Below are positions 1 to 64,000 of a stretch of DNA of 64,000 bases, one piece after another; the first letter of the stretch is position 1; the number at the start of each line of letters is the position of its first letter. Below the pieces are notes generated by a model. The model was not told where the DNA came from, did no database searches, and was given only the letters and a program-made list of their open reading frames with translations. The DNA lies in the NCBI GenBank assembly GCA_022574595.1, contig JACZRS010000007.1, positions 1 to 64,000 of the forward strand, in the 5' to 3' direction. This stretch comes from Planctomycetota bacterium. GTDB lineage: Bacteria > Planctomycetota > Phycisphaerae > Phycisphaerales > SM1A02. The position numbers were made by a program, and so were the translations under genes.

Positions 1-839
1 GGGGTAATTAATGGGTGGGCGATTTGCTTGATAATTGATAGAGGAGGAGCTTTACGTGTTGGCCTTGTGCTCTCGGGTTCGTCAAACTCTTCGTGCAGTG
101 TTGGGTGCTGCGCTGCTGCGTTGCTTGCGGATTCATCTATTATTTCCAGAAGTGAGCGTAGTTTTCGATCTGGTAAATCCCCGTACTTTCCAAAATCGGT
201 TGAGCGGATGGTTGCATCCATTTGCCCGATGCATGCCACCATTTGCAATTCGATTCCGAGGAATGTGTTGGTTGTGCGATTAAGTCGCTGGCGCATTCGC
301 TCAGCTGCGTGTCGATCAGAGCCTAGTACCGCAAGATTTATAGTTGGAAGCTGGCAATTGTTTTTTTCCGCTGCTTCGTAGAGTTCTTTTACAATTTGAT
401 ACGCTGCTACTACCGCAGCTTCATCAGCGCTACTTAGAATGGTCAATCTATCTGCGCCTGCGAGCACTAATTGTGCCATAGGCGTATTTGGCGGCGGGCG
501 GACTATCCAAGTGTCAGCTGCGGAGGCTACTAGTGCAATTGCATCATCAAGTGTGGATTTACTCTCAGGCGGCGATGGAATTGGTTTTTGCGCACGAATT
601 AACTGAAGCGTTGCCGAATCAGTTTCCATTCGAAGTAGGGCGGTCGGACCTTCTTCTCGTGCGATTGCATCTGCGTATGGTGTCAGCCACACACCCGCTC
701 GAACAGGAAGATGTCCAATGATAGCAAGCTCGATGATGATTTTTTCATCATTGAGATTAGGGGGATATTGTGGAAACTGTTCCGGCTCAGTGAGGAACAG
801 TTCAGCTAGCTCATCAAATGGATCCATTGGCTGTGTCAT
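1..839 (-). CDS. Unknown protein coupled to ParA-CBM48, partial (runs off window edge)
   Basis: An open reading frame of at least 279 codons starts at the ATG at 839-837 (MTQPMDPFDELAELFL...) and stays open to the edge of the window, so the C-terminus is missing. Its ATG overlaps the stop codon of the upstream ParA gene as ATGA, which implies translational coupling. There is no Walker A motif. The central part (a hydrophobic strand, then TILSSADEAAVVAAYQIV, then a domain ending near VACIGQMD) resembles the late half of MinD/FlhG-type ATPases, in which a strand is followed by a Thr-Glu-Pro-like turn and a helix. That resemblance is inference only. The last part visible is Pro/Glu/Arg-rich and probably disordered. 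Function unknown; because of the coupling it probably works with the ParA-CBM48 protein. Confidence 0.85.
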   Translation of the reverse strand, partial: MTQPMDPFDELAELFLTEPEQFPQYPPNLNDEKIIIELAIIGHLPVRAGVWLTPYADAIAREEGPTALLRMETDSATLQLIRAQKPIPSPPESKSTLDDAIALVASAADTWIVRPPPNTPMAQLVLAGADRLTILSSADEAAVVAAYQIVKELYEAAEKNNCQLPTINLAVLGSDRHAAERMRQRLNRTTNTFLGIELQMVACIGQMDATIRSTDFGKYGDLPDRKLRSLLEIIDESASNAAAQHPTLHEEFDEPESTRPTRKAPPLSIIKQIAHPLIT

Positions 840-2338
840 AACGAGCCTTCGGTTGATTCGGGAACAATTAAAACGCTATTTGGTTCGCCGTACTCATTAA
901 GCTGAGTGCGAGCATTATACGGATCCGCCTGCCATCTGCCGTTGATTACAAGTCGATATTGATACAGGCCGGGCGGAATTTGCACAAGTGCTTGTTGAAC
1001 ACCAAGTTGTGGTTGATGAATAAGCACAGTAGCGGTCGGCGACCATTGGTTAAAGTCGCCAGCCACAGCAATTGACGTTGTTGCTTCTCCCGGTTGAACA
1101 AACAATACGCCTTTATCCGTGCAATTTGCACCACAATTAGGCAATGTAGTTGCGTGTGGGCGGCCTAGCGTTGTTGGTTGCGGTTGAGTAAAAGTGAGTG
1201 TTGGGTGTGTTTGCGGTTCTATCAGTTGGCTAAGGTCCATTGGCCTATCTGCAGGGGCAATAGTGGATTTAACCTCTACTTGGCTTGTTGCGGATTGTGG
1301 ATTGGGAGATTCTGCTGCTTTTGCTTGTGCTTCTCTTTGTTGACGAAAAGTGCGAACACGTCTAGCAAGTTCTTCAGCTCGTCCTTCACGCGGGCGATCT
1401 CCAGTGAACCTGCTTGAGACAGGTGCAAATGGCTGGATGGGCCTAAAGCGTGCTGGCAGTGGTTCGTGCCTACCAGCCATGACCTCAATTTCAACGCCTC
1501 TGCGTGGAGGATGGTCATCAAGCCAATCTGCGAGCTCTTTGTAATCCGCAGCCGCCTGTGAATTCGGCGCATATTCGATAACAGGTTGGCCAAAGCTAAT
1601 TGCTTCGCGCAATGCTTCATTCTCACGAATTACTACAGGCAGGATTTGACCAACGAACCGCCTTTGTAGTGCCCTTAGGATTTCCGTAGCCAGTGATGAT
1701 CTTTCATCATAGATTGTCGCAATCATGTGGCAGGCAATTGGTCTACCTAAGCGGTCAATAAGTTGGCGTATTGTTCTCCACTGCTTTTCCGCACCGCGCA
1801 AGGCAAAGAAACCAGTTTCAACGGGAATGATCGTTTCACGGGCTGCGCGCAAGGCGTTAAAGGTAAGTAGGCCTATGGTTGGCGGGCAGTCGATTACGCA
1901 TCGGTCATATTTGTCAGCTAAAGCTGAGCATACTGCTGCAAGTCTACGATCTCGATCTGGCCTTTGGTGAAGCCCGCCTCCGGGTGCTTCAAGTCCCGCC
2001 AGCCTCATTGTGCTGGGAATAAGGTCAAGATTCCGAGCTGCTTCCCAAAGGAATTCGCTTCGATCCAATTGAGTAACATCATCCGCAAGCAGAACCTCGC
2101 TTATGCTTTTTTGCACGCACCCTTCAGGCACGCCTAGTCCCGTCGCACAATGTGATTGTGGATCGAGGTCAATAAGCAGTGTTCTTTGGCCACGATGCGC
2201 AAAAATTGCAGCTAGATTGATAGCCGTAGTGGTTTTGCCACTTCCACCTTTCTGATTGACAATTGCGAAGGTTCGCACCTTGAGAAAATCCTCTAGGGTT
2301 GGAGTTAGGGACCATTCCGGCTTATTAACGCGCAACAA
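836..2338 (-). CDS. ParA/MinD-family ATPase fused to a C-terminal CBM48 glycogen-binding domain
   Basis: 500 residues in three parts. Residues 20-275 are a ParA-type ATPase with a deviant Walker A (KGGSGKTT, 30-37), the signature DLDPQ (57-61) and a Walker B strand ending VIDCPPT (148-154). Residues 280-405 are a Pro/Gln/Arg-rich linker. Residues 410-493 match the CBM48/AMPK-beta glycogen-binding fold: AVAGDFNQWSP, then PPGLYQYRLVINGRW, then DPY and GEPNSVL. ParA ATPases position cargo on the nucleoid or membrane, and CBM48 binds alpha-glucans, so a role in positioning glycogen or a glycogen enzyme is inferred. The first Met begins 19 residues before the ATPase strand. A GTG at residue 21, preceded by GAGGA, is a possible alternative start. 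Its 3' end overlaps the next gene by four bases. It lies 60 bp downstream of the glycosyltransferase gene. Confidence 0.93.
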   Translation of the reverse strand: MLRVNKPEWSLTPTLEDFLKVRTFAIVNQKGGSGKTTTAINLAAIFAHRGQRTLLIDLDPQSHCATGLGVPEGCVQKSISEVLLADDVTQLDRSEFLWEAARNLDLIPSTMRLAGLEAPGGGLHQRPDRDRRLAAVCSALADKYDRCVIDCPPTIGLLTFNALRAARETIIPVETGFFALRGAEKQWRTIRQLIDRLGRPIACHMIATIYDERSSLATEILRALQRRFVGQILPVVIRENEALREAISFGQPVIEYAPNSQAAADYKELADWLDDHPPRRGVEIEVMAGRHEPLPARFRPIQPFAPVSSRFTGDRPREGRAEELARRVRTFRQQREAQAKAAESPNPQSATSQVEVKSTIAPADRPMDLSQLIEPQTHPTLTFTQPQPTTLGRPHATTLPNCGANCTDKGVLFVQPGEATTSIAVAGDFNQWSPTATVLIHQPQLGVQQALVQIPPGLYQYRLVINGRWQADPYNARTQLNEYGEPNSVLIVPESTEGSL

Positions 2339-2398
2339 CAGACAACTTGGGTTATCGGAATCGCAAGGCTCAGAGGTTGAAAAGCTATGGGTAAGACC

Positions 2399-4039
2399 TT
2401 ATTTAGGAACCGGTACGACCCAATACAAAGTCACTTTTTTAGGCCAACCACCATATTTTGGAAGTTCCTTGGAGCTGCATCGCTTGACTAATACTGCATT
2501 TTCTTCATTTGCGATCAGCCAATTTGAGATGTCTAGCGGCTCAGAACTGCGTTGCCCTGCAACAAGCCAGAAGGGCTGCTCATTGTGAAGTGCTGTGAGT
2601 AACGGTATGGATCCATCTTTGACACTAGATCCGAGATGGCCCTGGAGGTGTGATGATCCAGCAGCCCAGTAAACTATGGGCGTGGGAAATTCACTTATAT
2701 ATTGCTGTGTTTCGTGAATAAATTCGTTGATATCATCGCCGAAGCCAGCATGGATAGCAGGGTTTGATGGTTTATATTCATTGATCAGAGTCATGGTTAG
2801 TAGAGTTGCGATAGCTGCAGTGACGCTGATCCAAGCCGCAGTCTTCACTATACGCTTAGGTAACTGAAGTACCCACCATGCAGTTAGCAATGCACCGGGG
2901 GCGAAAGCTGCTGCGATGTAATCTGCTCGCTTACCAGTACTTAACGTATATAAGCAGATGATAATTATTACAAATAGAGCAGCCCCGTTCAGGTAACTGC
3001 CTAGCTCGCCAAGTTTGCGCCACCTTCGAACTTTTTGCATAGCCCCTTCTGAAACATTTATTCGAGTCCAAATTGTGAACATTGCAATTATTGAAAGAAC
3101 TGACCATGGAGCAAAGCGAGTCAGGTAATAGAGAGGCATGTGAATGATGCTTCTAAAGAAATCAATTGGGCCGTTGGTGTTTCCTTGATCGCCCAGGCCG
3201 GTTATGCGTCCAGCGACTTCATCGAACCAAAGTTTTTGCATTAGATGCTCTCGGTCAATATGAAAAACGCCCCAAACCCATAGGCCAAAGAATATTGTGC
3301 ACAAGGGTAATCCCCACCACCAGCCAAAGATTGTAGTTTTTCGTAGCGATCCACCAAGTGGCTTGGCAGCAATAAGCGCATACAGTGGCAGGACAATAGC
3401 TGGCGGACCTTTTGTAAGTGCAGCAAAAAGTACACATAACCAAAAAGCGCCCGCTAGCGCAAATCTTCTTGTGGTTGTTAGATCTTCATCTCTTGCGATA
3501 AGTAGAATCGTGGCTGTGATCCAGCCAAGGACTAGCCAAAGTGTCAGCACCATGTCCGGGCGCGCTAAGTAGCCAAGCTTAAAGAACATATAGTTGCTCG
3601 CAAGCATCATTCCTGTAAGCCAACCGAGTGCCCCGCTGTGCTTACTGTCCAACCTTCTGCCAAGGCGCACCATAACCAGCCAGCACAAGCAGAGAGCTAA
3701 AACACTTGGGGATTTATGAGCAAAGTCCTTATCGAATCCCATCAGTTTTACCATTGGAACCGCGAGCCAGTTGTATAGTGGAGGCTTGGTAGCGGGAAAC
3801 TCGCCTCGCTCAATAGGCAGAATCCAATTGCCGTTGACGATGATGTCCGTTGTGTAGGCCATCGTCATTGGTTGAGTTTGGTCGTAGGCATCAGATGGGC
3901 CGAGCATTCGCGCTCCTAATGCCCAGATAAGTGCTGCGATAGAGAAGTACTTAAGCGCAGCAATAATGCCAAATCTGCTTTTATTGTTTGGCTCGATGTT
4001 GACTTGTGGATGCATAATTTTGCTTAGCGAGATTTTCAA
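2399..4039 (-). CDS. ArnT-like GT-C glycosyltransferase (GT39/GT83 family membrane protein)
   Basis: 546 residues with about ten to twelve hydrophobic segments. After the first membrane helix comes the loop SDAYDQTQ, the position of the catalytic acidic motif in the PMT/ArnT superfamily, followed by the characteristic TKPPLYNW motif of the first periplasmic loop. Such enzymes transfer a sugar from a polyprenyl-phosphate donor to lipid A, protein or another envelope acceptor on the outer face of the inner membrane. The acceptor cannot be told from sequence. The gene starts only 4 bp after the aroB stop, so the two are co-transcribed. A second Met (MHPQ) eight codons on is an alternative start. 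Confidence 0.9.
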   Translation of the reverse strand: MKISLSKIMHPQVNIEPNNKSRFGIIAALKYFSIAALIWALGARMLGPSDAYDQTQPMTMAYTTDIIVNGNWILPIERGEFPATKPPLYNWLAVPMVKLMGFDKDFAHKSPSVLALCLCWLVMVRLGRRLDSKHSGALGWLTGMMLASNYMFFKLGYLARPDMVLTLWLVLGWITATILLIARDEDLTTTRRFALAGAFWLCVLFAALTKGPPAIVLPLYALIAAKPLGGSLRKTTIFGWWWGLPLCTIFFGLWVWGVFHIDREHLMQKLWFDEVAGRITGLGDQGNTNGPIDFFRSIIHMPLYYLTRFAPWSVLSIIAMFTIWTRINVSEGAMQKVRRWRKLGELGSYLNGAALFVIIIICLYTLSTGKRADYIAAAFAPGALLTAWWVLQLPKRIVKTAAWISVTAAIATLLTMTLINEYKPSNPAIHAGFGDDINEFIHETQQYISEFPTPIVYWAAGSSHLQGHLGSSVKDGSIPLLTALHNEQPFWLVAGQRSSEPLDISNWLIANEENAVLVKRCSSKELPKYGGWPKKVTLYWVVPVPK

Positions 4040-4043
4040 TTAT

Positions 4044-5159
4044 TCAAACGGCTTTTGCGCCCACTGAATCCCATGCGCGTAAGATAATCTCTATGGGCAG
4101 GTCATCAACTATTTCCGCTTGGCCAGGTCCACAAGGTAGAACTAACCGAAGCTTGCCTTGGCTTGTCTTCTTGTCAAATCGCATAGCGTCTAAAAGTCTT
4201 TGTTCATCCACAGGATTTTCAAGACAGATAGGTAGGCCAAGTGTTTTAAGAACCTTTGTCAATTTTTCAAGATCCTGTTGGCTTTGTCTTTGAGTTTCTA
4301 TTGCGCACTTCATTGCAGCTACTAAACCGATAGAAACCGCTTCGCCGTGCGCTATATCTAGTTCGTGGATAGATTCAATTGCATGGGCGAATGTGTGTCC
4401 GAGGTTTAATAATGCTCGCAATCCAGCTTCACGCTCATCTTGCTCAACAATTCTAACCTTAATGCGCACACATCTTTCGATGAGTTCCGTAATCAGCTCA
4501 GGGTCAAGATCGAGAATTTGTTGAGCGTTGCTTGACAGAAAATCCAATAGGTTTGCGTCTGCAATCAGTGCGTACTTAACACATTCACCTAGCCCGCAGC
4601 GGAAGTTGCGAGCACTAAGCGAATTAAGAGTTAGTGGATCAATAAGTACAGCCCGTGGCTGCCAGAATGCTCCGATTAGATTCTTTCCCAGCCCTCCCGT
4701 GGGTAGTGGGAAGTTTACGCCGGTTTTCCCTCCGATTGCTGCATCTACCATTGCCAGCAAAGTTGTGGGGACTTGTATTAACGGAACGCCCCTCATGTAT
4801 GTAGCAGCTGCTAGCCCTGCGGTGTCGCCAATGATCCCTCCACCTAATGCGACTACTGGGCTCTTGCGATCGAGAGAAGCTGCGAGCATTGTTTGATATA
4901 CGCTTTGGGCGGTTTCCAGCGTTTTATATTTTTCATTTGCAACAAGCTCAATAATTGTTGTTTCAAAACCAGCACCACGCAAGGAACTTTGAGCGAGTTT
5001 GCCATGCGTATTTGTAATTTGTTTATCCACTGCAAGTAGCGCTTTATCACTGGGCGCAACCTCACTGATAATTGATCCAATGCGCTCTAGCAAACCAGGT
5101 GAGATTATCACCTTGTAATTAGCGCCTGGTATGTTTACAGGGATGGTTATATCGCTCAT
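4044..5159 (-). CDS. aroB: 3-dehydroquinate synthase
   Basis: 371 residues, close to the family's usual 360. It converts 3-deoxy-D-arabino-heptulosonate 7-phosphate to 3-dehydroquinate, the second step of the shikimate pathway, using NAD and a divalent metal in the cytosol. Visible signatures are the NAD-binding stretch ALGGGIIGDTAGLAAATYMRG, the PTTLLAMVDAAIGGKTGVN loop, and the metal-binding histidines in NLGHTFAHAIE and IAHGEAVSIG. The ATG forms a TAATG overlap with the stop codon of an upstream gene remnant (5159-5285), so the gene may once have been coupled to it. It is the first intact gene of the aroB-glycosyltransferase-ParA run. Confidence 0.97.
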   Translation of the reverse strand: MSDITIPVNIPGANYKVIISPGLLERIGSIISEVAPSDKALLAVDKQITNTHGKLAQSSLRGAGFETTIIELVANEKYKTLETAQSVYQTMLAASLDRKSPVVALGGGIIGDTAGLAAATYMRGVPLIQVPTTLLAMVDAAIGGKTGVNFPLPTGGLGKNLIGAFWQPRAVLIDPLTLNSLSARNFRCGLGECVKYALIADANLLDFLSSNAQQILDLDPELITELIERCVRIKVRIVEQDEREAGLRALLNLGHTFAHAIESIHELDIAHGEAVSIGLVAAMKCAIETQRQSQQDLEKLTKVLKTLGLPICLENPVDEQRLLDAMRFDKKTSQGKLRLVLPCGPGQAEIVDDLPIEIILRAWDSVGAKAV

Positions 5160-5285
5160 TAGCTATTCTTACCTTGACGCTTCAGTTGCACCAACGCCTC
5201 AGCTGGATCAATCGGATAATGATACATCTTCGTCCAACTGCTGTGAATCAGTTGACCTTCGTTTGTGGGCTTTTGTGTTGCAATG
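5159..5285 (-). pseudogene. Decayed copy of the 3' end of the gene at 6589-7308
   Basis: Read on the minus strand this stretch encodes KAHKRRSTDSQQLDEDVSLS, then after a one-base insertion DPAEALVQLKRQGKNS and a TAA. The intact gene at 6589-7308 ends EAHRRSTDSLLLDEDVSLP-KDPAQALTQLKRHGEA. By eye the DNA is about 80% identical over some 95 bp (5172-5270 against 6599-6695). No 5' part is present. The copy lies downstream of the parent gene in the same orientation, with the SpoU and ASCH genes between them. Confidence 0.8.
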
Positions 5286-5350
5286 GGCCGCTTGCGGCTT
5301 CGCGTTAACATAAGAATTGCGAATCAATGTTTCCAGCCGTCCTTGCTTCC

Positions 5351-5462
5351 AGTGGTATCCCGATGGAATCGGGATCTCGCCCGTACATATTCTTGATTAA
5401 AGAGTAAACATTCAATAAGAATGACCGCACAGGCGAGATCCCGATTCCATCGGGATGCCACT
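5351..5462. repeat. Paired inverted repeat, REP-like (ATCCCGATNNAATCGGGAT core)
   Basis: The left arm (5351-5384) and right arm (5431-5462) are inverted copies of each other, differing at about one base in 32. Each arm contains a small palindrome, CCCGATGGAATCGGG, followed by TCTCGCC. The GGGCGAGA/GTGGCA edges match the palindromic repeat family seen at 23117-23214, 23718, 33470 and 55992. The core also recurs at about 58003-58020. The rest of the 5286-5701 spacer has no gene that I can support. Confidence 0.8.
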
Positions 5463-5701
5463 TAAGAATTCAATCTTTAAAGCTTTACGGCTTGTTGCGC
5501 AAACTGAGTGCAAACTACTAATACGTGAACCGCGGTCGCAGTCTCCATAGGCGACTCGCAAAGCCGAGACGACGCGGCTCACTTGATTTGCTACACCTCC
5601 CGCCGGAGAGTGAATGTTAAAGAAATTATAATTCTCACCCCAAACAAACAATGTACTTATCCCCTTTTCCTATTTTTTTCGACCCTCTGTATATGAGATT
5701 G

Positions 5702-6391
5702 TTAGGCAAGATATTTTCTACCACGTCTATCTTTACGCTTGTATTTTCTCTGATACTCACGCCGTTGCTTTGTAATTTCGTATAACACAATTCCTGATGT
5801 TGTTCCCAAATTTAGACTTTCGATCATGCCGACCATTGGGATGCTTACGCACATTTCACTGCGTTTTAGGGCGAGATCGCTAATTCCCCTCGACTCACTT
5901 CCAAACCATATGGCTAGTTTGGCATGCTGGGTATAGTCAACCTCGTTCAAATCAAAATTATTATGTCCATTTACATGTGGCGATGTAACAATAGATACAA
6001 ATTGGTTTTTCTCCAAGTGCTGGAGACACGCTTCGGTACTATCAAACCTCTTTACGAAGCTCCATTTTATTGCGGAAACCGATGTTGACAACAGTGATTT
6101 CTTTTCCCGCATCTCTTGCCAATCATCGGGCAAGGCCTTCCGAGAGTCTACGATATAAGTTTTCTCCACACCTAAAGCATTTACATTTCTTACTACAGTT
6201 CCGATATTTTTTATATCGTGTGGATCTTCTATAACAGCAATTAAGTTTTTGCATCTATATTCCTTTATTTTATCTGCACGCTGCCGTTTTTTACTTTTGG
6301 GTGCTGGTTCATCCACTAGCTTCTCTCCGGTGCTGCTATATTGACTAACAGTTGATTGATCGGAATTCCGTGAGCAGGGGTAGTGGTCCAT
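5702..6391 (-). CDS. SpoU/TrmH-family RNA 2'-O-methyltransferase
   Basis: 229 residues. The three SPOUT motifs are in order: NIGTVVRN (motif 1), IWFGSESRGIS (motif 2) and IPMVGMIESLNLGTTSGIVLYE (motif 3). These enzymes use SAM and a trefoil-knot fold to methylate ribose 2'-OH in tRNA or rRNA. Which RNA is modified cannot be told. The N-terminal 45 residues are Lys/Arg-rich and probably bind RNA, and the C-terminus is a basic tail. The gene is visibly more AT-rich than its neighbours and is flanked by repeats and gene fragments, which suggests acquisition. No good ribosome binding site precedes the ATG. Confidence 0.9.
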   Translation of the reverse strand: MDHYPCSRNSDQSTVSQYSSTGEKLVDEPAPKSKKRQRADKIKEYRCKNLIAVIEDPHDIKNIGTVVRNVNALGVEKTYIVDSRKALPDDWQEMREKKSLLSTSVSAIKWSFVKRFDSTEACLQHLEKNQFVSIVTSPHVNGHNNFDLNEVDYTQHAKLAIWFGSESRGISDLALKRSEMCVSIPMVGMIESLNLGTTSGIVLYEITKQRREYQRKYKRKDRRGRKYLA

Positions 6392-6394
6392 GAT

Positions 6395-6525
6395 ATGCGA
6401 GCCCTATCCATCCGCCAACCTTATGCAGAATTGATTCTTCGTGGTGAGAAGACCATTGAATATCGGTCTCGACCCACGAAGATCATTGGAGAGCGGTTCT
6501 ATATATATGCATCGAGGAAGTGGGA
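6395..6525 (+). pseudogene. ASCH-domain protein, truncated after about 43 codons
   Basis: From the ATG at 6395 the reading frame gives MRALSIRQPYAELILRG, EKTIEYRSRPT, GERFYIYASRK, the typical opening of small ASCH-domain proteins (putative RNA-binding or modified-nucleoside-binding domain, usually around 130 residues). The match stops at about 6520, where a dispersed repeat (ACCCTCACCCC...CCCTCTCCC) begins, and the frame soon ends. It is divergent from the SpoU gene, with starts only a few bases apart. I read it as a remnant cut by a repeat insertion or deletion. Confidence 0.7.
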
Positions 6526-6529
6526 GAGA

Positions 6530-6566
6530 ACCCTCACCCCAACCCTCTCCCAAAGGGAGAGGGAGT
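6530..6566. repeat. Dispersed hairpin repeat CCCTCTCCC-NNN-GGGAGAGGG
   Basis: A perfect inverted repeat, CCCTCTCCC / GGGAGAGGG, at 6543-6563, preceded by ACCCTCACCCCAA. The same element occurs at 21439-21460 and 23415-23435, in each case next to a broken or duplicated gene end. Confidence 0.75.
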
Positions 6567-6588
6567 AAGAAATACCCGCTATTTACTG

Positions 6589-7308
6589 TCACGCCTCACC
6601 ATGACGCTTTAGTTGCGTTAACGCCTGGGCTGGATCTTTGGGTAATGATACATCTTCGTCCAGCAGCAGTGAATCAGTTGATCTTCGGTGGGCTTCCTTA
6701 GAGCTATTGCGAATATGTCTTGTATAAGCTAGCAATATGATAAATACGACTAAGCCGATCGCTACTGGTATTGCCAGAACCAGCATGGGATTACTTGCTG
6801 ATCCTGTTGCTGTTAATGCGCTTTCAGGAAATGCTCCAACAAATGCGGGGTAACTATGTTCTTCACCATCTTTAGCTATCGCATCAACACGTTTATAAAA
6901 TCTTGCGATTATCTCAACCGCTTGACCATCTCGGAAAGTTTGGTCATCAATATTTTTAACAATATAAACAAGGATCGGCCGAGAATCTGAATCGCGCACA
7001 AACCATTCGCCTAAACCCTTATTTAGCCCCGGCAAAGGATTATGCTGCTGCAACTTGCCAGTTATTTTGCAAAGCTCACCTCTGTACTTCTCAGGGTTTA
7101 CAAGCATCGCCTGATAGTCAGGTTCCAATCGAATAGCAGCATCTCCAATCCCATGGGTCCAGGATCTCACATTTTCAACCAGTGCAGTAAACGCTGCTTC
7201 CTGATGATCCCGCCCATCAAAAGCTGTATCTAAAGCAGTACGCTGATCATCAGTAAGTGGCGAAATCGACGCAATCGCAAAACAGAGAATGATAGTTCCT
7301 AAAGCCAT
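6589..7308 (-). CDS. Secreted protein of unknown function with a C-terminal membrane anchor
   Basis: 239 residues. There is an N-terminal signal-like hydrophobic stretch (residues 1-16), an exported domain of about 150 residues that includes YRGELCKITGKLQ and WFVRDSDSRPILVYIV, a transmembrane helix around 175-197 (LVLAIPVAIGLVVFIILLAY), and a basic cytoplasmic tail. The middle region, with a strand, RGxLCxIxGKL and a later EIIARFYKR, looks like a small beta-barrel (OB-like) fold, but I do not recognise a named family. It is probably transcribed with the dipeptidase gene upstream (39 bp spacing). A decayed copy of its 3' end lies at 5159-5285. Confidence 0.8.
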   Translation of the reverse strand: MALGTIILCFAIASISPLTDDQRTALDTAFDGRDHQEAAFTALVENVRSWTHGIGDAAIRLEPDYQAMLVNPEKYRGELCKITGKLQQHNPLPGLNKGLGEWFVRDSDSRPILVYIVKNIDDQTFRDGQAVEIIARFYKRVDAIAKDGEEHSYPAFVGAFPESALTATGSASNPMLVLAIPVAIGLVVFIILLAYTRHIRNSSKEAHRRSTDSLLLDEDVSLPKDPAQALTQLKRHGEA

Positions 7309-7347
7309 TAGTTCTAGTGTAGGTTAGATAAGTTATGCATGCCCAAT

Positions 7348-8748
7348 CTATGATGAAACTGCTGCAAGTTGTTCTAGGATTGCGACGTGGGATTTGATGC
7401 CCATCTCGAAGCAGCGCATCTCGAACTTTTCGTTGGGTGAATGGACGCGATCATCATCTAGGCCAAACCCTATTAGTAGAGAATCGAAGCCGAGGATTTT
7501 TTGGATTGAACCCACCAGTGGGATCGATCCGCCTGTTCCGATTAGAACTGCATCTTTAGAGTATGTTTCGCTTAGGCCTTTCATTGCTGCTTGCAAATAT
7601 GGTGAGTCGGTCGGTACACGAATGGCTGGGCTGATGCCGTGGCTCTGTATTTCCCATTTGCAGCCTGGGGGTGTGCGCTGCTGGAAGAATTGTTTGAGGC
7701 TTTCAAAGATTTTATCAGGGTCTTGGTTAGCGACGAGCCTGCAGCTTACCTTTGTGCTGACTTGTGCGCCTATTACAGTCTTTGCACCGGCTCCTGTGTA
7801 TCCGCCCCATATGCCGTTGATATCGCAGGTTGGTCTGGACCACATTCGCTCTAATGTGCTGTGGCCTTTTTCACCAAAAGGCTCTTTGTAGCCCGCTGTT
7901 GCTAAGAATTCTGTTTCATCAAAGCCGAGTTGTTCCCATTGCTTAATTTCCTCTTCACTTAAAGGTAATACATCATCGTAAAACCCTGGAATTTGCACGA
8001 CACCATCATCATTGTGTAGTTGGCTTAGCACTCTGGTCAGTGCGTTTATTGGGTTTACTACAGCTCCGCCATACATTCCTGAATGTAGATCGTGGCTTGG
8101 GCCTTTTAAGGTGACTTCGGTATATACCAGGCCGCGCAGCATGTAAGTTATGGCTGGGGTTTTTACATCCCACATTCCCGTATCGCAAACAATACAAGTA
8201 TCCGCAGTCAGCATCTGCTTATTCGCTTCAAGAAACGGATCCAGACTGGGGCTTCCTGATTCTTCTTCACCTTCCAGAAGAATCGTAACTCTAATTGGTA
8301 ACGAGCCGTGCACAGCCATCCAGGCGCGGAAGGCTTCGACAAAAGTCATGAGTTGGCCCTTGTCATCGACTGCCCCGCGCGCCACGATGCTTTTGCCATG
8401 TTCAGAATCAACTAGTGTTGGTTCAAAAGGTGGGCTGTTCCAAAGATTGAGCGGATCAGGTGGCTGCACATCGTAATGGCCGTAGTACAGGACGTGCGGC
8501 ACGTTATCTTTATCGGGGCCGGGGTAATGCGCGGTGACCATGGGATGACCATCTGTATCGTGCAGCTTTGTATCGAACCCGATCGAAGCCAAATCATCGA
8601 CCATGAACTGCGCTGCTTGTCGTGTCTGGTCGTTGTATGCTGGATCGGTGCTGATACTTGGTATTTCAAGTAGTGCAAACAGACGCTTTACTGCATTGGG
8701 AAGGTTGGCATTTACTTTATCGATAACTGGTTGAGCTGCTTGACCCAT
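7348..8748 (-). CDS. M20-family metallopeptidase (dipeptidase, CNDP/DapE-like)
   Basis: 466 residues. It is a cytosolic di-zinc peptidase that cleaves dipeptides or N-acyl amino acids. Metal ligands are visible in YYGHYDVQP (His, Asp), RGAVDDKGQ (bridging Asp), LEGEEESGSPSL (catalytic Glu and ligand Glu), CDTGMW (Asp) and, near the C-terminus, FGLDDDRVHSPNE (His). The dimerisation domain lies between. I chose the ATG at 8748 (MGQAAQPVID) because AGGAG lies six bases upstream. The longer frame adds 20 residues and has no ribosome binding site. Confidence 0.95.
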   Translation of the reverse strand: MGQAAQPVIDKVNANLPNAVKRLFALLEIPSISTDPAYNDQTRQAAQFMVDDLASIGFDTKLHDTDGHPMVTAHYPGPDKDNVPHVLYYGHYDVQPPDPLNLWNSPPFEPTLVDSEHGKSIVARGAVDDKGQLMTFVEAFRAWMAVHGSLPIRVTILLEGEEESGSPSLDPFLEANKQMLTADTCIVCDTGMWDVKTPAITYMLRGLVYTEVTLKGPSHDLHSGMYGGAVVNPINALTRVLSQLHNDDGVVQIPGFYDDVLPLSEEEIKQWEQLGFDETEFLATAGYKEPFGEKGHSTLERMWSRPTCDINGIWGGYTGAGAKTVIGAQVSTKVSCRLVANQDPDKIFESLKQFFQQRTPPGCKWEIQSHGISPAIRVPTDSPYLQAAMKGLSETYSKDAVLIGTGGSIPLVGSIQKILGFDSLLIGFGLDDDRVHSPNEKFEMRCFEMGIKSHVAILEQLAAVSS

Positions 8749-8817
8749 TTCATTCTCCTGCGTTAAGTGCGCGCAATAATAAAGCACAGTGTAGCTCTTT
8801 TTTTGCAAAGTGAGAAT

Positions 8818-9174
8818 TTAGATGTCAAATGTAGCTGATGTGAGTTGAATCAGCGCGATGATGCAGATGGTAGCGAAGAATAAAAATACTATCCATCTAT
8901 TGATAAACCGGCGTTCTTGAGGGGGATTACTTAGGGGAGCTTCTAAATTAGTTGGATGATTTATTAGCCCTTCCATTTCTGCATAACTTCGAGCAGGTCT
9001 CTTTTTAAGATCACAACCACATCGAGCACAGCGCGGAGCTTGTCCATTGCGTAGCAATTTGCCATCGTATCCGCAGGCAACACATTTGCGAACCAAGAGT
9101 CGAGCATCAATAGTCGTGGCTTGTTGAAGCATATTGTTACATACCAGCCTAGCAGGTGATCGATTAATTCCCAA
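8818..9174 (-). CDS. Small zinc-ribbon membrane protein, unknown function
   Basis: 118 residues. An N-terminal zinc ribbon has two knuckles, CVACGYDG and CARCGCD. A hydrophilic linker follows, then one C-terminal transmembrane helix (IVFLFFATICIIALIQL). This is a common layout for small membrane-anchored zinc-ribbon proteins, and no specific function can be given. A start at the internal Met (MLQQATT, codon 15) is possible. It is divergent from the gene at 9249, with a 74-bp shared promoter region. Confidence 0.75.
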   Translation of the reverse strand: MGINRSPARLVCNNMLQQATTIDARLLVRKCVACGYDGKLLRNGQAPRCARCGCDLKKRPARSYAEMEGLINHPTNLEAPLSNPPQERRFINRWIVFLFFATICIIALIQLTSATFDI

Positions 9175-9248
9175 ATAAAATTTGTTTGCTTAGCCTTTAG
9201 CCTGGCAAAACTTGCGATAAAGCCAAACTAGAGCAATAGTAGGAGATT

Positions 9249-9839
9249 ATGAACCAGGTTATTGTGGATAAGTGGGTTAGTCATCTACGCAGTATCGCTA
9301 GCCCAGTGGCGAAACAAGCAGCCTTGTCAACTGCAATTGAAGCTCTCAAGCCCTTCGCCCTGGCAGTGTGTAACGAAGCGGGTGGTGCTATGGCAGCGCC
9401 TGTGAATTTGCCACAAGATGATGTAGGGTTGTGGTGGGCGGTTGTGGATCCCAATGTGAACCTTGATTCACTTATTAGCGATCCAGGTTATGGTCCGCTC
9501 TGGCCACAAGATGGGTACAAGACAATCGAGGTATGGACGGAGTCGGAACTGTCTGCGCTTCACGCACTTTGGCGGCTTGCGCGCCAAAGAAATTCTGATG
9601 ATTTGATAAAGAGAGTATCCGGGCTGCGACAATGGCATTTGCAGCACACCCAACCTGATAACGCAACCAACCGACCTTGGGCACTGCATGTATTCTTGCT
9701 TGCAGGAACTCCTGAGGATCAACATTACGCAGAAACTCTGTTGCATAACTGCATGGTTATGAGCGGTAAGCCTGATCCGCTAAGTGCGTGGATTCTACTT
9801 GATTCTGCAAATGAATTGCAGCATTATTTTGAAAAGTAA
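9249..9839 (+). CDS. Hypothetical protein, 196 aa
   Basis: Begins MNQVIVDKWVSHLRSI after a clear ribosome binding site (AGGAG, 7 bases upstream). It is soluble, mixed alpha/beta and tryptophan-rich (LWWAVVDP, YGPLWPQDG), with a helical C-terminal half. There is no signal peptide, membrane segment or motif that I recognise. Codon use matches the housekeeping genes upstream, so it appears to be the last native gene before the viperin island. Confidence 0.8.
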   Translation: MNQVIVDKWVSHLRSIASPVAKQAALSTAIEALKPFALAVCNEAGGAMAAPVNLPQDDVGLWWAVVDPNVNLDSLISDPGYGPLWPQDGYKTIEVWTESELSALHALWRLARQRNSDDLIKRVSGLRQWHLQHTQPDNATNRPWALHVFLLAGTPEDQHYAETLLHNCMVMSGKPDPLSAWILLDSANELQHYFEK

Positions 9840-10035
9840 AATTAATTTACCCGATATGATCGCTCGTACCGCGCTATTGACAAATCAAGGTCATAGTACT
9901 ATGCTCATCATTATGTAGCTTGGGCCTTATTGGCCCACCCCGGAGAGTCCAGCTTGGATTCTCACTCGACGAGCAAGCACAACCGCTGTGCTTTTCGAGG
10001 AACACATTTATGCTTTACAGCCTGAAGGGTGCAAT
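9840..10035 (+). promoter_or_regulatory. Leader of the viperin island with three successive hairpins
   Basis: Between the hypothetical gene and the start chosen for the island's first gene are three short hairpins: GGGCC-TTATT-GGCCC (9922-9936), GAGAGTCC-AGCTT-GGATTCTC (9943-9963, one G-T pair) and AGCACA-ACCGC-TGTGCT (9976-9992). They lie in the direction of transcription and could form a structured 5' leader or an attenuator. No reverse transcriptase or known riboswitch core is present. Confidence 0.4.
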
Positions 10036-11724
10036 ATGACAAGACCCAAAATGCCCGAACCTTGTGCGGTTTCTCTCGGTGATGTAGCGCGCCGGAAACT
10101 TGCCTATCTAGGGATAAACCCGGAACTCGTTGCTTGGATCGCACCGGCGGTTCTGAAGCTTTACGACCAAACCGAGGGAATATCCCATTCAACTGCCCAA
10201 GCAGAAAGCTCGTTGCTTCAGCTGGAAAAGCTCGGCGAGTTTTGGAGGCAGTCGAAGCATGACCGTGATACTGGCGTTTGTGAACTGCTCGATATCTTCG
10301 CAGCGGATCACTGTCTACCTCCGCGAGAGGAACCAACAGCCGAACAAACTAAAGCGATCAAATGCCTCCAGAGCTTTGTAGATACATGTCGTAATCATGG
10401 TGTGGACTTCGGGGCTGCGTTCCCCCGCTTCCTCGCACTCCGACCACCGAGTAGTAGAGATCCCTATAGGGTCATGTGGATTGCGTGGCAATTCTCAATC
10501 GCCAATGAAATCTCTGCCGACAACATAAACTTACGCATGATCCTACTTGCATTTGGCGATCAGCCTGATTGGTGGGACTCCCTGCGTAACTACGGCAATC
10601 GAAAAGACAACGCAAAATATCCGACCTCTCTTCAACTGTGGCTTGAACTACAGGGCGCACGCACTGCGAAGCATCTTATGAAGGGCATGTCGGATATGAG
10701 CCTTCCTTATTTCCTCCGGCGCGCACGAGGAATCGCGTATGTATTTAGCAGCTGGTCATGGTTCAAGAACCAGATCCATCCAGAGTCCTTCGCTGAAGCG
10801 GGGAATGACTTCGCAACCATCTGCCGTCACGTATTTGAGGAGGCAGACCGTCGAGCCGCATCGTTCGAGGTCGTGCCGGACGAACTCAGACATGTCTGGC
10901 TCCGCTTTGGGTGGATGGTAGTTGAAGAGACGGGGGAATGGATGCTCCCAGAATGTCGCGCGAGACTCATCCGCGCAGCAGCTGATGAGATCGGGCGCCT
11001 ACGTCCACTGTTGCGCCGTGCCAACGATGATGATGGAGAGCAACTTAAGCAACTCGATCCACACTTCCGCAATTGTATCTTTGTGCTCTTCAAACTCGGA
11101 TCACTGTGGCAAGCAACAAAGCCCCTCCTGCTCGCTTTCAGGGCAATGAATGAGCGCGCTGTCGGGTACGATCTTCGATACTGGTCGACTGACATGAAAG
11201 ATGATCCTCCCACTCCGTGGGAGATGATACCGCGTAGCCTGATGAACATGTTGCATCACTACATGGGGCGGGAACAGGATAACGACCCTCAACTAGACAA
11301 GTTCCGAGCAGAGTTCGCGCTGTTTTGTTTGGAGCGTCTAAAGACTCGTGAGCGCCGAGGTAAGCAATCCGGCTCAGCCGAGAGTGGCCAAGTTGAAGCC
11401 GATCCTGTATGGCGTGAGGGCTTCATTCAGGCGGCGCGCGCACTGTGCGTAAACCCGAAAGGCAAGGGACACCATGTTCTCAACTGGGTGTCCAAGAACG
11501 ATCCGGATGACACTGTTCGTGAAGTGGCGATGAAGGCATATGCGGAACTCCGGCACCAGCCGAGCCTTCCCAAAGGCCTGTCGCCACGACGCGCTGTGTT
11601 CGATGCATTTTGGTGGTTGCGCCAAGCCCACTTGACGAGCCTTGGCGAAATCATCGATCATGACGGGGCAAACCATACCCGAGAAGAGGAGGCACGACGA
11701 ACTACTGAACTGACTCCGAAGTAA
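10036..11724 (+). CDS. Unknown 562-aa protein upstream of the prokaryotic viperin
   Basis: A soluble, mostly helical protein with many Trp/Arg residues and no signal peptide, membrane segment or catalytic motif that I can name. A helical stretch near the C-terminus (NDPDDTVREVAMKAYAEL) has the look of a HEAT-type repeat. I chose the ATG at 10036 (MTRPKMPEP) because GAAGGG lies just upstream. The longer frame starts at a GTG (9988) inside a hairpin. The gene is GC-richer than the flanking genes, and the viperin gene follows after 133 bp on the same strand. That suggests shared acquisition and possibly a joint defence role, but the function is unknown. Confidence 0.8.
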   Translation: MTRPKMPEPCAVSLGDVARRKLAYLGINPELVAWIAPAVLKLYDQTEGISHSTAQAESSLLQLEKLGEFWRQSKHDRDTGVCELLDIFAADHCLPPREEPTAEQTKAIKCLQSFVDTCRNHGVDFGAAFPRFLALRPPSSRDPYRVMWIAWQFSIANEISADNINLRMILLAFGDQPDWWDSLRNYGNRKDNAKYPTSLQLWLELQGARTAKHLMKGMSDMSLPYFLRRARGIAYVFSSWSWFKNQIHPESFAEAGNDFATICRHVFEEADRRAASFEVVPDELRHVWLRFGWMVVEETGEWMLPECRARLIRAAADEIGRLRPLLRRANDDDGEQLKQLDPHFRNCIFVLFKLGSLWQATKPLLLAFRAMNERAVGYDLRYWSTDMKDDPPTPWEMIPRSLMNMLHHYMGREQDNDPQLDKFRAEFALFCLERLKTRERRGKQSGSAESGQVEADPVWREGFIQAARALCVNPKGKGHHVLNWVSKNDPDDTVREVAMKAYAELRHQPSLPKGLSPRRAVFDAFWWLRQAHLTSLGEIIDHDGANHTREEEARRTTELTPK

Positions 11725-11857
11725 ACATTATCAATTTCAATCCATACCGCCGTCCGGTGCGCACTCTGCGCCCACTTGCCTGTAAGGCACCGCGGTTCCA
11801 TTGGGCGGTCACGCGCGAAAGCGATTGTGGCCCAAGAATTACCTAAAGGAATATATT

Positions 11858-12760
11858 ATGAATTCTCATTTACCCCCTGCTGTAAACTTCCATCTCTGGA
11901 AGACCTGCAATCTCAACTGTTTATTCTGCTACGCAACTTTCAACGACACTCCCGAGCTACGGAAGGTCCGTGGCGGGATTAAAGAAGCGGATGCGTTTCG
12001 CATAATCGAATTGCTCCGTGATGAGGGTGTCGAGAAACTCACATTCGTCGGCGGCGAGCCGACTCTCTGCCCATACCTGTCTGCACTGCTCCGCCGATCT
12101 CGTGAATTGGGCTTCGTTAACACTCTTGTGACGAATGGATTCCGGCTACAACGCATTCTCGAAGAGGTTTCAGACTACCTCAATTGGGTTGGACTCTCTG
12201 TGGACTCAGCGAACGAAGTGACTCAGGCTGCGCTCGGTCGTGGACGGGGCAATCATATTGCACAGTCCCTGGAACATTTCCAAAGTCTGCACGACCTCGG
12301 CATTCGCGTGAAGCTGAACACCGTGGTCACCTCCCTCAACTGGCAGGAAGATATGAGCGACTTTGTGCGGCGCGTTCGGCCGGAGCGGTGGAAGATATTC
12401 CAAGTCTTGCCGATAGAAGGTCAGAACTCCGGCAAGGTCGAGTCGCTCCTTATCACCAGTAAACAGTTTCAGACTTTCGTGAACAGACATCGCAGTCTCA
12501 TTGATAACGGCATCAAAGTGGTTGCGGAAACCAATGAGGACATGACCGAATCCTACGCGATGATCGATCCGCTGGGCCGCTTCTTCAGCAATGTCGGAGG
12601 TCGGCACAAATACTCGCCTCGCAGCATTCTTGAAGTGGGTGTGGTTGAGGCATTCAAACAGATCGCCTTCGATCAGGCCAAGTTTGAAGCACGCGGAGGC
12701 GATTACGACTGGGGCACGCCCCAAATCCAAGTTCCGCTCACGATTTCTGTGCGAAGATGA
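11858..12760 (+). CDS. pVip: Prokaryotic viperin (pVip), antiviral radical SAM enzyme
   Basis: 300 residues. Known prokaryotic viperins are radical SAM enzymes that turn CTP, GTP or UTP into 3'-deoxy-3',4'-didehydro nucleotides that terminate phage RNA synthesis. Seen here: the 4Fe-4S motif CNLNCLFC (Cys 17, 21, 24) in the family context VNFHLWKTCN; the SAM-binding GGEPTL (65-70); the viperin signature RWKIFQVLPIEGQNSG (177-192); and a C-terminal region (TNEDMTESY, SILEVGVVEA, FEARGGDYDWG) that aligns by eye with human RSAD2 (DSYLILDE, SILDVGVEEA, LKRGGKYIW). The ATG at 11858 has AAAGGA seven bases upstream; an upstream in-frame Met lacks one. No nucleotide kinase is adjacent, so the nucleotide product is unknown. 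Confidence 0.95.
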   Translation: MNSHLPPAVNFHLWKTCNLNCLFCYATFNDTPELRKVRGGIKEADAFRIIELLRDEGVEKLTFVGGEPTLCPYLSALLRRSRELGFVNTLVTNGFRLQRILEEVSDYLNWVGLSVDSANEVTQAALGRGRGNHIAQSLEHFQSLHDLGIRVKLNTVVTSLNWQEDMSDFVRRVRPERWKIFQVLPIEGQNSGKVESLLITSKQFQTFVNRHRSLIDNGIKVVAETNEDMTESYAMIDPLGRFFSNVGGRHKYSPRSILEVGVVEAFKQIAFDQAKFEARGGDYDWGTPQIQVPLTISVRR

Positions 12761-12802
12761 CTCACATCCGGCCGAGCCAGATGATACACGCGTTGAACAA
12801 AT

Positions 12803-12850
12803 AAAGGGACGGGAGTCGTTGTTTGCAATACAACGACTCACGTCCCCTTT
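12803..12850 (+). terminator. Long hairpin ending the viperin island
   Basis: A near-perfect inverted repeat: AAAGGGACG-G-GAGTCGTTGT, a six-base loop region, then ACAACGACTC-A-CGTCCCCTTT, about 20 bp of stem. It stands 43 bp after the viperin stop codon. No long T run follows, so it could act as a terminator for both directions or as the end of the island. Confidence 0.7.
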
Positions 12851-12906
12851 AGAATTACTTGTAAATAAGTTGCCATATTACTTAAAAATAAACTCAAAGA
12901 TATCAG

Positions 12907-13926
12907 CTAATGATCCTCTGGGCCTAACTCCATGCATTCTTTGTGGCCGCCTTCAACAGCGCATGTAATAATACCGTCTTCGACTCTAATTGTAAGAGGC
13001 GACTGGATTAGCCAATCACAGCCAATGGACAGCTCTAATAGTTCACAGTCTGTATCAGGCAATGGCCAAGCGCGGTCTTCGGGCCTCATCTGATCTTTCT
13101 CTTCTGGCACTTCGATTGCTGTCACCATAGCTGCAAGATCAGGATCAGTTAAATCATCATAGAACATCTCTTCACAGTGATCACACGTTCTTCTGTAAAA
13201 GACAACGTAGTGCTTGCCATCATCCATATTGCTAGGCCAAATCGGCATGAATTGAAATATCTCTAATTCACGCCACGGCTTGCCGACCCATTCATTCATA
13301 TCATTCGGCGTATACCATAAGCCTTTTAGAGGCGCAGGATTGGGATTTATTGTTGGATCGTCATGTACTACTGGTGATCCGTTGCCGTTGGATTCTGGCG
13401 CTTTTCCCGCAGAAATTATTACACCGAAGCTTAAACCTATTAAAGAAAGCGATAAAACGACGGCGGAAGGCATGGGCCATTTCGGTGACTGCGCTGCTGA
13501 TTTATGTGTTGTCCTGAAAAACAAGACGCCAAATAGCAAACTGCCATCTGCAATGAGCATGGCCCAGGGCGTAGGCGAGAAGCCACCAAAGCAACCACAC
13601 TTGGTGATATTCCCTTGAACCATTTCGCCAATGAGCACTATGCAAAATACACTAAGAATAAAAATAGCAGCCGCTCTTGCATACTTTTGCAACAAGACCA
13701 TAACTGCTATACACACAAACTCTATTGCAATAAGCGAAGCTAATAGAGTCATCAGACTAATGCCCATCTCTTGATCCAGCATTTTCCCTAAAGACAAAAC
13801 AGTTTTCTCGGGCAGCAACTTTGGTGTTGCTTCAATTAACTTGACAATTGCACCCGATGCCACCCAAGCTGGCACTACGCCGCGGCAGAGAATTGTTCCG
13901 ATTTGTGATTTTAGTTGTGGTGACAT
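12907..13926 (-). CDS. MauE/DoxX-like membrane domain fused to a thioredoxin-like domain
   Basis: 339 residues. The first half has four or five transmembrane helices, with the redox motif TKCGCFGGFS at about residue 108, as in MauE-type proteins that help form disulphides. After a fifth helix and a Pro/Asn-rich linker, the periplasmic C-terminal half carries YVVFYRRTCDHCEEMF, a thioredoxin-like CxxC (Cys-Asp-His-Cys) at about residue 245. The likely job is electron relay for disulphide exchange in the envelope: the membrane cysteines would recharge the soluble CxxC. Partner proteins are not encoded next to it. CAGGTAGC precedes the ATG. Confidence 0.85.
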   Translation of the reverse strand: MSPQLKSQIGTILCRGVVPAWVASGAIVKLIEATPKLLPEKTVLSLGKMLDQEMGISLMTLLASLIAIEFVCIAVMVLLQKYARAAAIFILSVFCIVLIGEMVQGNITKCGCFGGFSPTPWAMLIADGSLLFGVLFFRTTHKSAAQSPKWPMPSAVVLSLSLIGLSFGVIISAGKAPESNGNGSPVVHDDPTINPNPAPLKGLWYTPNDMNEWVGKPWRELEIFQFMPIWPSNMDDGKHYVVFYRRTCDHCEEMFYDDLTDPDLAAMVTAIEVPEEKDQMRPEDRAWPLPDTDCELLELSIGCDWLIQSPLTIRVEDGIITCAVEGGHKECMELGPEDH

Positions 13927-14295
13927 ATTTGCTACCTGGATATGTAGAATTAAAGCCTTCTTTAGCCGTCGATCATAGACCTCATTCGAGCATTATGCTG
14001 CTGTGGTTCGCCTTGACTTGGCTCAAAGCCTAAAAGCCTGCTTCTCGGACTTTGGGAGTCCAGGCATTGGGACGCTATTATCACTACAATATCACGTTGA
14101 TTAGCCTGTTTTGTCCCGTGTGTTCGTATCGTATGGCTTTGATCAAACAGGTAGTTCATAGGCCAGTGTTTGCTGTGCCTTTATTGCCAAGGGGATGGTT
14201 ATACAGGCCGATGATTGCTAAATAGGCGGTTGTATTTCCTCGAATGTAGAGGTCGCTATCGGACGTTAGAATTTGATAGCAGCCGGAGAGATTTA
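13927..14295. other. Intergenic region with no supported gene
   Basis: 369 bp between the divergent MauE-thioredoxin gene and the cupin gene. The reading frames here are short and lack ribosome binding sites. It presumably holds the promoters of both genes. I see no repeat or strong hairpin. Confidence 0.6.
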
Positions 14296-14796
14296 ATGGC
14301 CCTTAAGATCTTAAAACCAACGACTGTTGATTTACCCTGGCCCGAAGCGCGCAGCCGCGCTGAAGCAGAGTTGCAGCCGATCTTTGTGCCTATTACACCC
14401 TGGGCGGATGATCGGGGTTGGTCGCTTATGAATTTGCTTACTGGCGCATTAAGCAAAGAAGGGCAAATTAATTATTCAGTGCAATATCCCGGTGTAGTAA
14501 AGGCTTGGCATCGTCACGCTAAGCAAACGGACTTTTGGATTTGCACGACCGGCCACATAAAAGTCGGCGTATATAACGAATCAGAAGATGTTGCCTGGTC
14601 AATGGTTTTTGGAGCGCGCAACCCAGGGGTTTTAATTATTCCAACACCACTTTGGCATGGTGCTGCTACAGTTGGAAATGAGTCAGCAGGTCTGCTTTAT
14701 TATGTAACCAATGCATATAACCCCAAAGATCCGGATGAAGAGCGGCGTGCATGGGATAGCGTAAAGGGATTTCCCTGGGCGGTACAAAACGGGTAA
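14296..14796 (+). CDS. RmlC-like cupin (dTDP-4-dehydrorhamnose 3,5-epimerase-related)
   Basis: 166 residues with a single cupin-like barrel. RmlC-type features are PGVVKAWHRHAKQTDFWICTTGHIKVGVY (the His of the epimerase family lies in AWHRH), PTPLWHGAATVGNE and a short tail ending FPWAVQNG. It most likely acts on a dTDP-keto-sugar made by the RmlA and RmlB proteins encoded 2-3 kb downstream on the same strand; epimerase against isomerase activity cannot be settled. The ATG at 14296 has GGAGAG six bases upstream, and the longer frame lacks a site. Confidence 0.85.
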   Translation: MALKILKPTTVDLPWPEARSRAEAELQPIFVPITPWADDRGWSLMNLLTGALSKEGQINYSVQYPGVVKAWHRHAKQTDFWICTTGHIKVGVYNESEDVAWSMVFGARNPGVLIIPTPLWHGAATVGNESAGLLYYVTNAYNPKDPDEERRAWDSVKGFPWAVQNG

Positions 14797-14815
14797 GTAG
14801 TAGGGGATCAAGGGA

Positions 14816-17002
14816 ATGGATGCGAAGCAAATTACTGAATTAATAGCCCGAAGCATGCGCCCAATGCTGCGAATTATCGCAATTGTTTTAGCTATGGGAG
14901 TTGCATTCCCTGCTGGGATATTGGAAAAGTCGCAAGGATCTTTAGCTACATTATCCCTTATATCAGAAGCAAACTTGCACACTTCACCACCATCACCCCA
15001 ACACGCGATAGATTGTCAGGAGCAAGCAAATGAGCTTTATTCAATGCAAGCTTCACTATTGCCTAGATTAATATCACTACTTCTGCTAACAGGTGAATAT
15101 GAAACTACTTCTTTGAATAAAAATAAATTGGATGAAAATGCATCACTTGATAAAGATATAACCAGAAAAGAGATTAAGCTGCTTATTGCTCAAGGGGAGA
15201 TTGATGAAGCTATTGACATGGCGAAATCCTTGGCGCAGGCAAGCTCATTAGAAAGTGATTTGCTATCGCTTGCTTCGCTATATCATAGAACAGGGAAATT
15301 GCAGGAGGCTCAGAAAATTTATGATCAATTGCTATCAAAGCAGGAGCCAGGTTCATTAGTTATAGTTCAGTCTGCGGATTTTTATGCATCAATCGGAAAG
15401 GCTGAAAAAGCAAATGTGATTATCGATTTACTAAGTAATGAGGACATTGCCGCATCAACCGCTACTCTACTTGGTAATTACTATCTGAGGTATGGTAACC
15501 TGGAACTATCTGAACATTGGCTTCGCATAGCCATTAATAAACAACCATACCTTGTAGATGCCTGGAAGGCTTTAGTACAGAACTACCTGTCCAATAATGA
15601 TTCTATTCGTGCATATGAAGCTGCTGTTGAAGGTCTCCAAGCTTCGCCCAAAAGTCCAGAACTTCAAAGTCTTTTCGCAGTTTCGGTTATGAAGCAGGAT
15701 GCCCATGCAGTCGAGCGCGCAATAGAACAACTAAAGGAGTTTACTGCGCCTGCTGAAAATCTACTAGCAACACTTAAGTTGCTAAAAATTATAAGACAGG
15801 CTGGTGAAGATGCACCTCTTACTTCTGAACATATTGAAAAGGCGCAAGAGCTAATTTCTGACCATGGGACATTCCTCCCAGCTTGGTTACTTGCAATTAC
15901 CATCAATGAGCGGGCCGGTGAGTTTACAAATGCTGCTGAGATAGCACGTAAAGCAAGTAAGCGTTTCCCATCAAGTACAGAACCAGCTCAGCGGGCAACA
16001 AAATTGTTAATTGAAACGCAGCGTTGGGATGTAGCGCTTTGGCAGGCTCAAGAATGGCGAAATCGATCTCTCAATGATACAGCACCTGCGGACAAAGCGG
16101 CTGCAAGAATCCTGTTAGAACTTGGTCGATATGCAGATGCGGTTGACCGTTTGCGACCCTATGCAAAAGCAATTATCGCTCATCGTAGGGATTATCCTGA
16201 TCATCTTTCGTCTTGGATTCGTATGTTGATGCTGGATGGACGGGTTGATGAGGCATACATAATTATTAAACCGTTATTAGCTAATGCTAAATGGTGTGGG
16301 CTTTGGTTAGCCTTGATTGAAGTTATTGATCCAGTTGATGCGGAATCCGCACTTCGCCTGACTGAAGCGCAATTGATATCAGATGATGAAGCTGTGCTTC
16401 AGCTTGCAGCTGCGTGGTCGGCTTTGGGGGTCAGAACCGGTGAAAGTAAAATGCAGCTAGAGGCTGAGCGTCTTATCGAGAGCGCTGAAGATCAGATATC
16501 CACACAACTTGTTAAAGGTAGTATCGCTGAAGCACGTGAAGATTGGACCGCAGCAGAGGCTATATACCGCAAAGTAATCGATCAAGATCAAAATAACCTG
16601 GCGGCACTAAATAATCTTGCCTTTGTGCTTTGCCAAACTACAAATGCAAGCTCTGAAGCGCTAGCATTCGTTGAACGAGCATTGGTGCTTGCCCCCGATC
16701 ATCCAGATATACTTGATACTTACGCGTTGGTCTTGATAGAGTTTGATCGCATTAGCGATGCTCAATTGGCTTTGATGCATGCACATAAGAGTAGGCCTAA
16801 CGATGCTGCAATTAGTCTTTTGCTTGCGGAAACGACCTTGAAAATGGGGCAAACTGAAGAGGCCTGGCAGATGCTGCATGATATTGAAGGCAGGCTTAGA
16901 ATTAGGCCGGCAATTGATCCGAAGCTGCAAATCAGGGCTGACAAACTGCGTCAGCTTATTTATGAAGCCCAAGCGTCCGTAGAAGTTCCGATTGGGCAAT
17001 GA
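14816..17002 (+). CDS. Large TPR-repeat protein with N-terminal membrane anchor
   Basis: 728 residues. One hydrophobic segment (residues 18-36, LRIIAIVLAMGVAFPAGIL) acts as a signal anchor. The remainder is helical with many tetratricopeptide repeats, for example SLYHRTGKLQEAQKIYDQLL, LGNYYLRYGNLELSEHWLRIAI, and a canonical run near residues 565-640 (AREDWTAAEAIYRKVIDQDQNNLAALNNLAFVL). TPR proteins are scaffolds. Because it lies between the cupin gene and rmlA, a role in surface polysaccharide assembly or export is plausible, as with the TPR proteins of PEP-CTERM/exopolysaccharide loci. That is inference. It follows the cupin gene by 19 bp. Confidence 0.88.
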   Translation: MDAKQITELIARSMRPMLRIIAIVLAMGVAFPAGILEKSQGSLATLSLISEANLHTSPPSPQHAIDCQEQANELYSMQASLLPRLISLLLLTGEYETTSLNKNKLDENASLDKDITRKEIKLLIAQGEIDEAIDMAKSLAQASSLESDLLSLASLYHRTGKLQEAQKIYDQLLSKQEPGSLVIVQSADFYASIGKAEKANVIIDLLSNEDIAASTATLLGNYYLRYGNLELSEHWLRIAINKQPYLVDAWKALVQNYLSNNDSIRAYEAAVEGLQASPKSPELQSLFAVSVMKQDAHAVERAIEQLKEFTAPAENLLATLKLLKIIRQAGEDAPLTSEHIEKAQELISDHGTFLPAWLLAITINERAGEFTNAAEIARKASKRFPSSTEPAQRATKLLIETQRWDVALWQAQEWRNRSLNDTAPADKAAARILLELGRYADAVDRLRPYAKAIIAHRRDYPDHLSSWIRMLMLDGRVDEAYIIIKPLLANAKWCGLWLALIEVIDPVDAESALRLTEAQLISDDEAVLQLAAAWSALGVRTGESKMQLEAERLIESAEDQISTQLVKGSIAEAREDWTAAEAIYRKVIDQDQNNLAALNNLAFVLCQTTNASSEALAFVERALVLAPDHPDILDTYALVLIEFDRISDAQLALMHAHKSRPNDAAISLLLAETTLKMGQTEEAWQMLHDIEGRLRIRPAIDPKLQIRADKLRQLIYEAQASVEVPIGQ

Positions 17003-17064
17003 TATAGTGTACAGCAAGACAATCTTAACAGTACTCAACAACTTTCCTGCGGGAGTGATGAATC

Positions 17065-17835
17065 ATGAAAGGCGTAATACTCGCCGGCGGACTAGGCACA
17101 AGGCTGCGCCCGCTAACATTAGTGACCAACAAGCATCTGCTTCCGATCTACGATCGGCCTATGATCTACTACCCAATTGAATGTCTTATCAAAGCGGGAA
17201 TACGTGATATCATAATCGTTACCGGTGGTGAACATGCGGGCGACTTTCTAAAGCTTCTAGGTAATGGGAAATCCCTTGGAATACGCGAATTGCACTACAC
17301 CTATCAAGAAGGTGAAGGAGGCATCGCAGATGCACTGCAACTGGCGGAAGATTTTGCAGAAGGTGATAAAATCTGCGTAGTGTTAGGCGATAACATTATT
17401 GAACAGAATATTCGACAAGCAGTAGGTGAGTTTTTTACCCAGACAAGCGGGGCGAGGATCATACTTAAAGAAGTCAACGATCCCAAGCGCTTTGGTGTGG
17501 CGCGTGTTGAAGATGGACGCATATCTGAAATTCTTGAAAAGCCAGATGATCCTCCTAGTAATTATGCGGTTACGGGAATTTACATGTACGACAACGATGT
17601 CTTTGATATCACTCGCACTTTAAAACCAAGCAATCGCGGCGAACTGGAAATTACTGATGTCAATAATGAGTACATAAGACGAGGCGATCTAACTTACAAC
17701 ATATTAAACGGTTGGTGGACTGATGCTGGTACATTTGAAAGTCTATATCGTGCCAATAGTCTCGTCGCAGAAGGCGGTGCCAATCATGTCGATGATGATG
17801 CCAAAGCCAACGCGCCACTTTTAAGTAATAAATAG
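17065..17835 (+). CDS. rmlA: Glucose-1-phosphate thymidylyltransferase (short type)
   Basis: 256 residues, the shorter RmlA-like class. It makes dTDP-glucose from glucose 1-phosphate and dTTP in the cytosol, the first step to dTDP-sugars. Signatures are the nucleotide-binding MKGVILAGGLGTRLRPLT, the sugar-site lysine in NKHLLPIYDRPMIYYPIE, VVLGDNIIEQN (metal-binding Asp), and EKPDDPPSNYAVTGIYMYD. GGGAG lies upstream of the ATG. It sits 16 bp before rmlB, so the two are co-translated. Confidence 0.94.
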   Translation: MKGVILAGGLGTRLRPLTLVTNKHLLPIYDRPMIYYPIECLIKAGIRDIIIVTGGEHAGDFLKLLGNGKSLGIRELHYTYQEGEGGIADALQLAEDFAEGDKICVVLGDNIIEQNIRQAVGEFFTQTSGARIILKEVNDPKRFGVARVEDGRISEILEKPDDPPSNYAVTGIYMYDNDVFDITRTLKPSNRGELEITDVNNEYIRRGDLTYNILNGWWTDAGTFESLYRANSLVAEGGANHVDDDAKANAPLLSNK

Positions 17836-17851
17836 GGATACTCGCGCAGCA

Positions 17852-18865
17852 ATGAAACAAGATGAGCGAAGAATTCTAGTAACAGGCGGTGCTGGATTCA
17901 TCGGCTCAAATTTTGTAAACTTTGTAATGTCGCAGCGCCCAAATTGGCGGATTGTTAATCTTGATGCACTGACCTATGCAGGAAATCTAGCTAATTTAAC
18001 AGATGTATCTGACAATCCGAACTATGAGTTTATACATGGCGATATTCGTGATCGCCAAGCGGTAGTTAAAGCGCTATCTGGCTGTGATAGTGTAGTTCAC
18101 TTTGCAGCGGAATCGCACGTTGATAGATCAATTGCCGATGCCAGTCCCTTTGTATCTACCAATGTGCTGGGAACCCAGGTTATGCTCGATGCATGTCGTG
18201 AGGTAGGGACAATCGAGCGTTTTGTTCATATTGGAACTGATGAAGTATATGGCGATTTGCCATTGGATCGGCCTGATTTATTATTTACTGAGCAGACACC
18301 ACTTAAGCCCAGCAGTCCATACTCGGCATCAAAGGCCGCGGCTGATCTTTTAGCGCTTTCTTTCCAACAGACCTTTGATTTACCGGTGATGGTTACGCGT
18401 TGCTCTAATAATTTTGGTCCTAAACAATTTCCGGAAAAAGTCATTCCACTATTTGTAACTAATTTGATCGATTCCTTAAAGGTTCCGCTATATGGCGATG
18501 GATTGAATGTTCGCGATTGGCTGCACGTTACTGATCACTGCGAAGCAGTGCTTGGGGTATTAGAGCGTGGAAGAGTAGGTGAGGTTTACAACATCGGCGG
18601 AAATAATGAACGAAGCAATGTTGACCTAACCCACACGATTCTAGAATTGCTTGGATGTTCTAAAGACATGATTCAACCAGTTGAAGATAGGCTCGGCCAC
18701 GATAGGCGCTATGCTATTGATTCATCAAAGATAAAGGCAGAGTTAGGTTGGCAACCAACTCGCAGCGCCTGGCCTGATGCATTAGCTGAGACTATCAACT
18801 GGTATAAAGCCAACGAATCATGGTGGCGTCCGCTGAAAGAAAAGGCGGCGCAAGGCGTGGCTTGA
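17852..18865 (+). CDS. rmlB: dTDP-glucose 4,6-dehydratase
   Basis: 337 residues of the short-chain dehydrogenase fold. It converts dTDP-glucose to dTDP-4-keto-6-deoxyglucose with bound NAD. Visible are the Rossmann motif TGGAGFIGSNF, HFAAESHVDRSI, the catalytic region GTDEVYGDL (Asp-Glu) and YSASKAAADLL (Tyr-x3-Lys). It completes the rmlA-rmlB pair. RmlD is not encoded here, so the end sugar is unknown. Confidence 0.96.
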   Translation: MKQDERRILVTGGAGFIGSNFVNFVMSQRPNWRIVNLDALTYAGNLANLTDVSDNPNYEFIHGDIRDRQAVVKALSGCDSVVHFAAESHVDRSIADASPFVSTNVLGTQVMLDACREVGTIERFVHIGTDEVYGDLPLDRPDLLFTEQTPLKPSSPYSASKAAADLLALSFQQTFDLPVMVTRCSNNFGPKQFPEKVIPLFVTNLIDSLKVPLYGDGLNVRDWLHVTDHCEAVLGVLERGRVGEVYNIGGNNERSNVDLTHTILELLGCSKDMIQPVEDRLGHDRRYAIDSSKIKAELGWQPTRSAWPDALAETINWYKANESWWRPLKEKAAQGVA

Positions 18866-18979
18866 TTCATCTAGAGAAAAAGCCAGTGCTTAACTAAAGC
18901 TGCAATGGAAATTAAACAAAGCCGGTTGTGGATGCCGGCCTTATTGAGTGACTTGTTGTTTTTATACTTCGAAACTTAG

Positions 18980-19624
18980 TTAGTTTTTAGTGTGCATTTT
19001 TAGTCTCTTGGCAAATAACACTCCGCTTAGCCCTGCTAATCCGAGCGCGATAGGCGCTGCTAAAGGAATGATTGAAGCAAACTGAAGGTGATCGCTTACG
19101 ATTCCGCGGAATGTTGTTGCAAGCTTGAAAGAGGAAATTCCTCCTTCATTCTGGACTCCCAGGAAAAGATCTTCGACTGTGGTGCCCAAACGATTCTCAT
19201 TACCTAAAACTATGTCGAATATTGAAACGCCATCCAGGACGGCCGCTTCAATTCTAATAACGTCAGCGGTATTGCCATCGGTCCAGGCAAAACTAACTTC
19301 TTCGGTTACATCGACCAGAGTGCCTACTTCGATGTTAAAAGTGAAACTATCTATAACGCCAATATCTGCAGCAACTGAATCAGTAAATCTGCTGAGGTCG
19401 AGCATGATGCCGCTGTCAATCGTTATTCTGGGTGTATTAATCAGACGGTCCTCGAAGCCTTCGAAGTACAAGTCATCTGCCTGGGGGTACATCGGGCTAT
19501 CAAGGATATTGAGATAGGTCGTACCTTCGAAAATAAAGGTAGTAGAGCCTGCCCTTGCACTTTCTGTCAGCATCAGACTGGATGCGAGTACAGAAATTGC
19601 GACTGTTAAGGTTGCTTTTAACAT
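18980..19624 (-). CDS. Secreted protein with PEP-CTERM-like C-terminal sorting signal
   Basis: 214 residues. There is a signal peptide (MLKATLTVAISVLASSLMLTESARA, cleavage after ARA), a mature domain rich in Asp/Thr/Ser, and a C-terminal tail consisting of a short motif SIIPLAAP, a hydrophobic helix (IALGLAGLSGVLF) and basic residues (AKRLK). This three-part tail is the layout of exosortase-type (PEP-CTERM/VPLPA-like) sorting signals, although the motif is not canonical. The protein would be exported and processed or retained at the envelope. The ATG at 19624 has GGGAA six bases upstream and was preferred over the GTG at 19630. A structured leader precedes it (19671-19750). Confidence 0.8.
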   Translation of the reverse strand: MLKATLTVAISVLASSLMLTESARAGSTTFIFEGTTYLNILDSPMYPQADDLYFEGFEDRLINTPRITIDSGIMLDLSRFTDSVAADIGVIDSFTFNIEVGTLVDVTEEVSFAWTDGNTADVIRIEAAVLDGVSIFDIVLGNENRLGTTVEDLFLGVQNEGGISSFKLATTFRGIVSDHLQFASIIPLAAPIALGLAGLSGVLFAKRLKMHTKN

Positions 19625-19670
19625 TATCACTTCCCTTTACCCTTCAAGGACATTGCATCCTTACACTGCC

Positions 19671-19750
19671 ATTTCTCAGGTTCATTGAATAACCAATGGC
19701 TGAAAATTCTTTGAGTCTTGCCTGGCCCCTTAACCTGGCAACTGAGAAAT
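19671..19750 (-). promoter_or_regulatory. Structured 5' leader (three-way junction) of the sorted secreted protein
   Basis: A perfect 9-bp stem (ATTTCTCAG at 19671-19679 with CTGAGAAAT at 19742-19750) encloses two hairpins: CATTG-N6-CAATG (19683-19698) and TTGCC-x-GG ... CC-x-GGCAA (19718-19741, 8-base loop). Together they form a closed three-way junction 46 bases upstream of the ATG. It matches no riboswitch core that I know; the c-di-GMP-I core motifs are absent. The rest of 19631-19956 has no gene that I can support. Confidence 0.5.
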
Positions 19751-19956
19751 AAAGACTCTGGACTCGAATATACTCCTCATTGCAGTCAATGCAGGATCGA
19801 AATGGACATGCAAAGAAGGTTCTGGCCTGCCTGTTTTATCCATTAGGTGCAAGGCATCTGATATTGGGTCCGAGAATCTCCAGGCTTATTTGCTTGCTTG
19901 TAAGGAGCAATTTCCAGGGGCGGCGAGGATTGCTAATCCGCGGTAGCATATGAAGC

Positions 19957-21414
19957 ATGTTAAGACGACTAATTACTTTGCAAGCGCTGCTGTTGGTGTC
20001 GTCATTGTTGATGCCAGCTTCAGTTGCATCTGCGGTGCAGACCCAGGACGATCTTCAAGATTCAGCAAACGTTGATGGGGTAGTAGACTCGGCTGGGCCG
20101 ACCTCTAATTGGCTGCAGTGGATCGAGGACATCCTCCCTGCTTCCTTTGTTTACAACTCATTCTTAACCATCAAGGTTTGGCAGTGGATAGGCCTGGGTG
20201 CGTTGATCCTGCTGGGTTTGATGTTGGACCTGTTTCTGCGGGCTTTCTTAAAAGCCCTTACTCGAAAAGTAATGAAGAGAAAGGGAGGCGAAGCTAAGGA
20301 TGAAACGCTTAGTAAGACAGTGCGCCCATTTGGCCTGTTCGCGGCGGGTAGTTTTTGGTTGTTGGTCTTGCCAGTCTTAGAGATGCCGCAGGGCGCTGCT
20401 GTAATTTTATTAGCAGCGGCAAAGCTATTTGTAACACTAGCTGGGGTGTGGTCTGCATACCGTGTTACCGACCTGTTAAGCGAGTTCTTTGCATCCAAAG
20501 CTTTAAAGACTGAAACTAAGATCGATGATCTTCTTATTCCCTTACTGCGAAAGACAGGAAAGATCTTCATTACAGTTTTCGGCTTGATCTATATTGCCGA
20601 TGCATTGGATATTCAAATCGGCCCACTCTTAGCCGGCCTGGGTATAGGCGGCATCGGCTTCGCATTCGCTGCGCGAGACACACTTGAAAATTTCTTTGGT
20701 TCCATCACCGTTATCGTAGATCGGCCGTTTCAAATTGGTGATTGGGTGCAGATTGGTGATACCGAAGGTACCGTGGAAGAAATCGGCTTCCGCTCCACAC
20801 GTGTTCGGACCTTCTACAACTCGCTGATAACAATCCCCAACGGCAACCTTGTCAGAGCTGTAGTAGATAACTTCGGCAAACGAAAGTATCGACGTTGGAA
20901 AACTCATATATCCCTCACCTACGACACGCACCCGGATAAGATCGAAGCCTTCTGCGAGGGTATACGCGAACTGATTCGTGTTCATCCTTTTACGCGCAAG
21001 GACTATTTCCACGTTTGGCTACATCAGTTCGGCTCATCCAGCCTCGATGTTCTTGTATATATGTTTCACGAAACCCCTGATTGGCAAACTGAACTGCGCG
21101 AGCGGCATCGCTTGATGCTCGACATTATTAGACTTGCAGATCGTCTTGGTGTGCAGTTTGCGTTCCCAACACAGACGCTGCATATGTATAAGGAATCGCA
21201 CGAAGAATCACATACATCTTCGCCAATTCCTGAGAGTGGTACTGAGCGTAAATCACTGCGCCATGGGCAACAAGCGGTAAGAGAATTAATTTCAAACGCA
21301 CAGTGGCGCCAACAAAAACCCGGTGCCCATCTAATCAATGGTAAACCCACTGTGGCAGATGATGATGGCGATGATGAGGAAACACAAATAGAATCCAAAT
21401 TCGGCGGATCATAA
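19957..21414 (+). CDS. MscS-family mechanosensitive ion channel
   Basis: 485 residues. There is a signal peptide, then a periplasmic linker, about four transmembrane helices and the pore-lining MscS segment IGPLLAGLGIGGIGFAFAARDTLENFFGSITVIVDRPFQIGDWV, followed by the beta domain (GTVEEIGFRSTRVRTFYNSLITIPNG) and the cytoplasmic cage. It opens under membrane tension to release solutes in hypo-osmotic shock. The C-terminal 75 residues are a hydrophilic, acidic tail (DDDGDDEETQIES) that lies outside the conserved channel. The DNA for this tail is duplicated 1650 bp downstream (22825-23064). Confidence 0.95.
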   Translation: MLRRLITLQALLLVSSLLMPASVASAVQTQDDLQDSANVDGVVDSAGPTSNWLQWIEDILPASFVYNSFLTIKVWQWIGLGALILLGLMLDLFLRAFLKALTRKVMKRKGGEAKDETLSKTVRPFGLFAAGSFWLLVLPVLEMPQGAAVILLAAAKLFVTLAGVWSAYRVTDLLSEFFASKALKTETKIDDLLIPLLRKTGKIFITVFGLIYIADALDIQIGPLLAGLGIGGIGFAFAARDTLENFFGSITVIVDRPFQIGDWVQIGDTEGTVEEIGFRSTRVRTFYNSLITIPNGNLVRAVVDNFGKRKYRRWKTHISLTYDTHPDKIEAFCEGIRELIRVHPFTRKDYFHVWLHQFGSSSLDVLVYMFHETPDWQTELRERHRLMLDIIRLADRLGVQFAFPTQTLHMYKESHEESHTSSPIPESGTERKSLRHGQQAVRELISNAQWRQQKPGAHLINGKPTVADDDGDDEETQIESKFGGS

Positions 21415-21438
21415 TTCTTATCCCCCTCTTACTCTTGC

Positions 21439-21460
21439 CCCCTCTCCCCTTGGGAGAGGG
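21439..21460. repeat. Dispersed hairpin repeat CCCTCTCCCC-TT-GGGAGAGGG
   Basis: The same palindrome as at 6543 and 23415. The flanking sequence (TATCCCCCTCTTACTCT... before, TTTTCTTCTCTT after) is also shared with 23390-23490, so a longer unit including the segment just after the mscS stop codon is duplicated. A separate motif, GAATCCTGACAC, at 21567-21578 matches 23359 and, inverted, 23552. Confidence 0.75.
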
Positions 21461-21685
21461 CTAGGGCGAGCGACTGTCTTTTCTTCTCTTTATGCCTAAA
21501 TACCACTTTTTTCTTGATTGCACGCTTAAACAAATCAATCTGATACCGTTTTTGAGCAAAAACAATGAATCCTGACACATTTTACGCTCCACCCCTATAC
21601 AATTGAGAGCTGTAATGCTAGCATTTTGAAACATCAATTTGTCTCTTATCCGAGACGCTCTTATTAGGATAAGGAGTGTTACAAC

Positions 21686-22807
21686 ATGAGACCGTCTGCA
21701 TTGCACATCAAGTCCACATTCGTGCTATTTATTTTGTGTACCACAGTGATCAGCCCATTCGGTTGTGGTCGCCCTTCGATAATCACGATTCAGGGACCAG
21801 AGAATCCCGCTCTCATTAGTAGTAGCATGAAAGGCTACATCATTATGGACCGCCCAATCGGGGGAATCGTCGGCGAAGCTCTTCCGTCGCTAGATGAATT
21901 AGTAGTCAGGTCTCCAGGCCCTGCGATTGGTACGATAAACTCTTTGAGCGGTCCGGATTCCCTCGGTCGTGTGGCTTTTATTGAAAACCACATGATCGAA
22001 AAGCGACATTTCGTGAAAGTCATGCGGATCGATGGCTCTGGGGAGGAGCTAGTGGTTGAGCGGTCTGGCGATGCACTCTGGAGTATGGAGATCGGAGATC
22101 ATCTTGCGCTGGCTCCTGTAGGAGGTTTGGTAGCGTTTGTAACCAACATTTCTAGAATCAAGATACGGAAGCCTCTCGCGTATTTTAAGCGTGGGAGAAT
22201 AGCGATTTGGGATGTTGATACTAAGGAGAAGCTACCTATCGAAACAAATGCACTTGATGACAACTTATGCTGGTTTCCAGATGGCAGGCGATTGGTATAT
22301 GTCGATTTATTGAGTCGTGATAAGGCCGTCGAAGTCCTTCGCAAATATGTGGACCCAAACGAGGTTTATGCAACAGTGTTGATCGAACGAAAGCGGGTTC
22401 CCGTAGTACACATCATGGACACTGTGACTGGTAGTACGGAGGCACTGCATGTGGGACTCGGCCCGGTGGTGTCTGCGGATGGAACGAGCGTTCTGATGCG
22501 GGACTTCAAGAATCGCTGGAGAATCGTCGATCTTGATCGCAAGCTGTCTGTACCGGCCAGTGCGCCCGGTAGTGTGAGTTTAGGTGCGATCGCACTTCTC
22601 GATGCGAATATTGTGCTATACTGGGCGTGGCCCACTAAAGGGGCAGAGCTGAAGTGGTCTCAAAACAACAGTCCACTTGTCGGTCCAAAGCCCATGCTTA
22701 CATTGAAGGTAGCGGATATGCGAACAGGTGAATTTCAGACGGTGATACCTTTCATCGATCCGCGAAGGCGTATAAGCTACGGTGCCGGTGCCTCGCCAGC
22801 GAATTAG
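21686..22807 (+). CDS. Putative lipoprotein of unknown function, beta-propeller-like
   Basis: 373 residues. The N-terminus is a signal peptide ending ISPFGC, a lipobox-like site. The mature part has repeated beta-strand stretches with WD/TolB-like phrases (LCWFPDGRRLVYVD, GRIAIWDVDTKEKLPI, GPVVSADGTSVLM), suggesting a six- or seven-bladed propeller anchored to a membrane. AAGGAG is placed 13 bases before the ATG. It lies between the genuine mscS 3' end and a 240-bp copy of it, and its codon use is somewhat more GC-balanced than that of its neighbours. I read it as cargo acquired at this site. Function unknown. Confidence 0.8.
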   Translation: MRPSALHIKSTFVLFILCTTVISPFGCGRPSIITIQGPENPALISSSMKGYIIMDRPIGGIVGEALPSLDELVVRSPGPAIGTINSLSGPDSLGRVAFIENHMIEKRHFVKVMRIDGSGEELVVERSGDALWSMEIGDHLALAPVGGLVAFVTNISRIKIRKPLAYFKRGRIAIWDVDTKEKLPIETNALDDNLCWFPDGRRLVYVDLLSRDKAVEVLRKYVDPNEVYATVLIERKRVPVVHIMDTVTGSTEALHVGLGPVVSADGTSVLMRDFKNRWRIVDLDRKLSVPASAPGSVSLGAIALLDANIVLYWAWPTKGAELKWSQNNSPLVGPKPMLTLKVADMRTGEFQTVIPFIDPRRRISYGAGASPAN

Positions 22808-22824
22808 CTGCGTGCTCAAAACAA

Positions 22825-23064
22825 ACGCTGCATATGTATAAGGAATCGCACGAAGAATCACATACATCTTCGCCAATTCCTGAGAGTGGTACTGAGCGTA
22901 AATCACTGCGCGATGGTCAACAAGCGGTAAGAGAATTAATTTCAAACGCACAGTGGCGCCAACAAAAACCCGGTGCCCATCTCATCGATGGCAAACCCAC
23001 TATGGCAGATGATGACGGCGATGATGAAGAAACACAAATCGAATCCAAAGTCGGGGGTTCATGA
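22825..23064 (+). pseudogene. Second copy of the mscS 3' end
   Basis: It corresponds to 21175-21414 at a constant offset of 1650 bp, with 13 mismatches in 240 bases by hand count and no indels. The reading frame is intact (MYKESHEESHTS ... IESKVGGS) and has its own TGA. Most differences are silent third-position changes, so this looks like the tail of a diverged allele or paralogue and not a fresh copy. No channel domain remains upstream; the lipoprotein gene is there instead. Confidence 0.9.
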
Positions 23065-23116
23065 TTTCAGATCCCTCAAGGCCACAGAGGAGTATGAAGA
23101 GAATCAGCAATCTCTT

Positions 23117-23214
23117 CAGTGGCACGGGCGTCTCGCCCGTGAAAAACTGCTTGTAGAATTTGTATTAGGTAGGAGAAAATTCATCCGTACGGGCGAGACG
23201 CCCGTGCCACTGAA
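23117..23214. repeat. Paired inverted REP-like palindromes (GGGCGAGACGCCC family)
   Basis: The left copy, CAGTGGCACGGGCGTCTCGC (about 23117-23141), and the right copy, ACGGGCGAGACGCCCGTGCC (about 23189-23214), face each other across some 47 bp. The GGGCGTCTCGCCC core is itself palindromic. Matching single or paired copies occur at 23718, 33470 and 55992-56050. Confidence 0.85.
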
Positions 23215-23358
23215 GAACTAAGTCTTTGGTTCCACTGACAGTGAAGCGCAGTCGTCAGTGCGATTGGAAGTTAATCTTACAAACCACATGCACGACTCGA
23301 AGACTCCTTGTGCATGGCACCCCCGAGTTCCAGATTATTGGCGTTCGTACAAATTATT

Positions 23359-23570
23359 GAATCCTGACACCTTATCCTTCCCCTAATCCTTCCTATCCCC
23401 CTCTTACTCTTACTCCCTCTCCCCTTGGGAGAGGGTTGGGTATCCATAGGCGACTCGAAGCGAGGTGAGGGTTCTTTTCTTCTCTTGATGCTATTTTATG
23501 AACCCCATGGATTGCTATCCATGGGCGCCTGGGGCAATTCATAGTGCAATCAAAGGTGTCAGGTTGAATT
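23359..23570. repeat. Possible MITE bounded by inverted CCTGACACCTT motifs
   Basis: GAATCCTGACACCTT at 23359-23373 faces AAGGTGTCAGGTTGAATT at 23553-23570. Between them is a copy of the CCCTCTCCCC/GGGAGAGGG hairpin (23415-23435) and GC-rich sequence without a gene. The 12-base edge GGTGTCAGG is familiar from IS200-like transposase neighbourhoods. The remaining stretch 23065-23760 holds only repeats and no supported gene. Confidence 0.45.
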
Positions 23571-23717
23571 AAATTGTAGATCAAAGATGGGATTGGGATT
23601 GTGCGGTGTAAAGGGTTCACGCGCAGTGGAATCTCGTGTTCTGGGTAATGAATTTAGTACTTCAAGACACTGGTTACTTAAAGCCGGAACCAGTGGCACC
23701 ATGAATAAATCAATGTA

Positions 23718-23741
23718 CGGGCGAGACGCCCGTGCCACTTG
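23718..23741. repeat. Single REP-like palindrome (GGGCGAGACGCCC family)
   Basis: ACGGGCGAGACGCCCGTGCC lies just after the gmhA 3' end, in the same form as the right-hand copy at 23189-23214. Confidence 0.8.
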
Positions 23742-23760
23742 AATAAGAAAAGAAAGACAA

Positions 23761-24351
23761 TTAATGCGGGCTTGTCGAGGCTTGTGCGCAGTATTGCTCA
23801 ACTACTTCACAGATCAGGTGGATTACTACTTGATGTGCTTCCTGGGTGTGGGCGGAATCCTCGCCTGGGATTATGATCGAGTGGTCGCATAGTTCTGTGC
23901 AGTTGCCGCCGTCATTACCGAGTAGGCCGATTGTTGTTGCGTTATTATCGCGTGCGGTTTGTAGGGCGTTGACGATATTGGGGCTGTTGCCTGATGTTGA
24001 TAGCACTAGCACAATATCATTTTCTGTTGCGAGAGCTTTAACCTGGCGGGAGAAGATATTTTCGAAGCCGTAATCGTTTGCAATACATGTTAAAGCGGGT
24101 GTATCTGCGCATAAGCAGATTGCTCGTTGTGGTGGGCGATCGCCGCGATATCTGCCGATCAACTCTTCTGCCAGGTGTAGTGCTTGGGCTGCGGACCCGC
24201 CGTTTCCTGCTGTGTATAGAGTTCCGCCTGCTTTTAAGCATTGGCAGATTACATCAGTGATCGTAGCAATTTGAGATGAGCAATCGCGCAGCGATGAGAT
24301 TGCTGCAATGGACTGTTCGATTCGCTTATTGATTAATTGTTCGTTGCTCAT
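23761..24351 (-). CDS. gmhA: Phosphoheptose isomerase (SIS domain)
   Basis: 196 residues. It converts sedoheptulose 7-phosphate to D-glycero-manno-heptose 7-phosphate, the first step of ADP-heptose synthesis for the LPS core. SIS-domain signatures are TAGNGGSAAQALHLAEELIGRY, ANDYGFENIFSRQV, STSGNSPNIVNAL and the C-terminal QEAHQVVIHLICE with its metal-binding His/Glu. The ATG at 24351 (MSNEQLINK) gives the family's usual N-terminus, and the longer frame adds 14 unlikely residues. Together with lpxB it supports an LPS-bearing outer membrane. Confidence 0.93.
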   Translation of the reverse strand: MSNEQLINKRIEQSIAAISSLRDCSSQIATITDVICQCLKAGGTLYTAGNGGSAAQALHLAEELIGRYRGDRPPQRAICLCADTPALTCIANDYGFENIFSRQVKALATENDIVLVLSTSGNSPNIVNALQTARDNNATTIGLLGNDGGNCTELCDHSIIIPGEDSAHTQEAHQVVIHLICEVVEQYCAQASTSPH

Positions 24352-24404
24352 AATACAGTTGGTTATTGTATCCCCTTGAAACGTGAATCGCATTTTACGC
24401 CAGA

Positions 24405-25175
24405 TCAGGCACGTGAACTCCAGGTGAAGTTCTCAAGGTGTTCGCGCAGATGTCTTGCGGTAGGAAAAGATTTGCTGATCAAATCGCGACGTAAGCCTCG
24501 GCAGATTTCTTTAATCTCAGGCGGCTGGGACTTGTAATGTTTCTGTCCGCCAACGGAGTCATACAACAAGCGAATAAGATTGATGACATCATCTTTAATA
24601 TGAGCAGCGGTTGGTGCGCCCCAATGATAGAAATCCACGAGTTTGATATCAAAGAGTATGCCATGCCTTCGCACCATAACGTTTGCTGCGTGTAAATCCC
24701 CGTGGTATTCCTTTACACGGTGAATATCTTCCAGTCCTCTTGATAGTGCGTAAGTCAGGTGCAGTGCTTCGAAGGGGCGCAAACGTTTGCGTGGTTGGCG
24801 CGCCACAAAATCGCACAACAATTCACCTTCAACATATTCACTGATTAGACAAGTGATAGGTACGCCACGCACTCGGATGGTTTCTGAATGTATGTAGTGA
24901 ATTACAATTAAGCATTTACTTAAGCGGTTGAGCTGTTTCGCGTAATATGTGACTGCCTTATCGCCTATATTTCTATGGGGGTAGAACAATTTGGCAGTCC
25001 GCCAAATGCCGGTTCTGGTCTCTATGACCTTGTAGACTTCTCCCTCCCAGCCGCTTCCGAGCTTGCAATCGATAACGTACTTGCCTGCGATCTTGCGACC
25101 GGGCTTCAGGTCAAATGAGTCGATTCTGATTGGAGGTTTTGTCATCGGGGCGATCATAATAGCGAACGCCACCAT
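24405..25175 (-). CDS. Ser/Thr protein kinase-like protein
   Basis: About 256 residues, essentially a lone kinase domain with no membrane segment. Visible are a glycine loop, CKLGSGWEGEVYK, a lysine in TAKLFYP, the catalytic loop EYHGDLHAANVMV (Asp and Asn present) and a metal-binding LVDFY in place of DFG. The HGDLHAAN wording is closer to ABC1/APH-type kinases than to HRD-type ones, but Lys, Asp, Asn and Asp are all present, so activity is likely. The start is uncertain: the frame is open upstream to a TTG at 25226, and the first ATG (25175) avoids overlap with the PP2C gene. It forms a kinase/phosphatase pair with that gene. Confidence 0.85.
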   Translation of the reverse strand: MVAFAIMIAPMTKPPIRIDSFDLKPGRKIAGKYVIDCKLGSGWEGEVYKVIETRTGIWRTAKLFYPHRNIGDKAVTYYAKQLNRLSKCLIVIHYIHSETIRVRGVPITCLISEYVEGELLCDFVARQPRKRLRPFEALHLTYALSRGLEDIHRVKEYHGDLHAANVMVRRHGILFDIKLVDFYHWGAPTAAHIKDDVINLIRLLYDSVGGQKHYKSQPPEIKEICRGLRRDLISKSFPTARHLREHLENFTWSSRA

Positions 25176-25185
25176 AGAGGTTTTA

Positions 25186-26055
25186 TTAATTATGTCTAGA
25201 GTTTGAAGACTTTTTTCTTGAAGCAATTTGATCTGGTCGGTATACCAAAAGTGTCAAGTCATCCGGCTTACTAGGGTGAGATTCCTGCGGATTCACCATG
25301 CGATCCTGGCACAGCTTTGACACCTGCTGCACGACCTTGATAAGCGGTCCTTTTCTGACAAGATTGATGATCTCCGAAAGGCGTAAGTTATCGAAAAGTC
25401 CATCGCTAGCGAGAACAATTGTATCGCGTGGCCGAATCTTAACTACTGGGCCAATTTCGATTCTCATATCTTCTGAACCGACGATATTTGAAACGATATG
25501 GCGGTCCTTATGCTCGATTGCTTCTTTTTCATTAAGTAATCCAGCCTCTACTGCGTACCCTACTGGTGAATGTGAAACGGTTTGGTGGTGGTTCTTGCCA
25601 CGTTGACCGACGATGAGGATTTCAGTGTCACCGACGTGGTATGTTCTTGCAGTGTTGCCGTCTATTTCCAATGCTGCAAGTGTTGTTCCAGCCCCAACTC
25701 CGAGGGCGGTTACGTCCCTATTTGCAGTCTCAAAGCCGTTTAGGATGGCAGTACGCAAGTTTGGTTGGTCCGTAACACAATCAAGCTCAGTCTGAATGCT
25801 CTTGACCAATGCTCTAAGGGCAAGCTCTGCCGCTTCTGCGCCTGCTAAATGGCCTCCGAGGCCGTCGGCAACAGCCAGGACTGCACGTTTGTCATCTACG
25901 GACAGGATTGCAGCAGCGTCTTCATTATCCGTTTCCTTGGCGGGGCTTCTTGCTGAGAACAGTCCAACAGATCCACCTGCGATTGAGCAGTAGTGGGGGC
26001 AAGTCATGTCCTGCCGAGAGAAAATGTGTAGCTGGTTTAGCTGTTCGGTGGCCAT
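25186..26055 (-). CDS. PP2C-family Ser/Thr protein phosphatase
   Basis: 289 residues. Metal-binding PP2C motifs are present: ETDNEDAAA (first Asp), AVADGLGGHLAGAEAA (Asp-Gly), HVGDTEILIV (Asp), ASDGLFDNL and KPDDLTLLV (the two late Asp sites). It is cytosolic and manganese-dependent. It lies upstream of and nearly overlaps the kinase gene; such pairs reverse each other's phosphorylation. The ATG at 26055 was chosen over a TTG four codons upstream. Confidence 0.94.
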   Translation of the reverse strand: MATEQLNQLHIFSRQDMTCPHYCSIAGGSVGLFSARSPAKETDNEDAAAILSVDDKRAVLAVADGLGGHLAGAEAAELALRALVKSIQTELDCVTDQPNLRTAILNGFETANRDVTALGVGAGTTLAALEIDGNTARTYHVGDTEILIVGQRGKNHHQTVSHSPVGYAVEAGLLNEKEAIEHKDRHIVSNIVGSEDMRIEIGPVVKIRPRDTIVLASDGLFDNLRLSEIINLVRKGPLIKVVQQVSKLCQDRMVNPQESHPSKPDDLTLLVYRPDQIASRKKSSNSRHN

Positions 26056-26238
26056 AGCATGCCCCAAGCATGGTTAGTAGCGCTCCTCGCTATTGGTGGT
26101 GCTATCGGTTGCTGGTGGACGATCCCCCCAGCGTGAGAGCCTTTAATGAGGTGTTAGAAATTGGCCAAGGTTAGCTAAGTGGTTATTTAACAGTGCTTTA
26201 TGTGATTAAATGGATTAGATGAGCCTTAGTTGAATGAG

Positions 26239-27345
26239 TTATGTTGATAGGGCTTCAAATGCAAGATTATGTGCATCTGCTACGGGTTTATTTGTCAACG
26301 TGCCTCGGCTGATATTCACTGCATTTGCGAAATTGTGGTTGGCAGCTGCAAGCTTGTCCGGGCCATGGTCAGCAAGTTTTAATACCCATGGCAAAGTTGC
26401 ATTGCAAAGAGCCTGAGTTGCAGTTCGCGCTACAGCTCCGGGCATATTACCCACGCAGTAGTGGACCACTCCATCGACTGTGTACACTGGGTTAGAGTGT
26501 GTGGTCATCTTTGCGGTTTCTACGCATCCCCCTTGGTCTATTGCAACATCGACGATTACAGATCCGGGTTTCATTCGTTTCAGATCCTCGCGCGAAATCA
26601 AATGGGGAGCCTTTGCCCCTGGAATTAATACTGCTCCAACCACTAGATCTGCATGTGGGAGATATTCACGAATTGCATGGGGATCAGAATAAATAGTGTC
26701 AACGTTAGAAGGCATGGTTTCATCGAGATATCGCAATCTGTCTATATCGATATCCAGGATGATTACATTTGAGCCCATACCAGCAGCAATGCGAGCCGCC
26801 CAGGTTCCGACAACTCCACCGCCAAGAACCATAACGCGGCCTGGCTCAACGCCTGGCACACCTCCGAGTAAAACGCCTCGCCCGCCATGTGGATTTTCCA
26901 GATAATCCGCTCCCTCCTGGATTGACAGTTTGCCTGCGATTTCGCTCATAGGCGTTAAGAGGGGCAATCGGCCTTCATCGTCGGTTAGCGTTTCATACGC
27001 TACTGCTATACATCCACTATTGAGGCAACCTAAAGTTAGCTGCTTATTTGACGCAAAGTGAAAATAGGTAAAGACGATCTGCTCGGATCGGATTACGGCG
27101 ACTTCCTGTTCCTGAGGCTCCTTGACCTTAACAATCATGTCCGCAGCGTCCCAAACATCCTCTGCGGATGGAACGATTTTGGCACCGGCAGCGTCATACT
27201 CCTGATCGGTGTAACCCGCCCCAATGCCTGCTGAGGCTTGGATAAGGACTTCATGGCCTCTCTGCGTGAGCATTTCTGCCCCAACAGGGCGTAATCCAAC
27301 GCGATATTCATCTGTCTTTACTTCTGTGGGAACACCGACGATCAT
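26239..27345 (-). CDS. ald: Alanine dehydrogenase
   Basis: 368 residues, the usual family length (about 371). It reversibly deaminates L-alanine to pyruvate and ammonia with NAD. Signatures are [18 protein letters not shown], the substrate lysine in [10 protein letters not shown], the conserved YFHFA, and the NAD fold [21 protein letters not shown] with DIDIDRL. ATG 27345 has AAGGAGAA eight bases upstream, and the longer frame lacks a site. With the AGCS-type transporter elsewhere in the window it suggests alanine use. Confidence 0.97.
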
Positions 27346-27526
27346 TGAAGGATTCTCCTTGAGTCTAAAGGCGATCATAGATCGCCCAAACAGGGGATGA
27401 TATCGAAACTCTTCCTATTTGCCCAGGTTTAAGTGGCACCAGTAAGGGGCTGACTGATAGGGGTGTGTTGTGCTAGTATGCAAGGCTAAGCCTATCAGTG
27501 AGAATTAAAGAAGAAGGACCTATTAC

Positions 27527-28990
27527 ATGCAATCTTATAAGCAGATTCTGTCACAATATATGGCGTTAGGGCTACTTTTTGTCTTAGCTACGCCAGTTGT
27601 AGCCCAGCACAGCCAGGTATTAAGAAAGCTCAATGACCACGATACAATAGATAAAGTTATTACTGAATCTAAAAAGAGCTATAGCGTCATTTTTGATGCA
27701 TATTTGACCCTTGATCCTCCGCCTATGGAAGTTGGTGAAGGATTCAATCTTACTACGATTCATGCCAAGATGGCTAAGTGGGACTTGGTCAGTTCCTGGG
27801 CTGAATCCAATGCGGGTATGGCTGAGGCAATACTTCAGTGCAAAGATCGCAACGTCTTTGGATTGCCTTACACTGAGGGAAATGCGGATTCGGTTTATGA
27901 AGAAGCACACTTAACCGCAGAAATAGCGGTAGGTGGCAGCCTGAGGCGAAATGAGTTCCAATACATCAAAGCCATTGATGTAGTTTCTGCATTTGCTACT
28001 GCTGAGCAGGTCAGGTTATTTGAGGCTGGGGAAACTGATAAAGCGCTAGACCTTACCGTTGCTCATTTATTCTTGCTCAGGCAGCTATGTGATAGGCGGT
28101 TTCTTGAAGAGAAACTCCACAGCATACAGTTGCTGGTTGATGCGCTAAGCAATACGCGCGACATGTTCTATGTCTACTTTGATCGAATTACTCCACAGCA
28201 ATACACAGAGATTGCATGGTTCGATTTACCATTTTTAAGACCAGATAGACAATGGCTTTTAATCCCCGAAGGTGACAGGATTATTTCTGAGGCTTTGCTT
28301 GATGAAGTCTTTAATAAGAGCGAACAAGCGGATGAAGACTTGTTTGCTGCAACCTTCGGCGGCATTCAATCTCGAGATGCTCCACTCGAAAGGTTTGGTG
28401 CTGCTAAACGTTGGAGAATGATTGCACCGATTCATAGCAGCCTCCAAGCATCAAAGGCCAGACTAAAGCTAATTTATGATGATTGGTGGAGGCGTTGGCG
28501 CGTTCAGCAATATGATTTGCAACTTGAAAGTGATTCGCAATTTGAACGGACAAATTCTGTCCGGTACGCAGCAGTTATTTACTCGATGCAGAATATCGAG
28601 GCAGTGTTCGGCGTTAGAAACCAATTAGTAGCAGGTGTAAGCGGCACGATCATGGCTGCGGGGCTTTCTGCATATAATAAAGAACTGGGAAATTATCCAG
28701 ATAATCAAGAGAAACTTTATGGGCAAAATATCAGAAAGAGAACTGACATTGACCCCTATGACTTGGAATATGGGCATCTGAGTTACATAAGACTCGACAG
28801 TCGAACAGCTTTGGACACACCTAATGGCCGTTTGTGGCTCAAAGATGGTGATTGCGTGCTTTACGCACAGGGAGAAGATCACGAGGACGGACGAGCTGCA
28901 GAACACACCGATACTGGTGTGGAGTATGATCTCGTGTTGTGGCCACCTATTAAGGCTCTTTCTCGTGAGCAAGGTATTTTTATCGACTGA
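27527..28990 (+). CDS. Secreted protein of unknown function, 487 aa
   Basis: Signal peptide MQSYKQILSQYMALGLLFVLATPVVAQ with likely cleavage after VVA. The mature part is helical and acidic, with many Trp/Tyr and no domain that I can name. A late Tyr-rich stretch (KELGNYPDNQEKLYG) resembles the start of type II-like pseudopilin tails, but there is no N-terminal pilin motif. A strong ribosome binding site (AGAAGGA) precedes it. TGTGCTAGTAT, 50 bp upstream, could be an extended -10. Function unknown. Confidence 0.8.
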   Translation: MQSYKQILSQYMALGLLFVLATPVVAQHSQVLRKLNDHDTIDKVITESKKSYSVIFDAYLTLDPPPMEVGEGFNLTTIHAKMAKWDLVSSWAESNAGMAEAILQCKDRNVFGLPYTEGNADSVYEEAHLTAEIAVGGSLRRNEFQYIKAIDVVSAFATAEQVRLFEAGETDKALDLTVAHLFLLRQLCDRRFLEEKLHSIQLLVDALSNTRDMFYVYFDRITPQQYTEIAWFDLPFLRPDRQWLLIPEGDRIISEALLDEVFNKSEQADEDLFAATFGGIQSRDAPLERFGAAKRWRMIAPIHSSLQASKARLKLIYDDWWRRWRVQQYDLQLESDSQFERTNSVRYAAVIYSMQNIEAVFGVRNQLVAGVSGTIMAAGLSAYNKELGNYPDNQEKLYGQNIRKRTDIDPYDLEYGHLSYIRLDSRTALDTPNGRLWLKDGDCVLYAQGEDHEDGRAAEHTDTGVEYDLVLWPPIKALSREQGIFID

Positions 28991-29044
28991 AATCTTTAAC
29001 TTTCAGGAAATACATCCGCTGGTTGGCGGAGTTGCTTTCTTTCC

Positions 29045-30019
29045 ATGCAAGATATTGAAAAACTGATAATCATCGGAAGCGGTCCGGCCGGTTGGACAGC
29101 CGCGATTTATGCAGCAAGAGCAAACCTTAATCCAATTTGCTACATAGGCGTGCCAAGACAAAACCCCGCGCCTGTCTTGCCCGGTGGACAGTTGATGCTT
29201 ACTACTGAGGTCGAGAACTATCCAGGATTTCCCGAGGGGATCACCGGCCCGGAAATGATGCAGCAGTTTCAAAAACAAGCTGAACGCTTTGGTACGCGCA
29301 TTGTTGGACAGGATATCCAGTCGTGCAATTTCTCAACGCATCCCTTTGAATTAACAACCTCAAAAGGTGATGTCGCCAAAGCCCATGCTGTAATAATTGC
29401 AACAGGCGCTACTGCAAATTGGATCGGTTTGGAAAATGAACTTCGCCTGGCTACAACCGGTGGTGGCGTGAGCGCTTGTGCTGTTTGCGATGGGGCTTTG
29501 CCAGTTTTTCGAGATCAACATTTGGCTGTAGTTGGTGGTGGAGATACCGCAATGGAAGAATCAGCATTCCTTGCGAAATTCGCGTCCAAGGTGACAATCA
29601 TCCATCGCCGAGATCAACTGCGCGCATCGAAAATCATGCAGAAACACACTTTGGACTTGCCCAACGTCGAAGTTGCGTGGAATAAGACTGTCGTCGATGT
29701 GATTGGTGACGAAAAAATTGAGGCTGTACTGCTAAAGGATACTGTTACGGGAGATGAATCGAGCTTAGAGGTCAAGGGATTGTTTGTTGCGATTGGCCAC
29801 ACTCCTGCAACTGATTTCTTAGAAGGTGCTGGCATAGATTTTGATGACAAGGGATATGTATCGCTCCTAACTCGAAACAGCCAAACCAATATCGAAGGCG
29901 TTTTTGCTGCGGGTGATGTTGCCGACCAGGAGTATCGACAAGCAGTTACCGCTGCGGGTATGGGTTGCCAGGCCGCGATGGATGCAGAGCGCTGGCTCAC
30001 AGAAAAAGGATTTGGTTAG
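29045..30019 (+). CDS. trxB: Thioredoxin reductase
   Basis: 324 residues. This FAD/NADPH enzyme reduces thioredoxin in the cytosol. It has an FAD site (IIGSGPAGWTAAIYAARA), the redox-active pair CAVCDG, an NADPH-binding GGGDTAMEESAFL with HRRDQLRASK, and the C-terminal FAD contact GVFAAGDVADQEYRQAVTAAGMGCQAA. All family signatures are intact. Its 3' end overlaps the convergent symporter gene by four bases. Confidence 0.97.
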   Translation: MQDIEKLIIIGSGPAGWTAAIYAARANLNPICYIGVPRQNPAPVLPGGQLMLTTEVENYPGFPEGITGPEMMQQFQKQAERFGTRIVGQDIQSCNFSTHPFELTTSKGDVAKAHAVIIATGATANWIGLENELRLATTGGGVSACAVCDGALPVFRDQHLAVVGGGDTAMEESAFLAKFASKVTIIHRRDQLRASKIMQKHTLDLPNVEVAWNKTVVDVIGDEKIEAVLLKDTVTGDESSLEVKGLFVAIGHTPATDFLEGAGIDFDDKGYVSLLTRNSQTNIEGVFAAGDVADQEYRQAVTAAGMGCQAAMDAERWLTEKGFG

Positions 30020-31359
30020 GCGCTATCGAGTTCTGTTTCAGGGTCAGGCGCTAGCTTAGTAATTATCTTTGCACCGACTGCATCACCCCAGACATTCACC
30101 GTTGTTCTGCACATATCTACGATGCGATCGACAGCGATTATTACAAAGATTAAAAATTCCGGCAGTTGTTCTACACCACGCCCGAGTAAACTTTGATTGA
30201 CCGCACCAATAACAATTAGCATGGTAATGACGCCAGCTGAGGGAATGCCCGCCGCTCCGATTGCAGCCATGCTTGCGGTAACCATAACTATTAAGACTTC
30301 TGTGAACGAAAGGTCAATCCCCCAGAGTTGACAGAGGAATATCACCGCCACCGCTTCATATATTGCGGTTCCGTCCATATTAATAGTAGCGCCAAGTGGT
30401 AACACGAAGTTTGCTGCTCGCTTGGAACATCCGCCCTCATTTTCTGCACAATCTATCGTAACTGGCAGAGTCGCTGTGCTTGAATCCGTTCCAAATGCGG
30501 TCAGCAAAGCTCGGCGCATTTGCCACATGAATCGGAAGGGATTTTTGCGAGAAAATATAGTCAATATCAATGGCAGAACAATAAAACCGTGAATGAATAG
30601 ACCAATCAATACTGTTGCGACATATTTCAGCCACTTACCTGCTAGATCGCCTAAACCTATTTTCCCGACAGTCCAGGCAACCAGCAAGAATACGCCTATG
30701 GGTGTTAGCCAGATTATCCACTTCACTATGCGCATAAGCGCATCAAAAATTGCATTGAAGAAGTAAACCGCGGGTTGAGTTTTTTCTCCACCCAGCGCCA
30801 GAGCTAATCCAAATAGAAGACCAACAACGATCACTGCAAGCGTGTTGTTTTCGCTCATGTTGCGTATGATGTTGCTAGGGATCATTTGCTGGACAAGATT
30901 CATCCAGGCGCCGCCCAGTGTATCGCGCTTAGCTTCTTTTGCTTGAGCAATATTGCGTGCAATAGATCCACCTTCAACTTCTGCGGACCTCGCCTGATCT
31001 ATCAAAGCATCTCTTGATTCCTCATCAAGATCGCCAGGCCTTATTGTGGTAACAAGTGCTGCGCCTATGCCAACGGCTATGAACATTGTTGCTGCATAAT
31101 AAAACAGCGTTGATCCGCCCACTACGCCAAGTTTGCTGGGGTCGCCAATTGAAGTTACGCCGCAGATTACGCTGACAAAAACCAATGGAATGATTAACAT
31201 CATTAATGGGCGAATGAGAATCAGGTAACCAACTTCTTTTGTCCAATGTTTATCAGTAATGGGCTGGCTTGGATTGTGTAAAACGAATTGCCCAAACAGA
31301 CAGCCGCCTATGAGGCCGATCACGATTAGAACCGTAAGCCAATTATTGCCCTTGCTCAT
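30016..31359 (-). CDS. Dicarboxylate/amino acid:cation symporter (DAACS family)
   Basis: 447 residues with about eight transmembrane helices and two re-entrant loops. It imports glutamate, aspartate or C4-dicarboxylates with sodium or protons. The serine-rich motif appears as GTDSSTATLPVT and the conserved NMDGTAIYEA is present. The late helix has DRIVDMCRTTVNVWGDAVGA, where the Asp and Arg contact the substrate carboxylate. A loop of about 40 residues after helix 3 (RPGDLDEESRDALIDQARSAEVE) is as usual in this family. ATG 31359 was preferred to an upstream TTG. Convergent overlap with trxB. Confidence 0.95.
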   Translation of the reverse strand: MSKGNNWLTVLIVIGLIGGCLFGQFVLHNPSQPITDKHWTKEVGYLILIRPLMMLIIPLVFVSVICGVTSIGDPSKLGVVGGSTLFYYAATMFIAVGIGAALVTTIRPGDLDEESRDALIDQARSAEVEGGSIARNIAQAKEAKRDTLGGAWMNLVQQMIPSNIIRNMSENNTLAVIVVGLLFGLALALGGEKTQPAVYFFNAIFDALMRIVKWIIWLTPIGVFLLVAWTVGKIGLGDLAGKWLKYVATVLIGLFIHGFIVLPLILTIFSRKNPFRFMWQMRRALLTAFGTDSSTATLPVTIDCAENEGGCSKRAANFVLPLGATINMDGTAIYEAVAVIFLCQLWGIDLSFTEVLIVMVTASMAAIGAAGIPSAGVITMLIVIGAVNQSLLGRGVEQLPEFLIFVIIAVDRIVDMCRTTVNVWGDAVGAKIITKLAPDPETELDSA

Positions 31360-31398
31360 AACTCTAAAGAGTAACGCCAATAGGTTCTTTGTGCATAT

Positions 31399-33366
31399 TC
31401 ATAGCGATTTGGCCCATATAGAAAGTGTTAAAAGTGTAAATAATCGCTGGCTGTGATCGCGCTTGGATGACATATGTTCATCTATAAACTTCTGCACTGC
31501 TTTCTTATTCAATTCTATTGGCCCAAAAGGCTCAAATGACTGTAAGTGGTCTAATAGCAAGACTTTCATGCCACCGAAATCATTGCGAAACCACTCGCCG
31601 ATGGGAATCGCAAAGCCCATCTTCGGCCGATCCACAATCTCAGCAGGCAGATATTTTCTAGCGATATTTCTTAATAGCCCTTTGCGTTTTCCACCAGGAA
31701 TAAGTTGTTCGATAGGCATGGCAAGAGCCGCCCGCGCCAAATCCCGATCAAGAAATGGGCACCGAACTTCCAGCCCACAGGCCATGGACGCGGTATCGAC
31801 TTTGCGGAGAAGATCGTTTGGTAGGTAGTAATCTATATCAAAGTTACGCAGCATTTCAATAGGATCTTCATCAGTATCACATACTCTTGGAAAACATCCG
31901 AGTGCATCTTTGATTGTGTGCCCATGATCCATTGAACACTTCCAATGTGAATCAACGAATAGTGGGTTGAGTTGTTCCATTTGCTGGATTGTAAAAAGCG
32001 CTTCCATAGAAGTGAGTCCCAACATTGGGTAGTCGCTAGCCATATCACCAAGTCGTGCGAATTTAGCAATCTTGGATTTCGGATGTGCTTTGCGCAGGAT
32101 TGCGCTGGGAATGCGTGATAGTAATTTATGATGTTTGGCTAGAATCGGTGCTGCAAGATATCGTTCGTAACCAATAAAAAGTTCATCGCCGCCATCACCA
32201 GAAATCGCAACCTTGACATATTCTCTTGCAGCTTTACTTACCCAATAAGTTGGCAGAATCGATGAGTCGCCAAAGGGTTGGCCGAGGATTTCAATGAGGT
32301 TAATTAAATCTTCAGCAGGATTTGGTGAAACTTCCAGTGTTGTGTGGTTAGTGCCAAGATGTTTCGCAACTATTTCTGCAAACTCTGATTCATCGTAACG
32401 CTCATCAGGCATATGCACGGAGAATGTTTGCAAATCAGGTTTGTGTAACTTTGCAAAGTATGCAATCAATGATGAATCAACGCCCCCCGAAAGAAAACAA
32501 CCAAGCGGAACATCTGCTTCCAGTCTTCGAGCGACAGCATTATTTATTAATTGTTCTATTGATTCGTTGCTTTCAGAGCGCTCGTGGAGATCAATAGAGT
32601 TTGCACTAAAATCAGAATCGGGACTTGCTGCGCTGCGGTGCCAACTACAGCCGGGGTCTGCGGAGTGAATTTCGATTAAGTCGGGCCCGGGCAAGAAATT
32701 TGATTCGTAGCCGAACATAATCTGAGGTATTAACCACTGCATCCGACACGAATCGCCAATAACTTTATCTGGTGTTGGCATTACACTTATTGATGAAGCT
32801 TCACTTGCAAACGCAACTACGGGAGCTTCACATACATCATCTTCAAGAATCGTTTGTGTCTCGCGAATGTATAACGGCTTCTCGCCAAAGGCGTCGCGCG
32901 CAAGATAAAGGCTTGCCGCTTCGCGATCCCAAATCGCAAATGCGTACATGCCTTCGAGGTGATCGGTTAATTTCACTTTCCACTCACGCCAGCCGTGGAT
33001 TAGGACTTCGGTATCGCTGTGGTCGGTTACAAATTTATGACCTTTGTTTTCTAATTCGCTGCGCAACTCACGGTGGTTGTAAATACAACCGTTAAAGACT
33101 ACCGCAACCAGGCCTTCGCTCTTATCGCGTCCTTGCTGGGAAACCATCGGCTGAGCGCCATCTTCGTGATCGATGATGGATAACCTTCGGTGAACAAAAG
33201 CGACTTCAACAGTTTTTTTACCATCTGGTGTATCGATTTCAACACGATCGCGGAATCTACCATGGCCATCGGGTCCACGGTATGCGATGCGTGCATCGAT
33301 GGCGTCGAGCCATTCATCGGGAATGGGCTTGCCATCGGTTCGCAGGATTCCGCCAATGCCGCACAT
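31399..33366 (-). CDS. asnB: Asparagine synthase (glutamine-hydrolysing)
   Basis: 655 residues. The N-terminal class II glutaminase domain has Cys2 as its nucleophile (MCGIGGIL), with RLSIIDHEDGAQP and FNGCIYNHRELR. The C-terminal synthetase domain has the ATP pyrophosphatase loop FLSGGVDSSLIAY and ISGDGGDELFIGYERY. It makes asparagine, or amidates a related substrate, from aspartate, glutamine and ATP. Some relatives with this length act in surface polysaccharide or PEP-CTERM loci, but no such genes are adjacent, so the standard role is favoured. Confidence 0.93.
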   Translation of the reverse strand: MCGIGGILRTDGKPIPDEWLDAIDARIAYRGPDGHGRFRDRVEIDTPDGKKTVEVAFVHRRLSIIDHEDGAQPMVSQQGRDKSEGLVAVVFNGCIYNHRELRSELENKGHKFVTDHSDTEVLIHGWREWKVKLTDHLEGMYAFAIWDREAASLYLARDAFGEKPLYIRETQTILEDDVCEAPVVAFASEASSISVMPTPDKVIGDSCRMQWLIPQIMFGYESNFLPGPDLIEIHSADPGCSWHRSAASPDSDFSANSIDLHERSESNESIEQLINNAVARRLEADVPLGCFLSGGVDSSLIAYFAKLHKPDLQTFSVHMPDERYDESEFAEIVAKHLGTNHTTLEVSPNPAEDLINLIEILGQPFGDSSILPTYWVSKAAREYVKVAISGDGGDELFIGYERYLAAPILAKHHKLLSRIPSAILRKAHPKSKIAKFARLGDMASDYPMLGLTSMEALFTIQQMEQLNPLFVDSHWKCSMDHGHTIKDALGCFPRVCDTDEDPIEMLRNFDIDYYLPNDLLRKVDTASMACGLEVRCPFLDRDLARAALAMPIEQLIPGGKRKGLLRNIARKYLPAEIVDRPKMGFAIPIGEWFRNDFGGMKVLLLDHLQSFEPFGPIELNKKAVQKFIDEHMSSKRDHSQRLFTLLTLSIWAKSL

Positions 33367-33669
33367 TACTTCTAGGGTAGCAGTTGAAACGTCGAAACGT
33401 CAAAACGTCGCCATGCGGAGTTTGGAAATGTTTAGCGGCGGACTTCCAGGCCGCATGGGGGATATCCGCACGGGCGAGACGCCCGTGCCACTGAAAAATT
33501 ATGTCTTCGGTGCCACTGGTTACGGCTTTGCGTAACCAGTGTGTTGGATTGCTAAATAGCGCAAGGCACGGGTTTCCGCTGCTCGTGAACCCGTGGCACC
33601 TGGCGAGAATTACCATAACCCAATGGCGTCCGGAGGCCGCCCGCTAAACGATCCCCTCCGGGCCGCCCG
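33367..33669. repeat. Spacer built from several palindromic repeats
   Basis: 303 bp without a gene. It holds a short tandem (GAAACGTCGAAACGTCAAAACG, about 33385-33410), one GGGCGAGACGCCC palindrome (33470-33492), a hairpin CACTGGTTACG-N6-CGTAACCAGTG (about 33513-33541), a second hairpin (GCACGGGTT ... AACCCGTGGC, about 33564-33598) and CCCAATGGCGTCCGGAGGCC (about 33619-33640), whose inverse lies at about 58167-58193. Confidence 0.7.
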
Positions 33670-35454
33670 CTAAACGGGTTCCTCTGGTGGATTTACACTT
33701 ATGTTGAGTTCTTCCAGTTGTTGGGGATCTACTGGGCCGGGCGCTTCGGACATTAAATCCTGGCCTGTTTGGGTCTTGGGGAATGCGATTACATCACGGA
33801 TATTGTTTGTACCTACCAGCAGCATTACCAGGCGGTCGAGGCCGAAGGCGATTCCGCCCATTGGGGGTGCACCGTAACGCAGTGCTCTAAGTAAGAACCC
33901 AAATTTCTGTTCCGCTTCTTCATCATCAATACCCAGCAGATTGAAAACCTTTTGCTGCATCTGTGGTTGGTGAATACGAATTGATCCACCTGCGATTTCT
34001 GAACCGTTACAAACAAGATCGTAAGCTGCGGAAATGCAACTTCCGGGGTCACTTTCGAGTTTGTCTTCCTCGCCGGGCATTGGGCCTGTAAAGGGATGAT
34101 GTAGTGCGATCCATCGGTCCCGGGCGGGATCAAATTCGAACATTGGAAAATCAACTACCCACAGGAAGTTCCAAGCGTCCTTATCAATAAGCTCAAGATC
34201 GCGTGCTAGTTTGTTACGCAGTTCGCCCAGCGCTCTTGTTGCTACTACGTTGGTATCTGCACTGAAGAACACAAGATCGCCAACTTCTAAAGCTAAGCGT
34301 TCTTTTAGTTTATCTGCTATCGGGCCAACGAATTTAGCGATCCCGGTTTCGTAACCGTTTTCGGTATATTTTACAGTTGGCACGCCGCCCGCTCCGAAGG
34401 TTTTTACAAATTCGCTGTAACCATCGGTGACTTTGCGCGACATTTTCTCAGCCCCGCCGGGTACACGGATAGCTTTGACCACTCCATTTTCTTTAGCCAG
34501 CGCATCCGAAAATACACGGAAATCTGTCTTCGCTGCCAGATCGGAAATATCCTGTAATTCCAGTCCGAACCTTGTATCGGGGCGATCTATACCGAAGCGG
34601 TCCATGGCTTCTTTGTAGGGCATAATTGGAATGTCGCCAATCTCGATATTTAGTACTTGCTTAAAAAGTGTTTGAGCAAAGCCGGCCATAACACTAATCA
34701 CATCATCACGCTCAACGAAGCTCATTTCGAGATCGATCTGTGTGAACTCAGCTTGTCGATCAGCGCGTGGATCTTCATCACGAAAGCAGCGAACAATTTG
34801 TAAGTATCGATCGCAGCCTGCGGCCATGAGTATTTGCTTGAAAATTTGCGGGCTTTGCGGCAAGGCATACCACTGGCCTGGATAGCTACGCGAGGGAACA
34901 ATAAAGTCGCGCGCACCTTCTGGTGTTGTCTTAATAAGGCAAGGCGTTTCTATTTCCAGAAAACCATTATCGTCAAAGTAATCGCGTGCTATGCGAGTGA
35001 CGTTGTATCGAGTGCGCAGAATTCCCTGCATGCGCGGACGGCGCAGATCAATGTAGCGATACTGCAAGCGTTTTTCTTCAGCAATCTTTTCCGCATCATG
35101 TTCATCAGGCAGAATCGGCGGGGTTTCGGTTTTATTTAGAACCTCTAAAGCTGTCCCCATAATTTCGATCTCACCGGTTGCCAGTCGTTGGTTGGCCTTG
35201 CCTTCTCGCTTTCGCACCAAGCCCTTTACGGCAATTACATCCTCACGGCGAAGCGCGCGGGCTTGGGTTACAACCTGCTCATCAACATCCTCAAGATCAA
35301 AGACAATCTGAGTCATGCCATCACGATCACGGAGGTCAATGAAGATTAAACCCTTGCCTTGATCGCGATAGGTATTGACCCAACCGGCTAGTGTCGCGGT
35401 TTGGCCTGATTGATCGGAGCGTAATTCGCCGCACATATGGGTGCGCTTGAGCAT
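33670..35454 (-). CDS. aspS: Aspartyl-tRNA synthetase
   Basis: 594 residues, the bacterial type. The N-terminal OB-fold (GWVNTYRDQGKGLIFIDLRDRDG) binds the anticodon. Class II motifs are present, including FLEIETPCL, the catalytic flipping loop and YPGQWYALPQSPQIFKQ, FRDEDPRADRQAEFTQIDLE (motif 2), and GAPPMGGIAFGLDRLVMLL (motif 3). The bacterial insertion domain is present at about 290-420. It may be discriminating or non-discriminating (Asp/Asn); that cannot be told by eye. Confidence 0.97.
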   Translation of the reverse strand: MLKRTHMCGELRSDQSGQTATLAGWVNTYRDQGKGLIFIDLRDRDGMTQIVFDLEDVDEQVVTQARALRREDVIAVKGLVRKREGKANQRLATGEIEIMGTALEVLNKTETPPILPDEHDAEKIAEEKRLQYRYIDLRRPRMQGILRTRYNVTRIARDYFDDNGFLEIETPCLIKTTPEGARDFIVPSRSYPGQWYALPQSPQIFKQILMAAGCDRYLQIVRCFRDEDPRADRQAEFTQIDLEMSFVERDDVISVMAGFAQTLFKQVLNIEIGDIPIMPYKEAMDRFGIDRPDTRFGLELQDISDLAAKTDFRVFSDALAKENGVVKAIRVPGGAEKMSRKVTDGYSEFVKTFGAGGVPTVKYTENGYETGIAKFVGPIADKLKERLALEVGDLVFFSADTNVVATRALGELRNKLARDLELIDKDAWNFLWVVDFPMFEFDPARDRWIALHHPFTGPMPGEEDKLESDPGSCISAAYDLVCNGSEIAGGSIRIHQPQMQQKVFNLLGIDDEEAEQKFGFLLRALRYGAPPMGGIAFGLDRLVMLLVGTNNIRDVIAFPKTQTGQDLMSEAPGPVDPQQLEELNISVNPPEEPV

Positions 35455-35560
35455 AAAACTGGGATCCTTAACTTGAGATAGAGATAATAAGGCATCACGG
35501 GTGGCCGTAACGCAAGGCCAACATCGTAGCGATGATTGAGCCTAAGGCCATGGCTGAGGA

Positions 35561-36679
35561 TTATTGTTTGGCATCGGCAGCTTGACGGCGGATATCTTCA
35601 AAGCCTTTGCGGATGATTTCAAGTGCGGGCTTGCCTTTTATGCCGTAGCCTGTATCGCGGCTATCTCCATGGTGGTAGGGATCCCAGTGATAGCAATGAA
35701 AACCGATAGCGAGGTTAGTAGGATCGACTACAACATCAGTCCATGCTGCGAAGAAAGCCTCGTAGCAGCGAGCCTGTGCGGCATGGTCTGCTTGCTCGCC
35801 ATCCTTTGCTACATAGTTCCAAGGGAAGGCTGCTGCGGAAGAAAGTGATGGGTAACCAACCTCGCTCAGCATAAGCGGCCGATCGTATTGCTTAGCGGTT
35901 TTTAGTAGTAAGTCTCGTTCCTTGATCCATGCATCACGGAGTATTTCAAACGGTGCATCTTCATCATCGCGTGAAAGCTCGAAATATGAACTGACGCTCA
36001 TGATGTCTACCAACGGCCAAAGCTTTATTTTGTCGTAGCGATCCCAATTTGCGGAGTATGTGAGTTTGCCGGGAAAGCTCTGTCGGACATTCTTTGCTAT
36101 TCGAGTCCAACGGTTAATTTGCGATTCGGTTGTATTGAGTTCACTACCAATAGAAAAAAGATCAACATCCGCAGTGACGGCTATTTTTACAAAACGATCG
36201 ATGAAATTGTCATAACTTTTCCACCATGCATCCCAATCAGTCGGTTCAATAACTCCACGCCAATCTTTTTCGCCGGGCTTTTCTATTAGGACGATGGGCA
36301 GGAGTGTGGTGTGCAGATTGCGTTTCTTAGCATGTTTGAGGATCGCAATAAGCTGCTGAGCCGTCGGACATTTCTTTGGCAGATAACGGATCTCGTTTGA
36401 ATCCACCAGCGTCTGGAACATGGGCGTAACAACAATTAGCGAATTCGCACCAATCTTGGCGATTTGATCAACGGATTCGAGGTATAGCTTGAGATCGCTT
36501 ATGTGATGAGCATTGATGGCTATACCAAGGATTGGCGGGGCTGGGAAGGGTTCGGCAATGACAGGTGAATGGTCATCTTGTTTAGTTTGGGTAGCATTAG
36601 GAAGTTGGCGCGATATGACCAATAACCCAGATCCAGCCAGGATCGTGACTGCGGATAACAAATATCGTAAATAATGCAT
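35561..36679 (-). CDS. TIM-barrel glycosidase-like protein (GH113-like), exported
   Basis: 372 residues. There is an N-terminal hydrophobic helix (signal anchor), then a single TIM-barrel domain. FSIGSELNTTE holds a probable acid/base Glu and LMLSEVGYPS a probable nucleophile Glu, the spacing expected of GH113-type (clan GH-A) mannanase-like enzymes. WDRYDKIKLWPLVDIMSVSSYFEL lies between them. The substrate is probably a beta-linked glycan in the periplasm or at the cell surface. ATG 36679 was preferred to a GTG four codons upstream. Confidence 0.8.
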   Translation of the reverse strand: MHYLRYLLSAVTILAGSGLLVISRQLPNATQTKQDDHSPVIAEPFPAPPILGIAINAHHISDLKLYLESVDQIAKIGANSLIVVTPMFQTLVDSNEIRYLPKKCPTAQQLIAILKHAKKRNLHTTLLPIVLIEKPGEKDWRGVIEPTDWDAWWKSYDNFIDRFVKIAVTADVDLFSIGSELNTTESQINRWTRIAKNVRQSFPGKLTYSANWDRYDKIKLWPLVDIMSVSSYFELSRDDEDAPFEILRDAWIKERDLLLKTAKQYDRPLMLSEVGYPSLSSAAAFPWNYVAKDGEQADHAAQARCYEAFFAAWTDVVVDPTNLAIGFHCYHWDPYHHGDSRDTGYGIKGKPALEIIRKGFEDIRRQAADAKQ

Positions 36680-36825
36680 GGATATAAACACGAGCGTATG
36701 GTATGCCTCTAAACTAAGTTATGTTGTGGGCTATTTTCTTGTTCCTTTATCGAATCGTTCGGTTATGAGATTTATTTCTTCAAACATTTCGCAGATTACA
36801 TTTGTATGGGCTGGCGGTATCTGAG

Positions 36826-38001
36826 ATGGCACAATCTGTATCTCAGCCCCCGCCGGCCATACTTTTTACCGCCTTTGAACCCAGCGGCGATGCTCATGCT
36901 GCGCCTGTTATCCGTGAACTTCGGCGTGTTGCGCCAAAGCTTCAGATTTATGCATGGGGTGGGCCTTTGATGCAGCAAGCGGGGGCAGAGCTTGTGCAGG
37001 AGACGGTTGAGGCCGGTGCCATGGGGATTAGCGGCCTAAAGCGTGCATCGGAGATCAGAAGAGAACGCAAGCGAATCAAGGAATGGGCCAGTCATCATCG
37101 AGTGTTAGCGCATGTTCCAGTAGATTCGCCCGCTGCGAATTTTCCCATTGTTAAAGTAATGCGAAGAACCGGCGCTAAGATTATTCATCTTGTTGCGCCT
37201 CAGCTTTGGGCGTGGGGCAGTTGGCGAAAAGGCAAGCTGCGCAGGAATACTGATCTGGTGTTATGTCTACTGCCGTTTGAGGAGCAATGGTTTAACGATC
37301 GAAATATCCCTGCAAAGTTCATTGGGCATCCATCTATTAGCGACGAGATTGATTCTGCAGCTTTGCGTAAGCAGACACATGGTTTACCACAAGGCGCACC
37401 ACGTGTTGCAATCTTTCCAGGATCACGTGTGCATGAAGTGCGCGCAAACATTAAGTTGTTGATTTCGGTATTTACGGAATTGCAAGGGCGAAATTCGGGA
37501 ATGGGGGGGGTAATAGTTGCTGCCAATCCTAAACTTGCGCGATTATTGAGAAAAAAAATCAACATATTTCCAAATGGACTTCACATGATTACCGGAGAGG
37601 CGAAATCAGTAATTGCCTGGTGTGATATAGCCTTGGCGGTTTCGGGAACTATCACGCTGGACCTGACCGCACAGCGTAAACCCATGATCGGCATATATAA
37701 AACGGGATTGATATCCTGGCTTTGCGCTAAGGTTCTCCTGCGGACGCGTTATAGACTTCTGCCAAATATTATTGCTGATAGAGAAATTGTGCCTGAGTTC
37801 GTGCCTTACATTGGTGGTCCATTTCCAATTGTCAAGCACGCTGCTCGATATATGCATGACTCTAAACACGGTGCTATTCAAAGCGAGGAGCTGCACCGCG
37901 TGTGTTTGCGCTTTGCCAATCACAGGCCGGCCCAGGAAGCAGCCAAGCATATTCTTGACGTGATTAAAAGTGGTGTGATAGCCCAGCCAAGTGGGGGCTA
38001 A
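36826..38001 (+). CDS. lpxB: Lipid-A-disaccharide synthase
   Basis: 391 residues. It joins UDP-diacylglucosamine and lipid X into the lipid A disaccharide at the inner membrane. The family opening appears as FTAFEPSGDAHAAPVIREL (in place of the usual GE-SGD), with APQLWAWGSWRKGKL, FPGSRVHEVRANIKLL, and ALAVSGTITLDLTAQRKPMIGIYK for the GT-B donor site. The ATG at 36826 gives the family start; the upstream TTG adds 8 residues. A weak ribosome binding site precedes it. The last four bases overlap the convergent gene at 37998. Confidence 0.92.
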   Translation: MAQSVSQPPPAILFTAFEPSGDAHAAPVIRELRRVAPKLQIYAWGGPLMQQAGAELVQETVEAGAMGISGLKRASEIRRERKRIKEWASHHRVLAHVPVDSPAANFPIVKVMRRTGAKIIHLVAPQLWAWGSWRKGKLRRNTDLVLCLLPFEEQWFNDRNIPAKFIGHPSISDEIDSAALRKQTHGLPQGAPRVAIFPGSRVHEVRANIKLLISVFTELQGRNSGMGGVIVAANPKLARLLRKKINIFPNGLHMITGEAKSVIAWCDIALAVSGTITLDLTAQRKPMIGIYKTGLISWLCAKVLLRTRYRLLPNIIADREIVPEFVPYIGGPFPIVKHAARYMHDSKHGAIQSEELHRVCLRFANHRPAQEAAKHILDVIKSGVIAQPSGG

Positions 38002-38651
38002 AGCATACTTTTTTCGTAGCTGTGCAGAGGATATAACGCAATCTTGCACAATGCATTACCTAGTCGATCAGTTATGGCAATATCGCGCAGGCTTGGTGAG
38101 CTGATGGGCAGGTTGTGATTAAGCGCGCCATGAAGCCATTGCGCCAGATCGTGTTCGGCAACTCGCTCATCTTGAGAAAAAAGCAGAATCAATAAACCAC
38201 GATGATTAATGCCTGTATCCTTGGACAGCTTTAGAACATCTCGGCGACTAGGGGTTAAAAGAGATGAAGTGTAATTATGATTCGGACCGTCTTCTGTGTA
38301 TTGATAGACAACTTTTACTTCAAGCCAATAGGCTTCATCTAATGGGATTGCGTTGGGTGGATCAAATAGTGTGGGGACATCACTGGGTATCGCAAGCGGG
38401 AGCTTATCGTGTGTGAGAACGAAATCGCATCGTTCACCTTCACTGCGTTTGCGTTTTATTTGGTCGGCTGGGTAGCGCTGCTCTCGATGCACACCGAAGC
38501 CAGCTTCATCTAAAGCGGTGGCAATGATCGGATGCAGGTCCAATTCTTCAAGTGAGTCCAGCCCACCAACCGCATGTTCCTTATCCAGCTGCTCAGCTTT
38601 ATGCGTAAGCCCAATTTCCAGTGCATCAGCGATATCCGCAATGGACCACAT
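37998..38651 (-). CDS. Putative PD-(D/E)XK nuclease-like protein
   Basis: 217 residues, soluble. The central part has ERCDFVLTHDK (Asp) followed some 40 residues later by EAYWLEVKVVYQYTED (Glu-x-Lys), the core order of the PD-(D/E)XK fold, with an upstream helix that includes a Glu (HKAEQLD). The C-terminal half has HRGLLILLFSQDE and a helical tail. DNA cleavage is not shown; the fold is also used by non-nucleases. No methylase or restriction gene is nearby. Confidence 0.7.
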   Translation of the reverse strand: MWSIADIADALEIGLTHKAEQLDKEHAVGGLDSLEELDLHPIIATALDEAGFGVHREQRYPADQIKRKRSEGERCDFVLTHDKLPLAIPSDVPTLFDPPNAIPLDEAYWLEVKVVYQYTEDGPNHNYTSSLLTPSRRDVLKLSKDTGINHRGLLILLFSQDERVAEHDLAQWLHGALNHNLPISSPSLRDIAITDRLGNALCKIALYPLHSYEKSML

Positions 38652-38696
38652 ATTTTTAATGTTACCCGCAAAAACGCAAAAAAGTGAAAATGAAAA

Positions 38697-38723
38697 AAAG
38701 CCCAGGAAATTTTCCTGGGCTTT
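38697..38723 (-). terminator. Rho-independent terminator of the AGCS transporter gene
   Basis: A 13-bp perfect stem (AAAGCCCAGGAAA / TTTCCTGGGCTTT) has almost no loop. Read on the minus strand, a run of seven T follows, 34 bp after the transporter stop codon. Confidence 0.9.
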
Positions 38724-38756
38724 GTGGATTAAAATGTGAAAATATGCGGGGGAATC

Positions 38757-40565
38757 TTATTCCTTACTCTTGCCACCCATTACATCAGTGATGGAAGGGG
38801 CTGCGTGGGCATGGAATTCACCGCGCTTGAGCTTGCCAATATATGTGTGATATGCCTTCATGGCTATGGAGCCAAAGATCAACATGATCGGGATATTGGC
38901 CCAGAGCATCACGCCAGTACCTAGTGCTGTGAGACTATCAAGTTCCTTATCTGTCTGAATAAAGCCAGCTGCGGCCACGATTATCATTAAGCAGTAGAAA
39001 ACTTTGTATGGGAAAACGGATTTATCTCCAAAGAGAAACACCATGCCCTGTTCGCCGTAGTAGCTCCAGGAAATCATTGTAGATAATGCAAAGAGCCAGG
39101 CGGCGATGGTAACCAGATACTTACCCAAACCAGGAATAGCTCGATCAAAAGCATGTCCAGTTAGCGACGGGCCGGGGTATTCCACATATATACCACCGTC
39201 TTCTTCGGCAAGGGTGGGTTTAATAGTTGATGCGAAAGAGTTCCATGTGACAATAGCAACGTCATCTTCACCAAGTTTTATCTTGCCGCCCATTCGATGC
39301 AGGTTTTGGCCTGTGTTTGAATCATCATCACCGTGTACGATAATAAACAAGCCTTCGCCTCCAGACCATGGTCCCGAAGTATCTCGCGCATCCTGGTTTC
39401 TTGGGGGAATATCTGGAGTTTCCAGCGTCCATAATGGTGTACCGCTTTTATTTTTATCCTGTACTCCATCTGGGTCTTTGTTATCCGTACCTGCTCCGAC
39501 TAAGTCAACTTCAACAATTCGAACCGCAGTTGGATTTTGGAAATTTGCTTCCGGCCCGCGATTAAACGCACCGGTTGTGAGAATCACCAATGCTGTAAGT
39601 GTGCAAACCACTATCGTGTCGATGAACGGTTCTAATCCTGCCACAACACCTTCACGAACAGGCTCGTTTGTCTTCGCTGCAGAGTGAGCGATTGGTGACG
39701 ATCCCTGGCCTGATTCACTGGAAAATAGTGCTCGCTTCATTCCCCATAAAAGTGCGTAACCTGCTGTCCCGCCTAGGAATGCGCCTTGAGCTTCGGCAGG
39801 GCTGAAGGCTTCAACAACGATCATTTTCAGCACCGCTGGAATCTCAGCAATATTCATGATGAGAACTACTGCTGCTGCTAATAGATAAATTGCGCACATG
39901 ATTGGGACAATGCGGCCCGCCACTGCTCCAATTCGCTTTATGCCTCCGATGATTACCGCTGCGACCAATACCGCCAGGATAATTCCGCTGACGATTGATG
40001 GAACGTGAAAATAATTTTCAGTGATCTCGCCCACCGACCATGATTGGAACATGTTCCCGCCGGTAATTGTGGAGATCAATAATGTAACGACGAATATTGA
40101 GCCGACTACTTTACCTACTCCCGCCATTCCTTTGTCTTTGAAGGCTTTAGCAGCCACATACATTGGCCCGCCGTGTGGATTTTCCGGATCGTCGGTGTTG
40201 CGGTAAAGCATGGATAGTGTGACTTCAGTGGTTTTGATTGCCATGCCAAAGATTCCCACCATCCACATCCAGAAAACCGCGCCCGGCCCGCCTAGCGCAA
40301 CCGCCACTCCTACGCCGGCTATGTTTCCAAGTCCGACTGTTGCGGACAATGCTGCTGATAGAGCTTGGAAGTGATTGATCGCACCGGGATCTTTGGGGTC
40401 ATCATACTTTCCGCGCGTGACTGCAACTCCATGCGTTAAAGCACGGAATTGGCAAACACCACTCCATATAGTGAAAAGAACACCTACTCCAAGTACGATG
40501 TATAGCACCCAGTTGTGCCATAAGATCGTGTTAATTGGATCAAGAATATCGTTTAAAATTTCCAT
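38757..40565 (-). CDS. Sodium:alanine/glycine symporter (AGCS family) with an extra loop domain
   Basis: 602 residues, against about 450-490 for the family. Family motifs are TIWSGVCQFRA, QALSAALSATVGLGNIAGVGVAVALGGPGAVFWMW, KTTEVTLSMLYR and ALFSSESGQGSSPIAHSAAKT. Residues about 334-468 form a hydrophilic insertion between a transmembrane helix ending TTGAF and the segment SLTGHAFDRAIPG. It is Asp/Gly-rich and beta-like, and includes GTDNKDPDGVQDKN, which resembles a calcium-binding loop. The core would import alanine or glycine with sodium. The insert would face the periplasm. Confidence 0.93.
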   Translation of the reverse strand: MEILNDILDPINTILWHNWVLYIVLGVGVLFTIWSGVCQFRALTHGVAVTRGKYDDPKDPGAINHFQALSAALSATVGLGNIAGVGVAVALGGPGAVFWMWMVGIFGMAIKTTEVTLSMLYRNTDDPENPHGGPMYVAAKAFKDKGMAGVGKVVGSIFVVTLLISTITGGNMFQSWSVGEITENYFHVPSIVSGIILAVLVAAVIIGGIKRIGAVAGRIVPIMCAIYLLAAAVVLIMNIAEIPAVLKMIVVEAFSPAEAQGAFLGGTAGYALLWGMKRALFSSESGQGSSPIAHSAAKTNEPVREGVVAGLEPFIDTIVVCTLTALVILTTGAFNRGPEANFQNPTAVRIVEVDLVGAGTDNKDPDGVQDKNKSGTPLWTLETPDIPPRNQDARDTSGPWSGGEGLFIIVHGDDDSNTGQNLHRMGGKIKLGEDDVAIVTWNSFASTIKPTLAEEDGGIYVEYPGPSLTGHAFDRAIPGLGKYLVTIAAWLFALSTMISWSYYGEQGMVFLFGDKSVFPYKVFYCLMIIVAAAGFIQTDKELDSLTALGTGVMLWANIPIMLIFGSIAMKAYHTYIGKLKRGEFHAHAAPSITDVMGGKSKE

Positions 40566-40671
40566 GTCGTCTCCAAAGTTAGGAAACCAAAGTAAAAATG
40601 ATGTGGCAATTTATGATCGGTTAGAAAACGAAAAATTCCTCATAAATGAAAGTGCGAACTAACTAACTTGA

Positions 40672-42090
40672 TCAATTGGCATCATCGCTTGTTACCCCCA
40701 GTATATCAAGTACACCGATAGCGTTAAGGAAAACTAATAAAACTGCGATGGGGACAATGTATCTAAGCAGAAATACCCAGCCCCAGTAGAGTTTGCCGAA
40801 TCTTGTGCCGGCCTTGAATCCTTCTTCGCGGGCTTTATTACCTACACGCCATGCTGCAAACAAAGCAATGCCTAGACCACCTATTGGCAACATCCAGTTC
40901 GTTGCAACGTAATCAAAGAAATCAAACCAGTTGAATCCTTCTCCATCGTTGATCCTTAGATAGCTTGTTAGGGTTTGGAATTGTTCGCCAAAGAATTTGG
41001 TTCCGCCGCTCAGAGCTGATGGTATACCCACTACAAGAATCGAGATGCCACAAGTGAGAGTTGCTTTAGCGCGACTCCATCCTCGCTCGTCGATGAAATA
41101 ACTGACAGCAACCTCCAGCAGCGAGATTGCGCTAGTTAGTGCAGCAAATGTTAGTAGGATGAAAAACAGCGGCGCTAAGATTGCTCCGCCGGGCATCTGG
41201 GCAAAGGCGATGGGAATGCTGACAAATACTAATCCCGGTCCTGCTGAAGGCTCTCTGCCTACCGTGAAAATGATGGGGAACAACACCAGGCAAGCGATTA
41301 GCGCCACCGCAGTATCCAGCACGCTAACCGTGATTGAAGCGGCGACAATGTCATCTTTGCTCTTTAGATAACTTCCGTAGGTAATCATGGCGCCCATACC
41401 CAGACTTAATGTAAAGAAGCTATGGCCAAGAGCTTCAAGCACTCCTGCGGATGTTAATTTGTCGGCATTGGGGGCGAAGAGGAATGAAAATGCCTTGCCA
41501 AACCCATCCGTAGTCATTGCGTATGCCAATAAAATCAATAGAAGCAAGAACAATGTGGGCATAAGGATTTTGGAACAAAGTTCTATACCTCTGCGTATTC
41601 CTCCCATTACAATGGCGATAGTGATGGCCATGAACAGGGTGTGCCAGAATAGGTTTAGCTTGGCGCTCTCAAACAATGCGGTGAATGTATTACCAATCTC
41701 CTCTGGACTTTTTCCTGTAAAGGAATCAGTTAGCGAGATCCAGGTGTAGTGCATGGCCCAGCCAGCAACTACGCTGTAATAAGACAGAATAATAAATGCA
41801 ACTACAACTCCCATCCAACCTATGCCCATCCACGGGCTGCGAGGCTTAGACAATTTTCGAAATGCGCCAACCGGTGAGCTTTGAGTAGCACGTCCGATGA
41901 ATATCTCAGCCATCATGATTGGCAAGCCCACCAGCGCTATACATGCAAGGTAGATCAGCACAAACAGCCCACCGCCGTTTTCGCCGGTGATATAGGGGAA
42001 CTTCCAAATATTGCCTAAGCCGACAGCCGATCCTGCCGCTGCGAGGATAAATCCGAGTCTGCTGCCCCATTGTGCTCGTTGTCCTGCCAT
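40672..42090 (-). CDS. Sodium-dependent transporter of the NSS (SNF) family
   Basis: 472 residues with 11 to 12 transmembrane helices. Helix 1 carries the sodium/substrate site GFILAAAGSAVGLGNIWKFPY, followed by GENGGGLFVLIYLACIALVGLPIMMAE. Prokaryotic members (LeuT, MhsT) import amino acids such as leucine or tryptophan. The substrate here is unknown. It lies 107 bp upstream of the AGCS gene on the same strand, so the two may be co-transcribed. Confidence 0.95.
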   Translation of the reverse strand: MAGQRAQWGSRLGFILAAAGSAVGLGNIWKFPYITGENGGGLFVLIYLACIALVGLPIMMAEIFIGRATQSSPVGAFRKLSKPRSPWMGIGWMGVVVAFIILSYYSVVAGWAMHYTWISLTDSFTGKSPEEIGNTFTALFESAKLNLFWHTLFMAITIAIVMGGIRRGIELCSKILMPTLFLLLLILLAYAMTTDGFGKAFSFLFAPNADKLTSAGVLEALGHSFFTLSLGMGAMITYGSYLKSKDDIVAASITVSVLDTAVALIACLVLFPIIFTVGREPSAGPGLVFVSIPIAFAQMPGGAILAPLFFILLTFAALTSAISLLEVAVSYFIDERGWSRAKATLTCGISILVVGIPSALSGGTKFFGEQFQTLTSYLRINDGEGFNWFDFFDYVATNWMLPIGGLGIALFAAWRVGNKAREEGFKAGTRFGKLYWGWVFLLRYIVPIAVLLVFLNAIGVLDILGVTSDDAN

Positions 42091-42164
42091 TTGATGCCCC
42101 TAATACGGTTCCAGCAAAGGGACGAATGATACAGGACTAGTGAAGATGGACAAAGGCGGACGAG

Positions 42165-43223
42165 ATGTCGATACATAAAACGTCCCAAATTCGGCTGCTA
42201 CGCTACTATGAGCGACTTATGAGCGATTATCGCCTTAGAGATGATCTGACCCGGACTGTGATAGATGGCTTTGCCTTTCCCTTGGGAATTGTCCCTGGGG
42301 AGATAAAGCCGCCTACGCAGGGCTATACCATTGCCTACAACCCGGGCGAGGATGATGATCCGGACACATATACCTTCCATATCGTGGTATCCCACGAACG
42401 AGTGGCCAGCGTGCTTGAGAAGGCCTTTACGATGTTGCCGGGCGAAGTATACGGAATCGTCGAGATCAACTCGCGCGATGCTTACCGCGCTATTGATGTT
42501 TACGTTGCCCGAGAATCTGTGCCTTGCGATGATCTGTTAATAACATGGAAAATTTTTGAGAATGTTCTATTGGAAGACGCAGCCATCGCTGCGGGCGCTA
42601 ATAGTGAAGATCCCTTTATCGAAGTTTTCTTGGATCAGTGGAAAGGCATATCCATAATTGTCCCATTGGATTTGCGCGACAAAATTGAGGAAATGCTCAA
42701 TCAGTTTGATTTGGAAGAAGTGCCGCAAACTTGGCCGCTTGATGAAGAGAATCAGAATAGTAAGCCATCTATTACCCGATCAGTAATTGATCTTGATGAA
42801 GAAGCTTCACCTGATATTGATGATATGCTTTGGCAGATGCGCTACGATTGGCGTTTGGAATTAAGAGTCGATCCTTCTACTAATGTTGATGATGCAGGTA
42901 AGGAACTCGGGTTAACACTTTGGCGCGCAATCATCGGAGCAGAGAGCGCAGATGGGAATCCTGAAGATAGGGCCGATGTGGTCATCTGGGCCACAGCCGA
43001 TTCGCTTGAACAACTTGAGCAGTTCGTTATAGAGGCCTTTAAAGATCATGATAAGTGGATTCTGACAGAGGTCTTTGCGGTTGATCGTGTTGCCCTGGAT
43101 GAGAGGCCGGATACGCTGACAAATCTAGAGTTAAAGCAAACTGAAGCGAAGGTACACCTAATAGAAATCGAACCTTGGTCGGATGCGGAGGAAAGCGCTG
43201 AGGATAGCTCCGGCGATGAGTGA
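42165..43223 (+). CDS. Hypothetical protein, 352 aa
   Basis: Starts MSIHKTSQIRLLRYYERL after AAAGGCGGA. It is soluble and acidic, with no signal peptide or membrane segment and many Asp/Glu in the linker regions (EEASPDIDDM) and tail (EPWSDAEESAEDSSGDE). It appears to contain two similar alpha/beta halves, since PSTNVDDAGKELGLTLWRAI and DYRLRDDLTRTV open each half. I know no family for it. Its 3' end overlaps the YkgJ-type gene by eight bases (ATGAGTGA), implying coupling. Confidence 0.85.
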   Translation: MSIHKTSQIRLLRYYERLMSDYRLRDDLTRTVIDGFAFPLGIVPGEIKPPTQGYTIAYNPGEDDDPDTYTFHIVVSHERVASVLEKAFTMLPGEVYGIVEINSRDAYRAIDVYVARESVPCDDLLITWKIFENVLLEDAAIAAGANSEDPFIEVFLDQWKGISIIVPLDLRDKIEEMLNQFDLEEVPQTWPLDEENQNSKPSITRSVIDLDEEASPDIDDMLWQMRYDWRLELRVDPSTNVDDAGKELGLTLWRAIIGAESADGNPEDRADVVIWATADSLEQLEQFVIEAFKDHDKWILTEVFAVDRVALDERPDTLTNLELKQTEAKVHLIEIEPWSDAEESAEDSSGDE

Positions 43224-43686
43224 ATCTGTGGGCGATACTATAAAAAAAGAGTGGTACGAAAAGGGGCTGCGGTTTTCTTGTACACAGTGTGGCAATTGCT
43301 GCACGGGACCAACCGGTTATGTTTGGTTCACTGAGGAAGAAGCAATCCGCATGGCCGAGCAACTCGGCATTACCGTAAAAGAGTTTTACAAGAAATACAC
43401 ACGCAAAGTGCGCGGCAGAATGTCGCTGATCGAACACAAAAACCAGCACGGCTACGACTGCATATTTCTCGATCGAAAAACATCGCCCGGCAAAGCGCTA
43501 TGTAAAGTTTACAAATCGAGGCCAGCACAATGTGGCACCTGGCCCTTCTGGCCAGAGAATCTCAAATCCCAGCGCACATGGGAATCAATAAAAAAAATAA
43601 CCCCATGTCCCGGCATGGGCAACGGCCAGCTGGTGACGATTGACCAAATCCGCATTCAGCGCGACGCCACGCCGCCGGATGTTTGA
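43216..43686 (+). CDS. YkgJ-family cysteine-cluster (putative metal-binding) protein
   Basis: 156 residues. The family's cysteine pattern is clear: FSCTQCGNCCTGP at the N-terminus, then CIFL, CKVYKSRPAQCGTWPFWP and a final CPGMGNG. Such proteins bind zinc or an iron-sulphur centre, and their role is unsettled. The ATG at 43216 lies inside the end of the upstream gene, with GAGGA upstream. Confidence 0.9.
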   Translation: MSESVGDTIKKEWYEKGLRFSCTQCGNCCTGPTGYVWFTEEEAIRMAEQLGITVKEFYKKYTRKVRGRMSLIEHKNQHGYDCIFLDRKTSPGKALCKVYKSRPAQCGTWPFWPENLKSQRTWESIKKITPCPGMGNGQLVTIDQIRIQRDATPPDV

Positions 43687-43752
43687 GGGAATTGCTGTAG
43701 AAATCTCTTTGAATCAGCTTTTCTCGTAAGCCATATATCAAAGAACAAATGT

Positions 43753-44256
43753 CTAGCCTTTTACGATACGAATGGACCTGAGGTACTTAAGAAGTGGTAT
43801 TAGCAATGAGGAGCACGCGAGCCAGAGAGATGTAACTTCTAGTAAGTCATTTTCACTACGGATTAGCGATGCGAGTGCAGAAGACATGGCTACACCTTGA
43901 CCTACTTCGCGTGCATCTTGCCATGCAGTATCATATAATTCTATTCTATTTTCTTGCTCTTCCCAAAATTTATCTACAAAGCATTCACTTTTCGCTTTTT
44001 CAGCAACGGCATTATGAAATGTGGCTAGGAATGTTTGTCCAGCCGCACATTCAGTGCTGATTGTCTGGACTACTGTTTCGACTATATAGACTTTCAGGCA
44101 CCGATACTCGATCTCAACACAACTAGGAGGAACATTGAGACATCTAGCTACTTCATTGATTGCCTGCCGATGCTCATCTGTTACAAGTAAAGCGAGCTTA
44201 GATAGTTCTTTAGCCACCTCAGAAGCTGGATATTTGCGGTTTAAAAAACTGAACAT
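43753..44256 (-). CDS. Hypothetical helical protein, 167 aa
   Basis: Begins MFSFLNRKYPASEVAKEL (ATG 44256; an in-frame codon four residues earlier also reads as a start). It is mostly helical, with six Cys and a hydrophobic C-terminal segment (LWLACSSLLIPLLKYL). It is more AT-rich than the neighbouring core genes and lies at the edge of the repeat-rich accessory region. No family recognised. Confidence 0.6.
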   Translation of the reverse strand: MFSFLNRKYPASEVAKELSKLALLVTDEHRQAINEVARCLNVPPSCVEIEYRCLKVYIVETVVQTISTECAAGQTFLATFHNAVAEKAKSECFVDKFWEEQENRIELYDTAWQDAREVGQGVAMSSALASLIRSENDLLEVTSLWLACSSLLIPLLKYLRSIRIVKG

Positions 44257-44340
44257 ATATGTTGCCAAGAAGAGTTTTTAATTAGCTTCGTACTTCAGTA
44301 TAGTGGTTTGATAAGAAATTGGAAGGAAATGTAATTGCTT

Positions 44341-44372
44341 AAAAGACCGGCGATGCCATCGCCGGCTTTACA
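44341..44372. repeat. REP palindrome at the 3' end of the RAYT gene
   Basis: CCGGCGATG-C-CATCGCCGG (44347-44365), a 9-bp stem, followed by CTTTACAGG, overlaps the last codons of the transposase gene. The same unit in the opposite orientation lies just 5' of the gene (44923-44941). Confidence 0.85.
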
Positions 44373-44895
44373 GGGTTATGAATTTATATGGTTGGGCGAG
44401 TTGGTTGCGGCGTAAGTTATGCTTTTGGATGTATTGAATCAGATTCATCCAGTAGTCTTTATCAAAAACGTAACTGCACCAATATCCCTCACACCAAACT
44501 GGGCCAACGTGATCGGTTTGATTATGTACGGCCTTGGTTGTTTGTTGTGCGAGCCATTTTATGGTGCGTTTGATATCGAGGCCACTGTATGTGATGAGCA
44601 GGTGCACGTGCGTTGATTCGATACTCGCCGCAGCGATTTGCCACGGTGATGAAGATTCGCATTGATTGATCGCGTCAACAACGGCATCGATCATTGCGTT
44701 GTCGAGCCTAACCGGCTCGTGTTTCATGCGTTCGTTGGCCATGCGTTGGCGAACAGGATCGCCCGAATTGAGCGTATGTGGTTGCGTGTAACCGATCTGT
44801 TCATCCCAAGCTTGCGACCATGAACCACGATCATCGCCCGGCAGCCAAAGACCATAACCCGATTTAACATAGTGATATCCAAGCGTTCGTGGCAT
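44368..44895 (-). CDS. REP-associated tyrosine transposase (RAYT, IS200-like HUH enzyme)
   Basis: 175 residues. The Y1 transposase core is visible: STHVHLLI (the HUH pair His-x-His) and the catalytic Tyr in IQYIQKHNLRR, with GPVWCEGYWCSYVFD between. RAYTs nick single-stranded REP palindromes and spread them in the genome. Here the gene is bracketed by inverted REPs (44347-44365 and 44923-44941), and further REP pairs lie upstream. It is a single, apparently intact gene without insertion-sequence ends, as expected for a domesticated RAYT. Confidence 0.93.
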   Translation of the reverse strand: MPRTLGYHYVKSGYGLWLPGDDRGSWSQAWDEQIGYTQPHTLNSGDPVRQRMANERMKHEPVRLDNAMIDAVVDAINQCESSSPWQIAAASIESTHVHLLITYSGLDIKRTIKWLAQQTTKAVHNQTDHVGPVWCEGYWCSYVFDKDYWMNLIQYIQKHNLRRNQLAQPYKFITL

Positions 44896-44916
44896 GAGAA
44901 TATTTTATACGAACTG

Positions 44917-45055
44917 TGTAAAGCCGGCGATGGCATCGCCGTAGTTCGGAGAAAAAATCGTTGTTACGTCGTTGAGAGTGAATTACAACGAATATCAACC
45001 GTGGGAGCGGTGGCAAATCACTCTTCAACGGCGATGCCATCGCCGGCTTTACAGT
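44917..45055. repeat. REP pair (BIME-like unit 1)
   Basis: TGTAAAGCCGGCGATGGCAT (from 44917) opens the unit and GGCGATGCCATCGCCGGCTT followed by TACAG closes it (45029-45055), in inverted orientation, with about 85 bp between. The unit shares its internal opening (TTCGGAGAAAAAA-CGTT) and ATATCAACCG with the unit at 46019-46162. Confidence 0.85.
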
Positions 45056-45071
45056 GGTGGAACAAGAACAT

Positions 45072-45500
45072 CTATGCGGTCCCGGTTTCGCAATCTTCCT
45101 TTTTGTGTTCTTTACCAAGTAGAATTTGAGGATCTAGTATTCGATCAACGAACCAGCCAGCGTTTTCTTCTGATTCGGCTTCGGGTGTGGAGGAAGGTTT
45201 CTCAGTTTCCGTGCCTCGTAGTTCTATAAGTGATCGAAGAATTGTTGCAAATACAGTTGCCGCTGCTTCGGGTGAGTCCGCTAATTTGGGGTCGCGTTCA
45301 ACTCGGGCCGCCCAATCCAGCAGCGGTGCTCGGACATTAGCGGGAAGGCCTATCCATAACGCAGTTGCCGCAGTACCCGATAACTTTACGCCTCGTTGAT
45401 TCTCATCCGAATGCGCTAGATCGCGGAAACGTTTGGCCAATGATGCTGGCACCTGAAGCGCCAGCCTATCCCAATCATCGCTGGTTTTACTTGCCGAAAT
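45072..45500 (-). CDS. Small protein with a possible ribbon-helix-helix-like N-terminus; apparent ATT start
   Basis: The conserved-looking part, DWDRLALQVPASLAKRFRDLA, begins upstream of the first usable GTG (45452). Following the frame upstream, the only codon with a good ribosome binding site is an ATT at 45500: GGAGG lies exactly eight bases before it, and a TAA closes the frame just above. From there the product is 142 residues: a strand-helix-helix-like N-terminal region of about 60 residues, a helix with Ala/Leu, and an acidic tail (EKPSSTPEAESEENAG). It may be a DNA-binding protein. If the ATT is not used, the GTG form of 126 residues is the alternative. Confidence 0.6.
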   Translation of the reverse strand: MSASKTSDDWDRLALQVPASLAKRFRDLAHSDENQRGVKLSGTAATALWIGLPANVRAPLLDWAARVERDPKLADSPEAAATVFATILRSLIELRGTETEKPSSTPEAESEENAGWFVDRILDPQILLGKEHKKEDCETGTA

Positions 45501-45670
45501 AGCTTAATCCTCCACAGGGGCAGTACTTAAGCCCAATTTATTTATCAAATCTAATTCGAGGCAGACATCACGACCCTGAGCCCCATGCCATGTTACTTGC
45601 AATCTGTCTATAGAGGCCTAGACTAAGCATGATCGAAAGATGATCATAAAAAGATCATAAGGATGAGTGT

Positions 45671-45988
45671 ATGTTTAATAGTGCCGAATCAGGTCAAATA
45701 GTCTTCCATCAACGAATCCGTAGTAAATGCACTAACTTTCGTCAGAGAAGGTTGGAATTGAATCGGCCAACAAATATGGCTGCTGGAATGCCTCAAAAGC
45801 ATAGGGTGGGCTGTGAATTATTCTGGCAACAAAAGCTACGTCTTGAGATCGCTATAGCAGAAGCGCAGCTGGCTGCGATCATCGGGGCACTTTCATCCAA
45901 ATCTAATTTGACATCACCTACCTTGTCCGCACCAGATCAAGGCAAATTCGCAGTGAGGCAAAACATACTTCGCCAATTGCTTATGTGA
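45671..45988 (+). CDS. Small hypothetical protein, 105 aa
   Basis: Begins MFNSAESGQIVF with AAGGATG upstream. It is basic and Gln/Arg-rich, with a helical Ala-rich stretch (LRLEIAIAEAQLAAIIGAL). A short repeat, GATCATAA-AAA-GATCATAA, lies 10-30 bp upstream and could be an operator. No family recognised, and it could be non-coding. Confidence 0.4.
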   Translation: MFNSAESGQIVFHQRIRSKCTNFRQRRLELNRPTNMAAGMPQKHRVGCELFWQQKLRLEIAIAEAQLAAIIGALSSKSNLTSPTLSAPDQGKFAVRQNILRQLLM

Positions 45989-46276
45989 TCGCTACAACAG
46001 CTTAATTCTACTATTTCTGTGTAAAGTCGGCGATGGTATCGCCGTGGTTCGGAGAAAAAAGCGTTAGTTAGCACGGCATTGACAGCCATTCACAAGGATA
46101 TCAACCGTATGATCGGACGCATGTCGCCGTTCGACCGGCGATGCCATCGCCGGCTTTACAGTGTGTGGATTTTTTTGAGCAGTGGAGCAGGTGATCAGGA
46201 GACCGCAGGTGAGCGGGCATTTTCTTTCACCTGCTCACCTGTCTTGTCTCGCCTGCTCTATTCGCCTTTGGCGAAT
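45989..46276. repeat. REP pair (BIME-like unit 2) and a long imperfect hairpin
   Basis: REPs at about 46019-46044 (GTAAAGTCGGCGATGGTATC, facing right) and 46135-46160 (CCGGCGATGCCATCGCCGG then CTTTACA, facing left) form a unit like that at 44917. After it, 46190-46260 folds into a long imperfect hairpin (GAGCAGGTGA ... AGGTGAGC, AGGTGAGC paired with GCTCACCT, and GTCTCGCCTGCTC). No gene is supported here. Confidence 0.7.
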
Positions 46277-46340
46277 CGGGCTGGTCCGCCTCAGGCGGAC
46301 GATCTGTCGCCTCAGGCGACCGCGCTAACTTAGCATATTG
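46277..46340 (-). pseudogene. tRNA-Pro remnant with both the T-arm and anticodon arm replaced by a palindrome
   Basis: Compared with the intact tRNA at 46591-46664, the edges CGGGCTGG and CGCGCTAAC are retained. The 15-base T-arm (GCGGATTCGAACCGC on this strand) is replaced by TCCGCCTCAGGCGGA, also 15 bases. The anticodon arm is replaced by GTCGCCTCAGGCGAC. The D-arm end is degenerate. It lies at the 3' end of the GIY-YIG gene, overlapping its stop codon. A third copy of the palindrome (TTCGCCTTTGGCGAA) sits immediately before it at 46261-46275. Confidence 0.65.
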
Positions 46341-46585
46341 TCTAGGCACTCACGTCCCTTACCGGATTTTAAGAACAATTCTCGCTTAACAGCTTCGGAG
46401 CGGGATGGAAAAGCTTCAGTAGTATAAACGAGTCTCCACGGCCGACCCGCGCGAGTCGATTTGGAATGACCAGCGTTATGTCGAGATAAACGAATATTTA
46501 CATCTTTGGTAGAGCCAACGTAGCGCCGACCGGATGTTTCGCTTCGTAATACATAAACGCAAAAGCAACTATTTTCTGCATTAGT
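46325..46585 (-). CDS. GIY-YIG nuclease-superfamily protein abutting tRNA-Pro
   Basis: 86 residues from the TTG at 46585. The GIY-YIG motifs are present: VYVLRS (for GIY), RYVGSTKD (for YIG), the catalytic Arg in NIRLSRHNAG and Glu in EAVKRELFLKS. Single-domain proteins of this UPF0213/YhbQ type are common; some act on DNA, but the role is unclear. The open frame continues upstream through the whole 3' part of the tRNA gene, so a start inside the tRNA (SDWGSEGRRFESAQP) would be an artefact. The gene begins 6 bases after the tRNA 3' end, has no ribosome binding site or room for a promoter, and is probably expressed from the tRNA transcript after 3'-end processing. Confidence 0.85.
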   Translation of the reverse strand, partial: TNAENSCFCVYVLRSETSGRRYVGSTKDVNIRLSRHNAGHSKSTRAGRPWRLVYTTEAFPSRSEAVKRELFLKSGKGRECLDNMLS

Positions 46586-46590
46586 CAAAT

Positions 46591-46664
46591 CGGGCTGGGC
46601 GGATTCGAACCGCCGACCTTCTGACCCCCAGTCAGACGCGCTAACCAAGCTGCGCTACAGCCCG
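46591..46664 (-). tRNA. tRNA-Pro (GGG anticodon)
   Basis: 74 bases with acceptor stem CGGGCTG/CAGCCCG, D-arm GCGCAGCTTGGTTAGCGC, anticodon arm TCTGA-CTGGGGG-TCAGA (anticodon GGG) and T-arm GGCGG-TTCGAAT-CCGCC. All stems pair. CCA is not encoded. Three degenerate copies lie upstream and one downstream. Confidence 0.96.
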
Positions 46665-46700
46665 TGTGTGGGATTAGTTAGTCCCACTCAATACTATCAA

Positions 46701-46772
46701 GGCTGTTGGCAGATTCGAACCGCCGATCTGTCGCCTTAGGCGACCGCGCTAACCAAGCTGCGCTACAGCCCG
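46701..46772 (-). pseudogene. Degenerate tRNA-Pro copy (108-bp tandem repeat, unit 1)
   Basis: 72 bases. The 5' half (CGGGCTGTAGCGCAGC, D-arm) is identical to the intact tRNA. The anticodon arm is replaced by GTCGCC-TAA-GGCGAC, which gives no seven-base anticodon loop. The T-stem is weakened (GGCGG/CTGCC), and the 3' acceptor strand is AACAGCC instead of CAGCCCG. Confidence 0.85.
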
Positions 46773-46808
46773 TGTGTGGGAATAGTTAATTCCACCCAAT
46801 ACTATCAA

Positions 46809-46880
46809 GGCTGTTGGCAGATTCGAACCGCCGATCTGTCGCCTTAGGCGACCGCGCTAACCAAGCTGCGCTACAGCCCG
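46809..46880 (-). pseudogene. Degenerate tRNA-Pro copy (108-bp tandem repeat, unit 2)
   Basis: Nearly identical to unit 1 at an exact 108-bp offset. The 36-base spacer (TGTGTGGGA..AGTTA..TCCCA, ending ACTATCAA) is also repeated. Anticodon arm replaced by the same GTCGCCTTAGGCGAC palindrome. Confidence 0.85.
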
Positions 46881-46916
46881 TGTGTGGGATTAGTTAGTCC
46901 CACTCAATACTATCAA

Positions 46917-46988
46917 GGCTGTTGACGGATTCGAACCGCCGATCTGTCGCCTTAGGCGACCGCGCTAACCAAGCTGCGCTACAGCCCG
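46917..46988 (-). pseudogene. Degenerate tRNA-Pro copy (108-bp tandem repeat, unit 3)
   Basis: The third unit at the same 108-bp period. It keeps the palindrome in place of the anticodon arm; the T-stem differs slightly (GGCGG/CCGTC). Nothing in it could read a codon. Confidence 0.85.
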
Positions 46989-47003
46989 TGAGAGAAGAAG
47001 CAT

Positions 47004-47070
47004 TCAGCTATCAGCCTTCAGCTCTCAGCTTTTTTTCTGGCTGATCGCTGACCGCTGACTGCTGACAGCT
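47004..47070. repeat. GCTGA/TCAGC mini-repeat forming an inverted repeat
   Basis: TCAGC units (TCAGCTATCAGCCTTCAGC...) are followed, after a T-run, by inverted GCTGA units (GCTGATCGCTGACCGCTGAC...). A shorter copy (GGTCAGCTATCAGCTATCAG) follows the ubiD gene at about 55946-55966. It lies between tRNA-Ser and the tRNA-Pro array. Confidence 0.7.
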
Positions 47071-47080
47071 TTACTAAAGC

Positions 47081-47167
47081 GGACAGGGTGGGATTCGAAC
47101 CCACGGTACGTAAAAAACGCACACAGCATTTCCAGTGCTGCTCCTTCGGCCACTCGGACACCTGTCC
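47081..47167 (-). tRNA. tRNA-Ser (GGA anticodon)
   Basis: 87 bases with a long variable arm (TGTGCGTTTTTTACGTAC region), as expected of tRNA-Ser. Acceptor stem GGACAGG/CCTGTCC, anticodon loop CTGGAAA (GGA), T-arm GTGGG-TTCGAAT-CCCAC. The divergent truB gene starts 25 bp away. Confidence 0.95.
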
Positions 47168-47191
47168 AATTATACGACCTAGTGTATACCT

Positions 47192-47962
47192 ATGGCTCGA
47201 TCGAACAAACCGCCTAGACCAAGCACCTGCGGGGTACTCATACTCGACAAACCTTTGGGCATGACATCTATGTCAGCGGTGGCGGCGGTTCGATCAAGAG
47301 CTGGCGGCCCCAGAACCGGGCACGCAGGTACGCTTGACCCTCTCGCAACAGGCGTCTTGGTCATTGCTATGGGAAAAGCAACCAAGCAAATCGAAAAATT
47401 CATGGCCACTACCAAGCGTTACTTAACAACTGTGGACTTAAGCGCATTTACAAATACAGATGATCTGGAAGGTGAGCGGACAGAAGTACAAGTTACAAAG
47501 CTGCCTACACAAAAAGATATTGCGGATGTCTTGCCACAATTTATGGGCAGGATAATGCAACGGCCTCCAGCCCGCAGCGCGATCAAGATCGATGGTCAGC
47601 GTGCCTACAAACTCGATCGCGCTGGCGTGAAGGTAGAGATTCCACCTAGGCCGATTGAAATCTTTGATCTACAAGTCCGCAGTTACGAGTGGCCATTATT
47701 AGATTTATATGTTCATTGCGGTAAAGGAACATATATCCGAAGTTTAGCGCGGAATATTGGCGAAGCGCTTGGCACGGGAGGCCACTGCAAATCAATTCGC
47801 AGAACAGCGGTGGGTCCATTTACTATTGAAAATGCACAGCAGCTTGATGATGTGCCTCAGCCTTTAACTGAAGCTGACCTAATTTCACTTGATGATGCGT
47901 TAGAACTTTTAGATTTTGTTAATCAAATCGGTCAAGCTTCGTCAAGAACAGATTCACCTTGA
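47192..47962 (+). CDS. truB: tRNA pseudouridine-55 synthase
   Basis: 256 residues. It makes pseudouridine at position 55 of the T-loop of tRNAs. Family signatures are GVLILDKPLGMTS, the catalytic Asp in GHAGTLDPLATGVLV, GKATK, and CGKGTYIRSLARNIGEALG. It lacks the C-terminal PUA-like extension of longer members. Its 3' end overlaps the convergent lspA gene by 31 bp. Confidence 0.96.
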   Translation: MARSNKPPRPSTCGVLILDKPLGMTSMSAVAAVRSRAGGPRTGHAGTLDPLATGVLVIAMGKATKQIEKFMATTKRYLTTVDLSAFTNTDDLEGERTEVQVTKLPTQKDIADVLPQFMGRIMQRPPARSAIKIDGQRAYKLDRAGVKVEIPPRPIEIFDLQVRSYEWPLLDLYVHCGKGTYIRSLARNIGEALGTGGHCKSIRRTAVGPFTIENAQQLDDVPQPLTEADLISLDDALELLDFVNQIGQASSRTDSP

Positions 47963-48612
47963 GCATTTTGTTCCGCTGCCTGGGATTGTTTTTGTAATCG
48001 CTCACGTTTATTTATGTGTAGTAAGAGTAATGTCATACCGACTAGTAAAAGAATATCCGCGGTATTAAAAACCCAAGGGAATAGTTCAGTAGATCCACCG
48101 GGCCAATGCCAATCAAACGGCAGTTTACCGCCCGGGAACATATGCAGGAAATCTCTAACAACACCAAATGCTACGCGATCGTAAAGATTGCCCATACCTC
48201 CCGCCAGGATCATTCCGATTCCTATATGTGCCAGCCAGGATCGATGAGTAGTACTTCTAGCAAAGACAAAAACGGCAGCTAGCAGTGCTGCAACAGTAAA
48301 TGCGATGAAGAAAATTCTATGATCCGCTCCTATTCCAAAGACCGCTCCCCGGTTTTCCACCAAGTGCAGGGTTAGGATGCCGTCTAGCAAGACCATTGGC
48401 TCGTGCCTTGGTATTCGCCAATATTGGTTATTTAAGAGTTCTTGTCTATCTAGTACAACAGGAGCCGAAGCAACATTATCAAATGACCATTGTTTAAGTC
48501 CAAGGTCAAGCGATAGTCCAACTACGGCCACGCACATTAAGATAAGCCAGGCTCGTGGCGAGCGAAATGCGCGCTTTGTTGGTCTTGGAGGTGCATTGTC
48601 CGGCTCAGACAT
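47932..48612 (-). CDS. lspA: Lipoprotein signal peptidase (signal peptidase II)
   Basis: 226 residues. It cleaves the signal peptide of prolipoproteins at the inner membrane. There are four transmembrane helices, NRGAVFGIG (the conserved Asn), GNLYDRVAFGVVRDFLHM (first catalytic Asp) and FNTADILLLVG (second catalytic Asp). Between them is a longer loop than in E. coli, and a cytoplasmic tail ends in Gln/Ala/Glu. ATG 48612 overlaps the DksA-like stop codon as TAATG. It presumably processes the lipoproteins encoded in this window. Confidence 0.95.
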   Translation of the reverse strand: MSEPDNAPPRPTKRAFRSPRAWLILMCVAVVGLSLDLGLKQWSFDNVASAPVVLDRQELLNNQYWRIPRHEPMVLLDGILTLHLVENRGAVFGIGADHRIFFIAFTVAALLAAVFVFARSTTHRSWLAHIGIGMILAGGMGNLYDRVAFGVVRDFLHMFPGGKLPFDWHWPGGSTELFPWVFNTADILLLVGMTLLLLHINKRERLQKQSQAAEQNAQGESVLDEA

Positions 48613-49604
48613 TAACCGCTCCAACCGCCCTCAACCTGGCGAGCTGCTTCGATTGTGTATTTAGCCCAGGGTTTTGCAAGTAGTCTTGCTCGTGGGATGG
48701 GTTTACCAGTCATTTGGCACACGCCATAAGTTCCATCTTCAATTCGTTGCAATGCTTCATCAATTTCTTTTAAACGAGTTCTTTCAGATTCAGCCAGCCC
48801 AAGCGCAAAATCCTGATCGAACGTATCAGTGCCAATGTCAGCCATGTGAATTGGAACACCGGAATTGCCGCCGCCATCGGATCTAAGCGCCCCAGCTTCA
48901 ATGGTAGTCAGATCGCCGATGAGTTCTGCACGTTTTGCAAGAAGAATCTGTTGAAACTCATCGAGGGTCTTTTGTGCGAGCTTAGATTTTACCGCCTCAG
49001 CCTTTTTTACCAATACTTCAGTTGGCTCTTGTGCTTTGACTGCCGTGTGTTTTTTCTTTGAGCCAAGGTTTAGGTTCTTTGTAGAGATAGTTCTTACACG
49101 TCGGCCGTTGATTATGACATAACCCTGCGCATCCGCGACAGCAGCACTCGCAGCTTCTGCTACTGAGCTAGAGCCTAGTCTTAATGTGCGTCTTTTTGCT
49201 GGTGCTTTCTTCTTTTTCTTTGTAGTAGTTTTCTTGCTTGTGGGTGGCGTCTCTTGAGCTGTCTTTTTTGCAGGTTCAGGAGTGGTTTTGGAGGCTACAG
49301 TTTCTATCTTTGAAGTAGTTTTGGCTATCTTGGTTGAAGTTTTTTTCTTCTTAGAAGGAGCCAGAGCCTTCTTAGCTGTGGATTTTTTGTCTGTAGTCTT
49401 CTTCTTGGCTTGAGGTTTTTTGGCAGCAGACTTCTTAGCCGGGGCCTTCTTTTTCTTTATTACAGCGGTTTTTTTGGAGGATTTAGCAGAACTAGTGGAC
49501 TTCTTGGCAGTCTTGGATTTGCTGCTCTTGCCAGTAGATGTGCTTTTCGATGCGCTACTAGATTTTGCTCTAGATTTCTTTTTAGTAGTTTTTTTCTTGG
49601 CCAC
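48612..49604 (-). CDS. DksA/TraR-like protein with a long histone-H1-like Lys/Ala tail
   Basis: 330 residues. Residues 1-140 are a low-complexity Lys/Ser/Ala/Thr tail resembling histone H1 (MAKKKTTKKKSRAKSSS...). Residues about 205-330 are DksA-like: a coiled-coil hairpin (FQQILLAKRAELIGDL ... LAESERTRLKEIDEALQRIEDGTYG) and a C-terminal zinc-finger region. Only the first zinc Cys is kept (GVCQMTGKPIPRARLLAKPW..YTIEAARQ), so the metal site is probably lost. DksA-type proteins enter the RNA polymerase secondary channel, and the tail would bind DNA. The start codon is GTG with AGGGAT upstream. Translationally coupled to lspA. Confidence 0.9.
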   Translation of the reverse strand: MAKKKTTKKKSRAKSSSASKSTSTGKSSKSKTAKKSTSSAKSSKKTAVIKKKKAPAKKSAAKKPQAKKKTTDKKSTAKKALAPSKKKKTSTKIAKTTSKIETVASKTTPEPAKKTAQETPPTSKKTTTKKKKKAPAKRRTLRLGSSSVAEAASAAVADAQGYVIINGRRVRTISTKNLNLGSKKKHTAVKAQEPTEVLVKKAEAVKSKLAQKTLDEFQQILLAKRAELIGDLTTIEAGALRSDGGGNSGVPIHMADIGTDTFDQDFALGLAESERTRLKEIDEALQRIEDGTYGVCQMTGKPIPRARLLAKPWAKYTIEAARQVEGGWSG

Positions 49605-49710
49605 GGTAGGATCCCTCGGTCACCGGTCAACGCAAACCGTTGTAATGAAAGGGGTTACGGACCGATGCCGGTCACGAATTCGGCTATCCTAGGATAAGTC
49701 ATCACTTCGG

Positions 49711-50709
49711 TCAATGCTGGGTCGGAGTTGCCGCCAGGGCCACCTCCCCAATATTACGCAATCGCTCATAGCGCTTCTGTACTAAAGTTTGAGGCTTAAA
49801 CCGTTTTAGTTCTCTAATTCGGTCCACAATCCAATGCTCCATCTGCTTGGCCGTCGCCTGAGGATCTCTATGAGCTCCAGTTGATGGTTCTGCAATCACA
49901 TCATCAATAAGCCCATTGGCGAGATTATCCACAGCAGTGAGCTTCAATGCTTCTGCAGCCTGTAAGTTGGTTTGCTCATCAGCTTTCTTCCACAAAATCG
50001 CTGCGCAACCTTCAGGGCTTATAACTGAATACCAGGAGTACTTTAACATTGCGGTCCGGTCGCCCACGCCTATACCCAGAGCTCCGCCTGAGCCGCCCTC
50101 ACCAATTACAACGCAAACAATAGGTGTCTTGAGGCGACTCATCTCAAGCAGATTGACCGCTATAGCTGCGGCTTGACCCCGCTCTTCCGCTTTAAGTCCG
50201 GGATATGCACCTGGTGTATCTATAAACGTAACGATGGGTAATCCAAATTTCTCCGCAAGCTTCATTTTTAGTAGAGCTTTGCGGTAGCCCTCGGGATGGG
50301 CGCATCCAAAGTGGCAGGTGATTTTTTCCTGAGTTGTTTTGCCTTTTTGGTGGCCGATGATCATGACCTTATGCGGTCCGATGCGGCCGAACCCTGTGAT
50401 CATTGCCGGGTCATCGCCAAAATGGCGGTCGCCATGCAGCTCACAAAAATCTCGACACATCATTTCGATGTAATCAGATGTTTGAGGGCGCTGTGGATGG
50501 CGAGCTACACGAACTATGTCCCAGGGGCTAAGGTTGCGATAGATTTTCTCCAGAAGCTGATCCCGATTCTTCTTCAGGCTTTCAATTTCCTCAGCAAACT
50601 CGGCAGCGTCTGGCTTTTGTTCAAATATCGTGATCTGCTTTTGCAGTTCGACGATTGGCTGCTCGAATGGGAGCGTATAGGTGCTACCATATTCTGTTGA
50701 TTTAGCCAT
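49711..50709 (-). CDS. accA: Acetyl-CoA carboxylase carboxyltransferase, alpha subunit
   Basis: 332 residues. With AccD it transfers CO2 from biotin to acetyl-CoA, the first step of fatty acid synthesis. Motifs are LPFEQPIVELQKQI, WDIVRVARHPQRPQTSDYI, FCELHGDRHFGDDPAMI, TFIDTPGAYPGLKAEERGQAAAIA, VIGEGGSGGALGIGVGD and the late EPSTGAHRDP. ATG 50709 (MAKSTEYG) has AGAGGTAA upstream; the longer frame adds 23 residues without a site. accD is not in this window. Confidence 0.97.
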   Translation of the reverse strand: MAKSTEYGSTYTLPFEQPIVELQKQITIFEQKPDAAEFAEEIESLKKNRDQLLEKIYRNLSPWDIVRVARHPQRPQTSDYIEMMCRDFCELHGDRHFGDDPAMITGFGRIGPHKVMIIGHQKGKTTQEKITCHFGCAHPEGYRKALLKMKLAEKFGLPIVTFIDTPGAYPGLKAEERGQAAAIAVNLLEMSRLKTPIVCVVIGEGGSGGALGIGVGDRTAMLKYSWYSVISPEGCAAILWKKADEQTNLQAAEALKLTAVDNLANGLIDDVIAEPSTGAHRDPQATAKQMEHWIVDRIRELKRFKPQTLVQKRYERLRNIGEVALAATPTQH

Positions 50710-50890
50710 AAAAAAGTTACCTCTACCAGAGCGACGCTGCTCAAGGCCATTTCCGGCCGTCAGTTTAGGCTTCAGCACTTAAAGGGGACAATCACAAAGC
50801 AAATATCGCCCACAAGTACTCGCTATCAACACACTATCCGCCCTTGAGACCAAACTTCCGGGGGCAATCTTGCTAAGGTTGCGTTTGGGT

Positions 50891-51688
50891 ATGAAATACA
50901 AACTTGCAATCATCGGCGGGGGAAACATGGGCCAAGCTATCCTCCGAGGCGCTATCAAGGCTGAGGTAGTAGAAGCTAGACAGGTTCTTGTAGTAGATAC
51001 GGACAAGCAGCGACGATCAGAAATTGAGGCATTAGGTTGTGTGGCAACAGAAGATGCAACTGAATCGTTAACGGCAGAGCAGATAATGCTTGCAGTTAAG
51101 CCACAGGTTTTCGTGGCGGTCGCATCATCTATTGCTCCACTAACAGAGTCTAAAATTGTCATCTCAATCATGGCTGGTTTAAGCAGCAAAGTTCTGCGTG
51201 CAGCCCTTGGTGAAAATGCTCGTATCGTTCGTGTTATGCCAAACACCCCTTGTAGTGTGGGTGCAGGTATGACTGCGATTGCGTTTGGTGTTGGCGCAAA
51301 GCCAGGGGATGAAGCTCTTGCTGAATCACTATTTAAATCGCTAGGTGAAATTGCTATTGTTGATGAATCATTGATGCACGCAGTAACAGCTGTAAGCGGG
51401 TCCGGCCCAGCTTATGTATTTTTGCTCGCAGAACAAATGCAAAAAGCTGCGATTGATTTGGGTATAGATCAAGCCACAGCAAAGTTGCTCGCATATCAGA
51501 CTATATTTGGTGCAGGAAAAATGTTATGTGAATCAAGTATGAATGCTTGCGATTTACGCGATGCGGTTACAAGTCCAGGCGGAACAACACAGGCTGCAAT
51601 AGAAGTAATGATGAAGCGCGATCTGCCAATGATAATTAACCATGCGATTCATGCAGCACATGAGCGCGGGGTTGAGTTAGATCAATAG
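50891..51688 (+). CDS. proC: Pyrroline-5-carboxylate reductase
   Basis: 265 residues, the family length. It reduces pyrroline 5-carboxylate to proline with NAD(P)H. Signatures are the Rossmann opening YKLAIIGGGNMGQAIL, RVMPNTPCSVGAGMTAI and the C-terminal AVSGSGPAYVFLLAEQM with DLRDAVTSPGGTTQAAIEVM. ATG 50891 is a better fit than the TTG seven codons upstream. Its 3' end overlaps the convergent permease gene by 7 bp. Confidence 0.97.
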   Translation: MKYKLAIIGGGNMGQAILRGAIKAEVVEARQVLVVDTDKQRRSEIEALGCVATEDATESLTAEQIMLAVKPQVFVAVASSIAPLTESKIVISIMAGLSSKVLRAALGENARIVRVMPNTPCSVGAGMTAIAFGVGAKPGDEALAESLFKSLGEIAIVDESLMHAVTAVSGSGPAYVFLLAEQMQKAAIDLGIDQATAKLLAYQTIFGAGKMLCESSMNACDLRDAVTSPGGTTQAAIEVMMKRDLPMIINHAIHAAHERGVELDQ

Positions 51689-52794
51689 TCGCGCCGGCAG
51701 AAAACCCAGCAAGCCAGTGAAAGTACAAACGCTTCGAAGATAAATGATGTCCCCAATATCCAAGTTACAGTACGATTAAGATATATATCCTCCATTCGAA
51801 CTATTACATCTGCTGTTCGTACACCCACGGCTGCCATCTTTGAGCTAATAGAGGGCAAATTCTTATTATTATTATTATTCGTAGTATCAGGCAAATCTGC
51901 TTTTTCAATTAATTGTCTTTCAAGCAAGCTTATTGTTTCTCCTGTCTTGGGCAGCACTGTCTTGATTCCATAGATAAGGCTGTGCCATTTTCTCCATAAG
52001 TCTCTAGATTCAGTTGCTTCAACAAGCTGTTTTTCTACAACTGGAACTCTGATCTTTGAGTTGGCATCGTCTGCGTTTCTAAGTTCGATGAGTTTCTCAT
52101 CGAGTTTCTCTACATAAATTTCATTTGTAACGCGAGGCATGGAGAGAACTTCATCAGCAGTGTTAAATGCAAAGAGTAAGACCCAAAATAGCATAGTCAC
52201 TAATAGCGATGTAATTGCAGACCGTGTTATTGTTCCCACCAATGCGCTGACACAAAACAAAAAACTAAAGAACGCAACTACCAATGGTATAGCTAAAAAG
52301 AATGCAGGCTCCCATGCACCTGCGCGAAATCCAACTATTGCAAAAGCAGCGGTGGAAAATACAGTTACTTGTAGTGCTACAAAAAGTAGACCTCCAACGT
52401 ATTTAGTTAGAAAAATTCGTAAACGTCCAATTGGCTTGTGTAAAACAAGATCGATAGCACCTGCACTTAAAAAATCTGGAAAAATCCCAGCCGTAGAAAT
52501 TAGAGCAAGAATCGCAGCTGCCCATGTAAGCCAAACGCCAATTCCCAGATATACGAATGTTCCTTTTAATATATCCTCAAGGTCCATACCTAGCGGCAAT
52601 GGAATTGGCGTTTCCCAGAACATTACCTTTATGTGTTGACTATCAAAAGAAGTCGTTGACTCTGGATTATCAACTACTCCAATAATAAGCAATGTACTCA
52701 CCACGACTCCCGAAAGAATCAGAGTGATCCAAAACATCTTGCGAGCATTTAATTCCCGGTAAGCATCAATAAAAAGCGCAAGCGTTTGAGTCAT
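51682..52794 (-). CDS. ABC transporter permease (ABC-2 type)
   Basis: 370 residues with six or seven hydrophobic segments. A large soluble loop (about residues 215-320, RVTNEIYVEKLDEKLIELRNAD) lies between the helices. The cytoplasmic opening ALFIDAYRELNARKMFWITL is typical of ABC-2 permeases. It overlaps the ATPase gene start by four bases (ATGA), so the two form one exporter. Cargo unknown. Confidence 0.9.
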   Translation of the reverse strand: MTQTLALFIDAYRELNARKMFWITLILSGVVVSTLLIIGVVDNPESTTSFDSQHIKVMFWETPIPLPLGMDLEDILKGTFVYLGIGVWLTWAAAILALISTAGIFPDFLSAGAIDLVLHKPIGRLRIFLTKYVGGLLFVALQVTVFSTAAFAIVGFRAGAWEPAFFLAIPLVVAFFSFLFCVSALVGTITRSAITSLLVTMLFWVLLFAFNTADEVLSMPRVTNEIYVEKLDEKLIELRNADDANSKIRVPVVEKQLVEATESRDLWRKWHSLIYGIKTVLPKTGETISLLERQLIEKADLPDTTNNNNNKNLPSISSKMAAVGVRTADVIVRMEDIYLNRTVTWILGTSFIFEAFVLSLACWVFCRRDY

Positions 52795-53789
52795 GATCCT
52801 TCTCCTGCTCGCTTTTTCTTTCGCTTAGTTGAAGCTGCACCCGGTTGATATGCTTTACCGGTAGCAGGATCAGTTACCGCACGCATAAACAGATCTTCCA
52901 AGCTTTCCCTTACTGGTTTGATTGAGTGGATTGTCGTTTGAGTGCTGCGAAGGCGGTCAATGATTGGCTGAACCTTACCTGCATCAGTACTTCCTAAGAT
53001 CAACACGGTTTGATGGTTCGCCCTCGATTCAGCTCGAAGATCACCAAACTCATTTACCCAAGAAGGCTCTTGCCCATCAATAACTATTTCATAGCGCTGA
53101 CTATCAGCAGTTAGATCATCAATCGTTCCTTGAGTAGCGACTTTCCCTTGCACAAGAATCGCAACACGATCACAAACCATCTCTAGTTCACTAAGTAGAT
53201 GACTGTTTAAAAATACCGTCTTGCCTTGGTCTTTCATTTTTATTAATACATCACGGATATCGCGTCTGCCTACTGGGTCTACTCCATCAGTTGGCTCATC
53301 TAACACGATTAAATCCGGATCATTCATTAACGCTTGGGCAATACCCACACGCTGCATCATGCCTTTGGAATAGGATGAGATTTTTTTATTGCCCCATTCA
53401 CTCATACCTACTAATTCCAGTAGTGACGCTGCGCGCTTTTTTCGAGTTGGACGATCTACCTTCGCAAGTGCTGCAAAGAATTCCAGTGTTTGCCTGCCTG
53501 TTAAATAATTAGGAAAGCGATGATGCTCAGGCAAATATCCAACTCTAGCCAGCGTTGGCTTATGCCCAATAGGTTGGCCCAGCATTGTGCCCTTAGCCTT
53601 TGTTGGGCGAACCACCGTCATCATGATCTTGACCAGCGTGGACTTGCCCGCACCATTAGGGCCTAGCAGGCCGAAGATCTCCCCATGATGGACCTTCATT
53701 TCTATGCTGCAAAGTGCATGGACTTTGCCCTTATAGACTTTGTCAACTTCGTGAAGATCGATTGCATATTTGCCGTTGTCGCTAGTCAC
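52791..53789 (-). CDS. ABC transporter ATP-binding protein
   Basis: 332 residues. Walker A GLLGPNGAGKSTLVK, Q-loop GYLPEHH, signature SSYSKGMMQRVGIAQAL, Walker B LIVLDEPTDGVDP and the switch His in LNSHLLSE are all present. A C-terminal domain (about 225-310) is as in drug- or multicopper-type exporters (NosF/CcmA-like). The tail is Lys/Arg-rich. Partner of the permease gene, which it overlaps. Confidence 0.96.
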   Translation of the reverse strand: MTSDNGKYAIDLHEVDKVYKGKVHALCSIEMKVHHGEIFGLLGPNGAGKSTLVKIMMTVVRPTKAKGTMLGQPIGHKPTLARVGYLPEHHRFPNYLTGRQTLEFFAALAKVDRPTRKKRAASLLELVGMSEWGNKKISSYSKGMMQRVGIAQALMNDPDLIVLDEPTDGVDPVGRRDIRDVLIKMKDQGKTVFLNSHLLSELEMVCDRVAILVQGKVATQGTIDDLTADSQRYEIVIDGQEPSWVNEFGDLRAESRANHQTVLILGSTDAGKVQPIIDRLRSTQTTIHSIKPVRESLEDLFMRAVTDPATGKAYQPGAASTKRKKKRAGEGS

Positions 53790-53937
53790 AAATGCTCCAG
53801 CCCAAGTTTGGATTCGTTTAACCAGTAGTGATCTTATCCGAGAAACGCCCTTGATATTTCATGTCGAGAGAGTTTAGCCGGATCAGATAATCCGATAATC
53901 AATCATTTATCTGCTAGTAAGTGTATGCTTTTGGGCT

Positions 53938-55944
53938 ATGTATCGCTCGCTGGGAGATTTTCTAAAAGCCCTTGATGAAGCGGGGGAATTGCGCCGAATC
54001 TACGCTTCAGTCTCAGCTGACCTTGAAATAACAGAAATTACCGATAGACAAAGCAAGCTGCCATGCGCAACACTTAGTCGATTTGCTGCAAGCTTTGATC
54101 CAGAGCATTGCAATCAAGGTGGGCACGCACTGCTATTTGAAAATGTAGAGAACAGCGATTTTCCACTGGCTATAAATATCTTTGGCTCATACTTCCGTAT
54201 GGAGATGGCCCTAGGCTGTCACGAAAGTGGGGGCTTTGAGAGAATTGCAAGTCGAATAGCAAAGCTTACAAAACCTGAGCCTCCACGATCGCTAATGGAC
54301 ATGCTAACTAAAGCGAAGCAGTTTCTGCCTTTGCTTCGAATACCACCCAAGCGAGTGCGCAAAGGTGCATGTCAAGAGGTGGTTAAATTAACCGAGCGCG
54401 GTGAAGTTGATCTTCATCGTTTGCCACTGATTAAGTGCTGGCCGCTGGATGGTGATCCTGCTGCGGTTGGTTATGATTTTAGTTCAACTCAAGCAGGAAC
54501 GGATGGCGGCAAGGGGCGCTACATCACCTTTGCAGGCATGCACACCATCCACGCAGATGATGAAGGAGTTGAAAAGCCCGCCAGCCACAACATCGGTATG
54601 TACCGCGCGCCATTACTTGACTCAACACATCTGGGGATGCACTGGCATGTTCATCATGATGGAGCTGCGCATTGGCGCTCCTGGAAGAAAAAAGGCAAGC
54701 CCATGCCCATGGCCATTTGCTTTGGCGGTGAATCCGTTATGCCTTACGCTGCAATTGCGCCATTACCACCAGGACTTAGCGAACTTCTCATGGCTGGTTT
54801 TCTAAATGGTCGTGGTATTCGGATGGTTCGCGCTAAAACGGTTCCGCTTTGGGTTCCCGCCAATAGTGAGATTGTTATTGAGGGATTTGTTAATACGGAT
54901 TGTGGCTTAATTGACTTTGATCCGCGCAGTGGTGAAGCGCTTGGTGAGGGTGCGATCTTTGAAGGGCCGTTTGGTGATCATACGGGGTATTATTCCATGC
55001 CTGATCGATATCCCATTATGGATGTGACTGCGGTTACGCATCGAAAGCAAGCTGTTTTTCCCGCAATAATCGTGGGGCTGCCGCCTCAGGAAGACTATTA
55101 CTTGGGTAAGGCAACTGAGAGAATATTCCTTCCGTTACTAAAGACTCTTATTCCCGATATAGAAGATTATCATCTGCCGCGCTTTGGGTGTTTTCATAAC
55201 TGTGCGTTTATTAAAGTGAAAAAAGCCTATCCCTTGCAGGCCAGGCGGATCATGCACGCGGTGTGGGGTGCCGGGCAGATGGCATGGACGAAAATAATTA
55301 TCGTTGTTGATGATGATGTGGATGTTCATAACGATGAGGCTGTGTTAAGGGCGGTGTTTGAGAATTGCCATTTTGTCAGGGATTTAGAATTGGTAAATGG
55401 CCCGCTTGATATTCTCGATCATGCAGCTCCGAGACTTGGTGCCGGCCACAAGTTGGGTATTGATGCAACGCGCAAATGCCGCGGCGAAGAAGTTGGGGGT
55501 ATTCCTATTGAACAAATAAATGGTAATAAAGCGACTGTGCTTAGCAAGAATTTTCGTAGCGAAACTGGAGTTGTCGATGAGCACTTGCCAGAGTTTGGGC
55601 TGGGTAGATGTTTGTTTGTTTCGATAGATAAAACCCAACCAGGTCAAGGTGCTAAGGCTATCGAAGCATGCTTTAATGCAAGTGAAGCGGACTTTGTGAT
55701 TGCAGTTGATCGAATAGTAAATGTACAAGACACGGAAAATGTGCTTTTTCATCTTTGCGCAAACGCAGATCCCGGACGCGATATTATTCGAATTAATAAT
55801 CGCATAGGCTTGGATGCAACGCGCAAGATCCCAGGTGATGAGCGAAACGGCCAACCTGTGCGCGATTACCCACCAATCCTTAAAATGTCGCATGAAATAA
55901 AGACTCGAGTTTTAGCACGCTGGGCGGAATACGGGTTTGAGTAG
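53938..55944 (+). CDS. UbiD-family decarboxylase (prenylated-FMN dependent)
   Basis: 668 residues, longer than UbiD (about 490) and in the range of the menaquinone-pathway or aromatic-acid members. Motifs are EGPFGDHTGYYSMPDRYPI, FPAIIVGLPPQEDYYLGKATE, and the late RDLELVNGPLDILDHAAPRLGAGHKLGIDATRK. It (de)carboxylates an aromatic or quinone precursor, with prenyl-FMN supplied by a UbiX-type enzyme not in this window. The substrate cannot be fixed from sequence; the extra length is C-terminal. ATG at the first in-frame Met. Confidence 0.93.
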   Translation: MYRSLGDFLKALDEAGELRRIYASVSADLEITEITDRQSKLPCATLSRFAASFDPEHCNQGGHALLFENVENSDFPLAINIFGSYFRMEMALGCHESGGFERIASRIAKLTKPEPPRSLMDMLTKAKQFLPLLRIPPKRVRKGACQEVVKLTERGEVDLHRLPLIKCWPLDGDPAAVGYDFSSTQAGTDGGKGRYITFAGMHTIHADDEGVEKPASHNIGMYRAPLLDSTHLGMHWHVHHDGAAHWRSWKKKGKPMPMAICFGGESVMPYAAIAPLPPGLSELLMAGFLNGRGIRMVRAKTVPLWVPANSEIVIEGFVNTDCGLIDFDPRSGEALGEGAIFEGPFGDHTGYYSMPDRYPIMDVTAVTHRKQAVFPAIIVGLPPQEDYYLGKATERIFLPLLKTLIPDIEDYHLPRFGCFHNCAFIKVKKAYPLQARRIMHAVWGAGQMAWTKIIIVVDDDVDVHNDEAVLRAVFENCHFVRDLELVNGPLDILDHAAPRLGAGHKLGIDATRKCRGEEVGGIPIEQINGNKATVLSKNFRSETGVVDEHLPEFGLGRCLFVSIDKTQPGQGAKAIEACFNASEADFVIAVDRIVNVQDTENVLFHLCANADPGRDIIRINNRIGLDATRKIPGDERNGQPVRDYPPILKMSHEIKTRVLARWAEYGFE

Positions 55945-56050
55945 CGGTCAGCTATCAGCTATCAGCAAGAAGCAGATTGCTTTTAACTCTTAGTGGCACG
56001 GGCGTCTCGCCCGTGCATTGATTATTCACGGGCGAGAAGCCCGTGCCACT
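55945..56050. repeat. TCAGC mini-repeat and a REP-like pair (GGGCGAGACGCCC family)
   Basis: After a TCAGCTATCAGC mini-repeat (about 55946-55966), two inverted palindromes face each other: GTGGCACGGGCGTCTCGCCC (about 55992-56015) and CACGGGCGAGAAGCCCGTGC (about 56027-56050), only about 11 bp apart. Together they would form one long hairpin after the ubiD gene and could end its transcript. Confidence 0.8.
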
Positions 56051-56187
56051 GTGTTAAAATTGCATGAGAATTAGAGTTTATTGCACTGACAGCTATGCTT
56101 GTGGGGTCTATATGAAATGTAGTGCAATCATCCTATCAACGTGGTACATTAGATAAGCGATTTTAACTAAATAGCTCTTACAGACTT

Positions 56188-57993
56188 ATGTACAAAGTAA
56201 TGCGAACAATTTTAGCGATGGTGTGTTTATTGGTAACACTACCACGCGCAGCTCACGCAACTTCATCAGATCTATCTATAGAGATCCGAGCAAGTATCAG
56301 TGCTGCATTAGATGAATTGGAAAAGACCGGCGACTACCTCAAAGCACATAAGTCACTGCAAACCCAATTTGACCGTGTGGTTATATACGCTTCCTTTGAT
56401 GATGCTGACTTACTTCGAGAATCTGCTTTAGCGCTCCGTCTTGTTTGGCAGCTAGCAGATTTAGCCCAGGAATCGGAATGTGGCGACTTGCTGCGGTTTC
56501 TGCTCGATAATGAGGAATTAGCATCTGTGATTGCATTCTTGGTTAAGCCCAAGAAAGAACTCCCTGGCCCGATTTATGCGCTACTTGATGAGCTGCGTTT
56601 GAGCCGAGCCTCGAAGATTACAGAATATGTAAATCTCGCATCTGCTATTTGTGTAGTGCATGAAAAGCCATTCTCTCAGAGAGTAAATGAAAACTTTGCC
56701 AGGTCAGCTAGCGCAATAGATATCTTTGATTACTTTGCATCAAACGAAAAGAATTTGCTCTTCGGTTTGCGCAATGTTCCAGCTGAGCTTTTGATCTATG
56801 TTGTGGATACGACTGCGACTATTGAAGAAATGACTTGGGCGCTAAACCGTTATAGGGGAGATGAGGTGGTGGGGGCGAGGTTCTTTGATATCAAATATGA
56901 TTATGATCACTATTACAAAGGTACGCCTAAGAAGGTAACTGTTGCGGGATGGAATCTGCCTAACATTCTTGAGTACGGCGGAGTATGTGCAGATCAAGCG
57001 TATTACGCCATGACTGTTGGGAAAGCAATAGGTGTCCCCACAGCTTATGCGGTAGGTCGGGGTAGCAAGAGCGCTCATGCCTGGGTTGGCTTTCTTCAAG
57101 CCAGGGGACGCGATGTATGGTGGAACTTTGATATAGGCAGATATTCTGAATACCAGGGTGTGCGCGGCAATATCCTCGATCCGCAAATTCGTAGAGGCAT
57201 TCCTGATAGTTTCGTTTCATTGCTCGCCAGCCTCGCAAATATTTCTGCAAAGGATCGTCATACAGCAGCTGCGTACATTGATGCTGCAATACGCTTGCGG
57301 GAAATTATGACCAGAAAGGATTTATTTCAACTTAGTGATGATGAGGCGGTAAAGCAGCGCCCGTTGACAATTGAAGCAATTTTAGACTTGACTGAAACAG
57401 GTTTACGCATTTCGCCTGGCTATGCACCTGGTTGGATAGTTGTTCGTGATCTTGCCAGTGATGGTCTTCTAACACTGAAGCAGAAAAAATATTGGTCAAC
57501 TGTGCTTCATCGACTTTGCGGAAGTGACTTTCCTGATTTTTATCTTGAGATTCTTCAGCCCATGATCGAAAGCATTGATGATATGAAGGAGCAAAACGCC
57601 CTATGGAATAAGGCTTTTAAGCTCTTTTCGAAACGAACTGATCTCGCTGCTGAGGTGCGCATGGCCCAGGGGCGTCAATGGGCCAAAGCGGGTAATATCG
57701 ATCGGGCCGGCCAATGTTACGAAGATGTGATCTTTCGTTTTTCTAATTCCGGACATTACATTGTTTATGCGCTAAAGTCTGCGGAGAAGATTCTTCGTGA
57801 TGCAGGCGAAGGTCAAAAGCTGCTTAGGTTATTTGATCGTGCCTTTAGCAGCATTAGGCGACCAAAGGATGTTGCAGGCCCATTTTTCCGTCAAAGCAAC
57901 TACTACCGAGTAGGTAAGATGTACATGAAGATTCTCGAAGAAGCGGGTCTATACCAACAAGCGGATGAGCTAAGCAATACCATCGGCAGGTAG
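56188..57993 (+). CDS. Secreted transglutaminase-like domain protein
   Basis: 601 residues. Signal peptide (MYKVMRTILAMVCLLVTLPRAAHA). Residues 250-330 carry the transglutaminase-like triad: Cys in YGGVCADQAYYAM, His in KSAHAWVGFL and Asp in WWNFDIGRYSE. The C-terminal 250 residues are helical and repeat-like (SEL1/TPR-like: AKAGNIDRAGQCYEDVIFRFS). The catalytic residues are present, so it may be a peptidase or cross-linking enzyme in the periplasm. Substrate unknown. Confidence 0.88.
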   Translation: MYKVMRTILAMVCLLVTLPRAAHATSSDLSIEIRASISAALDELEKTGDYLKAHKSLQTQFDRVVIYASFDDADLLRESALALRLVWQLADLAQESECGDLLRFLLDNEELASVIAFLVKPKKELPGPIYALLDELRLSRASKITEYVNLASAICVVHEKPFSQRVNENFARSASAIDIFDYFASNEKNLLFGLRNVPAELLIYVVDTTATIEEMTWALNRYRGDEVVGARFFDIKYDYDHYYKGTPKKVTVAGWNLPNILEYGGVCADQAYYAMTVGKAIGVPTAYAVGRGSKSAHAWVGFLQARGRDVWWNFDIGRYSEYQGVRGNILDPQIRRGIPDSFVSLLASLANISAKDRHTAAAYIDAAIRLREIMTRKDLFQLSDDEAVKQRPLTIEAILDLTETGLRISPGYAPGWIVVRDLASDGLLTLKQKKYWSTVLHRLCGSDFPDFYLEILQPMIESIDDMKEQNALWNKAFKLFSKRTDLAAEVRMAQGRQWAKAGNIDRAGQCYEDVIFRFSNSGHYIVYALKSAEKILRDAGEGQKLLRLFDRAFSSIRRPKDVAGPFFRQSNYYRVGKMYMKILEEAGLYQQADELSNTIGR

Positions 57994-58412
57994 GGGGGAA
58001 GGTCCCGATGGAATCGGGATCTCCGCTGCGCTACGACATCGTGGCATCAAGTGAAGACCCGTTTAGCCGGCGGGCTTGACCCGCTGCGTTGGGATGAAGG
58101 CTTGTGAAGACCCGTTTAGCCGCGACCCTACAGGGGAGCGTTTGGGGGGGAGGTACTTGGCACTAGTTTAGCGGGCGGCCTCCGGACGCCATGGGCATGG
58201 GAGCTCTAGTAGTTGGTAGGGCATGGCCTTTGGCCTGCCATTGTGCGATTGCAATGATAGTGTTCCATGTGGTGGAGCAACTGGCATTGTTTGGTGATCG
58301 TCAACAATTGTGAATATACGTTTATTGTGCCAGAGTTGCAATTTGAGCAAGGGAGCTAAGATCGAGTAGTTGTTAAATTTAATGGCAGGCCAAAGGCACT
58401 GCCCTACATTTT
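57994..58412. repeat. 419-bp spacer of repeats with a 195-bp inverted-repeat element
   Basis: No gene is supported. It contains a CCCGATGGAATCGGGATC unit (58003-58021, as at 5351), two copies of TGAAGACCCGTTTAGCCG (about 58054 and 58105), GCGGGCGGCCTCCGGACGCC (about 58169-58188, inverse of 33619-33640) and a pair of inverted arms: GTAGGGCATGGCCTTTGGCC plus TGCCATT (about 58217-58243) facing AATGGCAGGCCAAAGGCACT plus GCCCTACA (about 58381-58409). Confidence 0.7.
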
Positions 58413-59660
58413 TTAGCGGCCGACTTTTACTAGACCTGTTTCTGAATATTGCTCAACATACTGCGGCTTAAGGAAAAAGTAGTACAGCTTGCCTTCAGCA
58501 TATTGACCGCCTGCAAGAATCTCCGCACTCGCCCCTACACCCATAAAAATGTCCGCTCGTCCCGGTGCTTGAATGGCTCCACCGGTATCCTGATCCAGCA
58601 TAAACTCCAGGAGTTCTTCCTGCTTGTGCGTGAAGGTTATAGCTTTAGTATCAATGAGAACCATTCCACCACGCGGGTATACTTTTTTGTCCGTTGCTAT
58701 CGTTCGGTTAGCGGTAACAGGCACGCCCAGCGAACCCGCCGGCCAATCTTCGCCATTATATTCGGTAAAGAACACGTAGTTCTGGTTCCGCATAATCAAG
58801 TTCTCAATAAGCTGCGGATCTTTCTCATACATTCGCCTGATAGCTGCAAGGCTAAGCTGATCTGGCTTTAGTAAGCCTTCATTGATAACAGATTCCCCAA
58901 GCCCGGTGTATGGCCGATCTGTCTTGCCTGCATATCCAACATAAACGATCGCGCTATCCGGCAATCGAAGCTTAGCTGAACCATTTATGTGAATGATGTA
59001 AACAGATAGCGGATCTTTCAGCCAAATAAGTTCATTGCCCACAAACATCTGTGAATCTTCAATTTGTTTTCTTGTGTAGTAAGTAGTAAGCGAACCATTA
59101 GCGAGCTTGCGTCCTTGTGGTTCGCCTGTGAGTGGATCGCTTACCAAGTCGGCTGGTCTTTTGTATAGAGGGTAGCGAAAGCGCGAAGTTTTAGTTCGGC
59201 TTGCACGGAATGTCGGCGAGTAATAACCGGTAAACAGAACCGTGCCACGCCTGTCGTAACCTACCGATTCGTAAACATCAAACATCCGCAGCAGATCATC
59301 TGTGAAAACTTGCTCGTTATATGAGCTTGAGAACAACTCAAGCAGAGCTAACAAACTGGCACGAGCTTGCTCATGCGAAATCTCTTCAAATGGATAAAAC
59401 CGTTTACTTGATGGCGAAGCAAACCAAGCAAGGCTATTGTCAATGGCATTCAGCATTATCGCATCACTATGGCGATACGCCCTTGTCAGATCGGGCATGC
59501 GCTGCGGATCGACAATAAGCCTAAGAGCACTATCACCAGGAGCTAGCATCTTGGTGTAGTTCGGCTGCGACTTCACTGGTGTGCGGGCTACATGGTTTGT
59601 CGCGCAGCCGAAGATGGTACTTAAACTTGTAAGTGCGATGAATAAGCCCATTTTCTTCAT
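58413..59660 (-). CDS. mltA: Membrane-bound lytic murein transglycosylase A, lipoprotein
   Basis: 415 residues. The signal peptide ends in a lipobox-like SLSTIFGC. The MltA body includes FTGYYSPTFRAS, GSAKLRLPDSAIVYVGYAGKTDRPYTGLGESVI and, near the end, the 3D-domain motif LDQDTGGAIQAPGRADIFMGVG with the catalytic Asp. It cleaves peptidoglycan to 1,6-anhydro products from the outer membrane. ATG 59660 (MKKMGLF) has AGGAGAAG ten bases upstream. Its presence argues for a peptidoglycan layer and outer membrane. Confidence 0.95.
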   Translation of the reverse strand: MKKMGLFIALTSLSTIFGCATNHVARTPVKSQPNYTKMLAPGDSALRLIVDPQRMPDLTRAYRHSDAIMLNAIDNSLAWFASPSSKRFYPFEEISHEQARASLLALLELFSSSYNEQVFTDDLLRMFDVYESVGYDRRGTVLFTGYYSPTFRASRTKTSRFRYPLYKRPADLVSDPLTGEPQGRKLANGSLTTYYTRKQIEDSQMFVGNELIWLKDPLSVYIIHINGSAKLRLPDSAIVYVGYAGKTDRPYTGLGESVINEGLLKPDQLSLAAIRRMYEKDPQLIENLIMRNQNYVFFTEYNGEDWPAGSLGVPVTANRTIATDKKVYPRGGMVLIDTKAITFTHKQEELLEFMLDQDTGGAIQAPGRADIFMGVGASAEILAGGQYAEGKLYYFFLKPQYVEQYSETGLVKVGR

Positions 59661-59958
59661 GATTATTGCTTCTCCTAAGCTCACCAATACTTTATGAGGT
59701 GCTTAAATCTTGATTCCCAATGACGAATATCGGGTCAAGCTGGTATGGGCCATTGACAATCAAGCTTTGGCGGGTTGCTGGCGGCCTAGGCCGATTTCGC
59801 CTACAAGTGCGGTTACGGCTCCGTCAATTGCCCAATCTGCCTTAATTCCAGCAATAAGCGGAAGATCGAGCAATTGACCAGCCGAAAACATCCAATATGG
59901 GCTTAATGCCCTACAATGCAACTAACAGGAGCACAACGCTCCCTGAGGATGATGCGAG

Positions 59959-60276
59959 ATGAGCACTTGGTTGGTTATTGAGAATTTATACACACTTGCA
60001 TTCGGAATGCCCGGCGGAATGGAATGGATGGTCCTGCTGGTGCTTGGTTTATTGATCTTTGGCCGACGACTTCCTGAAGTTGGCCGAAGCCTTGGCCGAG
60101 GGATAGTCGAGTTCAAACGAGGCATTAAGGGCATTGATGATGATATTGATGAGGAATCATCCAAGCCCGCTGAGCGGATCGAACATCAGAAGAAGCAGAC
60201 TCTTGAGTCTTCTACCGATGATGCCAATGAGACCGTTGAATCTACTTCGGATAAAAAAGACGATTCGGTTGTGTAG
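59959..60276 (+). CDS. tatA: Sec-independent translocase TatA/TatE-type protein
   Basis: 105 residues. One transmembrane helix (GGMEWMVLLVLGLLIFG), the Phe-Gly hinge, then an amphipathic helix (RRLPEVGRSLGRGIVEFKRGIKG) and an acidic tail (DDDIDEESS). It is a pore subunit of the twin-arginine system for export of folded proteins. No tatB or tatC is adjacent. The N-terminus is some 15 residues longer than in E. coli TatA. Confidence 0.94.
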   Translation: MSTWLVIENLYTLAFGMPGGMEWMVLLVLGLLIFGRRLPEVGRSLGRGIVEFKRGIKGIDDDIDEESSKPAERIEHQKKQTLESSTDDANETVESTSDKKDDSVV

Positions 60277-60384
60277 ACGCAGCTTCTCGAAATTTCGTAC
60301 TATTAACCCCCAATGAATATCCTAATTACCTAGCCACCAAGCGGTGAGACTGAGCTTGGTTGCTGCGGGATGTAACATGCTGAT

Positions 60385-62568
60385 ATGACTCCAGCTGCTT
60401 CACAAAATAGAGATTCGCAAGTTTCCAGTTCGATCGGGTTTGATGATCGATTGCTAGCAGAAGCGCTGCGCGCCTATGAACACGATCAAACTAATTTGCT
60501 TGATGAACCCCAAGCTATTTCTAAAGCATTACAAACTGATGGCGATTTTGAACAGCGCATAATTGTTCACGCTCAATCATTATCAATAACTACCGATCAG
60601 CGCGCAGCAATAAAGCGCATCACGCACATGCTTACAACCATCGTCGTGATTTTACTAATAATCGCAATGTTAGCAGGTGCAGGCGCAGTAAGAGCAATGC
60701 TCGTATCTGATCGCCAATCACCTGTGAATTTTTTCTGGGTTCTTACAGGCTTGCTTGGTGTGCAATCTGTACTGCTAGTCGTTTGGTTTATTTTTATGGT
60801 CGTGCGATCTTCAGCTTTAAATACAGGTTCGCTGGGAGCTATCGCTCTTCGCTTGGCAAATGTGATTGCAGCTAAGGTTTATAAGGGGCGAGTATACACC
60901 TCTGCTATAGAAGCGATTGGTATTTCACAATTACAATCTAAACAAGGTAAGTGGACATTAAGCGCAATCAGTCACGCAGCCTGGGCTGGTTTTTGTGTTG
61001 GATGCTTAACTCTAATGATTATCATGCTTAGCACAAGGCACTATACGTTTGCCTGGGAAACGACAATTCTTTCAAGCGATACATATAAACAGATTGCCAG
61101 TTCGCTGAGCGCTTTGCCAAATGCAGTTGGTTTTTCTACGCCTTCGCAGCAGCAGATTGAAAACTCACAGTGGCCTATTTCGATAGAGCAAAGCCAGGAG
61201 ACGCGGCACGCATGGAGTCAACTATTGATCGGGTGCATAGTTGTCTATGGCTTAGCGCCGCGTTTGATTTTGATGGGCTTGTGTTTGCAGCGCAGATCAG
61301 CTTCACGTAAACGCTGGAGACTTGATACAACTCATAGTGGGTATTTGCGCTTAAAACCTCTGCTTATGCCTCAGTCAACTTCACTAGGCATCGTTGATGC
61401 TGATAATGATAAAGTAGAAGATTCAACAACTAAGATTGCTGAGCCATCGCAAGAGAATGAGACATTCCCCAAAGGTCCGCCTGTTATTATTGGTTTAGAA
61501 ATACAAGAGCCTAAGACAGCTTGGCCGCCACCTTTGAGTGATGTGAGTTTTATCGATCTTGGATTCGTTGATACTTCTGATGATCGTCATCAGTTTTTCA
61601 ATTCATTGTCATCGTTACAAGCTCAGCCAGGCATAATCATTATTGCATGCGCTTTAACCACGACTCCTGATCGGGGTATAGCAGTGTTTATAAGTAAAGT
61701 GCAAAGTTCTGCGAATTGCCCGGTTGGATTATTGCTAACTGGTGGAGATTATCTGCGCAAACGCTCTGATGCGCAGCAAATGCAAGATCGCATCGAAGAT
61801 TGGCGTAAACTTGCAAAGAATGTGTCCATAGCAGCGCAGCATGTAATAGAGCTGGATCTGGATTATGCGACTGATGCCAGTCTTGCAAAGCTTGAGCTAT
61901 TGATGGGCGCAACGCCAAGAAAAACTCAAGCTCGGCATATCGAAGAAGCGTTCAGCTTGATTGTAAATCATGTTGCGCGGTGGGATGATGCACCAAAACT
62001 AGAGCAGCAAGCTGAACTTCATCGAGATATTGCCAAGCTGTATAAGAATGATCAAGAATCGTGGAGAGAGTTTTTTCATTTGCCTATGGATCTAAAAGGT
62101 GATCTTAGTTCGTCGCTAAAAGGTGGGGCGCAGCGAGTTGTTGGGCTATTGCCAAATAATCTTCGCCTTAATCCACGTTGGATGGCTGCGGGTGCGTTGA
62201 CCGGTGCGCTTGGTTGTGTTGCAGCTGCGACATTGCTTTCTCCTATCGCTATCGGTGCATTGCCTCTTTGGTCGGGTATTGGGGCTGCTATTGCAACGGC
62301 AACGGCTGCGTTTAGAAAACCTGCGGCTGAGCTAAGTGGGGATGAATCTGCAAAGAATGTTCAGCTTACGGAATCTGTGCAAGCAGCAACTTTGTTTGCG
62401 CTATTACTGGAACTGCAAGGCCGCGATGAAACTGCAATAACGCAAGTGCTAGAGCAAGTATTGGATTGCGATGAATCCGTTGAGTGCGACAATGCCCAAT
62501 CAACTGAGCGTTGGCTTGATGATGTGAGGCATCGATTTGATTTGGCTCTGGCAAAGGAGTCATCATAG
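60385..62568 (+). CDS. DUF2868 membrane protein
   Basis: 727 residues. The DUF2868 part is the N-terminal 320 residues, with three or four transmembrane helices (MLTTIVVILLIIAMLAGAG, NFFWVLTGLLGVQSVLLVVWFIFM, WAGFCVGCLTLMIIML). A cytoplasmic region follows, with a second hydrophobic pair near 605-650 (GALTGALGCVAAATLLSPIAIGALPLW). The family has no assigned function. Its stop overlaps the GTG start of the GTPase gene (TAGTG), and DUF2868 and DUF3482 genes are commonly neighbours. Confidence 0.87.
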   Translation: MTPAASQNRDSQVSSSIGFDDRLLAEALRAYEHDQTNLLDEPQAISKALQTDGDFEQRIIVHAQSLSITTDQRAAIKRITHMLTTIVVILLIIAMLAGAGAVRAMLVSDRQSPVNFFWVLTGLLGVQSVLLVVWFIFMVVRSSALNTGSLGAIALRLANVIAAKVYKGRVYTSAIEAIGISQLQSKQGKWTLSAISHAAWAGFCVGCLTLMIIMLSTRHYTFAWETTILSSDTYKQIASSLSALPNAVGFSTPSQQQIENSQWPISIEQSQETRHAWSQLLIGCIVVYGLAPRLILMGLCLQRRSASRKRWRLDTTHSGYLRLKPLLMPQSTSLGIVDADNDKVEDSTTKIAEPSQENETFPKGPPVIIGLEIQEPKTAWPPPLSDVSFIDLGFVDTSDDRHQFFNSLSSLQAQPGIIIIACALTTTPDRGIAVFISKVQSSANCPVGLLLTGGDYLRKRSDAQQMQDRIEDWRKLAKNVSIAAQHVIELDLDYATDASLAKLELLMGATPRKTQARHIEEAFSLIVNHVARWDDAPKLEQQAELHRDIAKLYKNDQESWREFFHLPMDLKGDLSSSLKGGAQRVVGLLPNNLRLNPRWMAAGALTGALGCVAAATLLSPIAIGALPLWSGIGAAIATATAAFRKPAAELSGDESAKNVQLTESVQAATLFALLLELQGRDETAITQVLEQVLDCDESVECDNAQSTERWLDDVRHRFDLALAKESS

Positions 62569-63998
62569 TGAGCGTCAAGCCCCTTATTGTTGCGGTGGTG
62601 GGGCATACCAATACGGGTAAGACTTCGCTGCTGCGCACATTGACGCGCGATGCAAGCTTTGGAGATGTTTCAGATCGTCCCGCCACAACTCGTCACGTTG
62701 AGGGAGCTGCTGTACTAGTTAATGGCAAACCGATCATGGAACTTTACGATACCCCCGGACTAGAAGATTCCATCGGATTACTCGATCATTTGGATAGTTT
62801 AGCATCCGGTCGCCGCACACAAGGTATTGAGCTTATTGAGCAGTTTTTAGCAAGCGATGAAGCTAACAAGGAGTTTGCGCAGGAAGCTAAAGCATTGCGC
62901 CAAGTTTTGTCAAGTGATGTTGCGCTATATGTAATTGATGCGCGCGATCGTGTACTGGGTAAACACAGCGATGAGCTGAATATCCTTGCGCGCTGCGCCA
63001 AGCCTGTTGTTCCCGTACTGAACTTTATCGCAAATGAAGATGCCAAGGTCGGCATTTGGCGCGAGCATCTAGCGCGAGTCAACATGCACGCAGTTGCTGA
63101 GTTTGATACGGTTGTTTTAGATGAGCTTTGCGAACAAAGGCTGTATGAAAAAATGCGTAGTTTGCTTGATGCTAATGTTGATCAACTCAATAGTTTAATT
63201 GAAGATCGTTGCAATCTGCATCGTGATTTGAAGCGTGCATCTGCTCAGCTTGTTGGCGATATGTTAATTGATGTGGCTGCGTATGTTACTTATGTTCAAA
63301 CAGGTGATTCTCCCCAAACAGAGAATGCTTTGAGTACTCTGCGCAAAATAGTTAGCTCGCGCGAACAGCGCTGTGTGGATCAATTACTGGAATTACATTG
63401 TTTTCGCCCTGAAGATTGCTTGCCAGATACATTACCTATAGAGGGTGGCAAATGGGGGTATGATCTATTTAGTCCCCAAGCCATGAAACAATTTGGTTTA
63501 ACTGCAGGCGGGGGGATTGCAGCAGGAGCGGCTACAGGTTTTGTATTTGACGCTATGGTTGGAGGAGTAAGTGGGGGGGCAATGACCCTAATCGGAGCTG
63601 TGATCGGTGGAGTACTCGGTGCTGGCAGATCTCAAGGAAAACGTTTGATTCGTAAAGCTCAGGGTGAAACTGAACTTCGCTGCGATGATCAAACTTTGAG
63701 GTTGCTTGCTCTTCGCCAACTGATGTTAACGCGTGCACTGCTTTGTCGCGGACACGCTGCCCAGCAACCCCTGGTTATGCCTAAGCCTGGCCGATTGAAG
63801 CTCCCACAAACTTCTGTTGCGATTATGCCTGCGTCAATACAACTTGCGCGCACCAAGGCACATTGGTCGCATATTGTAACTGATGCCCAGGGCTATAAAG
63901 CTCCAGATCCAGCCAGACTAGAAGCAGTTAGATCTTTAACTGAACATCTACTTCAGTTGCTAAAGAAAGATGAAAATAAACAGATAGAGTTTCCTTGA
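62568..63998 (+). CDS. DUF3482-containing GTPase
   Basis: 476 residues. Era/TrmE-like G domain: G1 VGHTNTGKTSLL, switch region PATTRHVEG, G3 LYDTPGLEDS, and a G4-like VLNFIAN in place of NKxD. The C-terminal half is the DUF3482 region, with a Gly/Ala-rich helix pair (GLTAGGGIAAGAATGFVFDAMVGGVSGGAMTLIGA) that may insert in a membrane. GTG start (62568), coupled to the upstream gene by TAGTG. It probably acts with the DUF2868 protein at the inner membrane; process unknown. The stop lies two bases from the window end. Confidence 0.92.
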   Translation: MSVKPLIVAVVGHTNTGKTSLLRTLTRDASFGDVSDRPATTRHVEGAAVLVNGKPIMELYDTPGLEDSIGLLDHLDSLASGRRTQGIELIEQFLASDEANKEFAQEAKALRQVLSSDVALYVIDARDRVLGKHSDELNILARCAKPVVPVLNFIANEDAKVGIWREHLARVNMHAVAEFDTVVLDELCEQRLYEKMRSLLDANVDQLNSLIEDRCNLHRDLKRASAQLVGDMLIDVAAYVTYVQTGDSPQTENALSTLRKIVSSREQRCVDQLLELHCFRPEDCLPDTLPIEGGKWGYDLFSPQAMKQFGLTAGGGIAAGAATGFVFDAMVGGVSGGAMTLIGAVIGGVLGAGRSQGKRLIRKAQGETELRCDDQTLRLLALRQLMLTRALLCRGHAAQQPLVMPKPGRLKLPQTSVAIMPASIQLARTKAHWSHIVTDAQGYKAPDPARLEAVRSLTEHLLQLLKKDENKQIEFP

Positions 63999-64000
63999 GA

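Follow-up and report, generated by a model that had tools for sequence, protein, structure and literature searches.

A small GIY-YIG nuclease gene at a planctomycete tRNA-Pro gene, bordered by tRNA copies whose arms are replaced by short hairpins

In the genome of a Planctomycetota bacterium (assembly GCA_022574595.1), a small GIY-YIG nuclease gene lies among surplus copies of tRNA-Pro in which whole arms have been exchanged for short hairpins. The exchange of hairpin for hairpin is genuine and is found in several phyla; in the cases examined, the tRNAs concerned are extra or damaged copies with an intact tRNA next to them. Sequence comparison gives good support to the locus being an insertion, with relatives carrying the empty site. 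What was inserted is probably a small mobile element that has a free-standing GIY-YIG nuclease as its core and uses tRNA genes as its site, in a manner analogous to the homing of the phage enzyme SegB. The window is the whole stretch analysed, the first 64,000 nt of contig JACZRS010000007.1. The genome it belongs to (4.09 Mb) is called G000; other genomes carry G numbers and loci L numbers.

Read along the minus strand, the locus has tRNA-Ser(GGA), 90 nt of spacer, three pseudo-tRNA-Pro copies, an intact tRNA-Pro(GGG), the GIY-YIG open reading frame (ORF) and a 3' piece of tRNA-Pro. The features are:

47192-47962, plus strand: synteny anchor, a gene that we take to be truB-like from the appearance of its protein
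47079-47167, minus strand: tRNA-Ser(GGA), syntenic neighbour (ARAGORN; synteny in relatives)
46916-46988, minus strand: pseudo-tRNA-Pro copy 1, hairpin at 46946-46960 (period analysis, Rfam tRNA, relatives)
46808-46880, minus strand: pseudo-tRNA-Pro copy 2, hairpin at 46838-46852 (period analysis, Rfam tRNA)
46700-46772, minus strand: pseudo-tRNA-Pro copy 3, hairpin at 46730-46744 (period analysis, Rfam tRNA)
46590-46664, minus strand: intact tRNA-Pro(GGG) (ARAGORN; Rfam tRNA, 66.9 bits)
46325-46588, minus strand: GIY-YIG nuclease ORF, 87 aa (Pfam PF01541, E 3.8e-16 over 46325-46570)
46276-46329, minus strand: 3' tRNA-Pro piece (read from sequence)
46200-46275, minus strand: native tRNA-Pro 3' flank with a hairpin at 46261-46275, now abutting the 3' piece (comparison with L361)

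Nothing but the nuclease gene, overlooked in the first-pass annotation, separates the intact tRNA from the 3' piece. It appears from the sequence to start at a TTG one base beyond the 3' end of tRNA-Pro, and its stop codon, TAG, falls within what is left of the D stem in the 3' piece. Since this gene sits inside the array, the locus is better described as an insertion than as the property of one palindrome. The predicted protein has a GIY-YIG domain with the conserved catalytic-type residues, and its match to PF01541 and its place in our alignment A1 put it in the family. Residues Y10, Y21, G23, R31, H35 and E68 are invariant in A1; we take their role to be of the catalytic type. Profile A1 matches the window protein at E 8e-37, the protein being itself a member of A1.

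In all three pseudo copies the 17-nt anticodon arm TCTGACTGGGGGTCAGA has become the 15-nt GTCGCCTAAGGCGAC, in sense (minus) orientation, and the units follow one another at an exact period of 108 bp, as first described. The units are not strict repeats; compared with the reference unit, their identities are 97% and 99%. The 3' piece consists of the D-stem 3' strand, a hairpin (46306-46320) in the place of the anticodon arm, AGATCG, a second hairpin (46285-46299) in the place of the T arm, and the acceptor 3' strand. Both arms of this fourth copy are thus replaced as claimed, by GTCGCCTGAGGCGAC and TCCGCCTGAGGCGGA respectively, but the T arm has 17 nt and not the 15 nt first given. A supposed free copy of the palindrome, TTCGCCTTTGGCGAA at 46261, is present; it is most likely a hairpin native to the region after tRNA-Pro, as L361 has a different one, TTGCCGCGGAGCGGCAA, at that position ahead of the same flank.

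The palindromes are not random. CGCCTNAGGCG occurs five times in the window, where 0.08 copies would be expected, and none of 100 shuffles reaches five, which excludes the chance frequency that would have undone the first-pass claim. Across G000 there are 11 copies of it and 6 of the reversed control; for TCGCCTNAGGCGA the corresponding figures are 8 and 1. The genome-wide search that had been suggested places seven of the eight TCGCCTNAGGCGA sites within tRNA-like sequence at three tRNA genes: four at the Pro(GGG) gene of the window, two by tRNA-Ala(GGC) and one by tRNA-Pro(TGG). The two arm-swapped Ala copies lie 72 bp apart and score 16.9 bits each, under the Rfam tRNA threshold. Neither the Ala(GGC) nor the Pro(TGG) copies adjoin a GIY-YIG gene, and the only small GIY-YIG gene found in G000 is that of the window. 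TCGCCTNAGGCGA was also searched in 61 genomes; among the 22 loci of relatives that were read, none has an arm swap and one (L028) overlaps a tRNA, in the acceptor stem of Phe, probably by chance as far as the sequence tells. A general pattern, a tRNA with a 15-nt arm and one mismatch allowed, was abandoned; it matched 301 of 301 genomes, and the rows shown were largely real tRNAs out of register.

The three pseudo copies score 38.5, 35.3 and 35.3 bits as tRNA, above the Rfam gathering score of 29, and the one that was folded gave a cloverleaf. Such figures would suit arm-swapped tRNA-like molecules that are made and processed as decoys, sponges or regulators of the nuclease, as would the persistence of the hairpin while its sequence varies among relatives. 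We consider functional small RNAs of this kind improbable: many of the pieces are incomplete, with no acceptor 5' strand, no D arm or no T arm, and the near-identity of the window's three units leaves no room for a judgement of conservation.

The truB-like protein, present in 54 of 61 genomes of the family, yielded 30 loci, 29 of them from relatives. Both tRNA-Ser and tRNA-Pro(GGG) lie by the gene in 23 of the 29; one or both are absent in the other six, two of which are short stretches. The gap between the two tRNAs is 4-118 nt in 21 of the 23 and 909 and 930 nt in the remaining two. An extra 5' copy of tRNA-Pro was found in 0 of these 23 relatives, and 21 of them have no extra copy at all. 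The relatives thus have ordinary tRNA genes here, as the first-pass annotation had envisaged; it would have taken this as the sign of an assembly artefact, and we read it as an empty insertion site. In L361, tRNA-Pro joins directly to the DNA found after the window's 3' piece (TAGAGCAGGCGAGACAAG... following a hairpin), and pseudo copy 1, 90 nt past tRNA-Ser, occupies the position of the genuine tRNA-Pro in relatives. From these arrangements it follows that the two outermost copies, both with hairpin arms, now adjoin the native flanks, and that the working tRNA has become internal. The site of the window element is uninterrupted in relatives that lack the element.

Extra 3' copies occur in the two remaining relatives, L377 and L370. 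L377, from the same family as the window, has a GIY-YIG gene at tRNA-Pro and a 3' copy with GTCGCCTGTGGCGAC for its anticodon arm. Its intact tRNA-Pro still stands 105 nt after tRNA-Ser, and so has lost at most its 3' flank, which is now at the hairpin-armed copy. In L370 (G025), tRNA-Pro is followed by tandem long units, each with a T-arm/acceptor fragment of tRNA-Pro; the L370 contig has no A1 match at 1e-10.

The nuclease belongs to a family that is often linked to tRNA genes. Two sets of GIY-YIG rows were compiled. The host set (81 rows) comes from regions of genomes that hold the palindrome; the second set, from other Patescibacteria, covers 29 loci outside G318 and 40 regions, the best by E-value, with weaker matches outside the sample. 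A tRNA lies on the same strand within 300 nt in 51 of 81 host-set rows and in 49 of 72 rows of the second set, against 2 of 81 and 1 of 72 on the opposite strand; the 72 rows are 69 distinct genes, so that a few genes (e.g. L264 and L294) are counted twice in this tally and in that of broken copies. At 300-600 nt the counts are 4 and 3, and 30 of 81 and 23 of 72 rows are without a same-strand tRNA within 300 nt. A broken copy of the linked tRNA accompanies 20 of 51 linked rows in the host set and 24 of 49 in the second, with 0 in the reversed-sequence null. Of 69 genes followed by a tRNA, 19 (10 of 33 and 9 of 36 in the two sets) use the tRNA's own TAG, at tRNA positions 8-10, as the nuclease stop. 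Small GIY-YIG proteins occur in 41 of 59 sampled Patescibacteria genomes. In the window's own order they are patchy (an A1 match at 1e-10 in 18 of 151 genomes), and for 12 of 20 proteins examined there, no tRNA lies within 300 nt on the same strand.

The 103 tRNA-linked genes adjoin 19 isotypes. Their tree requires 66 isotype changes, against a mean of 77 (minimum 70) in 500 shuffles, which indicates some fidelity to the isotype and yet many switches; 165 proteins were kept for this work after those under 60 aa, containing stops or identical to others had been dropped. The window nuclease clusters with L339, L340, L341, L377 and a Patescibacteria gene, L249 (local support 94, from few columns). 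Five of the six members lie by tRNA-Pro; the sixth, L340, has no ARAGORN tRNA in its locus but does have a Pro-like 3' piece. The window protein matches no phage family in PHROGs and has no match in PADLOC.

Hairpins are also found where other tRNA copies break. Of the breaks, 16 of 38 (host set) and 16 of 46 (second set) bear a perfect hairpin with a stem of at least 6 bp, compared with 45 of 1921 control positions, the control pooling both sets and using the upstream-type test only. These counts leave out loci without a near tRNA and repeats, and take multiple breaks in one locus separately. The hairpins differ widely in sequence, many have 15 nt (6 + 3 + 6; e.g. TCCCGACCGCAGTCGGGA and TCACGCAGAGCGTGA), and they are located at the D loop, the anticodon arm or the T arm. 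There is only a modest preference for the T-loop position, where 8 of 43 upstream pieces end and 7 of 20 downstream pieces start. Among pieces that span the anticodon arm and were not found via the palindrome, a hairpin is present at eight loci (L256, L281, L291, L312, L339, L341, L342 and L377, from the second set and the window's order) and the native arm at one (L255, a 5' piece), a tally that leaves out rows classed as 'other' (four each in sets A and B, two in set C), which are partly chance matches within the nuclease gene and partly broken arms. The genomes of set A were chosen for holding the palindrome; sets B and C alone are unbiased for hairpin type.

The relatives of the window nuclease show the exchange most clearly. 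L339, L340, L341 and L377 have hairpins of other sequences at the same place of the 3' piece as in the window. In L339, L341 and L377 the 3' copy matches the T arm and acceptor of its own genome's tRNA while the anticodon arm is GCCGCCGCGGCGGC, GTCGCCGCGGGCGAC or GTCGCCTGTGGCGAC; in L340, GCCGCCTGGGGCGGC stands in that place. A CGCC...GGCG hairpin core is common to 6 of 6 members of the group, the hairpin of L249 covering only the 5' half of the arm. The fit is not always exact, as the hairpin occupies part of the arm, splits it or extends it in L249, L256, L281 and L342, and the upstream piece of L341 has no perfect hairpin.

The match of T arm and acceptor beside a differing anticodon arm in L339, L341 and L377 also bears on whether these pieces are ordinary att-site remnants, left by integrases at tRNA genes and later decayed. 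Remnants of that type may well exist in G000, where 3' tRNA fragments of Thr, Lys, Met, Val and Arg share 93-100% identity over the stretch that runs from the anticodon arm to the 3' end. For the loci discussed here, however, the differing arm, together with the fact that the GIY-YIG ORF alone separates tRNA-Pro from the 3' piece in the window, makes such an origin very improbable. Fragments of the integrase-left kind were seen in G000 at C2:37085, C15, C25, C9 and C5 (L065-L071). An integrase island at a tRNA site was likewise rejected for the window: the unaltered 3'-end repeat is absent from the far border, where the 3' piece has both arms replaced.

The plan of the locus is found well beyond the Planctomycetota. 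A scan of genome contigs returned 21 stretches with the palindrome in the anticodon-arm position, from Omnitrophota, Planctomycetota, Patescibacteria, Chloroflexi, Bacteroidetes and unassigned bacteria, and 11 of the 21 have a GIY-YIG ORF of the window's family. The fullest form consists of a 5' piece, the GIY-YIG gene, an intact tRNA and a 3' piece, with a hairpin in both pieces (L117, L119, L125, L127, L131). In L125, by reading, the acceptor strands of the two outer pieces match each other and do not match the inner tRNA. Viral contigs gave no match to two palindrome-tRNA patterns. Profile A1 found two loci on them; L387 has the plan, with TCCGCCTCAGGCGGA, and L388 not clearly. The nuclease gene of L387 lies between direct repeats of about 40 bp derived from a tRNA 3' half, with TCCGCCTCAGGCGGA in the arm of the right repeat.

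The hairpins also occur in the absence of the nuclease. G331 has 20 palindrome sites, partly away from tRNAs, and a hairpin-laden, arm-swapped tRNA-Lys copy, with no A1 match at 1e-10. A mini-palindrome resembling GGTCGCCTNAGGCGACC is scattered over its loci L318-L336; by eye, some of the copies seem to lie inside the loop of a larger hairpin. The copies in G331 and those by Ala and Pro(TGG) in G000 indicate that hairpin swapping needs no resident nuclease. Counts of the palindrome and of GIY-YIG genes do not track each other over 59 genomes, 29 of which have a palindrome site (G349 has 11 GIY-YIG genes and 0 palindromes), and the idea of the palindrome as the nuclease's obligate partner was dropped on this ground. 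The substitution described in the first-pass annotation is real, but CGCCTNAGGCG, to which it had been ascribed, is only one of many hairpins and is found away from tRNAs as well.

Observations of this sort raise the alternative that the hairpins are independent selfish mini-palindromes that enter hairpin loops, with tRNA duplicates a mere landing place and the link to GIY-YIG genes incidental to the hairpins. The many GGTCGCCTNAGGCGACC-like sites of G331 fit such behaviour, and so do the hairpins that occupy D loops and T loops or split the arm in L281 and L342. It is harder to reconcile with the concentration of TCGCCTNAGGCGA in tRNA copies of G000 (seven of eight sites), with the repeated exchange of arm for arm in copies that otherwise match their tRNA (L339, L341, L377), and with hairpins at breaks far above the local control. 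We consider it rather unlikely.

Other known systems resemble the locus in part. No intron family matched 46000-47300 up to E 1, and the group I intron endonuclease model TIGR01453 gave 21.4 bits against a cut-off of 56.05, which disposes of a group I intron with a GIY-YIG gene. REP/RAYT and the palindromes of Volvox organelles are similar in being short and dispersed; they are other palindromes, whereas here hairpins replace the arms of tRNA copies. REP/RAYT was rejected for the window because the nuclease of the array is of the GIY-YIG type and the nearby Y1 ORF has its own CGGCGATGCCATCGCCG repeats, not these palindromes. That ORF, like a REP-associated transposase, lies 1.4 kb away at 44368-44895 (PF01797; NF047646 under its cut-off); CGGCGATGCCATCGCCG repeats bound it and recur between 44345 and 46173. 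Among solved structures, the closest sequences are UPF0213 proteins, which match profile A1 at E 1.3e-15 (PDB 1zg2) and 3.9e-12 (1ywl). Ssn nucleases act on single strands at a repeated genomic sequence. Unlike UPF0213 and Ssn, the window family has linkage to tRNA genes and tRNA duplicates.

The closest parallel is SegB of phage T6, a GIY-YIG enzyme that cuts inside tRNA genes at the motif RAWTSGAAC (PMC13096335). In our reading, the reverse complement of this motif, GTTCSAWTY, resembles a T loop. SegB adjoins tRNAs of many isotypes, its cleavage drives tandem duplication of nuclease and tRNA by recombination, and the segB 3' end shares microhomology with the 5' region of the tRNA (PMC13096335). 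The chromosomal family is like SegB of the T-even phages in lying beside tRNA genes of many isotypes, and its nuclease gene often ends inside the tRNA, which may be compared with the microhomology. It differs in being on bacterial chromosomes, in its mostly ~80-110-aa proteins (that of the window without a PHROGs match), and in the surplus tRNA copies with hairpin-swapped arms, a feature absent from the available account of SegB (PMC13096335).

The SegB-like homing that we favour could proceed as follows; the target of the nuclease and the reason why arms turn into hairpins are the parts that we infer. The nuclease would cut tRNA genes as SegB does, and repair from a copy of the element would duplicate some of the tRNA sequence around the nuclease gene, with one working tRNA retained. 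The recognised site may span the tRNA body and a native flank. If so, every remaining copy would be safe, since none has arm and flank together: where the flank is kept the arm is gone, and where the arm is kept the flank is gone. The palindromes, which are short and often of 15 nt, would come from a dispersed pool of mini-hairpins, settling in or replacing the stem-loops of copies that are not under selection as tRNA. Their fixation might be due to selection against dead tRNAs that compete, or against re-cutting.

A bolder proposal, which we offer tentatively, is that these loci are tRNA-targeting nuclease elements found across phyla that protect themselves by a 'split immunity', the hairpin swap being built into the insertion and not a product of decay. 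The copy with the native flank would have its anticodon arm overwritten by a mini-hairpin. The copy that keeps its arm would be severed from the flank and would still work as a tRNA, its first bases often encoding the last codons and stop of the nuclease.

A search of the open-licence literature turned up neither small GIY-YIG genes located at tRNA genes of bacteria nor tRNA copies with arms swapped for hairpins, and a passage of PMC12455944 makes no mention of tRNA. The loci described here give the small GIY-YIG proteins a genomic context, in that most examined rows from Patescibacteria (49/72) lie by a same-strand tRNA, and they would widen the link between SegB and tRNA from phages to the chromosomes of bacteria in several phyla. 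They may also provide a candidate answer to a question left open in the SegB paper, that of how the enzyme spares its own genome (PMC13096335). Finally, they make available many natural examples of hairpin-for-hairpin exchange in copies of structured genes.
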